DNA of 64,000 bases. Source: Atopsyche davidsoni (taxonomy: Eukaryota; Arthropoda; Insecta; Trichoptera; Hydrobiosidae). The stretch covers positions 15,128,001 through 15,192,000 of the forward strand of contig JAILWY010000012.1 of assembly GCA_022113835.1 (NCBI GenBank), given 5' to 3'. Numbering within the stretch: position 1 is the stretch's first letter; every line of letters begins with the position of its first letter. Below are positions 1-64,000 of the stretch, one piece after another. Below the pieces are notes generated by a model, which was not told the DNA's origin, ran no database searches, and worked only from the letters and a program-made list of their open reading frames with translations. The position numbers and the translations under genes are program-made.

Positions 1-1812
1 AAACATTTACAGCAATTTTAAATAAAAATTTTAAAATTTCAAAACTCTTGGTAAGCCTTAGAAAGACACGTTAACTTTAGCAATATATTTCATGCCATAC
101 TTATCGGAATATAAATTAAATAAGACAAATGTTTTTCTTATCTTGTTTGATGTAAATTTTATTTTAGCTGTAATATTTTGAGGAGTATATTTTTCAACAT
201 TTACTGGTTCAATGGCAATGTTAATTTATGTTTATATATATTTAATAACGAAGCATTAATAATAACACTTAGAAACAGGATGAATCAGTTAAGCCTTTCA
301 GTAGCTGATTGGTCATATTTACAATAATCAAGATTCATTATCATATTAAAAATGCTTTCGATGAAATTGTCTTGGAACAAACATAAGTTTATTGCTAGGA
401 ATATTAATTCTACAGGGTATGTAGTCTTGAATTAATAAAAGACACTTGATAATCCCCCTCATTTATATGCTTCCTCAACCATTAAGTAGGTCGCTAACAC
501 CGCAATATTTCCCCTTTTTTTCACAGACTTTTTTTATAAACTATGTGCAAAAGTCAAGTTTTAAATTTCTTTCAGTCATTTTATTTAGAATTGTACAATT
601 CTGACAATAAAAAATCAAATAATAAATTTGTTCAGGTATATCGTATTTCATTATTTAATCCATAAAACTGAATAGTATAATTATTACTCAATCGTGGCTA
701 TTTTCATAACCGGGTTTCACAAACGGCCTCCATAAACTATCTATCGATTGATTGGTTACCGATTATAATCTAACTAATTGCTTTCAAACACGGCGCATAC
801 TGAGTTGCATGATGAAGATTACAAAACAAGCTTGCTGTAACGTATTTATTTGTAAAATAATCGAATACGATCGATTCTTGTATGCCATATCGTAATCGGA
901 AGTGCCCAGTGACTTGCCGGGTTTGGCGCTTGCCCGACCGCCGCGGTCATTGTACACAGCGGCCATATTTGGTGCAGCGCAACTACAAAAAACTAAAAAT
1001 AGATATGCCCTTGTTATATGCCGTCAAAACTGGTATATTTAAATAAATGTTTTTTTTTTTTAAATCTGTAATAATGTCGCGATCACCTAACGGTCGAAGC
1101 TTCTGATAACATATTCGATATACATATGTGTAACAATTTTATAATTTATGGTCTAATGTTTTAAATTAAAGTATTGCACAATATCGTTGGTAGGAAACTA
1201 GTTTTTAAGGGTTTGGTGATATTTTTGCCTGAATTATGATTGATCTGATTATACTGTGGAAAAATCACAATATTTCTGATAAAAAAATATATTTATTGTT
1301 TATTTATGTCTTTAAAGCGTAAAGGTTAACAATAGCTTGATAATTCACTAAAATGTACAGTTGTTAGGTTACGTATATTTGGTTTTTTTTTTTAAACTAA
1401 GATATCAAAGAGAGCGTATCACTGTTTTTTCATATCGATGAATGCAACAGAACGGTCGCGTGCGTAGTATCAACAATATGGCAAATGTCACATTTATCAC
1501 TGTGTTGCATGACTGGCTTTTATATTAAATATTATAAAGTGTGTACTTACCCGCGGAGCAGTCTCTCAAACGTTGCTAGTTATTTAAAATAAACATTTGA
1601 CATTTGAAAGCGGAAATCGTTTTATTGTTATGTAATCATGAAAAATTAGGGTTATTATTATTCTGCAGTTATGCATTTATTATATTAAATTGATCTCCAT
1701 ATATCGCTATCCTTTCTAATTGGCCTTACATATATATATCACAGATTTGTGATACATATTTTTATTTTATTTGTACATGTATATAACTGAACTTTTTATT
1801 TATTTATTTCAG
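1..1812. other. Non-coding, 5-prime intron of CHS1
   Basis: No gene was found. Exon 2a begins right after a pyrimidine-rich acceptor ending at 1812, so this stretch is probably intron between an untranslated exon 1 (outside or unseen) and exon 2a. The only unusual block is GC-rich and CpG-bearing, about 880-975; it could be regulatory. The small minus-strand open frame there is not convincing. Confidence 0.5.
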
Positions 1813-1925
1813 ATCTGGTGAATCAAAATGGCGGCACCCGGGGTGAGACACCGGGACGGGGAGGGAAGCGACGACAACTCTGATGATGAGAATACTCCCT
1901 TCGGCCATGATATCTACGGGGGAAG
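1813..1925 (+). CDS. CHS1: CHS1 exon 2a: alternative start exon, residues 1-33
   Basis: A 5-prime UTR of 15 bases follows the acceptor, then ATG at 1828 with A at -3 and G at +4, a strong start context. It encodes [20 protein letters not shown] followed by [12 protein letters not shown], an acidic cytosolic N-terminus very like that of other lepidopteran CHS1 proteins (Asp/Ser-rich, then DIYGG). The donor GTAAGC leaves phase 2; the AG joins C of exon 3 to make serine. It is an alternative to exon 2b at 19874. Two start exons have been reported for Ostrinia CHSA. Confidence 0.93.
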
Positions 1926-4900
1926 GTAAGCTGATACTTTGACTTATTTTCAAAAGTTTAATGTATTTATCGACCTAGCCTCAAACAACAACTAACGGAT
2001 AAAAAAACTAAACCCCTTATATTTTTTCACAAACTCATTTTAATTGACATTAACGATTTCTTGTATTGGCCATATACACATGAAAAATAAGTTTATCTTT
2101 ACCATATATGCATTTCAAGTAATCAAGTTAATCACTTAAATCGATGTAACCTTCCGTGTGATTACTTTTTTTAATATATAATATTTTTATGCAAGTTTGA
2201 GGTCTAGTGGGTATATAACACAAACGTGCATAATGCCTGCAAACAGCATCATATATTCTACTTAGTATTATTAGCCGACATGTTCTAGAATTACAAAAGG
2301 ATCTGCTATCTTGCCGGGCACACGACCCGAGGCAGAGGCTCGGCTGCAAATGTCAAGATTATAAATGACCCGCCGGCTGACTACTCCCAAGTCTCGTGTC
2401 AGTTTCGCTGAAATGCCAAGGCAGTCTCTGGTTTTCCACTGTACACTCCAGGCTATTTGCTCTTGCGTTGCTTATTATAAATTAGAATAATTTTGCCGAT
2501 TTAGCACTCTATTTATCATCTTATGAAGCCTTAAATATGATATCGCCCGGCAGTTCATTTGAATAAACAAAGATTCTAATCTCTCGCAAAGGCCATTGTT
2601 CTACAGATCACTGCAATGCACGCTAATTTTAAATTTTTCATGTTTATTTGTGCTCTTCTTACAGTAGTGCATAAAATAAGTACATAGTGTAAATTAATGA
2701 ATCGCATGTTTTAGCCACAATTTTCTTGCAATGGATGGTTATATTTATACAAAGAAAATACAATAAACTTTGAATTGATGCGACAATAAACAAATACCGC
2801 TTTATGGTATATTTTCATTATAAACTTTATATTGCACCATATATTCGTGATAATCATAATAAAACATTTTAAAACTCTTTGCCATAGATGGATTTTTAAA
2901 TCGTGGTCGTATAGTAATAAACCAACTTAATAAATTGGAACGATTTTAATCTTTTTATTTATAATTAGTAAAATTTCAAATTGAAGGTAATTTATTTATG
3001 ATACTATATCGAATAGAAGGTGTCTATTATTGTATATAAGAGCTATAATTTCAATTTAGTAAATTCGACACAGACTGAAAAACTACACGACTGAGTACTT
3101 GTTATATGTATCACTAGCAATAATTCATTGCCACGTACACATTTCCAATCGAACCTTTTTTTAGTATATCAAGGTTGTTTTTAAAAAAAGTATAACTTCA
3201 AAATCAATCCGGAATAGTGACCAAACTATATTCTTACCAAATAAAAAATACAATAAAACCGCGCGTTGCTAAAGTGCTATTTTATAACATAAATATTAAA
3301 TGCTATATTTTATAATTTATATGACTTGCATATTTTATTTTACTACATATAAAAATCATTATAGAAGATAGTAAATTTTTTTTTTATAAATAATACAAAA
3401 TCAACGTTTTCATAAAATTTTTAAAAGTTTACTTAATCACATAAAGTAAAATGTAATATTTTCTCCTTGTATTAATCATAATAATTATTTAATTTGGGTT
3501 CCAATTATAATGTATTCTATCATTGCATTGTCATGTTTTACCATTACATTCTATTTATTTAACTTTCAATGCCAATATATCTAATGTAAAGGTTAACCTC
3601 CAATGGATTATTGAATAATTTTAAACGAATTATACACCGAGTATGCAATATGAACCTATCTACCTTCACATTATAAGGAATACTTATATGATATGACGTA
3701 CTGACTCGAGTATGTTAATATGTATGACTTCAGTATAAACGTGACTCAGCCAAAATTCCAAGCTTTTATAGTAACAATATTGACATTATTAACGTTTGTA
3801 TATATTAAAAATAACTTAAAAGAACTAAATCAATTATATAAATTGTCATGTAAACCAGTAATTAGCATAGTTGCGTACTGACCACTTATGGTGTTACTTA
3901 AAGAGGGTGTAAATATTCAGTTTCATACATATTAAAAACTACTTGCAGATTTTAAAATGAAAAAAAAACTTTTATATTTTAGACATGAGCTCTTTTTTTC
4001 TTTAAAATATGAAATATTTCGGAAACAAACTATACACACTTGCTTTTGGTTAAAACTTAATTACGGTGGTTTTTTAAGTCATAGTATAATAATGTAATGA
4101 GATATTATTATCCCAATATATCTTGACAAAAATATAATATTTTATTTTGTTTCCCAAAATAATAAAAAAGTTCGAAAAAGTAATTTAATTGTACGTTTAT
4201 CCCAAATTTTTGAACGTGTAATATTTTAAGGCTACATTGTTGAATATATCTAATTCTGTTTCAGATGTTTTTCCACGCTTGCGAAAATGTTTTTTTTTTA
4301 TATGCGTGTTAGGTTTATCTTGTTTTTCGAAGATGATTCTCACACGATACGCGTTCAACAATGTTAAGTTAAATATTGTCGGCTCGGGGCCTGAACAATA
4401 CGAAATCATGTCACACCGACCACTGTTACGCGCAGGTTATCCGAATAACGGATTATCAATTTAATTACGAATGAAAACAGTACTCTGATAGCGCCGGGAA
4501 CAGAACGGTGACCTTATAACTAGAGGCCGTTACTTTTATCATTTAATGAATATAATTTAATAATTTTTTCCATTCTTATTCATAATCATTGTATTTCATT
4601 TTTATGCCAAAACCACAAGTGCTGTGTATAAATACGCTAAACGGTTATATTAAATAAAATAATAACCAAAAAAAATTTCAGCGCAAAAAAACCTGATTGT
4701 TGATTTTTATGAATCAATTCGATGTATGATAAATGTATTTTTGTGGAAATGTCGATATGCAAAAAACTGCATAAATCATGAAATAGAAGCTACACAAATT
4801 AAAAAATAAATAAAGTAATAATTATAAATGTATGAGCACCAATTATAAATCATAAATAATGTAATTTTACTGTGAAAACATATGGACAGAACGTTGTAAT

Positions 4901-7900
4901 AGTTGCAAAATAACCACACAAAAATTTGAGGTTAGTAACTGCTACATTTGATGAATAGTTAGCAAGGCATATGAACCAGTTAATTAAAAAAAATATTTTA
5001 TTAAGCATGTAGTAACATTTCAACACCCAAACAAAATTCGTTCATTAGTTTAAACACTCGATAAAAAAATACTCAGTTACATTTGGGTATAGCCTTAAGT
5101 TAAACAATGGCTGTAAAGCTGTATTGAATAATATTGAATCGAATATGACTCGTCTTATTGTATAATCTGCAATTACTCAAGAGGATTTCCTGTTACTCTA
5201 TATTGTTCTCACAAGTCAAACTCAACGTATTCAATAGATTAAATTCATCTTTAATTGATAACAGCTTTGCACTTAGCAAAAACGTTGCTGTAAATTTCAA
5301 ACACGCGCCTTATCAGTTACTTATCAGATAAATTCATGATTATTTCTGGAATTTTCTGATAGTAATATATTTTTATAATTTATTTTAAGAAAATACTAAA
5401 ATCAACACATAGCTTAAAAAAATGAATGCATGTATATTTAAAACTCATATGCCACTACTGTAAACTTTAAAAGTATTATTTCGACACCAGCTTTGCGTTT
5501 TTGAGAACAAATCGTAAGCCACTTAAATAAGTATAACGTACAGTACAATAAGACAGACAATGGACTAATTTTGTGCAGTAAATTTTTATATCTGTACTGT
5601 TTGAAATAGTATTGTGCTAACAGTTTCCGCATGAAATAAAAATGCTGCTAAGAATCTCGCCGACCTTGGCTGGCGTTTGGAACTTTCGATTTTTTATAGC
5701 AAAATGTATCAGTTTTTTTGTTCGCGGCAATACAATGGAGGCTTTCAAAGTCACGGAGTAGTGCTTATTAAACTGCAATATATATTTTATTGTGTTTTTT
5801 TTTATTTACTGGAACGCTTTTTATATCACTAAGGTGCATGTTTGACAAAAAATAAATTTAAAGTCATCAGTGTATAGATATACACTTAAAAAAAATAATT
5901 GCCTCTTTGCAGATTCTGATACAGTAACTATAATACATGTTAACTCTTAACATTTAAATGTATATTCAATCACATCAGCTATTATTAAATATGAGTTTTA
6001 CATTATATAAAACTTAAAATAGATTTATAATAATAATTAATGTGCTAGAATAATTGTGGGGAAAAACTTGTAATAAGTCACTAAAATATCTATTACTTAT
6101 CACCTCGGGCAGACGTAATTAGATTTGTAGACACGAAATTTTATAATTTTCTATCATCTCACTGAATTAAATTATATATATTTTGAAGTATGTGCCCAAT
6201 GAATTATAAGATGACAAAAATATTCGGTGTTTTTATAAATCTGTTAAGTTGCATTATTATATATTAACAAAGTTATCAAAAATTAAAAAAGAAACTCTAC
6301 AACTCTTCATTCGTTTACGAATTTCCTGTAAACCCATTTTTTTATTTTATGTAAAGCTTTATCATAAATAATACTGGCTATTTTAAGAGTTGACTTTATG
6401 TATAAATTTATAACTCAAGATACACAAAAGACCGCCAAAAGGTACATAAGAATACGCAATTTAATCGCCATAAATTTGCCTCGGAATACCAATGTTTATG
6501 TAACTTCTTTATATTTGGATTCAAGTTAAGTGTCAATACAATCGAAATGCATTGAGGCACGTTTGATTTCCGATAAACCCTCTAATACGACATATGCTCT
6601 GTAATCTTTAGAATCCCACATGATTTAACACATCGTTTCAGTAAAGTTAAAGCTTTCGGTTTAATGTCGAAACAAAATACCGTATTATTTAATCGTATTT
6701 TAATATAATTTAGTACTTTGTTTTATTTATATTAACAGTTGAAAAATTGATGGAATATTTCTGTCAAAAGATTATTGCGCTAATTTAAATTAAAATCGCA
6801 TATTTTGCATGCTGTTATAATTTATATTAAATATCAAAGTGTTATAATATTATTATTAACAATAGAATAGGGAAGGCTTCTCAGCGTATTTGGTGCAAAA
6901 AGTGAACGTTTCTATTCGCCGACTCCGAATAATTTGAATATAATGACAAGCGAAATGTTTAAATGGTGCAAGCCTCAGTTCAAGAAGGCGTTGGGATCTC
7001 ACTCGGGGGTGTATCGACCTTTACGAAGGCTGTATTCTCGAAGTACCCCGTCTTCCATGTGGTTCAGCCATGCAGAGCCTTTTTTAACAATCAATTTTAT
7101 ATTACAAGGATTCTCCTTGTTTTGTTTTGTAGTACATTTTTGTAAGTCTTATTGGTTTTGATTGATGATTCTTCAACCTCGAGTGACTCGAGTCTTTATT
7201 TGAATGCAGTTTTAATTTCACATTTGAAAGTCTTAACACGTCATTAATAATGATGAAATGTATATTTTTAATTTAAAAGTGAAGCGAATAATGGTTAATA
7301 AATTCTTCAGAATTATACTTGACGTTAATAGATGATACATAATAAATAGCACAGAATCGGATTTCAGATATATTTGCAATATGTTTTAATTTAAAGAAAA
7401 AGCGAGAGAAACCAAAGCGATGAGAAAAAGAGAAGAGCTCATTTTATTGATAGTATCATTAGTTTTGATACTTTATTAAACATTTATAAATCATTATATT
7501 GATTTTCATTATTTTGAAATTGGATGATTTTTATTAGGACGTATTGGCTTTGGTATCAGTTTGTGAATATCATTATATTATTAAGATAGTTTTTATTTAT
7601 TTTCGAAGAGCTTTAAAATAAATAAATAACAACCAGGCAATGACTTAATTACGATAAAAATAAACTGTACATTGCATAAATCTACTTCAGTGAACGACCG
7701 TGTATAAGATGGTAGGGCTTCGATACTTCCTCTCGTGGGTGTACGCCATATTTTATGGTCTTCGAACCATTTTATTCAGTATCGCTGACTAAAGCTAGTA
7801 TTACTGTTAAGGATTAATGACGTAATTTATTTTTACTCTACAATCTTAAAGACAAAGCTAGGATTTTGTCAAAATATTCAGTGATTGACCGCATCAAAAG

Positions 7901-10900
7901 TTTAGTAAAATCAGATTAAGATTGAGCACTCGAGCTTATGAATAATATAAGCAGGTAATTACTTTAACTAATATTTAATTGCTGAATGTTCGATTTTTTT
8001 AATTACAATAAAACTTGGATTATAATACTTGTTCCAAATATTTTTTTTAGTATGTTAGTGTACACGATCGGCGTATTGTAATTAAATGCTATATCAATTA
8101 ATCAACAAATCCATCGTCTTGCTGTGCACGCACGTGGTGACGTAAGCAGTGTTATTTTCTCACGGTGAGTTTTCACCAATGAAGAATTTTCCTGTAAGGT
8201 CATCTTGTTTATTAACATTTTTGCAACTGTAATTTTCATTTCAAAGGAATGACAATAGTCCATATAATGCTTTTATGTTAGTCACATGTCGTTGCGAAAG
8301 CTACTGGTGATTTTCCATTGAAACCTGAAATGATTCTAGTCTTTATACCCGGAGGTACTGTGCTAATTCACGTAAAGGCCGAAATATTTGTCATCGATTA
8401 CGAGTCCATTAATAAATCATTGCGTATTAGACCTGTTTGTAGCATATTTAAACGAACATATGGATTCGTTTCTATAACAAAGCATTCACATTTTATTAGT
8501 TAGTACACTGAATTTTAATAAAAATGTTTATAGTTTACATGTAAACGTACTTACAGTGTGTAAATGAATTCACAAATTTCGTTCTTTATAAATACTATTT
8601 TTTTATATAAAATTCAATTTATAGTATAAAACTACGAAAATAAGGTTCTATTGGGCTTACTGCTTGGCTTGCCGTTTTTTCGGTGTGTTATGCATTTATA
8701 GGTTTTAAAATTGTATTGCAGAGTACTTTTGTTACAAACCAGACCTTTATATGATATTTTTCTGATGCCAACATTCGTATCTGTTACTTTCTTAGCACAT
8801 ACTCATATATTATGTCCATTGTAAATTTATACGACTGATTGTCTTTTTTTCTTGAGAAATTGTGTTGTCCGTAGTTGGGCCCTTGGCATTTCAATTGACA
8901 ATAAAATTCGGTAAATTACTCTTCTCACGTGCTCAGGCGTCTTGCACATTTTGAGTTTATACTGAAAAGATAGTTATACGAAATATTACAAACATTTTAA
9001 ACACTTACCTGTTTTTTTATACATGATTTCTTTGAAGAGTGCTACGTGCATTGAATGAGTTATTACAACAAAACCGTGCTGTTTTTTTACCCACAGGAAT
9101 CACGAGTTTTTTTTTCTGTTTAAACACCAGCATTAAAAGCAATTTATTGAAATGCATTTTTGAAAGCCATTTACTTATACACTATACCAACCTGCCAATT
9201 GCGTTTTATGTGAGGAAAATGTTTCTCGAAACTGTATTGTACTCGGATTGTATAATACTTATATATTGCAATATATTCACACGGAAATTAGTCACACTGA
9301 GTCCTTTATCAAGGCGTCACTATTCTTTTTTCTTGTTTCAACTTCATCAATACTGAATTAATATATTGTCAAGACACGCTTAGCATCACCAGCAAGTGGA
9401 TATTACATAAACTTGCGCCAATCCAATATCACTGCCGATCTTTCATCAAACCTCCTTAGTTCTGATCTACTACGCCATTTTGAACTAACTGATTTCTTAA
9501 TTCTTTTAAAAAAAACCTAAATTTATATCGATACAAACAACGGTTTTTTAATTATAAAACCAAAATGAATATTCTGACTTAAAACAAAGGTGGATCTGCA
9601 TACCGAAAAAACATATTCAAATTTGTATTCAAATTACAAACAAAGGAGCTATATATAAATATATATTTATTCGAATATAAACTGCTGACATGATTTGACA
9701 TATATTTTATTGATAAAGACAATTTTTTTAAACGTTTTTAAATGATGTGTGCTCAAGTGTAATGTTAACCATATCGACTCTATCCAGTTGTACTCGGACC
9801 TAACTATACGGCCAACGGTGGTGCAAGTGACCCAGATTTGATTTTATACTGTGTAGTCAAATGTAGCAAAACTAATCCATTGACTTTCCAAGCGGTGCTT
9901 GGCACTGGTTGCGCACATAGCATTTTCCTGTTAAAACCGTGTCTCGCACTAACAAGGATATTATCTCCTGATAATATCCTTCAACAGTGAAATATTTATT
10001 TTGCGTAGAATAATCCACTGTTGAAAGTTAATCGAAATATATCACACTGCGTAGAAGGCCGTTGAAATCATAATAATGAGTCTGTATGATTTACTGTGAT
10101 TTTGGATCTTGACGTTGGGAATATCAACTGAAAGCCAAATATAAAGATTCACGTATTTCTGGTTGGTCTTTTACTCTTCAAGCGTCAAGCTTGCCTCGAG
10201 CGTTATATTTTTATGCGGTGTGCTTTTAAAGCTCGCGTGTCTGTCCGCCTGCATATCTTTTGTGGCGGGCTGGCGCAAGTTCAAGTGGCTGCGAGCGAAT
10301 CGCTTTCGGATACTCCAATAGCCGGATCACAGAGATATTTCGCAAGTGAATCGGTCGGCACAATGGAGTGGGTGACGCAATGCCCACTGCCGACGGTGAT
10401 CGTGGAAGCCAAAGGCCCTCGACGGGGAACCAGATCATTTGATCGTACCTACCACAGTTTAGCATTAAATCGCGCATTGTTCAAAATGGCGGCGGGAAAA
10501 AAGACACCGCCATTTAAAAACTGTTTTATTGTTATTTGAATTTTAAATTATAGAGGCCGACAAACGGTTATCGTGCTGAATTGTTTTGATGTTTCGAATA
10601 CTCCACTTGAACGCCTTTCTGTAGATATTAGAAACTACGTGCGTTTATTACCAATATCAACGCCGAATCTTGTTTCTTTTTTTCTTCTCAATAAGAATTG
10701 TTGAGTAACAGGCAATCATTGTTTTGTGTAGGAGCTATTTAAGTACCAGATATATGTTTTATTATTAACATTATCTAACACATTTTCTATATTATTTATC
10801 AAATCACTTCTGGGTAGTATGTTTTAATGACGTCATACGGTAACCAAACTACTTGATCAATAAACCGTGTTTCAATTATCATTGGATGGCGTTACAAATA

Positions 10901-13900
10901 CAATGATAAAATAATTTACTATAAATACTTTAAAAACGTGTAATTTATCTATTTATAACCGTATCACATTTACTGATCAATCTAAATGTTTATTATATTA
11001 TCAACTCTTGGCCAATAGTAGCGGCCATGTCAGTCAGAACTCTTCACCTGACAGTAATAATAAAAAGAAGTTTATCCACTCAATTCATATCGTTATGATT
11101 CAACAAAAGATATCAAAGATTTATAATATCGAGTGTTTACTTAATAATTTCCCACATCAACGACCGACCGAAAAAGGCCCTCCGTCAGTCAAATATAAAA
11201 GTTTATTTGATAAACAAGTAAGATCTGATTACTTCAGTAAAGAAAACAAAACTGGTCATTTCTATTTTAAACCACTATGAGTGTATTGATCTTTTCAAAA
11301 AGTTTATTATTTGAATATACTGGGCTATTGACCTTTCATGATATATTACAGTCCGGCTTAATATTTGATTAAGTATTGTCACAAAAGTCAAGACGTTGTT
11401 TTTATTACTATCGAATCGTTAACTAACGTGGGCGAAACACAAGTAACAAACTAGTTCTGAACTTTTATAAATCAAATCATTTTAGTATTTTACCAACTAT
11501 CTACATAACGTGATGGAAATACGAATTTCCGAAATACACTAGATTTTGATTTGATATTAAAAAGTCAAATAAGCGTGATAAGGAGCACTAATTTTTTATT
11601 ACTTTTTTTAAAGTCACCAAGACAAATATCTTGGCATTTAATCACAAACTTTTTATGTCTTATAATACTTTGTTACTAAAACTATTCAACGTGGCTTTAA
11701 TAATTCTTTGATTTTATTTATTTTTCAAATAATACTAATGACTGCAAGAATATCAAGCTATCATTTAACTAAATTTCTTGATAGTGCGTAATAAATATGA
11801 AATGCAAAAGAAGACAATTTTTATTGATTTTTCAAGAGGTTGTCACGTGTACCAATTTTATTTTAACAAAATTTTTAAGCCTCTTTTTAAATTGCTAATA
11901 ATAAATAATCTGAATCAATATGACAAAAACTATGAGCAACTAATATTTTTTTCCGATTGCTATACTCGTTTTAGATTTATGTGGTTTTCTGCAAAAGGTC
12001 CACTCCCGGGGGGTTTCACCCACGCAAATCTGATTCTTACTTATATGGATTAATGAGAATTAAACAAAATGTCACTTCCTGGTAGAAAGTCCACAGTTGT
12101 AGTGTGCCTGCAATATATTAAGGTTGATCAGTAAATCCTTATTTCAGCAATCTACTAACACTAAATTACAAAGCCGCAGTTTGATCTTGATCAATAACTC
12201 TGTGAAAAACAATCGCCGACAATACCACAGATGGTGCCACTAAATAATAATACTTTTCTTCTTCTTGTAGTATTGATTTTATTTGTTTTAAATGTGTAAG
12301 TCATTGCAGTCTCGTGTTGTTCGAAATAACAGCCTTGAGGATTAATGTGGAATAAATTCTTTAACAGGGAATACAAGACAGGCAGAAATAAACTCTCGAT
12401 GTAGATAACGAAACGTCGAAGGAAAACCCAACTAAATTTATATTGCACTGAACTAAATGTATGTTTGGATTTATCTCACGAAACGGACAATAAAAATAAG
12501 AATAACACCCGCAACACGCTTTTATTGCATTTATATTTCATGCATGTTTTTACGGCCACAGTTCACACAAAGTATTGCCGAATTTACAATAGTAAATCAA
12601 ATTTCTCGTTTCTGCAACGTTCATTTAGTTTAATTATTTATAAACTGTCGCTTTTGTTCACACATCTCTAATACACTCCCGGGAAGTAGGGCAAGCCGTA
12701 AACTTTATATTTTACGGGTAATTTTAAAATGAGTCCACGACGATTTAATATTGCTTGCAATATTATAAAAATATTAACGATACTATTGCCACCTATCGGA
12801 TATGTGAGAAAACATAATAAACAGTAGCAAACAATGGCAGTTAGATGGCGAACCATTCGAGCATGAAGATATTCATTAATATTCTTTGATTTCATAAATG
12901 TTGAATCTCAACAATTTTAGTCCTTACTTTTTTATTTTATTAATTCTTCAACTTATGCGAAAATGAATTTTTTTTTTTACACATATTTTTCCTTAAACAA
13001 ACATAATAACTAAAATAGAGAAATCCATGTACGCTACCACCTAAACCACATGCTGTAAGCCCCATAACCTGCGCCAGAAGCAGGGGACAGCCACATAACG
13101 TATTATAAGAATACCCCTAACAACTATTGTAAATTGACATAAAATAAAATAAATAATCTTAATTTTTTTTTTAATAATCGGAAAAGCTAGTCGTTGGACG
13201 ATTTGTTATTTTTAATAACAATTTATTAAATAAAATTCTTATTGTTTTCGCCATTTTGTTCTCGATTAAAAATGATCACAAAACACAGCAAAAATGACAT
13301 CTATCGACCCATTTTCAAGCTTTTTTGCTTATTATCATAAAACATTATTTGTAAAAAAAAAATTACATATATTAATAAAATCAAATATTGTTTTACTAAC
13401 ACTTATGCAGTGAACATTTATTTAAATAACAAAACAAGTAAAAACATTATTTCGTTTGGGTTGATATTTTCAAACGGTTGATTAAACAAATAACTTTTTG
13501 ATCATTTTAGAAGCAATTTTTTTTTAACCGTGCCGATGTATTTTTATCAAGAATATATTTATAGTAATTATTAATCATTTTTTCAAGAATTTCTATTAAA
13601 AGACCAAGTATGAAAATACGTTTTGTTTACAGATGGCGCTTATATTTAAAATAAATATTTTCAATTTTAAGTAAAACAGACAGATTTTTTACCGGCTTTA
13701 CTAGAAAGTTAAGCAAATTTACGATTGAATAAAACTTGTATGTTTTGTATAATATACGTGGATATCGCATGTCAACAAAGTAATTTACTTTTGATATAAA
13801 TTTAATTAATCTAGCGTTAAACATGTGTAGAAAGTCGATGAAAACTCAAATAACTGTTAACACATCACACGATCTATATACATATTATTAATACCTTGCT

Positions 13901-16900
13901 TTGAATTTTTTCAGTGTGTATTTATTTACTACCTTCAGTATCTGTAACTTTTATTTAAAAAATAATTATTTAAGACAGTTATTACCTTTTGATATCTACT
14001 GTTTTTTTTATGATCGAAAAACTATCTGAAACTAAAACTAAGATTAATCAGGGATCATATTTAACGGGGTTTTTTGACAATAAAATAAATTTTGAGATAC
14101 AGTAATAGTAAAATTCGATTTACCAATGATTTTTTACCCATAAAGAGAAAAAAGTATTTTGGTAATCGATCGGTGATGCATCATAGCTCAATCGATCTTG
14201 TTTATAGAATATCTTCGCACCATCCCCTTATCCATGGTTCACTTTCAGTTTCTGTGTCTGATTAGCACCGAGCATGGTGGTCGTTGATCGCGATTTTCCT
14301 CGTGAAGTAAGCCTCCATAACAGCACCTGGTGCAGAGCTGTGACGCAATTGCAAGGAATTCCTCAGGCTCAGCCAGTCGGCGCCAATGCAACAGCACCAG
14401 ATATAACAGCTGATAGAAAACGCAACAGAAGCCTTCCCTTGCTAACAACGTCTTTAAACCAACTTCTCACGAGACCAAGGATTGTCAAAATAAAATCCGA
14501 AAAACTTCGACAAAGAAAACTAACTTAATCAATACTTTGTTCATATGGGGTATATTTTATTTCTAAGTTTCAGTCCCCATGCTGAGACCATCTTCGTGGA
14601 TTTGGGACAAAACCAAAAACAGCACAACACCCAAAAAACTAGATCAACTCTTAAACAATTAATTTAATTTAATTATTACAATTAAATTCCAATAGTAAGC
14701 GTTTTTGTTTGTTGATATTATCAAGCTAAATTCTTTATAAATTAAAATGACTACTCAGGTAAACGAATGAACGATAAGTGCTCAATAGCTTTTTCTTTTG
14801 CATTATCTAAATAAGGAAAATATATAAAATAATATAACGCTTTTGAGTAGCAGCGTGTGAAGGCAGGTTTGATATCGTTTTTCATGTTTACGAGACAGAA
14901 GTGTTGAAACATGTGTGGTAGTGAAAATTAATAAGGACAATGCAAAATTAGCCATACATATTTTTTGAATAAACTTTAAAATTTAAATTTTATTGGAAAC
15001 TTATAATAATATTGGGTAACAAATATGAATATGCTTAAAAACGAAAATCTTGATAGCCGTGGAGGTAGACCGCCAGACTTTCACGTAGAAGGTTCAAGCT
15101 CGGACACGTGCATCGTTTTTAAAGAATTTTTATGTATTCATAAAAGCACAAGAATTTAAAAATTTTACGAATAAATTCGTGGCATTTGAATGGCCGTGGC
15201 GTGCACCAACATTAAAATTTTAGCAAGCCCGTTTTAATATTTGTCTTATGAAGCACAATTGATTATTCGATTTACGCACAATCGAGCAAAAGCTCATCAG
15301 ACTTAAATGTTTTAGAATAAATTAAATAAAAACGGTTATGACAGTGTCTAATCAAGGCCATCTCAACAGAAGGCCCGGTTGTCCAAATTAATAAAAAACA
15401 ACTTTGGTCCTATTTGAACGAGAGTTTTTTTGAATACAATATTTTTTTAAATGTATGGATCATTTAAATAATATATATTTTATACCAATTTACAAGTACA
15501 ACTTAATGCACTTGAAATATTCAATTTCCGTGTAATACGATAAGTTATATTCTTGCATTACATTTGTAATACAAAATAATATTGTAAATTATTTTTAACG
15601 ATATTTTTTTAGGATGCATATTCAACCCGAAGGACATTCCAACGGATAAAACAATAGGAAACAATAATAAACATATGTTTCATATTTCACATAAGTGGGT
15701 AGTGCCTGGAGCTTATTATGCGTACAAGTTCGAATAAGATATAGATTCGTTTCCGCCCAGTTTCATTTACGCACACATGATTATGTAAAAAGTAAGGTAA
15801 AACGGAAAAAAAACAAGAGTACTCACAATATTCTCAACCTCGAATCTATTACCGCATGCCAATTATTGGACAGAAACTATTATTGAAAAAATCAGGAATG
15901 CGTTGTGGCCGTATTCAATGCCATTTGTATGAGAACAATATAATTTCGTTGGGTTTTTGTTTCGCAAGTTCATTAACTTTATGCCTACGGATGAGGCTCG
16001 TACCTTGGGGGCGAACAATTATACATTTTTAATAGATTTTGTGGCAATTATCCCTTCTACGAGTGAGGCCCTGGTAATTTGAAACTGAAGCGACGAATGT
16101 TACAGACAAGTTTTGGAGTACTCACATTCTTTCCGAGCAGGTGAAAATCGTAACGACTCAAATTAAGCATTGTTAAAACCACTTATATTAACCACCAATG
16201 TGATTGATTTTTAAATAGTCTTTTGCGTGATTTATTCACGTAAAATTTGCTACTACAACGTTGACGTATATGCTATCAATTAGATTCTTAATTGTATACT
16301 TAGAACGTTCGTGATGTAGTCACGCCCGAATGTTGGAAAGCAATGAAAAATACCGCAAAGAGAGTGTATGAATTATCAATCACTATTGAATTACTCTTCA
16401 AAGGAACTAAAAGTTTCTAGTATGTACAAAATTTAGATTATTTCAGGAAATTAGAAGGGGTATAACAAATCAAAATCCATTTTTGTAAATACGACATAAA
16501 CACCAATCGATATTTTAAGAGCAGAAACTATATAGTGTAAATAAATATTTCAGTTTTATATATTTTAATTTTTAATGAATTTATTGCAGCATAGTTTTGC
16601 AATCTTTTACAATAAATTTTACGTTAGTGAAGTTTAAGAAATCAAAAACTTAATTATTGATTTTATCTCTTTTAATATATACTTACATTTATGTAAACAC
16701 ATACTGATTTAGCATAACAGGATCTCTCGTCCAATTCCGTATTTAGTCTAAGTCTAAGAGCTGAGCGGTGTTTGCCAAAATATATACAATATTTTAAGAT
16801 ATTACCTTCGTCGTGTATGACATTAGACATTAAAACGTGAATTTGAAAAAAACCTTGGGATCGAGACCAATATTTTTCTGTCCACAACTTGAGGAACACA

Positions 16901-19900
16901 CCAACTTAATTATGTTTTAATTTTTGTAGAATTTATCTTTCATTTTAAAATTTTGACGTATAAGAGTTACTTTGTAACAATACTTTAATACTGTAAAAAA
17001 TAGTATTTTTTAGTTTATGTTTTTTTTAAACTAAAAGACATATACATTTAAAAATTGTTACCCGTTTCTAATCGACTCGAAAAAAATTGACTTAGCTATA
17101 ACCTGAGTTACATGGAATTGTCAAAATAATTAGTAATTAATATATTTCTTTATTTTACTTTCTTTGATTCTTTTGTATGAATTTACTTTTAAAAAATTAT
17201 AATATTGCATAGTTTATCAAATAATAGTTCGTGTTAATGACATAAAGTAGATTTTTTATAGCATATCCACTAATAAAATGTAAACATTTACTGTACGTTT
17301 TACTTTGCGTCATGTTAAATTATTAATCAATTTTATATTTAGTAAAATACTGTTATAACAAAAAATATATATATATATATATATATGTTTGTATTAAAAA
17401 CTAGTGCATCTTTGATATTCTTCTAATATGTTTCAAAATAAGAGTTTTGAGTTCATGTTCAAGTATCTAGAGTTTTATTTATTAAATCATAATTTGTAAA
17501 AATATTTGTTTATAATTTCATGTTATTTATTTTGTTTCAATAATATAACTCAGTAAAATTTTACCGCCAATAGCCTGATTTTACAAAATTTAGATAACTG
17601 GGTTTGGTATTTGTGGTCACGTAGCTGTTGTTGGTTTTGGTATATATTATATTGCTTTGTACTTTTCTACGAGCTGTAACCATAACCTTACAATTACAAA
17701 TTATTCCAATACTACATTACAACGATACCATAATTTACAAGAAAAGTTATAACTATATACTTCAGAATAATAATTACAGCTCCATCATCGCTTCGTGTAA
17801 TTAGAGGTACTATCTTTATTAAGGCACTTATGTATTCAGCTTCCGAATCCAGAACATGCAAATGAAGTCCGATTTCACTTTTCCGCCAAAGATTTTTTTT
17901 ACATAAACATGCATCCACGTTTCCAAAAAATGTTTTTCGTTTCGGACATTTGCCCGTATTTATTTTTGTATAATCTGCAGAGTCGAAGTGCCGACCAGAT
18001 CGTCAACAGTTGATATCTCTCAGATTTATTCAGATACTGAAGTCAAGGCACAAGCCTCTGGTCACTGCTCAGTATTACAAAACACCTAGAAAGTACGGCA
18101 TCATGTAAAAATGAGAATCATTTACTAATTCAAATATATTCATTTATGAATACGAGTCGTTGCACAATATTATTTCTACACCGCGTTAATGAGCTGGCTT
18201 GGAAGACAGCACGAAAAACAGTCATTTTTATATTACGATATGTAAGCGGCTCTTTTTTCAGTTTGAGTATGTTTTATTATTTACGTGCACTTGTAACAAT
18301 GTACCGCATAATCTTAATTGCATTGATTGTGATTTTGGATTCGAAACAAATTGCAGTGTTGAATTTTTATTAATTTTATTAAATGTACGAATTGGCCGTT
18401 ATTTTGTTAATTTAAGGCTGAGCGCACGTTCCGATAAAAAATACAAGTATCGACTGTTGTGCAACATCATTTCAGAACTAAACAGTTATATTATTTGTCA
18501 TGAAAAAGCAGGTTTGTTTTTGAACTGCTTTTCAACCTTCTTTGCCACCATGGGCAGAAATACTGTCCTCTATTTTATCCTAAGACTTTTTCTGAAGAAA
18601 AACGGAATAAATTAGTAAAATGCTCGATTTTTTTATTGTCTATATGTGTCTTGTATTCTAGTAGAAATGATAAATATACACAGAAAAAAATCAACAATAT
18701 TTTGCATATTACATGTTTATCATTATTTTATTTCTTACTTTTTCATCAAGTGTCTCTTCTCAGAGGGACTTTGCGACCATTTCACTGAGGAAATATGAGT
18801 GTTCATGGCTTTCTAAGGGGAAAATAGTGTGGTGGTTCCCGGGTCCTTCTACACATCTTACTGACTGCTTCCAATGCACTTAAATGTGTTCATTTATATT
18901 ATTAATACAGTAAAACGTCGATATAACTGACTTCTATTTAACGAACTTCTGATATAACGGACAAAAAATCCGGTAAAATTTAAAAAAAAAAACAAATTTC
19001 AAAAGTGCAAAAAAAATCTGATTCCTTTTTAGTAGAATTACGACGACGAGTGTCTGGAGACAATTAAATAGAATTTTGTTTGTGTTTTGTTTTTTTTTAT
19101 TTATAACTAAATACATACAGTGTATTTTAAACCTATTATTATATTTCTGACTTTCTGCTTTAACGGACACCCCTCCCACTGTTTTACCGTAATTGTTTTT
19201 GATTCGTCTTCTTAGTAACAATTTAAGTATTTTGAATTGTAACAAAACTTAAATATCGTTGTAATTTTTATACAAAATCGAAACAAGGCGTTTTCGCAAA
19301 TTTCAGCATAAATTTTAAATAGTAATTAATATATGTTCATTGCAAAAAACTTTCCTGGTCGATCGACACAATTTCGCATCGAGATCGCCGAAATTTGGTA
19401 ATTATCGTACCAAAAATTCCGCAGTCCTCCTCCGGCTCGCCGAAGGAGAAAAAAAATAGAAATTTTCATTTATTATTTTCCGTGTGTGCGGCACGGATTC
19501 TCGATTGTCGGAGCCGGACTTGAGGCTCTTCAGGCTGCCGCGGGGCCGACTCGTCTTCAGATCATCGCCGGACGTCTCGCGAGGTGTCTGTGTCGCCAGC
19601 TGCTGAAAAATTTCAAAATTTCAGAATAAAAACACCTTCAAAATTCAAAACACAAAAGTCTATACACGAGTGAACAAATTAAAAAAAAAAAAAAAAAAAA
19701 TGTAGTAAATGTTTATAGTTTTGATACGTTTTTTTCGTGGTAATATTTTAGTGGTTTGTGAATGTAATTTTTTGTAAGTTTGAGTGATCGTTTTGTGATA
19801 GCAGTGTGTACGGCTCGGCCACACGCAGAGCGTCAATGCCGTAGATGCAGAGGCTGGAAGTAGTGACGGCAACATGGTTGAGTTTAAGACCGGAAATCCG

Positions 19901-22900
19901 ATTTCAGCGGATGAGGAATATGGAACAAACGAACAGAGGGACCTTCATAATAATAACTACTCCATCTACAGCCAGGGTACTCTTCAGTACTGTAGCATCT
20001 ACAGGTAATATTATGAAATTCATAATTGAAAAGCCTATTTAGTGTCCGATTGCAATATTTTATATATTTGTTTGTTACTGAATCTAAAAACGCGTTTAAA
20101 TGTTTATATACAATGATAGAGTTCTTTAAAAATAAATGGATAATTTTTTTACTATAAAGAAGTACACACATATAAATACAAACGTTTTATAATTGATCAA
20201 TTCAACACTTGTTCAATTTCACTGTACCATCTTCAAGACTTGATATAAGATATAAGTAATACACGCAAAGCCACAATGGACGAACGTATTACATGCAATA
20301 CCATCTCGTTAAATACATATTTGTGTTACATATCAATGAGACTGAGATGTGATTTTTTTTAAATTTTCTTCGTTTGTGGCGGACTTAAAAATATCAACAG
20401 AGATATTTTCGAAAGTTTTCATACAAAACTATGTCAGTATGTTTGACGAGACCTCGCTAGCTCCACAGAAAATTTATAGACCTGGTACCTTTCCCTTTTG
20501 CCTGATTTTTTTTTCATATTAACATCTGGGCACACACCGTTAGATAGATCTTTTACTTCGTCAAACAGCACAATATATAAATTTGAAAGGGCTAAATGAT
20601 GTTGTCATTGTATCCAGTTCTGAACTGATTAGGACTTATGGTGCCTTTTTGTCGTTTTCTATCTTTATTTGCTAAAGCAGATCTATGAATGATTATTAAT
20701 AAATATTTTAACCAGTACGCGTTTTTCACTCATACAGGTTCATTGCATATACAGTATTTAGGGAATCGATACACATAAGCGTGAGTCTTCATATTTATAT
20801 CTAGCAATCTTATGTTACGCACTTGTATATGATGAGTTTAATTCTCACTCAGTTACAATGACATCGTGGCTTGATTGAGAGTTCTGGGTTACGATAGTTG
20901 TGGAGGAGTAGGTGGAAAATCCCTGGAGGCAGTTCAAGTACCGATAACGAAACGTGGAAAGTCACGAATCTCTAGCATTTATCTGTTCATTTCAGCACCA
21001 CACACTTGTTAAAAACCTATTAAAAAGAGATTATAATATAGAAGTTCAAAGTCTCGGCATGTAATATTTTTGTTTTCAACCAATAGACTTTATTTGAGTT
21101 TCGTGAAATCATTAAATTCAAATTCTACTGAAGTTTTTAAGCTTAAGCTAGGCAACTCCAAATTCTAAAGATTGCAACTTAAAATTTAATTATATACGGC
21201 AACCTCTTTTTAGAAGCACTCATCTATCTCTTATAATATTCTAGGTATCTACTCCTCAAGTCCATTTAATTAAGCCGTCTACACACGATGCACCATAACT
21301 GATAACCACAGCGTCCTCAACCATAAAATAACACCCAATATTAAGGGACGCTATTGACTGATAGCAATCCGGTTGCAAGTTGTTTACTATTCCATGTATA
21401 TAAAGATATCAAAAGAATTCTTCAATTCATAGTTTTCCCACTTTTAGCTACCGCGATGTTCATCACTTCAAAAATAATTACAGTGTAGGAGTATTTTTAA
21501 GTTATGTAGGCTTCTCTAATCTTACACTTTATCCGCGCAACTATCAAACGATTTATCAATCTATGACCCATCTAAAGTAATGAAAATATTCACGATCAAA
21601 ATAAATACACTTGACTTACCGAGAGTCTAAGCCCACATACGCCTTAATTATTTTGCATTTAAATAGTAATAAATACGTTGAGTCTCTTTGTTGATTTTCA
21701 TTTGAAACGTATGCCGCCGTTACTCACGTGCGAATCTAATATAAAATGTTAAAATAGAGGGAAATCGGAGTTACTTGGTAAAGATTTTTTTTTACTCTAC
21801 CCTGGGAGAATATTTTTGTTTTATATCCTTATACAAAATGTCGCATTAATTGGATTGATTCTCTATAAGTAGTCGTTTGGAGTCCGCCTCATGCTCTGAT
21901 AGTCATCTGGGCTTCACGCGGGTATAAATAGGGACCGAGCTAGAACATAATCCGAAATGAACACTAAGCCTAAGTTTGACTATAATAATATTTAAAATTG
22001 TTTGTACATAGCTTGCTTGTGAGTTAACCGCACATAATTATGAATTAATATGTAACAGAGTATGTAAACATATTTCCCTTGCTTCAGTTTTTTCCGGAAT
22101 AATATCTAATTGCTCATGTCCGACTTTGGCTCCTCACATAACCTGTGCTCTCCATGGGCATATTTAATGTTCATGTTTTACAACAGGCGTGTTGCAACTT
22201 CATCGAATGGTCGATTATGTTAATATCCATTTCCTGTACTACTTATATAACTTTCTTGTATTCGAGTAACAAGATATCTAAAATTAAAATAATTTTATTA
22301 CAAGAATTTGGGAAATCCAAGGGAATGACAACCTTTCTTGTCGGATGTTATTCGTGTGATTGTTTTCGATCTCTGATTTCATTCTATCACATGCGAGTAG
22401 CATGACGATCACATTCTCGGATCTCTTATTATTCAGATAAATAACTCGATATATATGCAATTTCTCTTATATCGCTAACGATTCTACTACAAATAGTGAT
22501 TTATCCGCTTTGGTAAAACTAATAACACGTTTATTATAATCTTAAAATTGTAATAATAATCATCATAATAGTATAGATTTTACTAAAGTAAAGAAGTTTA
22601 ATAAACTCCAAACACATTTTTTCTATTAATAAGATGGCGTTTTGTAGAGTATACATACACAAACAAAAATATAAATTGAAATAACCAGTGTGATATCAAA
22701 TAATTACAACTTAAAAGTACTTTATTAAATTTACTTTACTATTTTGAGGACATATACAAATATATTCACAAACTATATATTTTTATTATGTTGAAGTTAC
22801 TTGTGTGCATTCTTTTAATAGAGATTTACAATTTTTTAAGATTGAAAATTATTGTTTAGTTTATAACGTTTCCCTGCTGGTGTTACCAATCTTCCTCAAT

Positions 22901-25900
22901 ATTTTCATGAAAACTTTAACTATCGACATTTTAATTCCACTAACATCTTGTAGTTATTTTACAAATCACATTTTTTTATCAAACTTTAATAGTTTTTCCA
23001 GTGGCCTCAAGTTTTTTCTCTAACTCCGCAAGCATCTCACGCATCAAAGATTAGGCATTGTTTCTCCCTTGCCGGCGTTTTCTAATACCGCCTATCGCTG
23101 CAGCAAATACTGAGTGTTTTACTGACGGCCTTTGCGTTACTTACGATTACCTTTGTGAAAGGTGTATTAATAGTACATTAGTAGTTCGCAAGTTGGGCAG
23201 TCGGGCGAGACGCGGGCGTCCACCAGCCTCGGCTGGATACCTGCCTCCTACAATAGAACACAGCCAACTGAAAGTTAATTGCAGTGTTTTTACTTAACTG
23301 CGTACTTTATATTTTTTGCCTATTTGCTTAGGTACATCGCAACTGTATCGTTATAAAAAAAAATAATTCAAGACTTTCAAGTCCATGAAACTTCAAACCG
23401 CTTTCTCAAGTAAACTTACATACTTCTTCTAATGCGCTTAGCAATAAATTGTGCCACAAACTTGCAGCCAACCAATAGTGTCGTGTACATTGCTTTGTTT
23501 ACTTATACAAAGCCATAAAAAATCACCCTAAATAAAAGGGACACTATTGACTAGCTGCAAGTTGGTAGCATGATTTGTTGCTACGTGTGTAGAGGCTTTT
23601 ATATTTTAGATTTCTATATGCCATGAAAGTAGATTAATCCAGTAGAATAATCTTGAAGTTAAAAATCGCTTAGGCAATAACGTATTTAAATAAAATACAT
23701 TCTCTTTAATCTAAAATATATTTAGATTAGCAAATCTTCAGTTTATATGAATCGTTGGTCTGCAGGAATCCAATCGTTTTTGTTTATTGCTACAGTTTTA
23801 TTTTGTTTAATGAACAAGTGTACAAGTTTACATAACTATTGATTACATCAATAATATTTGTTCATCAACGTGTTTGTAATTGTATCGTAGTGAGTATAAA
23901 ATACTTTTGGAATATCTTATAATATGTTATATCGTTTTTATAACAATTATTGGTCTCATTATTATTTTTCAATTGGGTGGACTGAAAATTTTCATGAAAA
24001 TGTAATATTGGTTAAACTACAAACGAATAATCAAATATATTTAACATTAATTCTGATAGAAGAATTTCATGACAGCATCACGATTAAATAGAAACATAAT
24101 AATATAAACTTATTCATATAAATACGAATGAAAACATTTCTGAATTATTTGAAGCTGTGTTTAAAATAAAATTTCACAGTAAAACAGATATTTTATGATT
24201 GCTATTCAAAGCAAAAAAATATCGGTCAAAAGCGCGTGCGAAATCAGTAAATTTTACAAGTATAAATTGATCTCTCGATTACTTTATAACAAAATCACCA
24301 ACTCGTATCAAAGTAACCACTGTGGGTTACATTGTTGATTATAATCTCTCACATTTTTCATATCCAACTTATTGCGTCTCGTAAAATTACGTGTTTATTT
24401 ATTTTCGGCAATGTATTGCTGTTGGCAAAAAAAACCACTGATGCCTGACCTGTTGCGATGTATTCTTTATCCGGATCCAATATGAGAGAAATGTTTACAG
24501 TGATATTAGAACCGGAGGCCGCATTATTGTAATGGCGATGATAATGTACGAATTACTGTAATATCCGAATATCTTTCCGGCCAGTCGTTGCAAACACAAG
24601 ATGGCGTTTCGTTAATCAGAGAACGAAATAATCGTAACGCGATAATTATTATTAATTTATTTTTTATGTGAACTTAATTTGTGTCTGTTACATATATACG
24701 GCATAATGACACACTGAGTTTTTTTATGAGTTTTTTTTTAAATTTAAATACTGGCATCTGATATTTTATAGAGAATATTTTCTTTAATAATAATTAATAC
24801 CTGTATTCAATATGAAAACATCATAACAAATGGCTGATTGTTATTAACAGTAATTATTTTTTTTATAATAAATATATCTTTATAAACCCATAAGTATATT
24901 AATATTAATAATTTAAAAAATGCGTTTTTTTTTTTTTTAAAAAGACACTCAAATTGTATATCCTTGTCATGTTTTATAATTTTATGAATTTAAAATTAAT
25001 ATTGCATCCATGAAGCGTTAACATGAAGAAATACATGATAACCTTCCACTTAAGATAGTAGATTACGCAGTGACGTGCAGGTTCTTTAAAAGCAAGCCAT
25101 ATTAATTATTTGATGGTAGAAGTTACATTTTACTTGACTTTAAAAATATATAACCATAATTATCTATGAATTAATAATTTTTCATGAGGTTATTTAATTT
25201 AAAAAAAAATCTTCTTACAAAAATAAATTATTTTTACTTTTCAATTTTTACAAATGTCACCCAAATATATTTTTCATCCTCATTTTATATACTTATCTTT
25301 GAAAAAATAATATTTATGCGATAATAAAATATATTTTTTTGGAATAACTATGTATTAAATAATATTAATATACGTCATAAAACAACGCAGTTTTGATAAA
25401 TTGTATAAATTAAAATGTACTAGGTTATTGATAAAATTCCAGTTTACGAATCTTAAATGGACCTAAAATCTAAAACCCTACTGAAAATTAATTATTATAT
25501 ATTTATAACTGAAAACAAGTTTTTTCAAATTCAATTAAAATTAATATGTTTGTGAAGCAATATTTTTAAAATTATTTATTGTAATTAATTATTGAAATTG
25601 TAATTTTGACAATCAACATTAATTTTATAGCTATGTTTTTATCAGAGTCAAAAACCTATGTTTCATTACCCTTTTTATAACAATTAAAATAAATATTTCT
25701 TTAGCCTATGAAGTATAAAGTAAAAATACGTATCTAATCTAACAATTTAATAATTTTTCATAAAAAAAACTTAATAAATAATTTGAAAAATATCACCCGT
25801 AAAAATCGTTTGCACTAAATAATCTGTAAAAACAGTATGTATTACAATAAAAAAAATTGAGGGCATGCAGTGCTTTATTGTATATACCACTACGCGTGAT

Positions 25901-28900
25901 TTCAAAACCTAAAAACTAGTATTTAACCGTCACTTTCTTCCTAAATAGCTGTCAACCATTATCTTTTTACAAACAAAGAAATCACACGACTCTAGACAAA
26001 GAAACAAAACGTCGACTTTCGGTGATTACTGAAGTGATTAATGGCGTTTATAATGAGCTACATTGCATTTCTATATCTGACACACTAGAGGCACGCATCA
26101 TGGCGGATCTGGAAGCCGCTTTTGCAAAATGGACGACAAACCTTGAATATAAATCCGCACCCAGCGACTCTAGCTTTTTATTTCGTGCATATTTAGGCGT
26201 TTTAAAGGCCGCCTGGGTTATTAATTTATTTGTAAATGTGTGTATTTTCAAACTCGATGAGCCAACACACACCGGCTCAAACAAAACAGAATGAGGTAAA
26301 CTAAAATAATGTATTAAAAGCAATAAAAATTATTATTAAAAGTTTTATATTTTTTATTAGTATTAAATACACTGTGCCTCATAAGTCTCAATATCACTAA
26401 ATTTTATCTTTTTGAATATTTTTCATAGATTTCCCTTCTTTCATTATTATCATTTTTATTATTTTATAACGCATAAATACTCGACATATTTGTAAGAATA
26501 AAAAAATTATAACTGCCCTCTGATGATAGTATGACTTTTAAGACACCCGTTTATTGAATAAATGATAATATATTTCGACTTGCCATTTTCACGGACCGTG
26601 TAGCGTGGGAAGTGTTTACTGATGCTGATACTCTAATAAATCATCACAAAAATGATTCGTTCTCTTCATCAATAAGGAAGGATATTTTTTCACAGTAAAC
26701 ACTGTATATCCGGGAAGTCATAGTTACTTTGCTACGTGTATCAACAGGATGGATTTGCACGCTACTCTGTCACTATAATCACATGACAGTACAAACGATG
26801 CTTGAAATTTGAGAACAACAATGCAGATATATTGTAGATTACCTTACACGCCATACCTGTGTATAATTATATTTTTCGAAGATAAAAATAAATTATTAAA
26901 ATTATTAAAAAAAAAAAAAGATAATGTGTTATACCGGATATACGTTTTTCAACTATTGAAACTCAAACCGAGTGCTCAACTCAAACTCTTTTCTTATTGT
27001 AGTAAAACTTTTATCCTGTTCACTTAAATCTAAAATAAACATATAAGCATGTTCATAAAACATTACTGACGTATTTTAGAACTGGTCGTGTTTACGTTAC
27101 GCTATCACAGTATGCACTTAACCAAGTTGCCATTGTGCTTCTATTCAATTTGCTACTATCTCAACGCGGAAATATCCCTTGGCAGCCGGTTGCCTTACGC
27201 TTTGAATTAACTTTCAGTTTCTGGGTAAACGCCCCTAGAGCCTGCAACACCGAACGTACCACCCGGTGGCGCAACGAGCCTTTCGTTAGAGGCTTGGACA
27301 AGAAATTGTCCAATGTTGTAAGTTGCGATACTGCAGTAATGCCAGTGGAGCCCATGAACCGAAGTGCGGCCTACCACCTCAGCATTACCAGACTCCAGTA
27401 TCTGCTGATAATTGCTTGTTTTGTCCATTGCCAGGTCTTGCTGAAATTTCTATGTCACGCTTATTATAATGAATAATGAGGGCTTTAGCGAATAAGCGCT
27501 TTCGCAAGTTGCTACTTAAAAGAGAATTTATTTCAGCTTTTGTCTTTGGTGTAATTTTAGTTTTAGCAAGTAATTAATGGAGGCTTATATATTTGTCCTA
27601 CTTTAGTGGCATTCATTATCACAAAGGCTACCAAAAACAAACTACTGTTTTTAAGGAGAATATCATATTGTTCTTTTTATATTTTATACTTTTGATGACA
27701 ATTAACACACTAAAAGCAGGGCGGGTACTAGTACCCGTTTCGCGGACTACTGTCTGAGGCGGGGCGCGTATTAATACGTTTTTGAATGTGTTTACTCTAA
27801 AAGCGGCAGAAGGTCATTTTATTCTTTAGGTTTACAGCTCGAAATGTTTGTTTAGGACTCGTCAACGTTACTTCTACCAATACTGTCCAGTGATTCTGAA
27901 CAAAGTGACAATGAAGAAGTAGAGTGGTCAGATAATGATAATCCTCCAATTATTGAACAATTTTTAGGACAAAGTGGTGTTGTTGTGATGCCAAGTAATC
28001 CGCAAAGTGTGTATGAAGTGGTTCAACTTTTTATAGGAAACGATTTATTTGACTACATGCAAATCAAAAAGTGTATAGACTAGATTTCACACGGGCAATT
28101 TTACGCGAATTTCGTCTGCTTCGCACATCACTTTAGTCAATTTGGTACCCGCTTAAAGTGTGTTAATAACAACACAGTTTTTTAACCTTATAAGTACGTC
28201 TACTTGAAAAAACGATGTATAATTTATAATCGTAGATTTTAATAACAGATTCTTACGGTTTAATGTTTTATTTTCAGCCAAAGGACAGTCCAGGAAACGA
28301 AAGGATGGGACGTGTTCAGAGATCTGCCCACGAAGGCAGACAGTGGTTCCATGGCGAACCAGCAGTGCCTGGACTTCACCGTGAAGATGTGCAAGGTCCT
28401 CGCCTACATCTTCACCTTCATCATCGTCCTGGGCTCGGGAGTCATCTCGAAAGGAACTCTTCTCTTCATGACATCACAGATCAAGAGAGACAGACGGATA
28501 ACCTACTGCAACAAGCAACTCGGTAAGATCGCACGTATATATTTTTTAAATCTATTAAACAGGGTAGGAAAACGGCAATCAGTGGGCTCTGGATGATGGC
28601 CAGGGTTTTTGTAGTAAACTGCTGTGCCATACCTTGACCAGTGCTTAAAACTGTGTTCATAATTAAAATCTTAATCAGCGAAATACCGCAATATAAAAAA
28701 CCTAAATTATTATTGTTTTTGTTTTCCAGCTTTTCAAAAATTGTACAATTTTTTTTAAAATATCCACAAAATTGATATTCCCAAAATTTATTTCGTTAAA
28801 AATAGTCTATTAAGAAGATAAAATTAAATAAAAACCACTGCTTAATTACCTCAGATTTAACCAATAATAAATAAAAGTATAATTTATTTTTTACTGGAAT

Positions 28901-31900
28901 GCCAACCAGACATTCATGAAATAATAAAAATTGTGTAAATATTAAACAACATATAATACAATGAAAACAATTATTGATTCACAATACAAATGATAAATGC
29001 ACTTTTTAAGTTATAATTTATAGGTGTCAAAATAAAACAAATTTATGTTATACTTAACATAATAAAAGTCAAGAATGATACATAATTTAAAATATGAAAA
29101 AATGAATTGTATTTCCGATTAGCTGTGCATTTCACGCCTCGTCAAATGAATATCAAAATTTATCGGCAAATGAATAAATTTTATATGCATATAATTTATT
29201 TAATCAAATAATGGCTTTTGGCGTGTTAAATTTAAGTTTTAAATTGAGTAGCAGAGTTGGGTTAGTTTAGGATCAAAAGGGTTGTGAAAAAATGAAATAG
29301 CCTGCGGATCACTCAGTGTGGTTAAATTGTTACACGTTTTTGTTTTTATTAATTTAAAAATGATCGTTGATAACAACATCCTTGAAAAAATATATTTTCT
29401 CTTTGTACAGAAGGTATATCAGATAGCCAAAAAATATTTTTTCCATCGCGTGAATTCCTTCGATATTCTGCAAACTGCAGCAACATGACAATACCGCCTG
29501 TTTCTAAATTTGCAACAAAATCCATGCTTTATTACTGTGTAGTAAGAAGGTAAATACAATCTGCGTCAAAACGTAACTGCTTACAAAATAATTTAAAAAA
29601 GAAATAGCCTTTGTGAATTTAGAAACAACCATAAGCAGTGTTTGAGTTACAAATTAAATCAATTCGTTTTACGTTTATTAAGCACGCAGCTCGAACAAAT
29701 AACCTTGATTGTGAAAGATAATTCAGTTGCGATATAAAATATAACACATTGAATTTTTTAATAGTTTCCAACTCTAATACAAAGATTTGGCCTAACTTTA
29801 ACATACGCATTAACACATATTAGAATAATTGAAATCTAGTTGCTTTGTATTTTATGTACAAAAATTATCGATAGTTCCCAAAACATAAAATTTAAAACGA
29901 GATAGACAGTATTGAAAATTCGCAGGAGATTCACCAAATGTTATGTCACAAATGAGAGAGTCTTGTGTAGAAAGAAAACCCATGACGATGGTAAAAAACG
30001 TAAGGTCTCCTATTACAGTCCAAGGAAAAAAGGTCATTGGAAATAGGAAACTAAGGTAGATGCGGAATTCACGCCAGCGGCTGGATATCGGGAGAATAGT
30101 ATAATAGTAGAATAGTAGGACTGGCCCAGGATAAATATGTGCTCAGTGAAATGGTCACCAACCTCCTCTGAGGAAAGTCATTTGAAGAAGATGATGTCTG
30201 CCTCTGTTTAATAGCTTGGCTAAATACTCGTTTACTTTTTATCATGTTAACTTCTGGATCAGATGGTGGTTTACCTGTGGGCAGACATACCGGTCAGTCC
30301 GAAAGGTAATTACCACGTGGGCGCTAGTTCGTGTTCTGTAACGAGTGGGCACCCCATAGGTCAAGATGCCTTGTTTTTAATGCAGTTATGACTGCCATGC
30401 CATCATATAAAATGCATATTATACGCAGGTGTTTTAAAACTCATGGACCGAAAGCAATAGTGGGTGTCACCCATGCACTACATATTTGCAGTATTTAAAT
30501 TAGTTTTTATAATTCAGTACAAAAAGAATTTAGATAGATATGAAGTGACAAATTTTATTTTGAATGGTTACAATCTTCTGGGCTCCACCCATCTCAAAGC
30601 ACCGGTCTCCAAATCCTAAAGTGGATCTGACTTCGATCAAAAAAATTCTCGGCAGTTCTCTAAATCTCTCTACAATACTTTATCGTTAGCTGCTGTAATG
30701 CACTATTTTCTGTCCTTATCTACAAAGAGATTATTATAATTTTATTAATATATGTATGACAATATAAATTGTTTATTTATAAATTTGTAACTTCGTTGAT
30801 ACTTTTGAAGTATTAAATTTGTTTGTGGACTATAATTTATTGTATCTAGTAATTCATCACTAGACATGCTTTATAAAAATATCAGAAACCAATATGCAGC
30901 TATCCGATATTAAAAATACCGTTTAAATTAAAAACAAATAAAAAGAAAAAAAAATTATCACCACTAATTTTAAATATCTTTTGCGTCTAAAAAAGTAATA
31001 ATAACTACGCATAATTAAATAAATATTTTCTTTAAACTTTTCAGGACGAGATAAACAATATATCACAACACTCCCCGATTCTGAAAGGATAGCGTGGATG
31101 TGGTGCATCCTATTTGCCTTCATGGTTCCAGAAATCGGAGCTCTTATCCGATCCATCAGGATTTGTTTCTTCAAAAGTTGGAAACAACCGACATCAGGAC
31201 AATTCCTTTTGGTAAGTAGAATTTTTTAGTACCTTATATGGAAACTAATTTTAAAAAATCCATTATTTTTATTTATTTTTCAATTTTACAGGTGTTTCTT
31301 GTTGAGACGCTGCATACGATAGGTTTGGCACTTCTCTTCTTCGTGATATTGCCAGAGCTCGACGTAGTCAAAGGGGCCATGTTAACAAACTGCATGTGCT
31401 TCATACCTGGTGTTCTGGGTCTGTTGTCTCGCAGCAACAAGGAGTCAAAGCGCTTCGTGAAAGTCATCGTTGACCTTGCAGCCATCGCTGCCCAAGTCAC
31501 TGGCTTCGTTGTATGGCCCTTGCTCGATGACAGCCCTTCCCTGTGGTTGATTCCGGTCGCCTCTTTCTGCATATCTTTGGGATGGTGGGAAAACTACGTC
31601 TCCAAGAATAGTCCACTTGGTAAATATTCCATCATTTTTATCAAACCGATATGAATTTTAGTTTTAGTTTGGAAACATTAGTTTCCTATTGATTAGCAGA
31701 ATTAGTAAGACTGACCCAGGATAAATGTATTCAGTGAAATGGTTGCCAACCGCCTCTGAAGAGAGGCACTCAAAGAAGAAGATGCTTCCTATTGAAAAAC
31801 TTCAAAATATTTTTTTATGTAATAGTTAATGTTGTTATAATATGTGCGTGTGTTATCAATTTCAGGATTTATGAAAGTTCTTGGAAAAGTAAAAGCAGAA

Positions 31901-34900
31901 CTTTTGTACACAAGATATTTCACGTACATGTTCATATCTGTATGGAAAGTGATTGCGTTCTTTTGCTCTGTTCTTCTGATTCTTTGGATACAAGGGGAAA
32001 ACATCAGTGACTTCTTCGGCTTATTCCAAGAAGGCTTCGGTCCACACATTATCATTATTGAAGAGGTAATTATTAAAATAATTCAGATCACGTTAAATAA
32101 AATAATTTTACAGTTATTGAGCGTGTAAATTTAATAAATATCACCATTACAGATAAAAGCAGTACTGAGTGGAACTGTTTTACCAGATTTGTCTGATGTT
32201 ACCAAAACTGGAGATACTGTTGATATCTCCGCTTCTCACAACACCGCCATCTATGTCCTCCTCATTCAAATCTTTGCAGCCTATTTATGCTACGTGTTCG
32301 GAAAGTTTGCTTGCAAGATCCTTATACAAGGATTCAGCTACGCCTTCCCTGTAAATCTTACAATTCCAGTATCCATCTCGTTGCTCATCGCAGCTTGTGG
32401 TATCAGAAATGGAGATCCTTGCTTCTTCCAAGGGACGATTCCAGATTACTTATTCTTTGAAAGTCCACCAGGTACGTTGACATTTTTCATCAAATATTTT
32501 ATATTTTTCATAGAAGTTCGTTGAAAATATTTCATCCTAATATTTTTACTAAAAATAAAAGGTTTAAGATGATACTTTTACATGGTTTTCAAGTATTTAT
32601 TATAATTTATAATATATTTTAAGCTACCAAGTTTCTATTTATTTCATATTTTTAAGCACCACATTATTTTTGTTACAGTGTACTTTTTAAATGAATTCAT
32701 GTCTCGACAAATGGCATGGGTTTGGCTGCTTTGGCTGCTCTCACAAACATGGATCACTCTTCATATCTGGACACCAAAGTGTGAACGTTTGGCTTCAACA
32801 GAAAAACTTTTTGTGGTGCCTATGTACAATGCTCTTCTCATAGACCAGTCTTTGGGCTTGAACAGAAGATGTGACGATCAAACTGATGTGAAAACAGAGG
32901 TAATAATATTATTGAATTTGCTATATCTAGTTTTATATTGTTAAACTTCACATTTATTATTATTTTTTTAACTTAGGATTTGGCCGAAATTGAAAAAGAA
33001 AAAGGGGACGAATACTATGAAACTATATCTGTTCACACTGATGGATCTAACGCAACCCCAAGAACAGTAAAATCATCAGATCATATCACCAGGTACAATT
33101 TACATAAAATTTATCTAATAGTTTGGATGTTTTATTTTAATTTACCAAATATCTAATAAAATTTTTATTCTGATGAACAGTGGTCTTAAATACTTTTTTT
33201 TGTTTTAGAATTTATGCATGCGCTACTATGTGGCATGAAACTAAGGATGAAATGATTGAGTTCTTGAAGTCTATCTTGCGTCTTGATGAAGATCAATCTG
33301 CTAGGCGAGTTGCACAAAAATATCTCCGAGTTGTTGATCCTGACTATTACGAATTCGAAAGTAAATATATACATATTTATTGTTACAATTTCTAGGTTGA
33401 TTATTGAAATACTGTTTGATTTTCTGGTGGAAAAAATATTAAAACATCACACCTTTTCAGCTCACATTTTCCTCGATGATGCCTTTGAAATCTCTGATCA
33501 CAGTGATGATGACTCTCAAGTGAACATTTTCGTGAGACGATTAATTGGTACTATGGATGAAGCAGCTTCTGAGGTCCATCAGACTAACATCAGACTCAGG
33601 CCTCCCAAGAAATTACCCACACCTTATGGAGGACGCTTGGAATGGACGCTTCCGGGAAAAACGAAAATGGTTTGCCATCTGAAGGACAAGGATAAGATCA
33701 GGCACAGAAAGCGGTGGTCTCAGGTATTCAAGCTTTGTATTTAAAATTTATTGCTATTAATTAGGGCTGTGATTCAGATTTTCAAGTGGTTTTTATTGGT
33801 TCATTTATTTCTATTTCTTCTTTTAGGTCATGTACATGTACTATCTTCTGGGTCATAGACTCATGGAGCTCCCAATCTCCGTTGATCGTAAGGAAGTAAT
33901 GGCAGAAAACACCTATCTTTTAACTCTGGACGGAGACATTGATTTCCAACCTAATGCTGTACAACTCTTGGTTGATTTGATGAAGAAAAACAAGAACCTG
34001 GGAGCTGCTTGCGGTCGTATTCATCCTATTGGATCTGGTTAGACATTATTCTTTTTTATAAAAATATAAATGAATACTATAACAGCATAAAATAAACTAA
34101 AAATATTTTTCTAGGTCCAATGGTGTGGTATCAAATGTTTGAGTATGCTATTGGTCATTGGTTGCAAAAGGCCACCGAGCATATGATCGGCTGTGTACTC
34201 TGTAGCCCTGGATGCTTCTCACTCTTCAGAGGCAAAGCTCTTATGGACGACAACGTTATGAGGAAATACACTACCAGATCAGATGAAGCTAGGCATTACG
34301 TGCAATACGATCAAGGTTAGCTTACATTAATAATAAACAAATCAAACTGTCCATTGTCTACAACAGCAATTTGATAATAATGTCATTCATTAGATTATAA
34401 TTTTTTTATGATATGAATAGTTTTGTACTGAGATGTTCAATATTATATTTCTAGGGGAAGATCGTTGGTTATGCACTCTGATTCTTCAAAGAGGTTATCG
34501 AGTAGAATATTCTGCTGCTTCCGATGCTTACACTCATTGCCCTGAAGGTTTCAATGAATTCTACAACCAACGTCGTCGTTGGGTGCCCTCCACCATGGCT
34601 AATATATTTGATTTACTTATGGATTACAAAAAGACTGTTAAAATCAACGACAACATTTCGATGCCTTACATTTCTTATTTGGTATGTGCCTTACAATTAC
34701 TAATCCTTAGATATATAAAATCAATACTTCAGTATGTTTACAGTAAGAATATGTAACAGAAAGCAAATATATTACCATATCTTCTTTCTTTACATATCCA
34801 ATAATCAAAGTTATTAGATGCATACTTGAGTGAAATAGATAAAAAGTATATCCTCAGTTTTATATGCAAGTTAACGTATTATAATTTTATTAATTCAGAT

Positions 34901-37900
34901 GATGTTGATGGGTGGTACCATTCTTGGCCCTGGAACCATTTTCCTTATGTTGGTGGGAGCTTTTGTGGCTGCCTTCAAGATTGACAACTGGACTTCTTTT
35001 ACATACAATATTATTCCTATATTATTTTTCATGTTGGTTTGCTTTACATGTAAATCAGAAATACAGGTAAGAAGAATGTCCCATTTTTAAAGTCCCTTAT
35101 TTCTTGTTTTGCCTATATTTGTGTACTTGTCTCTGTTGTATCATTGTATATGTTAAGTGTATGTTGTGCTTGTTTTCTAGCTTCTGATTGCTCAAATGTT
35201 ATCTACTGGCTACGCTATGATAATGATGGCTGTGATTGTCGGTACAGCTCTCCAGTTGGGCGAGGATGGAATAGGTTCTCCATCTGCCATTTTCCTTATA
35301 GCGTTAACGAGTTCATTTCTTATAGCAGCCTGTCTTCATCCACAAGAGTTTTGGTGTATAGTTCCCGGTCTCATTTATCTCCTATCCATTCCTTCTATGT
35401 ACTTATTGTTAATCCTTTACTCTATCATCAACTTGAACGTTGTATCGTGGGGAACTCGTGAAGTTATTGCGAAAAAGACGAAGAAGGTTTGTTACTTCAA
35501 TTTTACCTCAAAAAAAAATGATGCTAGAAATTTATGGTGAAGGATAATGGTGGAGGTTTGTTCAAAAAGTATTTCTAATATTTGTACTCATCCCAAATAA
35601 TGTGGTGTTTGTTCTTCAATAGTTTGTCTCGATTATTTATTGTTGCATTGTGGTTAATGAAATGAAATTTTAAGTTTAAAGATAGATATTTTATTTTACT
35701 TGCATGCACATGTTCTTATCTATTTTGTTTCTTTTAACTAACAGTTATTCTTTGCTGGAATTATATCATCAGCATATGGTTTAATTATGATGGCTGTATT
35801 GGTCGGTCTTGGAATACAAATCTTTGAAGATGGTTGGCTCGCACCCTCCAGTTTGTTCCTCTTCATGGTGGCTGGTGAAATGGTTGTAGCAGCTTTACTA
35901 CATCCACAGGAGATATATTGTCTTCCAGCTATTATCATTTACTATATAACAGTACCAAGCATGTACCTTCTTTTAATAATCTTCTCACTATTTAACATGA
36001 ATAACGTAACTTGGGGTACCAGAGAAACAGTAGAAAAACAGAAAAAGAAAACACCTGAGGTAAATTTTCTAATTCTGACTAATTCTTATTGTCATTATTT
36101 TTAATATCTGAAGGCTTAAGGTTCAAAATATAATTAATACTTCATAGCTTGAAAAAGGCTATGCATGATGCACAATGTACATAAGCATGGGTTTTATTTA
36201 TTATTATAATTGAATACTAATACTTATTTAAAACATAATAAAAAAAAGATTTTATAATAATAGTTTAATGTGTTAAATAGGAAATGGAAAACGAAAAGAA
36301 GGAGGCTGAAGAGGCTCAGAAGAAAGCAAAAAATAAATCACTTCTTGGGTTCTTGTCTGGAGGTCAAGGAAACAACACCGATGAAAAAGGATCACTTGAA
36401 TTTTCTTTCGCTGGACTTTTTAAGTGCATGTTCTGCACTCACCCGGAGGGGGGAGAGGAGAGGGCTCATCTCATACACATTTCCGAGTCACTTAGTCAGC
36501 TGAACAAGAAAGTTGATACAGTAGAAAGGTAATCAAACATTTCGGACATATGTTTCAAGCCACAGATATAAATATAGGAATGCAAGCATTGTCTAGATTC
36601 ATAACTTTTGTAAAATGTAAAAGCAACTTATAAAATTTTCGAAAACTTATTAAATTTACAGAGCACTAGACATGAGTGGACTAGTATCTAATAATCCCAG
36701 CAACAGAAGACGGTCAACTTTAGGTGGAAATAATTTACAACATGGCTTGGGAGCCGTTAATGAAGATGCAGAAAATGATATGAATGGCTCGGATTCTGAA
36801 ACACTGTCAACAGTGCCAAAGGTATTATCTCACTTTGTTGTTTCTGGTTTTTTTGTATTAGTGCTTATAGATATATTAATGCTTATAACTTTTCTACCGA
36901 CACTATTAGGAGGAGAGAGATGATCTGTCGAATCCATATTGGATTGATGATCCTGAACTTCGCAAGGGTGAGGTTGATTTCCTTTCCGATGCTGAATTAC
37001 AATTCTGGACTGACCTCTTGGCCCGTTACTTGTATCCCATTGAGGATAATAAAGATGAACAGGTATAAATAAGAACTTTATTCTCATAATGAAGTAATTA
37101 ATCAGCCTTTACAGAATTAAAAAAAAGATGTATAATTTTATTATTATCTATATTTGTTACTTAATACTTGCTTTTACAGGTTAAAATATGTACCTTACAA
37201 TTTTTTTTTTCGTGGAAAATCAAATCACAACTATTATCATCCCGAGGAATGTTTTCAGCTTTTCACTGTAGTCATATTTATATTGCTCGTTGAAGAATTC
37301 CCCCATGTAAAATAAATTGCCACTGATTTTAGAAACGTATTGCCCAAGACTTGAAAGACTTGCGAGATCGCTCTGTGTTTGGCTTCTTTATGCTGAATGC
37401 ATTGTTTGTTCTTATCGTATTCCTACTGCAGTTAAATAAGGACCTTCTCCATATTAAGTGGCCACTTGGAGTCAAAACAAATATTACTTACGATGAAGGC
37501 ACCCAAGAGGTAATGTCAGCCAATAACCCGACAGGTGTCAGTATTCAAAAAAGACGGTGGAAAGCTGAAAGAGAAAGTTTGCTCCGAACCCTTCCGACAA
37601 GTAATCTCCTCGTCGTTCTTGAATTCTGACCATTTTTTGTGTGTAATAATTGTTGTTTGTTTTGTGCCGTCTTCCAGGCTCGCATTGCAGCCGACTTGGT
37701 GGAGCTACGGAATAAATCAGTTTTTGCATTCTTCATGTTCAATGCGTTGTTTATTTTGATCGTATTTTTACTGCAACTGAATAAAGACCAACTCCACGTG
37801 GATTGGCCACTGGGAATAAAGACAAATATCACGTACATCGAGGAGACAGGAGAGGTACAGCTGCGCGCAGCTGGGTTCTATAATGACTGTTCTGGCCTCT

Positions 37901-40306
37901 TCTTACCTAACGATCTAAACTCTAATGTGTCCATTAAGACAAGACCTGCATCCTTCTGGCACAATTGCATGCAAATGCAAGTGTTCATAACAACTGGGAC
38001 TGGCTTCTTTATTTGTGCATCTGACTAATGGGACAGGGTACAACTGATCCCACATCCGGTCATCATCATTGTCATTCCATTACTTTCCCGTAAAAAATCC
38101 TATCATTCATCATCATTCATTAGCGTGACATTGAGAATAAGTTCTAGTAAGATTAACTGCTATTTTACAATACAGATTTCATTCAAAGATTGAGTTATTT
38201 TCGTAAATAAGTTTTATGTTTTTAATCAATAGTATCTCAAAAGATCATTAAAATATGATGAATTTGGATAATATGTAAGAGTTAAATGATTAGTTTTATT
38301 ATTTTAACTAAGCATCATACATTTTCGCTCCATTTATTCAATTTGTCATCACATCATTAGTAACAATCATTTTCATCGACTTGATGAGAAATCATCTTCA
38401 GTAAATAAAAAACTGAAAGACTTTCTATCCGAGAATCCATGACTAAAGAGGAATATTTTATTTAAAAATTTGTCCTAGAAATCAGGCAAATTTATTTCTA
38501 TATTTACTTTATTATATTGACTGACACTAAGGACGTTGACAATACCTAAATGACGTATAGTTATTTATAAATTTAGTGAAGATATATAATATTATTATTC
38601 TAATGGGGATATTATTACTACGTTTATATAATGGGGAAAAAATATTCAATAATCACGCTTATGACTCCTTTTTACCATGGCTCCTTTGTTTATAATCTTC
38701 AAAGTACCTTTTAATATTTATTTGGTATATAAAGATTCAATGTTTTTATTTTTTATTCTTGTATGTAATTAAAAATATCCTTTCTGTTATGGTGAACATA
38801 TTTTATTATTATTTATGTTAAATATTTTTATTATTTATTATGAAGTGGAAGATTCAAAGAATTAAATCGAGGTGTTGGACTTTACCTATTTCAATTTGGT
38901 GAAGACAAACTTTTCACAAACAATGTGTATTATGTATCATACACAGCACCCAGTACTAATATTCTTGTATAATAATGAAATAGGATGATGGAATATGAAA
39001 TAAAGTATACAACAACTATTTAACCAATGCAATACTAATCACATTATATTATTATTTTAGGTCCACATTTCAAAAGAATACTTACAGCTAGAGCCCATTG
39101 GATTGGTATTTGTGATGTTCTTCGCCCTTATTTTAGTTATTCAATTCACCGCTATGTTGTTCCATCGTTTTGGAACTCTTTCACATATTTTGGCTTCAAC
39201 AGAACTCGATTGGTACTTCTCAAAGAAGGTAAATAATTACTGCGCAATCTTTAACTTTCTAAAAGATTAATCCAGTAAATGGATAATAATAATTTATTTT
39301 ATTAGGCTGAAGATTTATCTCAAGATGCATTATTGGATAGAAATGCAGTTGCAATCGTCAAAGATTTGCAAAAACTTAATGGAATTGATGACGACTACGA
39401 AAATGATTCTGGTTCAGGACCTGATAGAGTGGGCAGGCGAAGAACCGTTCACAATCTAGAAAAAGCTCGGCAGAAGAAAAGGCACATAGGAACATTAGAC
39501 GTTGCCTTCAAGAAGCGATTCTTCAATCTGAATAATACAGAGGGTGCAGGTAAAAAACTTTCAATTTATTATTGTATTAACAGAAAAATTTATATTTACA
39601 TGTAACATTAAAAATATTTTTTTATTGTATCACCAGGAACACCAGTTTTGAACAGAAAAATGACAATGAGAAGAGAGACCATCAAAGCACTTGAAGTACG
39701 ACGAAACTCAATCATGGCAGAAAAGAGAAAATCGCAAATGCAAACCCTTGGAGCAAACAATGAATATGGCGTATCTGGAGTAAGTTCAAGAATCTGGTCT
39801 TATAATTATTCTAACCTTATTAGTAAATTTACTCTAGATTGGTTACAAGATTAAAAAAACCATAACACTACAATATAAATCGGACAACTCAGTAGCCTCT
39901 TCAATGAAAATAATAGTACTGGCTAACGTATATATAGCAATTGATACTCAACAATACAATAATTTTGTCACTCTACCTCCTGAGATATATTTTATGTGTC
40001 TGAAATAAAAAAGACTAAAAATCTTCTTTTCTGGAAATAACAAATTATTGTTACAAAGTTATAACCACTACAAATCATCATGTGTTATTGATTCCATAAT
40101 TTTTATTTGTCTAGTTGAATAACAACCCAGGAGTACCGGTGCGCAGTATGAGGACATCAAACGCAGGCATATCTGTAAAGGACGTGTTTCCCGACCCAGG
40201 TGGTCAGGTGAACAGAGCGTATGATCCTGATATGGGTGATGACGAAACTAACTCAGTAAGACTAGGCCGACAGAGTCAAGTCACGTTCCAAGGAAGATAT
40301 CAATGA
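1828..40306 (+). CDS. CHS1: Chitin synthase 1 (CHS-A), whole spliced gene
   Basis: Chitin synthase 1 is a plasma-membrane family-2 glycosyltransferase that polymerises UDP-GlcNAc into chitin for cuticle and trachea. The hand-joined 2a/16a/20a form has 1568 residues, close to the roughly 1565 usual for Lepidoptera. Order seen: acidic N-terminus; about ten N-terminal membrane helices (residues 70-490); catalytic domain with TLDGDIDF (D738, D740), GEDRW (841-845) and QRRRW (879-883); five-helix cluster (917-1058); cytosolic linker; NPYWIDD motif; a final helix pair (exons 20 and 21); and a basic cytosolic tail. Three positions have two exon choices: 2a/2b, 16a/16b and 20a/20b. All junctions are GT-AG and keep phase. 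QRRRW and EDR are the family's signature. Insects have a second gene, CHS2, for gut chitin; the 20a/20b pair and the sequence place this one as CHS1. An untranslated exon 1 is inferred upstream because exon 2a starts at a splice acceptor. Confidence 0.97.
9954..9981. repeat. Perfect 12-bp inverted repeat with 4-base loop
   Basis: AAGGATATTATC, then TCCT, then GATAATATCCTT: the arms are exact reverse complements. It sits in a block that is richer in GC than its surroundings within the CHS1 first intron. It could be a hairpin or a dimeric binding site with GATA cores; function is not shown. Confidence 0.7.
10195..10505. promoter_or_regulatory. GC-rich intronic block, candidate enhancer or promoter
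   Basis: This block stands out from AT-rich intron by its CpG content and lack of stop codons on both strands (108 codons open on plus, 83 on minus). Neither translation shows a known domain or a splice context, so the openness is best explained by base composition. It ends with CAAAATGGCGGCGGG, like a Pho/YY1-type motif. I regard it as candidate regulatory DNA, not a gene. Confidence 0.35.
12944..13140 (-). repeat. Dispersed repeat, copy 1 (other copy at 45440-45592)
   Basis: The reverse complement of this stretch aligns with 45440-45592. Shared pieces include AGGGGTAT-CTTA-AATAC, TATGTGGCT-TCCCCTG and AAAATATGTGTAAAAAAA followed by GTTGAAGAAT. The two copies lie 32 kb apart in opposite orientation. 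I do not recognise the element class; it has no visible terminal inverted repeats. Confidence 0.6.
14225..14460. promoter_or_regulatory. Less AT-rich intronic block, candidate regulatory DNA
   Basis: A block of mixed composition with E-box-like CACCTGGTG and CAGCTG words and ATCGATCGGTGATGCAT just upstream (about 14165). It is open on both strands for 67-84 codons but shows no domain or splice context. Candidate regulatory sequence only. Confidence 0.25.
17365..17387. repeat. AT dinucleotide microsatellite
   Basis: About eleven uninterrupted AT/TA units in intronic sequence. A simple-sequence repeat with no sign of function. Confidence 0.9.
18743..18796 (-). mobile_element. LINE 3-prime end fragment, reverse orientation
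   Basis: The reverse complement reads CTCAGTGAAATGGTCGC, then CCTCTGAGAAGAG and an AT-rich end. This matches the tails at 30120-30200, 31697-31785, 47430-47806, 49618-49715 and 52115-52222. Only the extreme end of the element is present. Confidence 0.6.
18908..19189. mobile_element. pogo-like non-autonomous DNA transposon
   Basis: The left end CAGTAAAACGTCGATATAAC and right end CACTGTTTTACCG are inverted relatives (CAGTAAAAC against CGGTAAAAC), flanked on both sides by TA, the target duplication of the Tc1/mariner/pogo group. The end words, with further copies of ATAACGGAC / TTAACGGAC inside, resemble pogo/Tigger termini. At 282 bp it carries no transposase; overlapping open frames are by-products of the A/T runs. 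Confidence 0.7.
19440..19873 (+). promoter_or_regulatory. Candidate promoter and 5-prime leader of the exon 2b transcript
   Basis: A CpG-rich block (19440-19620) stands in AT-rich intron just upstream of start exon 2b, then a poly-A run (19680-19700) and a mixed leader to 19873. Two short upstream ATGs precede the main start. ATG at 19836 is followed by one codon and TAG. ATG at 19845 opens a frame that overlaps the main start out of frame. Both have T at -3 (weak), whereas the main ATG at 19874 is strong. Alternatively part of the leader is intronic: a possible acceptor TAATATTTTAG ends near 19751. The transcription start cannot be placed from sequence. Confidence 0.45.
19874..20004 (+). CDS. 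CHS1: CHS1 exon 2b: alternative start exon, 44 residues
   Basis: ATG in strong context (GCAACATGG) opens 43 codons starting [17 protein letters not shown] and ending in a Tyr/Ser/Asn-rich stretch ([18 protein letters not shown]). The donor at 20005 is GTAATA. It stops in phase 2 (last two bases AG), exactly as exon 2a does, so it splices in frame to exon 3 and again gives serine there. It therefore replaces the acidic 2a N-terminus. Alternative 2a/2b start exons with separate promoters are reported for Ostrinia furnacalis CHSA. The frame from 19845 ends in phase 1 and cannot splice in frame, so 19874 is preferred. Confidence 0.8.
21274..21395. mobile_element. TCTACACACG-family element, degenerate copy
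   Basis: It starts GCCGTCTACACACGATGCACC and later reads GGGACGCTATTGACTG then GCAACCGG-like/GTTGCAAGTTG words. This matches the better preserved copy at 23434-23597, where the same words form inverted ends. Probably a non-autonomous DNA transposon. Confidence 0.5.
23434..23597. mobile_element. TCTACACACG-family MITE with long inverted ends
   Basis: The left arm (about 23434-23482) carries GCAATAAATTGTGCCAC, AACTTGCAG and CCAATAGTGTC. The right arm (about 23539-23597) carries their reverse complements: GACACTATTGACTAGCTGCAAGTTGG, then GATTTGTTGCTACGTGTGTAGAGGC. Arms of about 50 bp with a short centre and no coding capacity make this a MITE. Single arms of the same family occur at 57704-57775 and 62371-62430. 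The target duplication was not resolved. Confidence 0.65.
26020..26290. promoter_or_regulatory. Intronic block of higher GC, candidate regulatory DNA
   Basis: Both strands are open for 90-91 codons, which is unusual in AT-rich intron, but the translations have no known domain and no matching splice phase. Contains GGTGATTACTGAAGTGATTA (two GATTA cores) and CATGGCGGAT. Candidate enhancer; a coding role is not excluded. Confidence 0.25.
27125..27475. other. GC-richer block of unknown nature, possible repeat
   Basis: Both strands are open over most of this block (113 codons on plus from 27135; 64 and 73 on minus). It includes TGGACAAGAAATTGTCCA, an 18-bp perfect palindrome (27296-27313), and tracts such as CCACCCGGTGGC. 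The composition and palindrome suggest a dispersed element or regulatory block. I could not assign it, and no second copy was seen in the window. Confidence 0.3.
27702..28166 (+). mobile_element. piggyBac-like transposon, internally deleted
   Basis: TTAA flanks both ends, and the inverted ends read TTAACACACTAAAAGC (left) and GCTTAAAGTGTGTTAA (right), the hallmark of piggyBac-group elements. The 465 bp keep only the start of a transposase frame (see 27844-28083). It ends 111 bp before the exon 3 acceptor. GGGTACTAGTACCC is a palindrome inside the left end. Confidence 0.85.
27844..28083 (+). pseudogene. piggyBac transposase N-terminal remnant
   Basis: The frame ATG at 27844 is broken by TAG at 27853-27855. 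It then reads about 75 codons to TAG at 28081-28083. The fragment has an acidic stretch ([14 protein letters not shown]) and then [12 protein letters not shown] and [15 protein letters not shown], like the start of the DDE_Tnp_1_7 transposase domain of piggyBac proteins. The catalytic region is missing, so it cannot be active. Confidence 0.8.
28278..28522 (+). CDS. CHS1: CHS1 exon 3: first shared exon, residues 33-115
   Basis: Acceptor TTTTATTTTCAG. It reads [18 protein letters not shown], typical of insect CHS1 just before the first membrane helix, then helix 1 ([17 protein letters not shown]) and a short loop with TYCNKQL. It enters in phase 2 and leaves in phase 1 at GTAAGA, so both 2a and 2b can join it. 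Confidence 0.95.
28523..31044. other. Intron 3 of CHS1, with a LINE remnant
   Basis: 2.5 kb of AT-rich intron. A decayed LINE C-terminal end occupies 29941-30200. No extra CHS1 exon was found. Around 30240-30400 there is a less AT-rich stretch (GGTGGTTTACC, TACCACGTGGGCG) that may be another old repeat. Confidence 0.55.
29941..30200 (+). mobile_element. LINE C-terminal and 3-prime remnant
   Basis: It reads TATGTCACAAATGAGAGAG, a gap, AAGGTCTCCTATTAC, GGTCATTGGAAA, then GACTGGCCCAGGATA and AATGGTCACCAACCTCCTCT. These match the fuller copy at 47430-47806 in the same order. The frame is broken many times. Confidence 0.7.
31045..31211 (+). CDS. CHS1: CHS1 exon 4, residues 115-170
   Basis: Encodes the loop and helix 2 ([18 protein letters not shown]) and ends with [12 protein letters not shown]. 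Enters phase 1, leaves phase 0 (donor GTAAGT). Strongly conserved in insect chitin synthases. Confidence 0.95.
31292..31619 (+). CDS. CHS1: CHS1 exon 5, residues 171-280
   Basis: Largest shared exon here (328 bp). It contains four hydrophobic segments: [35 protein letters not shown], a helix around [15 protein letters not shown], and [15 protein letters not shown], followed by [11 protein letters not shown]. Phase 0 in, phase 1 out (GTAAAT). Confidence 0.95.
31697..31785 (+). mobile_element. LINE 3-prime end fragment in CHS1 intron 5
   Basis: AAGACTGACCCAGGATAAAT, then AATGGTTGCCAACC and GAAGAGAGGCACTCAAAGAA: the same tail as 52115-52222 and the other copies. It lies in the short intron between exons 5 and 6, 78 bp downstream of exon 5. 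Confidence 0.7.
31866..32065 (+). CDS. CHS1: CHS1 exon 6, residues 280-346
   Basis: Reads [20 protein letters not shown], then helix [20 protein letters not shown], then the loop [13 protein letters not shown]. Phase 1 in, phase 0 out (GTAATT). Confidence 0.95.
32153..32471 (+). CDS. CHS1: CHS1 exon 7, residues 347-453
   Basis: Two membrane helices ([20 protein letters not shown] and [19 protein letters not shown]) with the extracellular-type loop [20 protein letters not shown]. Phase 0 in, phase 1 out (GTACGT). Confidence 0.95.
32679..32899 (+). CDS. CHS1: CHS1 exon 8, residues 453-526
   Basis: Helix [20 protein letters not shown], then [20 protein letters not shown], where the chain enters the cytosol, and [11 protein letters not shown]. 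Phase 1 in, phase 0 out (GTAATA). Confidence 0.95.
32977..33092 (+). CDS. CHS1: CHS1 exon 9, residues 527-565
   Basis: Charged cytosolic linker before the catalytic domain ([19 protein letters not shown]). Phase 0 in, phase 2 out (AG/GTACAA). Confidence 0.93.
33209..33360 (+). CDS. CHS1: CHS1 exon 10, start of catalytic domain, residues 565-616
   Basis: Carries the conserved [12 protein letters not shown] motif that opens the chitin synthase catalytic region, then [20 protein letters not shown]. Phase 2 in, phase 1 out (GTAAAT). Confidence 0.96.
33461..33723 (+). CDS. CHS1: CHS1 exon 11, catalytic domain, residues 616-703
   Basis: Reads [20 protein letters not shown], later [19 protein letters not shown] and a basic end ([12 protein letters not shown]). 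Part of the nucleotide-sugar binding fold. Phase 1 in, phase 0 out (GTATTC). Confidence 0.96.
33827..34037 (+). CDS. CHS1: CHS1 exon 12 with DGD motif, residues 704-774
   Basis: Contains [15 protein letters not shown]738 and D740 correspond to the metal/UDP-binding aspartates of family-2 glycosyltransferases. It ends CGRIHPIGS. Phase 0 in, phase 1 out (GTTAGA). Confidence 0.97.
34115..34315 (+). CDS. CHS1: CHS1 exon 13, acceptor-site region, residues 774-841
   Basis: Reads [20 protein letters not shown], then [19 protein letters not shown], both invariant stretches of chitin synthases near the growing-chain end. Phase 1 in, phase 1 out (GTTAGC). Confidence 0.97.
34455..34681 (+). CDS. CHS1: CHS1 exon 14 with EDR and QRRRW, residues 841-916
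   Basis: [20 protein letters not shown] holds the catalytic-base EDR motif, and [14 protein letters not shown] is the chitin synthase signature that binds the growing chain. It ends ISMPYISYL at the start of the five-helix cluster. Phase 1 in, phase 0 out (GTATGT). Confidence 0.97.
34899..35066 (+). CDS. CHS1: CHS1 exon 15, channel helices 1-2, residues 917-972
   Basis: Two hydrophobic helices, [20 protein letters not shown] and [12 protein letters not shown], joined by a short loop, then TCKSEIQ. These are the first two helices of the five-helix cluster. Phase 0 on both sides, so it can join either 16a or 16b. The leading ATG codons are not a start. Confidence 0.96.
35181..35486 (+). CDS. 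CHS1: CHS1 exon 16a, channel helices 3-5 (usual form), residues 973-1074
   Basis: This is the sequence known from CHS1 proteins: [89 protein letters not shown]. It encodes the last three helices of the five-helix cluster. The helix from SIPSMY to NLNV is the region where benzoylurea and etoxazole resistance changes map in other arthropods. 306 bp, phase 0 on both sides. The acceptor is pyrimidine-rich; the donor GTTTGT is weaker than most donors of this gene, which would suit regulated use. A homologous second copy follows 258 bp downstream (16b). Confidence 0.97.
35745..36059 (+). CDS. CHS1: CHS1 exon 16b, alternative channel helices 3-5
   Basis: A second version of exon 16: 315 bp, phase 0 on both sides, acceptor TTTCTTTTAACTAACAG, donor GAG/GTAAAT. 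It aligns to 16a with no gap over 102 residues, about 49 identities by hand count, plus three extra residues (TPE) at the end. Kept: [25 protein letters not shown]. Changed: [10 protein letters not shown] becomes [10 protein letters not shown], and a glutamate ([12 protein letters not shown]) sits where helix 4 of 16a has serine. Open frame, intact splice sites and family-specific conservation show that it is an exon under selection. Phase and homology suggest mutual exclusion with 16a; inclusion of both would stay in frame but add three helices. I know of no published description. Confidence 0.9.
36281..36528 (+). CDS. CHS1: CHS1 exon 17, cytosolic linker, residues 1075-1157
   Basis: Starts with a charged, coiled-coil-like stretch ([20 protein letters not shown]), then [26 protein letters not shown] and a second heptad-like end ([16 protein letters not shown]). 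Insect CHS1 has a coiled coil after the five-helix cluster. Phase 0 in, phase 2 out (AG/GTAATC). Confidence 0.95.
36662..36821 (+). CDS. CHS1: CHS1 exon 18, variable linker, residues 1157-1210
   Basis: [20 protein letters not shown], then an acidic Ser/Asn-rich stretch ([20 protein letters not shown]). Low-complexity cytosolic linker. RRRST looks like a basic phosphorylation site; this is inference. Phase 2 in, phase 0 out (GTATTA). Confidence 0.93.
36910..37062 (+). CDS. CHS1: CHS1 exon 19, residues 1211-1261
   Basis: [20 protein letters not shown], then [18 protein letters not shown]: the NPYWI(D/E)D and WxxLLxRYLYP motifs precede the alternative exon in all insect CHS1 proteins. Phase 0 on both sides (donor GTATAA). 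Confidence 0.95.
37333..37509 (+). CDS. CHS1: CHS1 exon 20a (literature 19a), residues 1262-1320
   Basis: First of the known mutually exclusive pair. It has a cytosolic lead ([14 protein letters not shown]), helix [20 protein letters not shown], then [18 protein letters not shown] with an N-glycosylation sequon (NIT). 177 bp, phase 0 on both sides, donor GTAATG, rather plain acceptor CACTGATTTTAG. Exons 19a and 19b give tissue- and stage-specific CHS1 forms in many insects. Confidence 0.96.
37510..37677 (+). promoter_or_regulatory. Intron between 20a and 20b, unusually open and GC-richer
   Basis: 168 bp. The frame of exon 20a stays open for 39 more codons to TGA at 37627-37629, which is long for this AT-rich genome. 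The stretch is not AT-rich like the other introns. It probably carries splicing control sequence; a read-through protein is also possible but has no family support. Confidence 0.35.
37678..37854 (+). CDS. CHS1: CHS1 exon 20b (literature 19b), residues 1262-1320
   Basis: Second member of the pair, exactly the same length (177 bp) and phase as 20a. It reads [14 protein letters not shown], helix [20 protein letters not shown], then [18 protein letters not shown]. Differences from 20a are concentrated before the helix and after it. Donor GAG/GTACAG is directly followed by a 16-bp palindrome. In other insects the 19b form is linked to trachea and early stages. Confidence 0.96.
37855..38034 (+). 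promoter_or_regulatory. Candidate splicing control block after exon 20b
   Basis: The first 170 bases of this 1.2-kb intron are GC-richer than the rest and keep the 20b frame open for 57 codons, to TAA at 38026-38028. It begins with the palindrome CAGCTGCGCGCAGCTG (37858-37873) inside the donor region and contains TGCATG (37966-37971), the Rbfox-type (UGCAUG) site. The rest of the intron, to 39060, is AT-rich with nothing recognised. Confidence 0.4.
39061..39228 (+). CDS. CHS1: CHS1 exon 21, last membrane helix, residues 1321-1376
   Basis: [20 protein letters not shown], then helix [19 protein letters not shown] and [15 protein letters not shown]. Pairs with the helix of exon 20 to form the C-terminal two-helix unit. 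Phase 0 on both sides (GTAAAT). Confidence 0.95.
39306..39549 (+). CDS. CHS1: CHS1 exon 22, cytosolic tail, residues 1377-1458
   Basis: Tail with [20 protein letters not shown], then a basic stretch ([19 protein letters not shown]) and [12 protein letters not shown], all typical of insect CHS1. Phase 0 in, phase 1 out (GTAAAA). Confidence 0.94.
39637..39779 (+). CDS. CHS1: CHS1 exon 23, cytosolic tail, residues 1458-1505
   Basis: Basic tail ([20 protein letters not shown], then [13 protein letters not shown]). Phase 1 in, phase 0 out at GTAAGT. Confidence 0.93.
40115..40306 (+). CDS. CHS1: CHS1 exon 24, C-terminus and stop
   Basis: Starts [20 protein letters not shown], continues [12 protein letters not shown] and ends [12 protein letters not shown], then TGA at 40304-40306. 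The [13 protein letters not shown] ending fits lepidopteran CHS1. Phase 0 in. Confidence 0.95.
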   Translation: MNNNPGVPVRSMRTSNAGISVKDVFPDPGGQVNRAYDPDMGDDETNSVRLGRQSQVTFQGRYQ

Positions 40307-40560
40307 TTACGTCTGATGTTTACTGCTAAGCGACACTGTTTGGTTGAAATAGTCACTCAATCAAATTGAAGTGTTTTATTTAAAGTACTGCCTTACGATT
40401 AAATTAGACAAAAAGTGGTTGAAGTTAGCAACCGTTAGTTTTAAATGAACTATTTATATTGTATAATTTTGTATCTTTATTTTTCATCCTTTAATTTTTT
40501 TTTATCCCATTACTTTTAACTTAAAAATTAAGTAAATAAAATATTGTTTTTACCGTCAAT
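40307..40560 (+). terminator. CHS1 3-prime UTR with poly(A) signal
   Basis: AATAAA at 40535-40540 lies 230 bp past the stop and is followed by a GT-containing stretch. A second AATAAA is at 40713-40718. Which is used cannot be told from sequence. Confidence 0.6.
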
Positions 40561-41425
40561 GTAAAATTTTCCACGAAGAAATTACTTATGTGATATTTTT
40601 TCAATAATTATGCTCTATATAATTATGTGTTCTTTATTAAAAAAGAGAAATTATTAATTTTACTTTAATGATAATGTAATTTCTACCAATGAGTAGATGA
40701 TGAAATTATAAAAATAAACATAAGGAAAAAATACAAAATTGAATATTAGTTGTTTTTTATTTTATTTTATATGTATCTAATAAATATTTCCATAAAAAAA
40801 TTCACAGGATGCATTAGCATATCACTATAAATAAAAATATATACGAAAACCTACTCATGCATAAACTTACTACATTACACATAATGCAAAATGCTGCTTT
40901 TCTTTATTAATGCATTTATTTGTGATAAATAATAATTACAAAGTTAGCAGTAAAGTAGTGTTAAGGTCAATTCCGACACATTTGTGGCATTATATTATCA
41001 AACCCGACGCGCATGATACTATAAACCTCTAATTGGTCATGGTTTTTAGCTTTTGCATCAACACCGATAATTTTATGAATAATTGGTTCTTATTGAAGAC
41101 AACATGACTTCATTATACGATTATGAGCTATATTAATATATGATGTATATTAAATGATTAGATGTTAGCTTTTATCTTTTAATTGGTATAAATATAGTTT
41201 TCAGGGGTCTTCTGCCTCGGATGCCACTACTTTATCTTTTTGACACGATGAATTGAATATAACGATAACAGCAAGACAGTAGTGCGTTCTCAAAATACTT
41301 ACATAATTCACCCCAAGAGTATGTAAATACGAAAGTAAATTTTGAATTTATTTATTTAAATGTAGTACCAAATTTAATAAGTTATATCTTTAATCAAATG
41401 ATCAAATGTATATTAACTAATAGAT

Positions 41426-41859
41426 CAGGGTTGGCTAACTTTTGTGTGTGATTTACTTTATATCTCAATAATCTATCTCACTATCTATCTCAAAAATGTG
41501 TCGTGATCGACTTGTTGCCATAGGCGTAGTCTGAAAAAGGAGATGGAGGTGTGAAATGCATACTATTATGTTTCAATACGAAGTACACTCTTACAAGCTA
41601 TGGGTAGGAAAGCAAATTATATGTTCAAACATTTGTATCTACCTACATGAAAAATAACAATTATTTAACGGGACAAAAAAGTCACACCCAGAAGATAAGT
41701 ATGAGAATGCCAATTCAAACAGGTGTGTAGATCCAAAACAAGAATAAATATATTTTATATTAGTGGTCTATGTATCATGTAGTCTAATCGGTTTCTAAGT
41801 TGAGACATTACTTGCAATCAACCAATATTGGCTTCACGATTGACTTGTGGCCACCTTTA
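41426..41859 (+). mobile_element. hAT-type MITE, family M1 copy 1
   Basis: Left end CAGGGTTGGCTAACTTTTGT and right end TTGTGGCCACCTTTA are degenerate inverted relatives. Flanks TAATAGAT and CTATAGAC share ATAGA, a possible decayed 8-bp target duplication. Internal words (AAGCTATGGGTA, ATATGTTCAAACAT, GTATCTACCTAC, ACAGGTGTGTAGATCC) match the reverse complement of 57172-57528. No coding capacity. Confidence 0.65.
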
Positions 41860-42004
41860 CTATAGACATTTAAAATATTACAAAAATCTGGTATCTGACC
41901 AACTAATTTTATTTGCACAAAGAATTTTACCAGTGAGATTTAAGGAAAAAAACATTTTTATTTTTATAAATATACAATTATAAAAGATACATTTTAACAA
42001 ACGA

Positions 42005-42210
42005 AAAGAGTTTCAAGGTAAAAAAAAAAATTATTAACAATATTGTAAATTATTGTAGGTAGATTGAATTTTTTTATATAAGTTAATTTTTATAACATCA
42101 ATGAAAAATTTAATTTAAAAATGAAAATAGTTTAAAGGTAAATTTTTTTTTTTTAAATTGTCATAAATTATTGTAGGTTGATTGAATTTTTTTTTATTTA
42201 CCAACTGTTT
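42005..42210. repeat. Imperfect tandem duplication, unit about 120 bp
   Basis: AAATTATTGTAGGTAGATTGAATTTTTTT recurs as AAATTATTGTAGGTTGATTG plus a T run, each preceded by AGTTT(C/A)AA(G)GGTAAA and an A or T run. The second unit is shortened. AT-rich; function unknown. Confidence 0.7.
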
Positions 42211-42391
42211 TAAAATAGATACCTGACCATTAAAAAGTAGCATTTATTCATTTTAAAAAATGTTGTTTGGTTAATATTATGGCAACACTATCAGCTTGAC
42301 AGTTGCCTTGTCCATTGCATACCAGTTTTGTCTGATTTGATGATAATCAAAATATTGTAAAAAGGTACACTTCTTTCACATATTCGCTAAA

Positions 42392-42448
42392 ATGCTGACC
42401 GAAAACATAGCGAAATTAGCCGCCGATTTGGAAAAACAGGAATTAGAG
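42392..42448 (+). CDS. CSN8: CSN8 exon 1, residues 1-19
   Basis: ATG in context CTAAAATGC, encoding MLTENIAKLAADLEKQELE. The donor GTACAA leaves phase 0. There is no better in-frame ATG upstream before a stop. Confidence 0.85.
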
Positions 42449-43746
42449 GTACAAAATCACCGATATGCTTTGAATTCTTTACTTTACCAACTCTTTCAAT
42501 TTGTTCATAAACCTAACCAATAATTATATTGTAGGCCCCAAAAGGTGTTTCTTCGGCACAGCTTTACTCTCAATTACTGGCTATATATCTATATCAAAAT
42601 GATCTGTAAGTCGTTTTAAAACATATACATCAGATATTTATTTTTGTTAGCATTTTAATGTACGGTTATAATTGTGTTATATTGGTTGTCTTTACAGTTG
42701 TAATGCTAAATATTTATGGAATCGCATACCCCAAAGTGTCGAAAGTACAAATCCGGAACTATTTGCGATTTGGACTGTCGGTCAGAAGATGTGGAAAAGA
42801 GATCTACCGGGAACATATCAAGCTCTGGCCGCCCCCACGTGGAGTGAACCTATCGCAGAAATAATGCGCTCTCTAGAAGGTAATATTATGTTAAATTAAT
42901 ATGGCTCTTTGTCAGCTTTAGGTTATTACTGATGGGTTAAATTTTTACAGATCTATGAAATTTAAATTGGCATTTGCATGATAAAATTCAAAAACCATAT
43001 TACCAAATGTGACAGTTGCCATTATTAATTAAAAATTGGGTGTATATACTGAAACTTTAAGTTGTAATGACGTGAATTGATTGATGTTTGAAGTATATTT
43101 TCTTACTTTCTGAATATTGCTATTGAAGTCACTACTTATAAGAATATATAAATATTTGCCATGACACGTTAAAATATATATCAATTGTAATATCATCAGA
43201 AAAATGCAATGTCAGATGGCAAGCAATATATTATAATAATTTTCTTTTTAATGCTGTATATATAACTTCAGAATACTCACTAATCTAAGTTAATCTTGTG
43301 TTTTCAATGTAGAAAGGATATAGATACATTGTAAAAAATATTTGTGCTAAAATAATGGTATTGTTACTATATTTCCAGCCAAATATCTGAGACTGGTAAA
43401 TCGACTTTCGTATGTCAAAAATAGGTGGAGTGTTCAAACTCAGCTCAACAAGCTTGCTTATAAATTCTCTAGAGAGTCAAAAATTGTTATTATGATTACA
43501 GAAAAGGTTCGTGAGAGAGCAATAGCCCTCATCGCCCAAGCTTATAGCTGGTTGTCACTAGATACAATGTCCTCCATGACAGGCTTACCGAATGACCGAG
43601 TCTTGCAAACATGCCAGGACCGTGGCTGGGCCGTGGAGGGAGGGATGGTCGTTCCCACCAAGCCCTTGCCGCCACCTTCTCCACAGACTTCCAGTGAAGA
43701 CCAACTGTACAAACTTACCGAATTTGTATCATTCTTAGAAAATTAA
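42392..43746 (+). CDS. CSN8: COP9 signalosome subunit 8, whole spliced gene
   Basis: CSN8 is the smallest PCI-domain subunit of the COP9 signalosome, which removes Nedd8 from cullin-RING ubiquitin ligases in nucleus and cytosol. Four exons (42392-42448, 42535-42605, 42698-42879, 43502-43746) join in phase to 184 residues; Drosophila CSN8 is about the same size. Family stretches seen: QLYSQLLAIYLYQNDL, NAKYLWNRIPQSVES, NPELFAIWTVGQKMWKRDLP, WSEPIAEIMRSLE, ERAIALIAQAYSWLS, LPNDRVLQTCQDRGWAV, and the C-terminal LYKLTEFVSFLEN that matches the human end LTDYVAFLEN. The PCI/winged-helix fold spans about residues 20-150. It sits 2.1 kb downstream of CHS1 in the same direction and has no functional link to it that I know of. 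A likely poly(A) signal is ATTAAA at 43920 or AATAAA at 44345. Confidence 0.93.
42535..42605 (+). CDS. CSN8: CSN8 exon 2, residues 20-43
   Basis: APKGVSSAQLYSQLLAIYLY then QND and the first two bases of leucine. It matches human CSN8 around VYGQLLALYLLHND. Phase 0 in, phase 2 out (GTAAGT). Too short for ORF-based detection; found by homology and splice sites. Confidence 0.9.
42698..42879 (+). CDS. CSN8: CSN8 exon 3, residues 43-104
   Basis: Reads NAKYLWNRIPQSVESTNPEL, FAIWTVGQKMWKRDLPGTY and PTWSEPIAEIMRSLE, the best conserved part of CSN8. Phase 2 in, phase 1 out (GTAATA). Confidence 0.95.
43502..43746 (+). CDS. CSN8: CSN8 exon 4, residues 104-184 and stop
   Basis: Acceptor TTATTATGATTACAG at 43501. 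Joining gives SLEEKVRERAIALIAQAYS, which lines up without a gap to human CSN8 (ALRDATRRRAFALVSQAYT). The stop TAA is at 43744-43746. A second acceptor at 43378 would add 41 in-frame codons (43379-43501) not present in the family. Confidence 0.93.
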
Positions 43747-45439
43747 ATATTTCAAAACTAAAATATAGTGGTTCCTAAATATATAAACAATCCTTTCCAT
43801 GACTGTTCGCACGAGAAGTTATATAAACATCAAATGAGTTTTTTTTTTCCTAAGAAATAATGGAAATTAGAATAAGATGCTCCACCCAAAGACAAACACA
43901 CGTCATGAAATTATTTCTAATTAAACTATATTAATAGACACTATATAAACTGGATCAAGTAACTAGTTTATAAATTTGTCGCTTACGCTATAGTCCTCGC
44001 ATCTTTTTTTAATTCTTTATTTGGTGTTCTCTCTTTTCTTATGAATACTATAATTATATCAGTTTATTAGTTTTTATATAAAATATAAACCATAATTTGC
44101 AGGCTCTGTGTGCCCTTTTTGGATTATTCCATGATTGGAGTACTGCACATGATCACATATTGACATTTATTATCAATGCGCCGCTATTACACATTAAGAT
44201 TTGCAGAAAATTGTATTTTAAAAAATCAAATCGTAATTGTATTGCCCAAATTGAACTGTTTGTACCTATTCAAGAATTAGCATTAAAAGAGAGACGTATC
44301 TGATCACACTGAGTTATGTTTGATGGGTTATTTCTAAATGAATTAATAAAAAAAAAACACATTTGAGGATCCACTGTAATGATAATTATATTTCTAAATA
44401 TGTATACTTATTTTTTTATTTTCTTATTTAAGTAGGAATTGTCATAAATACACTTGTAATAAAAAATAAATTCTATGATTTTATTTTATGATTCCACTTC
44501 TATTTCACCAAAAGTATATTGTAAAAAACTTGCTCCACACGTTGTCTACTAATTATTTTGGATTTCTTAATAAATTTACATTCAACACATAATATTTAGG
44601 TAAACTTATGTCTAAACTAATATTTAAGTAATGAAAGTAATGCCATCAAAATAATACTCGTAGTACCCGTAGTACTCGAAATACGTAGTATTTCAAATCT
44701 ACCCTCCAGTATTTTTGTAAATGTTACATGGTTAACAAAAAATAGCAATAAAGTTTAATATTAACAACCACTTTGCTCACAGCGTGTACGCTGCTTAATT
44801 ATAATGAACATTTTGAGTAAGTAATATAATCACGGTAAGAAATTATAATACAGAAATATATAATCTAATTTTATAGGAATATTGAATGACACACAGACCG
44901 GCAAAGATAGGCATGCTGAGCAACACGGAGAGAAAGATTGAGCAAGTCTTTTAAGTTAGATGCACCGACTGATGTGGCGTTGACTTCGTTGGGCTGAGTA
45001 GGGTAAAATTTCCTAATGATAGTCAACACTCTCCACGAGTTATAAAAAAATTATAATCTGAATGCTAACATTAGAAACCGTAGTAACAAGATTTTTAATT
45101 ACATGCAATGATTGATTGCTTGTACTAACTGGTTATTTATTATAATTATTCATATAACCATAACCTCTATAATCGGCCGAGTCAATTATTCCAACTACCT
45201 ACCATTATTAAATTGGAGTGCGTCCATAGATCCGAAGGTCACATTTATATGTGAATCTTTATCGTAATAATGCAATGGATGGTACAAAAGAAAGTGCAAT
45301 CAGCCAATGGCGACCTCTTTGTTTTTTCTTTTCAGATTTGTTGGTTGACTGGCAACGTGCGTAGATCGCTTTACGAGACAAGTGCTACGAGAGAATTTTA
45401 ACTAGTACGAATCAAAAAAATATTTCTATTATATGTTAT

Positions 45440-45592
45440 TTACAATAATTAGGGGTATGCTTACAATACAGTATGTGGCTATTCCCTGATCCTGTGCGCA
45501 AGTTGTGGGAGGTGGTTAATTTCGTTATTGAGCTTGTGTAGGGAAAATATGTGTAAAAAAAACCTGCATGAGTTGAAGAATAAGCTTAAAAA
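45440..45592 (+). repeat. Dispersed repeat, copy 2 (other copy at 12944-13140)
   Basis: Aligns with the reverse complement of 12944-13140: TTTACAATAATTAGGGGTAT, GTATGTGGCTATTCCCTG, GCGCAAGTTGTGGGAGG, then GGGAAAATATGTGTAAAAAA and GTTGAAGAAT. Element class not recognised. Confidence 0.6.
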
Positions 45593-45848
45593 TGTCACAT
45601 ATATTTAAGGCGCAATAAATACTGTATTTATATTAACATATAAGTGCAGGTTACTTCACAATATTTTATCTATAGCATAAATTATCCGGGCATACGATTA
45701 AGGTAATGTATGGCGGTGTCGGATGGGAGGCATCATGTACAATCACCGAGGACCATACCTTTCATTACCGGACTAAAAAAAAGCATGCAAAGCGACACAA
45801 CTGACAATCGATCAACAAATCGCTACTAGTAATTTTTTTCGCCCTGAT

Positions 45849-46018
45849 CAGTGTTTTCAACCATTTTGAATAAGCGACCCCTTTGTAAGTTGATAAATTC
45901 TGGCAACCCCCTAGGCCTGGAGCCTTAATAAAACTATGTCAGTGATTTAAATGTAGGACCTACAAACAATTGTCTTCGACCACAGGTTGAAAAACGACCC
46001 ACAGGTTGAAAAATACTG
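45849..46018. mobile_element. Short hAT-type MITE
   Basis: Left end CAGTGTTTTCAACCATTTTG and right end CAGGTTGAAAAATACTG are inverted relatives (CAGTGTTTTCAACC against CAGTATTTTTCAACC). The GGTTGAAAAACGACCCA word occurs twice near the right end. 170 bp, no coding capacity. A clean 8-bp target duplication was not found. Confidence 0.6.
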
Positions 46019-47429
46019 TTGTAGATAATGAGATAAAATTCAGATTGAATACCTATTCAGATAATGGCATGGAAACTATTTATGCGATTTTCTGTGGGCG
46101 CGTCTTTTTTTCTAGACTACTGCGAGATGAAATTATAAACAAGTTGTATATTTAATAACCTAAACGTTCTTTTTTTTTTTTCTATATTAAAATTAAGAAA
46201 TCCTTGGAAGTAAATAAAACAATGAATCACCTCATGTGTTATATCGTAAAATCAGCATAAAAACAAAGTCAATAAATTAATACGTTGTTTGGATAGAAAA
46301 TAGAGTGTATTGAGGTTGATAACGTCTATTTACCGATGTGTCTATTTATTACAGTAATTTTGCAAATAAAATACGAACAGATATTATCTTCTTTTTGAGT
46401 AACAGTACATGAAATTGCAGCCCAGCGGCTCGTTTGTGAGCAGATCTCGTCCGCGATAGAAAATACATTTTTCCAATACGCGTCCATCCATGAGGGCATA
46501 CACAGTGTGACCGTATTTTACTCAATTTATGAGACAAATAAAAACAATTGTTACAATAACATACTTGTTTAATTTGCACAAATTATTAGTATGTTGCATG
46601 CGTATAAATTTAACATTCATATAATAAAATGTGTAAAAATATTACTCAACAACTATATTTGATATCTTCAGCAAAGGTAGTGAGAATTTTTATTTTATTT
46701 TCATTTTTATTAGCTTTTGACTTCAATAAGACCCGGATATTTTCTTTAAGAAACATTTTTCTATAAAATATAGAGGCGCCAGTATTATTTATGGTTGTAA
46801 CTTAAAAAAAAAACGTAAAATACAATTATCCATTCAATAAAATACCAAAGAATCTCAAGCGCAAGTTGTCAGAGTGAATATATGTTTATATATTTTTAAT
46901 TTGTCTATTAAAAATACAATACACAAAATAACTACAAATTACCAATCAAAAAGGTACAAAGAAATTAATAACCTTTATTAAAAAAAAAATTTAAATATTT
47001 AAAAGTGATAAGTGTAGTGGGGGACGACTGAAAAAAAATTTGCTAAAAATTCCCCAAAAATTAAGTCGAATGGTCACCCTCGCGCGAGGCATAGTTGATT
47101 GGTAAATAAATAGCAGCTAGCTTCCTGGTTGGCACGTGCTTTGGTATGATCTATAATAAGGATTGATTCGCAAAAATAAAACCGACTATTCCTGCGCCGG
47201 TCGGTGGTTGAAGACTAGTTTAGACGCATCCGAAGAACGCACCAAGACAAAAACAATAGGCAACCAGTTTATTTGTCTATTAGCGAGCCAACGTAATAAA
47301 CGGGCCGAAGCTCAGGGCGTCTCTTTACAGTGCACATAAAATATAATTATAAATAAAAAAATTCAATATTCAACAAGGATCCTGACAAGGAAATCAAAGT
47401 GAGAATTGGTGAGAAACACTTAGTGAATC

Positions 47430-47806
47430 TCCCAACCAAGTGTTATGTCGTCTCACTTCTTCTTTGTGGAGTTAAAGTATGGACACTCATGACAGCTAAA
47501 AATGTGGCTATATGGTAGAATTCATAAAACACCATGGGTTGACTGCGTCACAAATGAGAGAAAACTCCTGACGTTGGTAAAGAAGTGGAAGGTCTCCTAT
47601 TATGGCCACATTTTTCGTAACAGTAAATATGGCATCCTCCAGCTGAAAAAGGTGCATTGGAAGGAATGAGTTTACGTGGATGCGGAATTTGCGGAATTTG
47701 CGCCAGTGGCTGGAGGTCGGAAGTACAGCCGAATTAGTGATATAGAAATATATCCTATGAAATGGTCACCAACCTCCTATGAGAAGAGGCATCAGAAGAA
47801 GAAGAA
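47430..47806 (+). mobile_element. LINE reverse transcriptase C-terminal region, degenerate
   Basis: Best copy of the family. In one frame it reads CYVVSLLLCGVKVWTLMTA; after stops and a shift it reads TPWVDCVTNERKLLTLVKKW, then KVSYYGHIFRNSKYGILQLK. This is the order of the C-terminal part of non-LTR retrotransposon ORF2 proteins (typically YLGHI(M/I)RN-KYELLQ). It ends with GGTCACCAACCTCCT and GAGAAGAGGCATCAGAAG plus an AAG repeat. The clade (RTE- or CR1-like) is not resolved. Confidence 0.8.
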
Positions 47807-48299
47807 ACAATATTTAAATTGTAGTATATAAATAACTAAACATACTTATAAGTAGCATGAATACGTAGTAGAAGTAGTAGAATTTTTTTTCTTCTAATTA
47901 ATGATATGTTTGTTAATTTTGAATGTGCTTTTAATATAAATATATCAAATAGTATTGTTGAAGTTTACAGTTAAGAGTTTATAATAAATATTAAAATATA
48001 CAGTGTGCATTAAGTATCACCCTGTGTGTAGGTGTGCATTACATGCAGTAGCTCAGCTGCAGCAAGGACTGGTTCCTGCAATGGTTCAATTTGCTATGAG
48101 TTCAGATTCAAACATTAATTAGTTCGTTAAACCTGGATGAAATATAGGAAAGGAGTTTAACCTGAAAATACAACGCAATAAACTATGCAGCACAGGAAGT
48201 TATGTTGATTAATTTCACGAATAATTGATGTTTACTTTCAATTTAAAAGACGCTCACATATTGTATTTATAATAAATAATAAATAAAATGTTATCAATG

Positions 48300-48640
48300 G
48301 AATTAATCAGAAGTAGCTACCCGGGTGCTGGGATATTTATATCGCGTTGCCTATCTATTGCAGAGCCAAGCAGGCGCTAATAAATAAATTATGTTTATGC
48401 AAATCGTTTATGAATTTAACAAGCAGCGGCCGGTGGAGTAAACGGAATAGAATGCGATTTGCCTTGGTTCAGTTGGCGCACTTTATCGTCTCAGGAATTC
48501 ATACATCTCCTCCAGCTCAACGCGATATGTAAATATAGACAGAGTCGTTGGATTAATGGCATCCTAAAGCAGATTTGGAGACCTACTTGTCGCTCCTGTA
48601 CTCGTGAGCAAGGATAAAAAGAGTAATAAAATAAATTATC
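48300..48640. promoter_or_regulatory. Candidate enhancer with octamer site
   Basis: A less AT-rich block containing TTTATGCAAATCGTTTATGA, which holds the POU octamer ATGCAAAT, plus GC pieces (AGCAGCGGCCGG). Function is inference; a 61-codon open frame here has no recognisable domain. Confidence 0.25.
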
Positions 48641-49159
48641 TTAAGACATTACGTGTAAATTCACTTTAAGGCAAAACTGAGTTTAGACATGTCAAAGTTG
48701 CCGTATCGTATCGCCGGTGGTCAGTATGATAGAACTTTGTATTCACAACGAATCAGATATATCTGACTATACATACTTATTAGCAGTCTATGGAAAAATA
48801 CAGGAGTACTTTTTATCAACTCCAATTTAATTAAAAAAATAATTGGTAATTTTATTTAGACAAGAAGTAAATGTACTTATTTTTTAAAATATTACATGTT
48901 GTTGTGAAATTAAAAATTAAATGTATTTCACTAAGTAACGTTTCGAAAATCTATTGGTTCATAATAAATAATTTTAGATTTTCATGGCCGATGACAATCA
49001 TTGGTGATTTAAAAACTGCTATATTTTAAAAATTAACCAGAAAAATATTAAGTTCAAAAATTTTCCCCGCAAGTGTATTATAATCTAAAATATACAAGTT
49101 TTCATTACTTAGTTTTTTGCATAATAAAAATATCCTCGGACATAAAATTTACTGAGCAA

Positions 49160-49450
49160 TAATTTATGAATTCCGCGCTTCGCTCGTGAATAACCCGATC
49201 GTTATTTTTAGTACGGAATCCAGCAACCGCGACCTACAATGGGCCGATGGAGTCATCAAATCAAATCTGCACTCGAAAATACTTGGAGCCGATTCAAAAG
49301 AAGTTATTATGCGAGCGTCGCCAGGCCAGCCGACGTGCTGCGCCTTTGCCAAATCTCCTCTCCTCGCTCGCGGCACCTGGGCTGCTCGTTGTTTTTGCCC
49401 CTCTGCTCTGCTTCCGAATTCTACACGGACAATGAACTCCATACTCATCC
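49160..49450. promoter_or_regulatory. GC-rich island, candidate regulatory DNA
   Basis: Open in five frames on both strands (62 to 94 codons), which reflects GC content, not coding. CpG-rich with repeated CTCGC and GCCAGCC-like words. No known domain in any frame. Confidence 0.35.
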
Positions 49451-49617
49451 TGAATTAACTTCTTGTAATAAGCTAGTACACTTCCTCGCTTCTCATTGGA
49501 AGCATGATACATCCTGACACAACTGAAAACTTTTTTGTATAATGATTATCCCCGCTCTCCCCACTCATGGAGTAGTGGACTTGAAATGACTGTGGAAGGA
49601 TGTGCTCTGGAAATACC

Positions 49618-49715
49618 TTGTTGGGGTGAGGGCTCCTGCTATTATGTAGCATGCTGCAGAATGAGTTTGCTCAGTGAGATGGTCGCCAACCTCCTCTGAG
49701 AGGCACTCGATGAAA
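49618..49715 (+). mobile_element. LINE 3-prime end fragment
   Basis: GCTCAGTGAGATGGTCGCC, then AACCTCCTCTGAGAGGCACT and a purine-rich end. Same family as 47430-47806. Confidence 0.65.
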
Positions 49716-50810
49716 AAGAATAAGCTAGTACGTAAAGCTCTGGGAAACTTACAACAAGACTCCCAGATTAAGTCCCTTGGCTTTGAACAATCAATAGGTC
49801 TCTCGAAATAAAAGTCACTTGCTATTCTGTGATCTTTTCTCTCAGTAGGCTTTATTTACATATTGAGCTGTTTGATATTGTAAGGGCGTAATTCGACCCA
49901 CCTTTCATTGGACCTAAATGCCACATCTATCTCATTGATCTGCCCTACAAATATCTATAAATTTGCATGCGATGAAACCATCGCCTCTGACTCTATTGCT
50001 TCTAAATATTTGCATATTGCTGTAATGTATCCCTTGATGACTATCAAGGCATAACTTTGGCATGAACTAGGGTATTTTTGAAACTAACAAAGCATTACCA
50101 TATATTACTTTCAGTATTTTTGTGATATAACCGCGTGATGTTAATTATTTTATCTTGATTTTTTAATTTATTTATATTTTCCACAACAGTGATGAATCCG
50201 GCCATTTTGTGAGAGTAAATTTAAAAATAACAGGTATGTTAATTTTTAGCTCTTGAACTACTTTGAGAATAGATACGTATAATTCAGAAAATCGTAATTT
50301 GTACAGAAATTTTTTTAATATTCTAATAACTATGATTGCTAAATTGTACTTATTTGATAGAAAATGTCAGATAAACGACACAACATTTCACTTTATAGGT
50401 TTTTACATTCGTTATTAGCATATAAATATTAGATTAATTAATAAAATAACTGTTAAAAATAAGATAATTTCATTTACGTTTTACTGTAGAGCTACAAACA
50501 CCATATCAATATCTATCTTACAAGCGAATCAATCAAATAGTTTACTATCTTTTCAAGTCAATAACATAAACTATGACCGTGTTGAACAGAGTTATTTAGA
50601 AAACAAGATGTTCGTAAAGCACGGTTTATTGACGCCATAGCATCGTTAAGGCATTGGCATTTTAATGGCATCGCAAGAAATAAAAAAAACAATTAAAGAT
50701 TAAACAGTCATAAAATAAAACAAAAAAGACTAACGTTTTAAAATCATAGGTATCGCAGATTTAACTTATGGTTTTGCGCAACACGCGTAGAGTCTAGAGG
50801 TGTTCTAGAC

Positions 50811-51525
50811 CAGTGCTTCTCAAAGTGGTCCCTACAGACCCCAGGGGAGGGGGTCCTTAGAAAATTAAAATCGATTTGGGGTCCCTGAACAACGTCAGAG
50901 GGTCCGTGCAAGGTTGAATATAAAATAAAAAAATTGTGACACATTTTGATTAATATGGAAGCTAAAATAAATAAAAATTAATACATTATTAGCGATTTTT
51001 ACGTACTAAGTAAAATATAAATGTAGACAGGTGTATAAAATACAAGTAATAACAGGCATCGCGGTGAGTCAGGTAGGTTAATACAGGAACGCAATAGAGT
51101 TGATACTTGCACCAACTAGTCTATAATATGAATTTATGTAGTTTTTTTACCTAGGGTCTGTAGGCAAGTTTTGACTATGAAAGGGGGTCCGTAGGCAAGT
51201 TTTTACTATGAAAGGGGGTCCGTGGGCATGTTTCGACTATGAAAGGGGGTCCGTGGGAAAATTTTGACTATGAAAGTGGGTCCATGGGCAAGTTTTGACT
51301 ATGAAAAGGGTTCGTAGGCAAGTTTCGACTATGAAAGGGGGTCCGTAGGCTAGTTTTGACTATGAAAGGGGTTCGTAGGCAAGTTTTGACCATGAAAGTG
51401 GGTCCATGGGCAAGTTTTGACTATGAAAGGGGGTCCGTAGGCAAGTTTTGACTGTGAAAGGGGTTCGTAGGCAAGTTTTGACTATGAAAAGGGGTCCGTG
51501 GGCCAAGAGAGTTTGAGAGCCACTG
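50811..51525. mobile_element. hAT-type element carrying an internal minisatellite
   Basis: Left end CAGTGCTTCTCAAAGTGG and right end GAGTTTGAGAGCCACTG are inverted repeats (CAGTGCTTCTCAAAGT against CAGTGGCTCTCAAACT). Flanks TTCTAGAC (50803-50810) and TTCTATAC (51526-51533) match at 7 of 8 bases, the 8-bp target duplication of hAT transposons. 715 bp, no transposase. The left part has GGGGTCCCTGAACAACGTC; the right half is a tandem array (51157-51500). Confidence 0.85.
51157..51500 (+). repeat. 31-bp minisatellite inside a hAT element, about 11 copies
   Basis: The unit is GACTATGAAAGGGGGTCCGT followed by AGGCAAGTTTT. About eleven copies of the ACTATGAAA word recur every 30-31 bp with single-base variants (GACCATGAAAG, GACTGTGAAAG, CCATGGGC for CCGTAGGC). 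The unit resembles the element's own GGGGTCC inner sequence, so it probably expanded from within the transposon. Confidence 0.93.
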
Positions 51526-51589
51526 TTCTATACTATGAGCCTTAAGATGTTTGCGCCAAGTAGGTCTTTCGTATAGATTTTAATATTAA

Positions 51590-51860
51590 TTAGATTTATT
51601 CTGAAGGAGTGGAGGATTAGGAAAGTGACGGTCTTGAGATATTGGCACTCTGTGATTGGAGTTTCGCCGACCGTGCCACATTGAATTCAGGCGGTGACTC
51701 CAGATTCCTGGCGGACGACATGACATCATCCCTGCACAGCCACGGGCCGCATTACGTTATGCCCATGGAACTATGATGCATATAAACAAATTATCCACGC
51801 TACACTTCGTAATATCGCAACGTTTGGTTCGAGGCGTTCCCGACCTCAGGTATTCGGCCG
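51590..51860. promoter_or_regulatory. GC-richer block, candidate enhancer
   Basis: Lies just right of the hAT element. It contains ACGACATGACATCATCC (a CRE/AP-1-like TGACATCA) and GGGCCGCATTACG. No open frame of note. Candidate only. Confidence 0.25.
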
Positions 51861-52114
51861 GCTTTTAGTTGAATCATATTATTTAAATTTATTTGAGCAA
51901 TTAACTTTGCGGCGTTTGTTGATTAACATTTATAAATTAATGGTGCAAAAGTTTGCATTGGTAAAGATCACTTTGAAAAAATGCGCTAGACTACTTTTTA
52001 TTTTATTTGTGAATGGAAATATACATATGTTTTAAATTAAATAATTGAAAAAAATCATGACGGTTTCCAGCTTATTTAACTTGTTTAAAATATCATAAGC
52101 GTAGGTTAAGTAAA

Positions 52115-52222
52115 TGTTCTGGAGATCGGAAGTGCAGCCGGATTGGTGAGACTGGCCCAGGATAGGGATATGTCCGAGGAAATGGTCACTAACCTCGTAT
52201 GAGGAGAGGCATCAGAAGAAGA
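52115..52222 (+). mobile_element. LINE 3-prime end with readable ORF2 C-terminus
   Basis: One frame reads GSAAGLVRLAQDRDMSEEMV then TNLV and stop TGA, followed by GGAGAGGCATCAGAAGAAGA. This appears to be the true C-terminus and tail of the family, which lets the other five fragments be placed. Confidence 0.75.
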
Positions 52223-52273
52223 AGTTGGTTATATGATGATAATGATTAAGTACATTTTTTCAAATATTGAAAA

Positions 52274-52347
52274 TTGATTAAAGGGATTTGAACCCACATC
52301 CCCAAGCTTACATGGCCAGTGCATTACCAATTATACCAACGAATCAC
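52274..52347 (-). repeat. tRNA-like sequence (degenerate), copy A
   Basis: On the minus strand: GTGATTCGTTGGTATAATTG, then CTGGCCATGTAAGCTTGGGG, then GTGGGTTCAAATCCC. The A-box-like and B-box (GGTTCAAATCC) words and the 74-base length are tRNA-like, but the anticodon stem is broken and the T stem is incomplete. It shares most words with 58410-58485. A tRNA-derived SINE head or tRNA pseudogene. Confidence 0.55.
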
Positions 52348-52774
52348 TTGTACTTAGCAATAATTTTTAACAATCATATCCTATAAGTGAAACAACGTAC
52401 TTATTATGCCAATTAAATATATAATGTTTACATACTAAGACTATATAAACTAAAGTAGACATTAATTCATGTTCAACCCAAAACGGTGTTTGACTTAAAC
52501 ATAAGATGGTATTCATTTTTCATAGTTTTTCAGGTGCACTAATTATAAAAGTTAAATATAAACGCACTATGCTATTGATGATGGTTGAGTATTGAGTACA
52601 TATAAACTAAATATCGAAGTATATAAAATATTTCTTACATAACGGTCACATTTATCAGGCAGAAAGAAACCGTGTCATGTTATAATTTCAGTACTCTTGG
52701 ACTGGGCGGTGTGGTTGTGGCAATAGATAACTATGAGAGTGTACGCTAAAGGAGGTATTTTTATTTTTACTTGA

Positions 52775-53110
52775 AAGAAAACTGTGTCACCGAGTTCGAT
52801 GGTGTCCGACCACGAGGCGGAAATGAAGCGATAGGAGGCAGTAACGGCGGATACTTTACTCGGTAGAACCGTTTCTTCACCTGGGGAGTCGGGGAGCGCG
52901 GCCTCCGACCCCGGGCGTGCGTAATAAATCGCACGGGAGACTGCACTTTGCATTTTATCATTTTTGTAGACACACTAATAACATTCCTCCGATCCGCTTT
53001 ATTCTGACTTCGTGCTCGCCGCTCCGGCGATGGAAAGGTCTTTGATAAATCGGTTCGGCAGGGACGTGCTGGAAAGCATTGTCGTCGATATTGTTATATC
53101 AGCATCGTCC
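52775..53110. promoter_or_regulatory. GC-rich island, candidate regulatory DNA
   Basis: CpG-rich from about 52780 to 53110 (GGGAGTCGGGGAGCGCGGCC, CTCGCCGCTCCGGCG). Minus-strand frames of 68 and 92 codons have no domain. Candidate promoter or enhancer. Confidence 0.3.
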
Positions 53111-53624
53111 GCTTTCCGTCCAACGCCGTCCAACAAGGCAGCTTCTCTTGCATAAAACTATTTCTCTTACGTAATAGCTATTTGTTAATAATAATTTAAT
53201 TTAACAATGTCTGCGTTACGATCATTCCTACTGACTGGGAGTCAGGATAACTGACTAAAAAAAAAGAAAAAAGATACTAATCGCAAGTGTTACAATCAAA
53301 GGTACGAGTACGATTGAAGAGGCCCTAGAGTGCCGAAAATTTGTATTTTCAAGCCAACTTCCAGTTAGAAGAAGCACTGAAGAAGTGAAGCAAAAACATA
53401 TTATTTTTACAATTAATCATAAACCATTTAATTTATCAGTTTAATGAACATTCTGCGCAGTGTCTGCAAACCAAAACAAAGCATGTTTTGTTGAATGTAT
53501 TAAAGGATCTTTAATCAAGCAGTACCTGAGCAGGTAAGCGAGTCTAATAGAGTGATTAAGTATTAAACATGGAACTGCAAGTCGTGTCTAATGTAAGAAT
53601 CAAACCATGAATATTTCATAACAG

Positions 53625-53960
53625 CACCGCGAGCCGCGCCGGGCCTCCAGGTGAAATGCAGAGCTCTGCGGACTTTCGCTATTATTTTGCGCATTGTAAA
53701 TGCAATTGCATTATATTAGGCTCTAAGAAATTACGCATCGTCGATTCAATTCAGATAGCAATAGATCATTACCTACTGAAATACATAATACGGTAGCTTA
53801 TGAAAGCTGCGCCTGCTTCTGTGAGTATCGAGTGAGTAATGGGTCGGCGGGGCACTTGTTCCAGAATGAGTAGTAGCTTTTACTTTGCAATGCGCTTTTC
53901 ATTTACGATCATTGTTGCTTTTGATCAAACGCAAACGTTGCAAAGTCATTAGGCTTCATT
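53625..53960. promoter_or_regulatory. Candidate enhancer block
   Basis: Starts with a CpG-rich run (CACCGCGAGCCGCGCCGGGC), followed by AATGCAATTGCATTATATTA, a palindromic ATGCAATTGCAT core of C/EBP or POU type, and TTAGGCTTCATTAATCC. Low stop density on neither strand. Inference only. Confidence 0.3.
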
Positions 53961-54759
53961 AATCCCTGTCGTTTTAGTGCAGGATAGAGCTTTCTATCAC
54001 TAGGGGTGTCTGCTTTAAACAGAGTTTATATATGTACATAACAAAACGAACCAAAAATAGACTGTTTTTATTGCAGTATATTGCAAATAACATAACCGTC
54101 TTCAGCTATATAATTATGGATGCGTCTTGGCTATTGCAAAAAGTTATTACCCGCATATTTTATGAGGCCATTTATTTTCTAGTTCCATGCATCCCAGGCA
54201 CAGTTTTGGACTAAACTTCTAATGGTCGTAAACAGTATTTTCTTTGCTGTCTACAGTAAGTAAAATAAACGGGACTTGCAACTAAGTACCCCAGCAAGTA
54301 CAAAGTATATCAGATATATATTTATACGTTTTAAGCTATTTTTTTATTTTTTGTTTAAAATATTATTTATTTCATATTCAATCATTATAAAAACATGCAC
54401 CTGTGAGAATGATACAATACACACGCCTGTTTTTAATTTATTGCAATAAAAAATTACTGCTTTTCGACCGCATCTTTGGATATTTTTCACGGTTAGCATT
54501 CGGACCGTTTGAGATATTTCTATTTTTTCCACCCAGCGCTTAATGTAGGAGAATCGAAACCTGTATTCATTACTGTGAAGTTTCCAATCAAAAAGCCATA
54601 AATCACTCCACGAACGATTCATCTTCAGTTTTGCAGAAAAACCTGCAGCGATAAGGAAGAGAGAAATAACTGTGCAGCTGTTGAATAGCGGATTTGATGG
54701 ACCGACTGCAGCAAAGGCATATTTTTTTCCAAAAGAGTGCGAATAAATATTCGTGTATA

Positions 54760-54801
54760 ATTTTTTTAAATAGTGGTTTTAACCACTATTTAAAAAAAAT
54801 T
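54760..54801. repeat. Near-perfect 20-bp inverted repeat with 2-base loop
   Basis: ATTTTTTTAAATAGTGGTT, TT, AACCACTATTTAAAAAAAAT: the arms match except for one extra base in the A/T run. It would form a strong cruciform or RNA hairpin. No terminator context or neighbouring gene explains it. Confidence 0.85.
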
Positions 54802-55524
54802 CGTTTATTAAAAAAAGGGATCACAGCTGAATAATCGTACAGTTAATATACATTTTTATAACAAATCCTTGAAGGTTCAATAAAACGGTGCATTATTAAT
54901 AACGATGTTATAACCATAGACATAAAATTGAGACTTAATTGTGAAAACGTATTTAAGTGCCAAGTATTTACTATCTCGGGCGTGTAGATTTTTATGTGCA
55001 GCGTTTTTTGTTAGCTTCGCATTTATAATGATAAAAAGGTATAAATGCACAATGGCGATTGGTTCGTTGTGCATTTAAATAATAGCTCACGATTTCAATT
55101 ACGTAATGTCATAGTAATTTATTTACTCCATTGGACAATCCGCCTCGCGCCTATCCTGACTGCGAGGAGGCTGCGGCTGCTCTCACAGTAGACACACCTG
55201 AGAAAGCATAATCTACACGAGTATTCGCAGGTAATCTGGCATCTATATCCCAGCAGTGTCGTGAAACAGCTTTTCGAGGATTTTCGTCGTTCGTAGTACT
55301 ATGTGAATCGTTTATTTAAAAATTATTAACGATAAACTTACATGGGTAAAAAATGCAGATTTATAATGGTAGCAGTATCTTTGCGTTAACATTAAATTAA
55401 CAATACTCACGCAAATATACTATAACATTTATAAATTAAAATATGACCAAACATTATTTTATTTGGAGGACTCCAAAGATATAACGTTTCAACAAATAAC
55501 AGAGGAGCATTTTTTTTACGCAAT

Positions 55525-55629
55525 CTGCGTCGCGGCCCGGCGTTCTTTCCAACTGAGCCGCAGTGCCGCTATAAGTGAGCGAGAATTTGAACCGTTATAT
55601 GCGAGTGCGTAACCAATGTACCAATTCAC
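55525..55629 (-). repeat. tRNA-like fragments, possibly a SINE
   Basis: On the minus strand, 55629-55575 reads GTGAATTGGTACATTGGTTA and later CGGTTCAAATTCTCG, A-box- and B-box-like in the right order. The next part, 55566-55525, reads GCACTGCGGCTCAGTTGGAA, another A-box-like word. A dimeric tRNA-derived element is possible; the folding is poor. Confidence 0.3.
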
Positions 55630-55689
55630 AATAGTTGTGTAAAATTTGCTGTATTGTTACCGAAATTTGATTCTGATGCGTCCCCCTAC

Positions 55690-55990
55690 ATTTCAAGAAT
55701 AATAACGGCGCACACGCAACAGCTCAGTCAGCAAGATGCGGTCGCTTTGTCTCTCTGCGGTTTGGCCGGCGTAAACAATGAGCACACCTCCCCACTTCGC
55801 TATAATTTGTAAGCAAATCTGCATTGTCACCGCAACTCCTTTGTAGTTGGCGTGTCCGGGCCGCCGCCATTTCTATTTCTACGCACGCGACATGGAAGCG
55901 TGGGCCAACAAGAGCAGCCTGCACACGCTGCGACACAACTGACAACCCAACAATAATTTGCCAATAGCGTCTTCTTACAGAGCAACACAT
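55690..55990. promoter_or_regulatory. GC-richer block, candidate regulatory DNA
   Basis: CpG-bearing block with GCGGTTTGGCCGGCGTAAAC, GTCCGGGCCGCCGCCATTTC and GGCGTAAACAATGAGC (forkhead-like TAAACA). The minus strand is open for 94 and 67 codons in two frames without a domain. Not called as a gene. Confidence 0.3.
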
Positions 55991-56123
55991 CTGACAACCA
56001 ACCATCAAATTGATACATGTGTATCGACATTTATTTTTTTCAAAATTTTACTAAAACAACTTCCATATGCTGATTTTATATATGCTTGATACATCAATTA
56101 CTTATAAAGACAAATTTGACTCA

Positions 56124-56428
56124 TTAACACGTTGACTGCCAACTACGAGATAACTCGTAGTAGATTGCATTCTTTTCTAGGACGCCAACTACGAGTTATC
56201 TCGTCCTTGTTTACTTGCCATTTTTGTGCAGCTACGATTGGACTCGAAATATATCAGTGCTAGTATCGAAAGATGGCTTATGGGAAAAGAACAAAAAATC
56301 AATGCTGGCTTGCATGAACAGAAAAATTATTAACACGTTGACTGCCGACAAGGAGATAACTCGTGTCCTTGTTTAATTGTCATTTTTGGCCAGATTTCTG
56401 AAAATTGCCGTGGCAGTCAACGTGTTAA
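56124..56428. mobile_element. piggyBac-type MITE, nested or duplicated left end
   Basis: TTAACACGTTGACTGCC at the left (56124) and GGCAGTCAACGTGTTAA at the right (ending 56428) are perfect 17-bp inverted ends bounded by TTAA. A second copy of the left end starts at 56330, so 56330-56428 alone (99 bp) also has the form of a complete element. The interior repeats ACGAGATAACTCGT, a palindrome, in both parts. No coding capacity. Confidence 0.85.
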
Positions 56429-57171
56429 ACGAGCAATCTAAAAAATAAAATTAACACTAATAACCTTTTTTTGTAATCAAACATGTGGAAAAATCACTCA
56501 AGTGTTTTATTTAAAATACTATAATAATTTTATGATCTTTGCATTTTATGCTACGTGGTACAATTGTACCTAATTAAATTAGTTCAAATATTTCTACAAG
56601 TAATTTTGAATAAGCGAGTAGCAAGTTATTTAGTGGCTTTGTTAGCCGGCTACTTAAGTGCTGACAAGAAAATTGCCCTCCGCAAGTAAGAACTCCGAAC
56701 CCTCGCTCACTCACTCACCGCGTTAATGAGCCAGCCATCCACTCTAATTGCCTAACAGCACGAGATAACTGGGCTTCGTTTGTTAACACTGATATACGAT
56801 TTCTGTTGGGTGTAAATGGAAATATATTCGTTCAACATCTAGTTTATTTAATTACAAAGCTAACGTTGGATAAAGTGGATAGAATAAATAGACAGGTGAG
56901 CTTACAAATAACGTTGTCATAAACAAGAAGCTTAGTTTATACCAGGTTTAAAACATAAAAATACAAACATACCAAGAATAAACTAGAATATCAACTTACT
57001 GTATTAGTCATTTATTAATATTACACAATTTATCGTGCTAATAACATTTAATTAAATATAGTTTTTATAAAAGTTGTACCATGATAGGTTTGCAATTTTC
57101 AATGTCAAATATAATACATATCAGAAAAAGTTACCAGTGTAATTGGAAAGGAATATTAAAATAGTTTACAC

Positions 57172-57528
57172 CAGGGGTGGACAATAAGTCAATGGCGATC
57201 GACCGGTCGATCGCGAAACTAATTTCAATCGTTAGACTACATACGATAAAAAGAGCACTAATTTAGAATATTATTTCGGATCCACACACCTGTGTGAATT
57301 AAGAAAAACCTGTTTAATAATTATGTTGTTTTTCACGTAGGTAGATACGTATGTTTGAACATATACTTTGCTTATTTACCCATAGCTCGCGAGAGTGCAC
57401 CTCGTACTGATATACAGTGGATAAGCATATGAGTTTCACACTTTCTTTTCCACCTTTTTTGAGTACTCCTATATAAATCAATCGCGATTCAAAGTGGACC
57501 TTATGTACACAAAAGTTGGCCTCACCTG
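57172..57528 (-). mobile_element. hAT-type MITE, family M1 copy 2
   Basis: Reverse-complement relative of 41426-41859. Its ends are CAGGGGTGGACAATAAG and AGTTGGCCTCACCTG, with internal AGGTAGATACGTATGTTTGA and TACCCATAGCT words. CGATCGACCGGTCGATCG near the left end is an 18-bp palindrome. Flanks GTTTACAC and GTGTATTG agree at only four bases, so the target duplication is uncertain. Confidence 0.65.
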
Positions 57529-57703
57529 GTGTATTGGTTAAAAAATGTAATTTTAAATATTCATTTGTACCATTTCAATTTGTTGTCCTAATACATTTTT
57601 TTAAATTATTTATATACACATCGGCACATGACACGCGACCGATTCGTAATCAGCTTATAGCGTCTCTTCATTTTAGATGTTTTTTTTAAATAGTTTTGCC
57701 TAA

Positions 57704-57775
57704 AGGCCTCTACACACGTAGCAACAAATCGTGCCACCAACTTGCAGGTAGTCAAAAGCTTCCCTTTATTTGATA
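57704..57775. mobile_element. TCTACACACG-family element, single arm
   Basis: GGCCTCTACACACGTAGCAA, then CAAATCGTGCCACCAACTTG and CAGGTAGTCAAAAG: almost the exact right arm of the element at 23434-23597 in inverted orientation. The other arm was not found. Confidence 0.65.
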
Positions 57776-58409
57776 TATTGTTCAATAATGAAGACACGTT
57801 GTTCCATCGTGTGACGCTCCATTTTTACTAACCTTAAACTATCAGCTGTCAAACTGTTTTTTTTAAGTGTTCCCAAAACTTAACTACAAAAATGGCGACA
57901 AATTCAAATCTTGCGTTAATTTTGGGACACCTTTATAATTAGTATATAATATATTAGTATTAATGCAGAAAAAATAATAAGGTTCTTTATTATTTGAAAA
58001 GTTATGAGTTAGGGTTTAAAATCATAGCAAATTATGTGACCAACGTATTTTTTTTAAATTATGTATACTGTATTTGTTGTGTTCAAACTTCTTTAATATT
58101 CGACAGCCCGTTGGACTATTTCAATTTACATGCGGTGTAAAAGTAGAGGTCTGACATATTTTTCAGTTCAGAAATACTTAAATTTATAATACAATGTGTT
58201 GTTAGTCATATAAGCCAGCTACTGTTCCTTTATAATAACTAGGATATATTGATTCATATAAACTCAGTAAAATCGCTATATGTCTATTACGGATAAGTCA
58301 ATCAGATGCGTATTTATTACCCATTACGGGCTTATTATAAATATTGGTTGGCCTGGGCACATTGGTTCATATGTAGAGTATGATTGTTAAAAAATCTCGA
58401 TAAGTGGAA

Positions 58410-58485
58410 GTGATTCGTTAGTACAAAGGTTCGTACACCGGCCATGTAAGCCAGGGGATGTGGGTTCAAATCCCACACAAATCAC
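58410..58485 (+). repeat. tRNA-like sequence, copy B (76 bases)
   Basis: GTGATTCG starts and AAATCAC ends it, a seven-pair acceptor stem with one mismatch. The A box TAGTACAAAGG and B box GGTTCAAATCC fit Pol III consensus. The T stem GTGGG/CCCAC is perfect. The arm CCGGC-CATGTAA-GCCAG would show anticodon TGT (Thr), but position 33 is A, not T, and the D arm is out of register. Probably a tRNA-derived repeat or pseudogene, since 52274-52347 is a related copy. Confidence 0.55.
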
Positions 58486-58839
58486 GATGATATTTTTCTG
58501 AGAGTTTCTTTAAATCATCTTCTATATATGAACTAATGTGCCTAATCATATTAGTAAAATCGCTATGTTTATCCCCCACTGTTACTCTGTTATTCTACTT
58601 TTGTTATCCTACTGTTATCTAATTTTAATATTTAATATTCATTTCAACTCATGTCACAAAAGGGTTTTTAACGCATATTTTCTCTTCTCCTACTACAAAC
58701 ACAAACAAGAGATCCACATGTACATAAGACCACACCTTGTAAGCCCCAGAAACTGCGGCTTGAAAATGCAATACACTAAATTGATAAATAAAGAATTTTG
58801 AAAGTTAAGTTTTGTCAAAATGGTGTCAAAGATGGATGG

Positions 58840-59105
58840 TGTGTTGCAAGTTGCGTCGCGGCGTGTGTAACGAGCACGGACGCTATCGATTAGGATGTGT
58901 GATTTCGTCTTGCGGCAAAAAAAAACGGCCGAGCGGCAGGCTGCGCACTTTGTTAATTTGGGCCACGTGTGCGCCGGGGGGCGGGGCCACGTGGAGTGAA
59001 TGATTTATCCGCGCCGTGATTGGCTGCGGGGGAGGCGCTCCGCCCGCCATTGGCCGGCCGCCAGGAAGTGAAAGCGCACGCGCTCGGCCGTTGTGTAATT
59101 ATAAT
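58840..59105. promoter_or_regulatory. CpG-rich promoter-like block with E-boxes and CCAAT boxes
   Basis: The GC-richest stretch of the window. GGGCCACGTG occurs twice 24 bp apart (58960 and 58984), each holding the E-box CACGTG. Between them is a GC box (GGGGGGCGGGGCC, 58976-58988). ATTGG (reverse CCAAT) occurs at 59019 and 59049, and CCAGGAAGTG is an ETS-type site. This density is typical of a promoter or a strong enhancer. No following gene was recognised on either strand. Confidence 0.5.
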
Positions 59106-59433
59106 GAGACGCGAGATTTATGATCGTTAGATTCAATGGTAGATTATATTTTTAAATATATTATAAACAAGGATTTGTATGATTTAAATACTCGAAATTA
59201 TTTTTATGTTGGGTTATGAAATTCAATATTTTTGACAGAGAGTACTTGGTGGAATTTCATTTTAATATTTTTGAGTAAAATACTTGAGTGATTTCCCACA
59301 TGTTGCCATTATCAAACAGAGTGAGATTCTGTATAATAATAAGCAATTGGGTAAACAATTGTTAGAGGGATTAGAGTGACTGTCAAGTGGTTATGATTGT
59401 TATAGTTTTTTTTTTTTTTTAATTGCTCTAGGC

Positions 59434-59703
59434 CAGTGGTCCCCAACCCTATACACGCGGGCACCGTAGCGCCGTATTTTACGTGTGCCCGCCGCTGTGC
59501 GACCACGATAAAAAATATTAATATTATGTAGTAGTAACAGAGAAATATAAGCGAAAATAGTTATATCGTTATAATTTTCAAAATAATAATTCTCTCCAGA
59601 AATTGATATTAAATTATATTTCTTTTGAAAAAATAAATGGTACCCGCTGCCCGACCGGTATTATAAAATGTGCTCTTGGGTGCAAAAAGGTTGGGGACCC
59701 CTG
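59434..59703. mobile_element. hAT-type MITE with 8-bp target duplication
   Basis: Left end CAGTGGTCCCCAACCCTA and right end AGGTTGGGGACCCCTG are inverted repeats. Flanks CTCTAGGC (59426-59433) and CTTTAGGC (59704-59711) match at 7 of 8. 270 bp, non-coding. Confidence 0.88.
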
Positions 59704-61667
59704 CTTTAGGCGACAAACTATTAATTTTTCACAAATGGCAGTTTAATAATAAATTATAATAAGTGGCTAGTCCAAAGCATCTAAATGCATATTGAATGCT
59801 AATTATCAAGACACTAATGCATATAATTAATTTATCACAATGAGAATGAGCTCTCATTACCATGATATACATACACGATAGGTTGTATTCAATAAACCAC
59901 TATTTTTATTTATAATTAATGGTGTCCTTTTTATTTATATTTCAATATTTTTTTTGGATACAATTGTTTATTAAATACTTTAGTTTTAGCTTGCAGAATC
60001 ATGCAGTAAAAATAATATTATATAGATTAGACGTATTTAAAAAAATATAGTGCATTGACTTGTATCGTATAATTTATTGTCATTTATATATTGAAAAATT
60101 ATGTCAATTAAAATAAAAAAAGTATTTATGCGCCTGATTTATATTAATAGTGTTCTTTGACAGAAATTATTGGTCAAAATTTGATTGAAATTATTATTTT
60201 ACTATGCGACCAATTTACTCAACAGCTGTCTGTTGATGCCATTTAATACCGTTGGGGAAATCAATTGCTATAAAAAAATAATCATTTAGAAGTATTTCTG
60301 TTAAGTTTATTTTTTAAATAAGGTTAAGCTTTTTCTGTCTAGGAGGCTAAATGCTTAGAAATAATATTTTGACAGTACCTCACACATAATATAAACAATA
60401 TAGAAGTATCACTAAAATGTGATTATTTTATATACTGCGTGATTCTACTATTTGTATACTCTGTTACTGATAATTTCAGTTCGCCTGTAAAAAAAATAGG
60501 CTGATAGTTGCGGCTGTAGAGTTATGCCTTAACTGAAATCCGCAATGAATAATAATTCGATAAATATGCAAGTGCTTGCAGGAATGTGCCTCGATGGTGT
60601 TAAATGATAATGCAGCTTCGCTGGCGCAGTCCGTGCATTTTTATTTTCCGCTACTTTGGTTGAAGATTACAGTGTTTAACATTATCTGGTTGAGAGAAAC
60701 TTGGGCCGGTGCAGGACCTGCTCGCCAGTGGCGTGCGATCTGTCCACATCAATGCGCTGCATGACACCGAGGAAAAAAATAAGCTTCTGATATTTCCCTA
60801 GATTTTTTTACCAAATAATATTTGGTAGTTGTTCATATCTTAGATCTTTTGCCTTAAAATGAGCAATTTAGTATTTTCGTCATAAAAATACATATTATAT
60901 ATATATTTTTTAAATAATTTTATAGCTTGACCTGCATATATTTTTAAATTGAATAAAGCAGGCGGTATCTTGATTATCAAAGAACAGTGAATAAACCAAA
61001 CGTGCTTTAATGGAAATTGAACATTTTATGGAAATAAAAAATAATGCATTCAATATACTCGTAAATCAGGTATTTCGTGATTTAATTATAAAATAACGGA
61101 ACTGTAAACGATACAATACTTTAATTATGGAAATAAATGTGCATGTATAACTTGATAAAAATATAAATATTTTAAATCATTAAACTAATTTTAAAGGATA
61201 TTTATAAAATAATATTATACGAAGAAACACACAATAAAATAATAATACGATAATTCTTAGGCTATATTTTAAATAAAATAAAATACCAGAGTAATTTTTC
61301 CACGTGTTAATTTTTATTGGTAACCAGTTTCGCAAACCTTTCACATTGGCATTATCCAACTTAAAAATCACTCAAGTATTTAAATGGGATTCCACCGAGT
61401 ACTCTGTGTCAAAAATATTGATTATTTAATTCTTAAACACTTATAGATTCGGAAATGAACAAATGCATTCAGTATGCTATCTGATACTAAACTACCATCT
61501 TTTTAAAAATAAAGTTTTGTAAAAAAAACTTGTAAATAATTGACGATAAATTTCTATAACAAATCCAGGTATGGCTTAAAAAAAAAAAAAAAAGCTACCA
61601 TCTTGCGCCAAGCAATATTCTATGACTTATCATTGAGAATGTTTTCCCCGAATATCCAAGTATAAGT

Positions 61668-61775
61668 GTCGTGGAAGCCGGCGGGCCCCGAGAGCCGGGC
61701 GCGGCATGCAGTGCATGGGACTGCGCGCCGCTGAGCGCCCGCGGTGCTGCGCCGAGCTGCATGCTTGTTTGCAGA
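61668..61775. promoter_or_regulatory. CpG-rich island, candidate regulatory DNA
   Basis: A compact block of very high GC (GCCGGCGGGCCCCGAGAGCC and CTGCGCGCCGCTGAGCGCCC) in AT-rich surroundings, with GCATGCAGTGCATG and GCTGCATGC words. No open frame with a domain. Candidate promoter or enhancer. Confidence 0.4.
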
Positions 61776-62370
61776 ATGCTGCGGTGATTACCGTCATTTC
61801 CAATATTGATTTTTTCCGATTGTGGTCACGCTATCGTGTGATAATACCCGTGATGAAATGATAAAATCAATTTTATACAACAATATAGCGTCTGTGGGGC
61901 ACACCGGGTATTTTTTTTATCAGCAAGTGTGCTTTGACTAATTTTAAGCTTTAATTAAAGAAACAGATTTTATTGATATTGAACGTGATAGTGTATTATA
62001 TTTTTTTATAACATTATGCAGTCAATTGATTGTAATAGTGGCATTTTATTAATTTAAGTGATTAGTTTTAAAAAAATGCACACGCAATGCGATATTATCT
62101 TCTCCAAAGGTCAGGGTGTCATGAGACGCTAGTCTAGTTCCATACTAAATGAACTAACTAGATAACCTGTTAGTCATTTTTCTCCGGGAGAATGTCAGTG
62201 TAATCTAGTTTCTATGTTATAGGAAATCCTGTTTGTTTCATTGTTTTAGATTCAAGAGCAAATTAGAGTTATTTATGCTTGAAAATAATTAATTGTTATA
62301 TTATATACGGTCTCGAAATTTTAGTCAGACAATATCACTAAAAAGTGTTAAAAGTTTTACGACTGCAAAA

Positions 62371-62430
62371 AGCTGTCTACACACGTCGATACACAATATG
62401 CAGCCGATATGATGTTGACCAATAACGTCC
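62371..62430. mobile_element. TCTACACACG-family element, degenerate arm
   Basis: GCTGTCTACACACGTCGATA, then ATGCAGCCGATATGATG and TTGACCAATAACGTCC, parallel to the arms at 21274 and 57704. Confidence 0.5.
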
Positions 62431-62999
62431 AATTTTTATTTTTTTCTGTATGTATGTGTATTTATCCCGTTGTTCGCTTACGCATAATCATAAATGCATA
62501 GCCAGTTTAATTGATTCAATTATACTTAAATTGCATTTAAAGATAGCATTTTATATATAATAAAAAATATCATTTTTAATAAACGGTTCTTACAATATGT
62601 ACAGGGCGGTAGTAAATTTGTACGAAGACTCGATTAAGGTACGGAAATAAATGCTTGAAGTTCTACGTTAAAGGAAGTATCATTCTCTCTGGATTCTTCT
62701 CAATTACATCCAACTGTCGGCAAAGACACATCGGGTAGGCAATTGCAAAATACGTATTTGCATGCAAAGGGAGCGTTCATACTAAACAAAAATTATAAAA
62801 TTTAAAAATACGATTAAATTTTAACCGAACGGTAACAAGCCTTAATTGTCCTCTTGTGGAAAGGAAAGCTATAAAGTGATTGCAATGATTGATTTTCGTA
62901 CGTTGTATGCTCTCACTACAAGCAATCGAATATATATTTTTTTTTCATAGAATAATTTTTAATATTGATCTAGTTGTCTCCTTTATCTGATCTAGTTGA

Positions 63000-63255
63000 T
63001 CTAGTGGTCGGTGTGCATCTCCCTTTAGGTCCTTCTGGCGGCTTTCAGAGCCAGCTCGCTCGAGTTCCGATTTATTTCCAGGCGCGTCGCCTCCAAACAT
63101 TCCATTATTTCCCATAAAAGGAGATCACCGCATCGGGCCGGTCGAATTTGTTCCTATTTGTCGCGATCGGGGTCGACAAAGGCGAAACCAATTGTGTTCA
63201 GTTCGCTCATTAGCGAGCTTAAGCCGCCGCCTGATACATTATTCCGACCCTGACA
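63000..63255. promoter_or_regulatory. Candidate conserved non-coding element
   Basis: A GC-richer block without useful open frames but with ordered, low-repeat sequence (TCGGGCCGGTCGAATTTG, TCGCGATCGGGGTCGACAAA, CAGTTCGCTCATTAGCGAGC). CGCTCATTAGCG is an imperfect palindrome around the homeodomain core ATTA. This is the look of a deeply conserved enhancer; inference only. Confidence 0.35.
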
Positions 63256-63838
63256 ACCTTTTACCTAAGTTAACTTTAAACCAGCTTTAAACTTTAGAGT
63301 TACTGTTACATTTACTGTTACTTTATTGGAGTAAAAAGTTAGAAAATACGAGACTGTTTTATATACTCGTACTACAATTTTTAACGTGACTAAAATTTAT
63401 ATATTTATTTTCAACAGCTGATGAAGTAAGTCGTGATTAAAACATTTGACTTGTGATATATATTTTATAAAATCTACTAAGCTTTGATCTACCTATAACT
63501 ATGAAATTAAATGATAATATCATTAAAACATCTCTAAAGGAATTATTAAAAACAAATATTTGGTTAACACATTATAGAAAAGTGACAGTTTTCTTAAATG
63601 TGTTAAAAATAATTGCAAAAAAAGTCTATTTAAGATTTTAACTATTTTAAAAATATTCGCAATAAACAATTATATATCGAGGCATTGTATCACTACTCAT
63701 CAGGTTTATTTTATTATTAAATAGTCTCGAGCGAGTGTATCTCTTGGTGTAGTAATACAAAGCCAAAATGTCTACTTTCGCAATACTGTTGGCGAGGGTC
63801 GACATAATAATTTTTAAATGAATAATAATGTTTATTAC

Positions 63839-63947
63839 CTTATAATACATGATAAGGAGATACCCATCAGAGGTTTTAGTTTCTTGGGTGTTGGAGCTGC
63901 TTGAAGCTTTCTGTCTTGTGGCGTTTCAGTTTCCGTGCTAGGACAAC
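63839..63947 (-). CDS. Possible internal exon of an unidentified gene
   Basis: On the minus strand an acceptor (TTTTTATAG) is followed by 109 open bases and a donor AAG/GTAATA. The one open phase reads CPSTETETPQDRKLQAAPTP, then KKLKPLMGISLSCII, entering with two leftover bases and leaving with two. Pro/Thr/Lys-rich text of balanced composition looks protein-coding. I do not recognise the family. Flanking exons were not found to the left; the rest may lie beyond 64000. Confidence 0.35.
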
Positions 63948-64000
63948 CTATAAAAATTAATCCAAACCAAAAATATTACAAAGATATAAAATATTTTTTT

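What the first reader, a model, noticed from the sequence alone, without database searches (positions are those of the whole stretch)
35181..36059. A third alternative exon pair in CHS1: two versions of channel helices 3-5
Seen: exons 35181-35486 and 35745-36059 lie in tandem, both with intact splice sites and phase 0 on each side. They align without gaps over 102 residues at about 48 percent identity. The second keeps the family motifs [13 protein letters not shown] and WGTRE. Known: insect CHS1 has alternative exons 2a/2b and 19a/19b; I know of no report of an alternative exon for this part. Inference: the cell can swap three of the five helices next to the QRRRW catalytic exon, which form the chitin exit path, so the isoforms could differ in chain release, partner binding or tissue. 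The low identity suggests an old duplication.
Basis: partly seen in the sequence, partly recalled or inferred. Interest (0 to 1): 0.92.

Follow-up and report, generated by a model that had tools for sequence, protein, structure and literature searches.

The report
Ancient third alternative chitin-synthase exon
The only chitin synthase gene detected in this insect's genome carries two versions of one membrane segment side by side, and the second version, seen also in gene models of a cricket, stick insects, a thrips, bees, ants and other Hymenoptera, a lobster and a crab, resembles the segment of the separate gut-type chitin synthase of other insects, so one gene may be able to make both kinds of enzyme.

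Summary
Exons 35181-35486 (16a) and 35745-36059 (16b) are intact, phase 0/0, with AG/GT borders and 49/102 identical residues; codon positions 1 and 2 are conserved, position 3 close to random. The gene is CHS1, nearest a caddisfly. The pair is not a local oddity: 12 of 231 database proteins in hand hold a 16a-like and a 16b-like copy in the same slot, in five other orders. In exon trees 16b groups with CHS2-type (gut-type) exons: 99/99 in the full set, 100/100 in a set without long branches; a duplication within this lineage is rejected. For thrips and stick insects a separate duplication is not excluded. A beetle CHS2-type protein matches only this gene in the 370.7 Mb genome, and prefers 16b in this slot, so no CHS2 was detected. 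Most likely 16b replaces 16a, giving CHS1 a CHS2-type TM3-TM4-IF3 segment. Against strict swapping: a bee and a wasp model join both exons while using one exon 19. No RNA data could be examined. Ten open-access searches showed no report of this pair.

The parts
35181..35486 (+). exon 16a of CHS1 (canonical version; TM3, TM4, IF3 and SWG loop by homology)
   Evidence: 90% identical to Arctopsyche CHS1
35745..36059 (+). exon 16b, alternative version of the same segment, CHS2-type sequence
35487..35744 (+). 258-nt intron between 16a and 16b
34455..34681 (+). QRRRW catalytic exon; its peptide has one match in the genome
34899..35066 (+). exon just upstream of 16a (TM1-TM2 by order after QRRRW, inferred)
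36281..36528 (+). exon just downstream, in frame after 16a or 16b
37333..37509 (+). known-type alternative exon 19a (177 nt, 59 aa)
   Evidence: kind described for other insects in PMC2561029 and PMC6355952 (passages)
37678..37854 (+). known-type alternative exon 19b (177 nt, 59 aa)
28291..40306 (+). extent of the chitin synthase gene as seen here (first match of a CHS2-type protein to the stop codon; exons before 32153 were not modelled)

Best explanation
16b is a working, ancient alternative exon of CHS1. The splicing machinery takes either 16a or 16b between the exon ending at 35066 and the exon starting at 36281, so the same catalytic domain gets one of two versions of TM3, TM4, the interface helix IF3 and the SWG loop. 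16b is the CHS2-type version. Shown: both exons are intact and constrained at the protein level, CHS1 models of five other orders have a like pair in the same slot, and 16b groups with CHS2-type exons. Inferred: that one replaces the other, and that the b enzyme exports or hands over chitin in the CHS2 (gut) manner. Not shown: expression of 16b in this species.
For: Intact frame, splice borders, phases and codon-position pattern. Both copies in the same slot in 12 of 231 database proteins in hand, after dropping one ostracod model with an exact repeat. Three proteins whose core falls in CHS1 carry a b-type segment alone: Ampulex P0161, Anabrus P0016, Neodiprion P0007. P0016 matches the Anabrus 16a protein P0153 in 42-49 of 50 residues in the 18 full windows before residue 951, but in 21 of 50 at 1001-1050, inside exon 16. 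Exon tree: b plus CHS2-type rows plus Artemia 99/99; 100/100 in a 34-row set that keeps 4 b rows. Window core is sister to Arctopsyche CHS1, SH-aLRT 97. The beetle CHS2-type protein P0009 prefers 16b to 16a, 65% and 137.9 bits against 43% and 88.8 bits. W and G of the SWG motif are kept (SWG in 16a, TWG in 16b); W742A abolishes PsChs1 activity (PMC9556331, passages).
Against: No RNA evidence was available. Frame is kept if both exons join. P0185 (Diachasmimorpha) and P0186 (Megachile) join both 16 exons while using one exon 19, which suggests inclusion rather than replacement there. Nine of the 12 double models also fuse 19a and 19b, as does Ampulex P0161, so these are predictions that do not respect exclusion. 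Thrips, ant, Ampulex and stick-insect b copies are only 47-55% identical to the window's 16b, and the thrips, ant and Ampulex copies are as close to 16a (51-53%); their place rests on a tree with long branches. The 16b acceptor scores low on a small in-gene matrix (-0.5; 19a's scores -3.2). The protein database is clustered at 90%, so b-only isoforms are hidden and absences weak.
Confidence: 0.67

Rival explanations
1. 16b is a cassette exon added after 16a. The long isoform has TM3-TM4-IF3 twice; because IF3 does not cross the membrane, an even number of crossings is added and the downstream topology survives.
For: Joining both keeps the frame. P0185 and P0186 join both 16 exons but use one exon 19. 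IF3 is an interface helix in PsChs1 (PMC9556331, passages).
Against: Three CHS1-type proteins have only the b-type segment, as do the 13 CHS2-type rows of the exon tree. The segment carries the W of the SWG motif, which would then be present twice.
Confidence: 0.19
2. Origin rival: 16b was copied into CHS1 from a CHS2 gene (exon transfer or conversion), rather than CHS1 and CHS2 inheriting it from one gene that had both exons. This concerns origin, not present use.
For: b rows are not one clade in the full exon tree (AU p 0.0099); b and CHS2-type rows are intermixed. In the core tree the CHS2-type rows lie outside a CHS1 group that includes chelicerates (support only 81), and chelicerate rows have an a-like segment.
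Against: Without long rows neither a single b clade (p 0.139) nor a single CHS2-type clade (p 0.45) is rejected. Presence in lobster and crab models puts any transfer very far back.
Confidence: 0.3
3. The pair arose more than once: some lineages (thrips, stick insects, perhaps Hymenoptera) duplicated 16a on their own, and only the window and crickets hold the CHS2-type exon.
For: Holding a and b of Frankliniella together is not rejected (p 0.061), nor for stick insects (p 0.093); Hymenoptera is borderline (p 0.042). Thrips, ant and Ampulex b copies are equally distant from a and b.
Against: Their b copies score higher with the b profile than with the a profile (the profile was built partly from Timema, Frankliniella, Acromyrmex and Ampulex copies, but not from Diachasmimorpha, Megachile, Dryococelus or the decapods). 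Rejected for decapods (p 0.004), Gryllus (p 7e-12) and the window (p 0.0002).
Confidence: 0.25
4. 16b is an unused relic that has not yet decayed.
For: No RNA evidence available; weak acceptor.
Against: 68% identity to Gryllus 16b, an intact 105-codon frame, and conserved first and second codon positions point to long-term selection.
Confidence: 0.05
5. Recent tandem duplication of 16a in this lineage, or an assembly artefact.
For: Adjacent copies.
Against: Holding win_a and win_b together is rejected (p 2.6e-6; p 0.0002); 48% identity excludes an assembly duplicate.
Confidence: 0.01

Closest known systems
Exon 19a/19b (6a/6b in Aedes) of insect CHS1
   Same: Tandem, equal-phase alternative exons in the same gene, each with a membrane helix
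   Different: 177 nt, 59 aa, penultimate helix, 78% (Aedes, PMC2561029) and 74.6% (Sogatella, PMC6355952) identical (passages); the pair here is 306/315 nt, next but one after the QRRRW exon, 48% identical, and holds the SWG motif
CHS2 / CHSB, the midgut chitin synthase of insects
   Same: Exon-16 segment of CHS2-type proteins groups with 16b and P0009 maps to it best. 'CHS2-type' is my label from the core tree; no reference CHS2 such as Tribolium's was in hand
   Different: CHS2 is a separate gene; here the segment is an exon of CHS1, and no CHS2 gene was detected
Exon 2a/2b of lepidopteran CHSA
   Same: Another alternative region of the same gene (recalled; a 2011 Ostrinia title was seen only in a reference list)
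   Different: N-terminal; not this segment
PsChs1 of Phytophthora sojae (7wjm)
   Same: 16b residues 7-93 and 16a residues 13-93 align to PsChs1 659-745 and 666-745
   Different: Weak similarity (E 0.0026 and 0.013); oomycete enzyme, used only to place helices

Membership tests
Insect CHS1 (CHSA) | Core sequence groups with CHS1, not CHS2 | tested here: met
   46-row core tree, quick method: window sister to Arctopsyche (97), inside the insect CHS1 group
Insect CHS1 (CHSA) | Tandem 177-nt alternative exons 19a/19b | tested here: met
   37333-37509 and 37678-37854, both 177 nt
Insect CHS1 (CHSA) | Chitin synthase domain with EDR, QRRRW and WGTRE | tested here: met
   PF03142 E 4.6e-31 for an 814-aa part of the 16b isoform; motifs
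Mutually exclusive exon pair | Tandem homologous exons, same phase, both intact | tested here: met
Mutually exclusive exon pair | Transcripts contain one or the other, not both | not testable with these tools
   No RNA data; protein models give both patterns
Mutually exclusive exon pair | A device that forces the choice (frame break, very short intron, paired intron RNA) | tested here: inconclusive
   Frame kept if joined; intron 258 nt; inverted repeats no more than chance: 4 observed, shuffle mean 3.06, 36 of 100 shuffles as high. Protein-bound control was not testable
CHS2 | Exon-16 segment of CHS2 type | tested here: met
   For 16b only
CHS2 | Separate gene with CHS2-type core | tested here: not met
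   All 20 matches of the CHS2-type protein P0009 lie in this one gene, whose core is CHS1

The most novel reading that the evidence does not exclude
The split between cuticle and gut chitin synthase began as a splice choice: an ancestral arthropod gene carried both membrane segments, CHS2 arose as a copy that kept only b, many CHS1 genes later lost b, and this caddisfly, with no detectable CHS2, still makes its gut (peritrophic) chitin with CHS1-16b. CHS1-type proteins with only b in Anabrus and Neodiprion would be later repeats of the same route.
Probability: 0.33. Interest if true: 0.88.

Novelty: new variant of a known kind. Interest (0 to 1): 0.73.

Why it matters
CHS1 is an essential enzyme and an insecticide target, and the papers seen here describe its isoforms as differing in one 59-residue exon. 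An ancient second membrane segment just after the catalytic part, matching the gut-type enzyme, would mean that isoform counts, knock-down designs and CHS1/CHS2 trees have missed a major variable. It also offers a direct test of how cuticle and gut chitin synthesis separated: swap one exon and see what changes.

Tried and rejected
Recent duplication of 16a in this lineage: rejected. Chance open frame: rejected. Long-branch artefact joining b and CHS2: the tree was repeated without 14 of 48 rows (nine long or partial b rows, Artemia, four fast CHS2-type rows); the grouping rose to 100/100, but this control keeps only 4 b rows (window, Gryllus, Anabrus copy, Neodiprion copy) and so says nothing for the thrips, hymenopteran, stick-insect and decapod copies. 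In-lineage duplication was then tested for each: decapods p 0.004, Hymenoptera p 0.042, thrips p 0.061, stick insects p 0.093, Gryllus p 7e-12, window p 0.0002. RNA pairing across the introns as a selector: one 12-nt pair links 35499-35510 with the 16b donor, 36056-36067, but the number of pairs is no higher than in shuffles. The ostracod model P0190 was dropped because its two copies are an exact repeat. Absence of 16b elsewhere is only weakly tested: of 25 CHS1 models that fuse 19a and 19b (among 168 with a 16a match of 80% or more), 9 hold 16b and 16 do not: lepidopteran, dipteran, beetle, mayfly and bug models, and also the ant Pseudoatta P0166 and the bee Eufriesea P0209, whose relatives have it. 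The last two protein searches found 502 and 730 proteins and listed 120 each; the rest were not seen. The exon tree used 48 chosen rows and the core tree 46, out of 233 sequences in hand; the Timema douglasi, Acromyrmex heyeri and Trachymyrmex b copies were left out as truncated or near-copies. In the exon trees the myriapod Chamberlinius sits beside the b group (96/86), and the decapod a rows do too with weak support, so the outgroup is not clean. Structure prediction was not tried.

Full report
What is there. The window lies at C12:15128001-15192000 of a 370.7 Mb assembly in 80 contigs and holds a chitin synthase gene on the plus strand. From the exon at 32153 to the stop at 40306, the exons modelled join in one open frame, with AG/GT at every internal border. 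Codon positions 1 and 2 are 52% and 78% identical against 26% and 31% expected from composition; position 3 is 37% against 26%. That is the mark of two coding segments kept by protein-level selection after their silent sites had largely been randomised. Joining 16a, 16b, both or neither leaves the frame open, so the frame does not force a choice.

Whose gene it is. In the search with the C-terminal part, the six highest scores go to lepidopteran models that fuse or carry both 19a and 19b; next is the caddisfly Arctopsyche grandis (order Trichoptera). Over the 626-residue core Arctopsyche has the highest identity of proteins covering all of it, 88%, and over exon 19a 93%. In a 46-row quick tree of the core the window is its sister (SH-aLRT 97). 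I take the species for a caddisfly or close relative; it was not identified further.

The pair elsewhere. A search with the 16b part of the spliced product returned 63 proteins, topped by Gryllus bimaculatus CHS1, whose model has a 16a-like stretch (89%) followed at once by a 16b-like stretch (68%). A search with that Gryllus double segment put other double models on top. A profile scan of the 233 sequences in hand (231 database proteins and the two window exons) found 13 with two exon-16 domains. One (ostracod P0190) is an exact repeat and was dropped. The other 12 are Gryllus, Timema (2), Dryococelus, Frankliniella, Diachasmimorpha, Megachile, Acromyrmex (2), Trachymyrmex, Homarus and Chionoecetes: Orthoptera, Phasmatodea, Thysanoptera, Hymenoptera and Decapoda (looked up for four of these genera; the others recalled). 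In each the first copy scores higher with the a profile and the second with the b profile, but both profiles were built partly from these rows; Diachasmimorpha, Megachile, Dryococelus, Homarus and Chionoecetes are independent of them. Nine of the 12 also fuse 19a and 19b; P0185, P0186 and P0188 do not. The names of P0185 and P0186 carry isoform numbers, so joint use of 16a and 16b may be real there.

Either-or evidence. Three proteins whose core falls in CHS1 carry only a b-type segment: Ampulex P0161, Anabrus P0016 and Neodiprion P0007. Anabrus is the most telling. P0016 and P0153 agree in 42-49 of 50 residues in the 18 full windows before residue 951, but in 21 of 50 at 1001-1050, inside exon 16, as if a copied gene had settled on b. 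These are database models, not transcripts examined here.

Relation to CHS2. 'CHS2-type' below means proteins whose core lies outside the CHS1 group (support for that group is only 81); no reference CHS2 was in hand. In a 48-row tree of 98 columns, all 13 b rows and all 13 CHS2-type rows, with Artemia, form one group (99/99); the a rows lie outside, with chelicerate rows, while the myriapod row sits next to the b group. Holding all a and b rows together is rejected (p 0.0001); b plus CHS2-type is accepted (p 0.548); b alone is rejected as a clade (p 0.0099). Without 14 long, partial or fast rows, the 4 b rows left plus 9 CHS2-type rows have 100/100; win_a with win_b is rejected at p 2.6e-6; neither a b clade (p 0.139) nor a CHS2-type clade (p 0.45) is excluded. 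Separate in-lineage duplication is rejected for the window, Gryllus and decapods, borderline for Hymenoptera (p 0.042), and not rejected for thrips (p 0.061) or stick insects (p 0.093). So the window's and the crickets' 16b are firmly of CHS2 type; the other copies are probably, not certainly, of the same origin. Which came first, a gene with both exons or a transfer between genes, stays open. Eleven positions separate a from b plus CHS2-type rows (a twelfth listed is a gap column); the window's 16b has the commonest b/CHS2 residue at 8 of them, among them a glutamate at position 45, in the second helix, where all 17 a rows have serine. It departs from an otherwise conserved glycine at position 63.

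No CHS2 detected. The QRRRW exon has one match in the genome. The beetle CHS2-type protein P0009 has 20 matches, all in this gene; in the exon-16 slot it scores 137.9 bits (65%) on 16b and 88.8 bits (43%) on 16a. The tool scores only its best candidates (15 here), and completeness of the assembly is not given, so this is absence of detection. Papers describe CHS1 as the cuticle enzyme and CHS2 as the peritrophic enzyme, and probable CHS2 loss in Hemiptera (PMC6355952 and PMC9631950, passages).

What the segment does. 16b and 16a align to residues 659-745 and 666-745 of PsChs1, ending at the SWG motif 741-743. [quoted passage not shown] 16a has SWG, 16b TWG. By order after QRRRW, exon 16 is TM3, TM4, IF3 and the SWG loop; this placement is inference. 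A swap would change part of the membrane region and its brace while leaving the glycosyltransferase domain unchanged.

Known or new. Passages in two papers state that insect CHS1 has two variants differing in a 59-residue exon (PMC2561029, PMC6355952), and one that D. citri isoforms differ only in one alternative exon (PMC9631950). The Aedes gene has one 1,320-bp exon before 6a; since 16a to the end of the exon before 19a is 867 nt here, that exon should contain the 16a segment and leave no place for a separate 16b (inference). A search of one crab CHS paper for 'splic' found nothing (PMC11900205). Ten searches of open-access papers showed no report of this pair (listings, with passages read in nine papers). 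Most subscription papers are not in that library.

Verdict. A real, ancient, CHS2-like alternative exon in CHS1. My estimate that it is a functional exon is about 0.95; that it replaces 16a about 0.7; that it serves gut chitin here about 0.33.

Noticed in passing
G000 whole genome; window 28291-39554: One chitin synthase gene is detectable; no CHS2 was found in this assembly.
   Followed up: partly
P0016 (Anabrus simplex): A near-copy of the CHS1 protein P0153 that carries a b-type exon-16 segment: possible gene copy fixed on exon b.
   Followed up: partly
P0007 (Neodiprion lecontei): Named chs-2-like but its core falls among hymenopteran CHS1, with a b-type exon 16.
   Followed up: partly
P0069 (Bombyx mori chitin synthase A model): Model of 1492 aa lacks exon 16 and holds both 19a and 19b.
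   Followed up: no
P0187 (Homarus): The lobster model also has two exon-19-like copies, so the known 19a/19b pair may be older than insects.
   Followed up: no
35499-35510 with 36056-36067: A 12-nt complementary pair could mask the 16b donor site; pairs of this kind are not above chance in number.
   Followed up: yes
about 30105-30200 and 31700-31785: Two similar stretches look by eye like copies of a short interspersed repeat.
   Followed up: no
about 27720-28150: Stretch that by eye looks like a remnant of a piggyBac-like element (recalled pattern).
   Followed up: no
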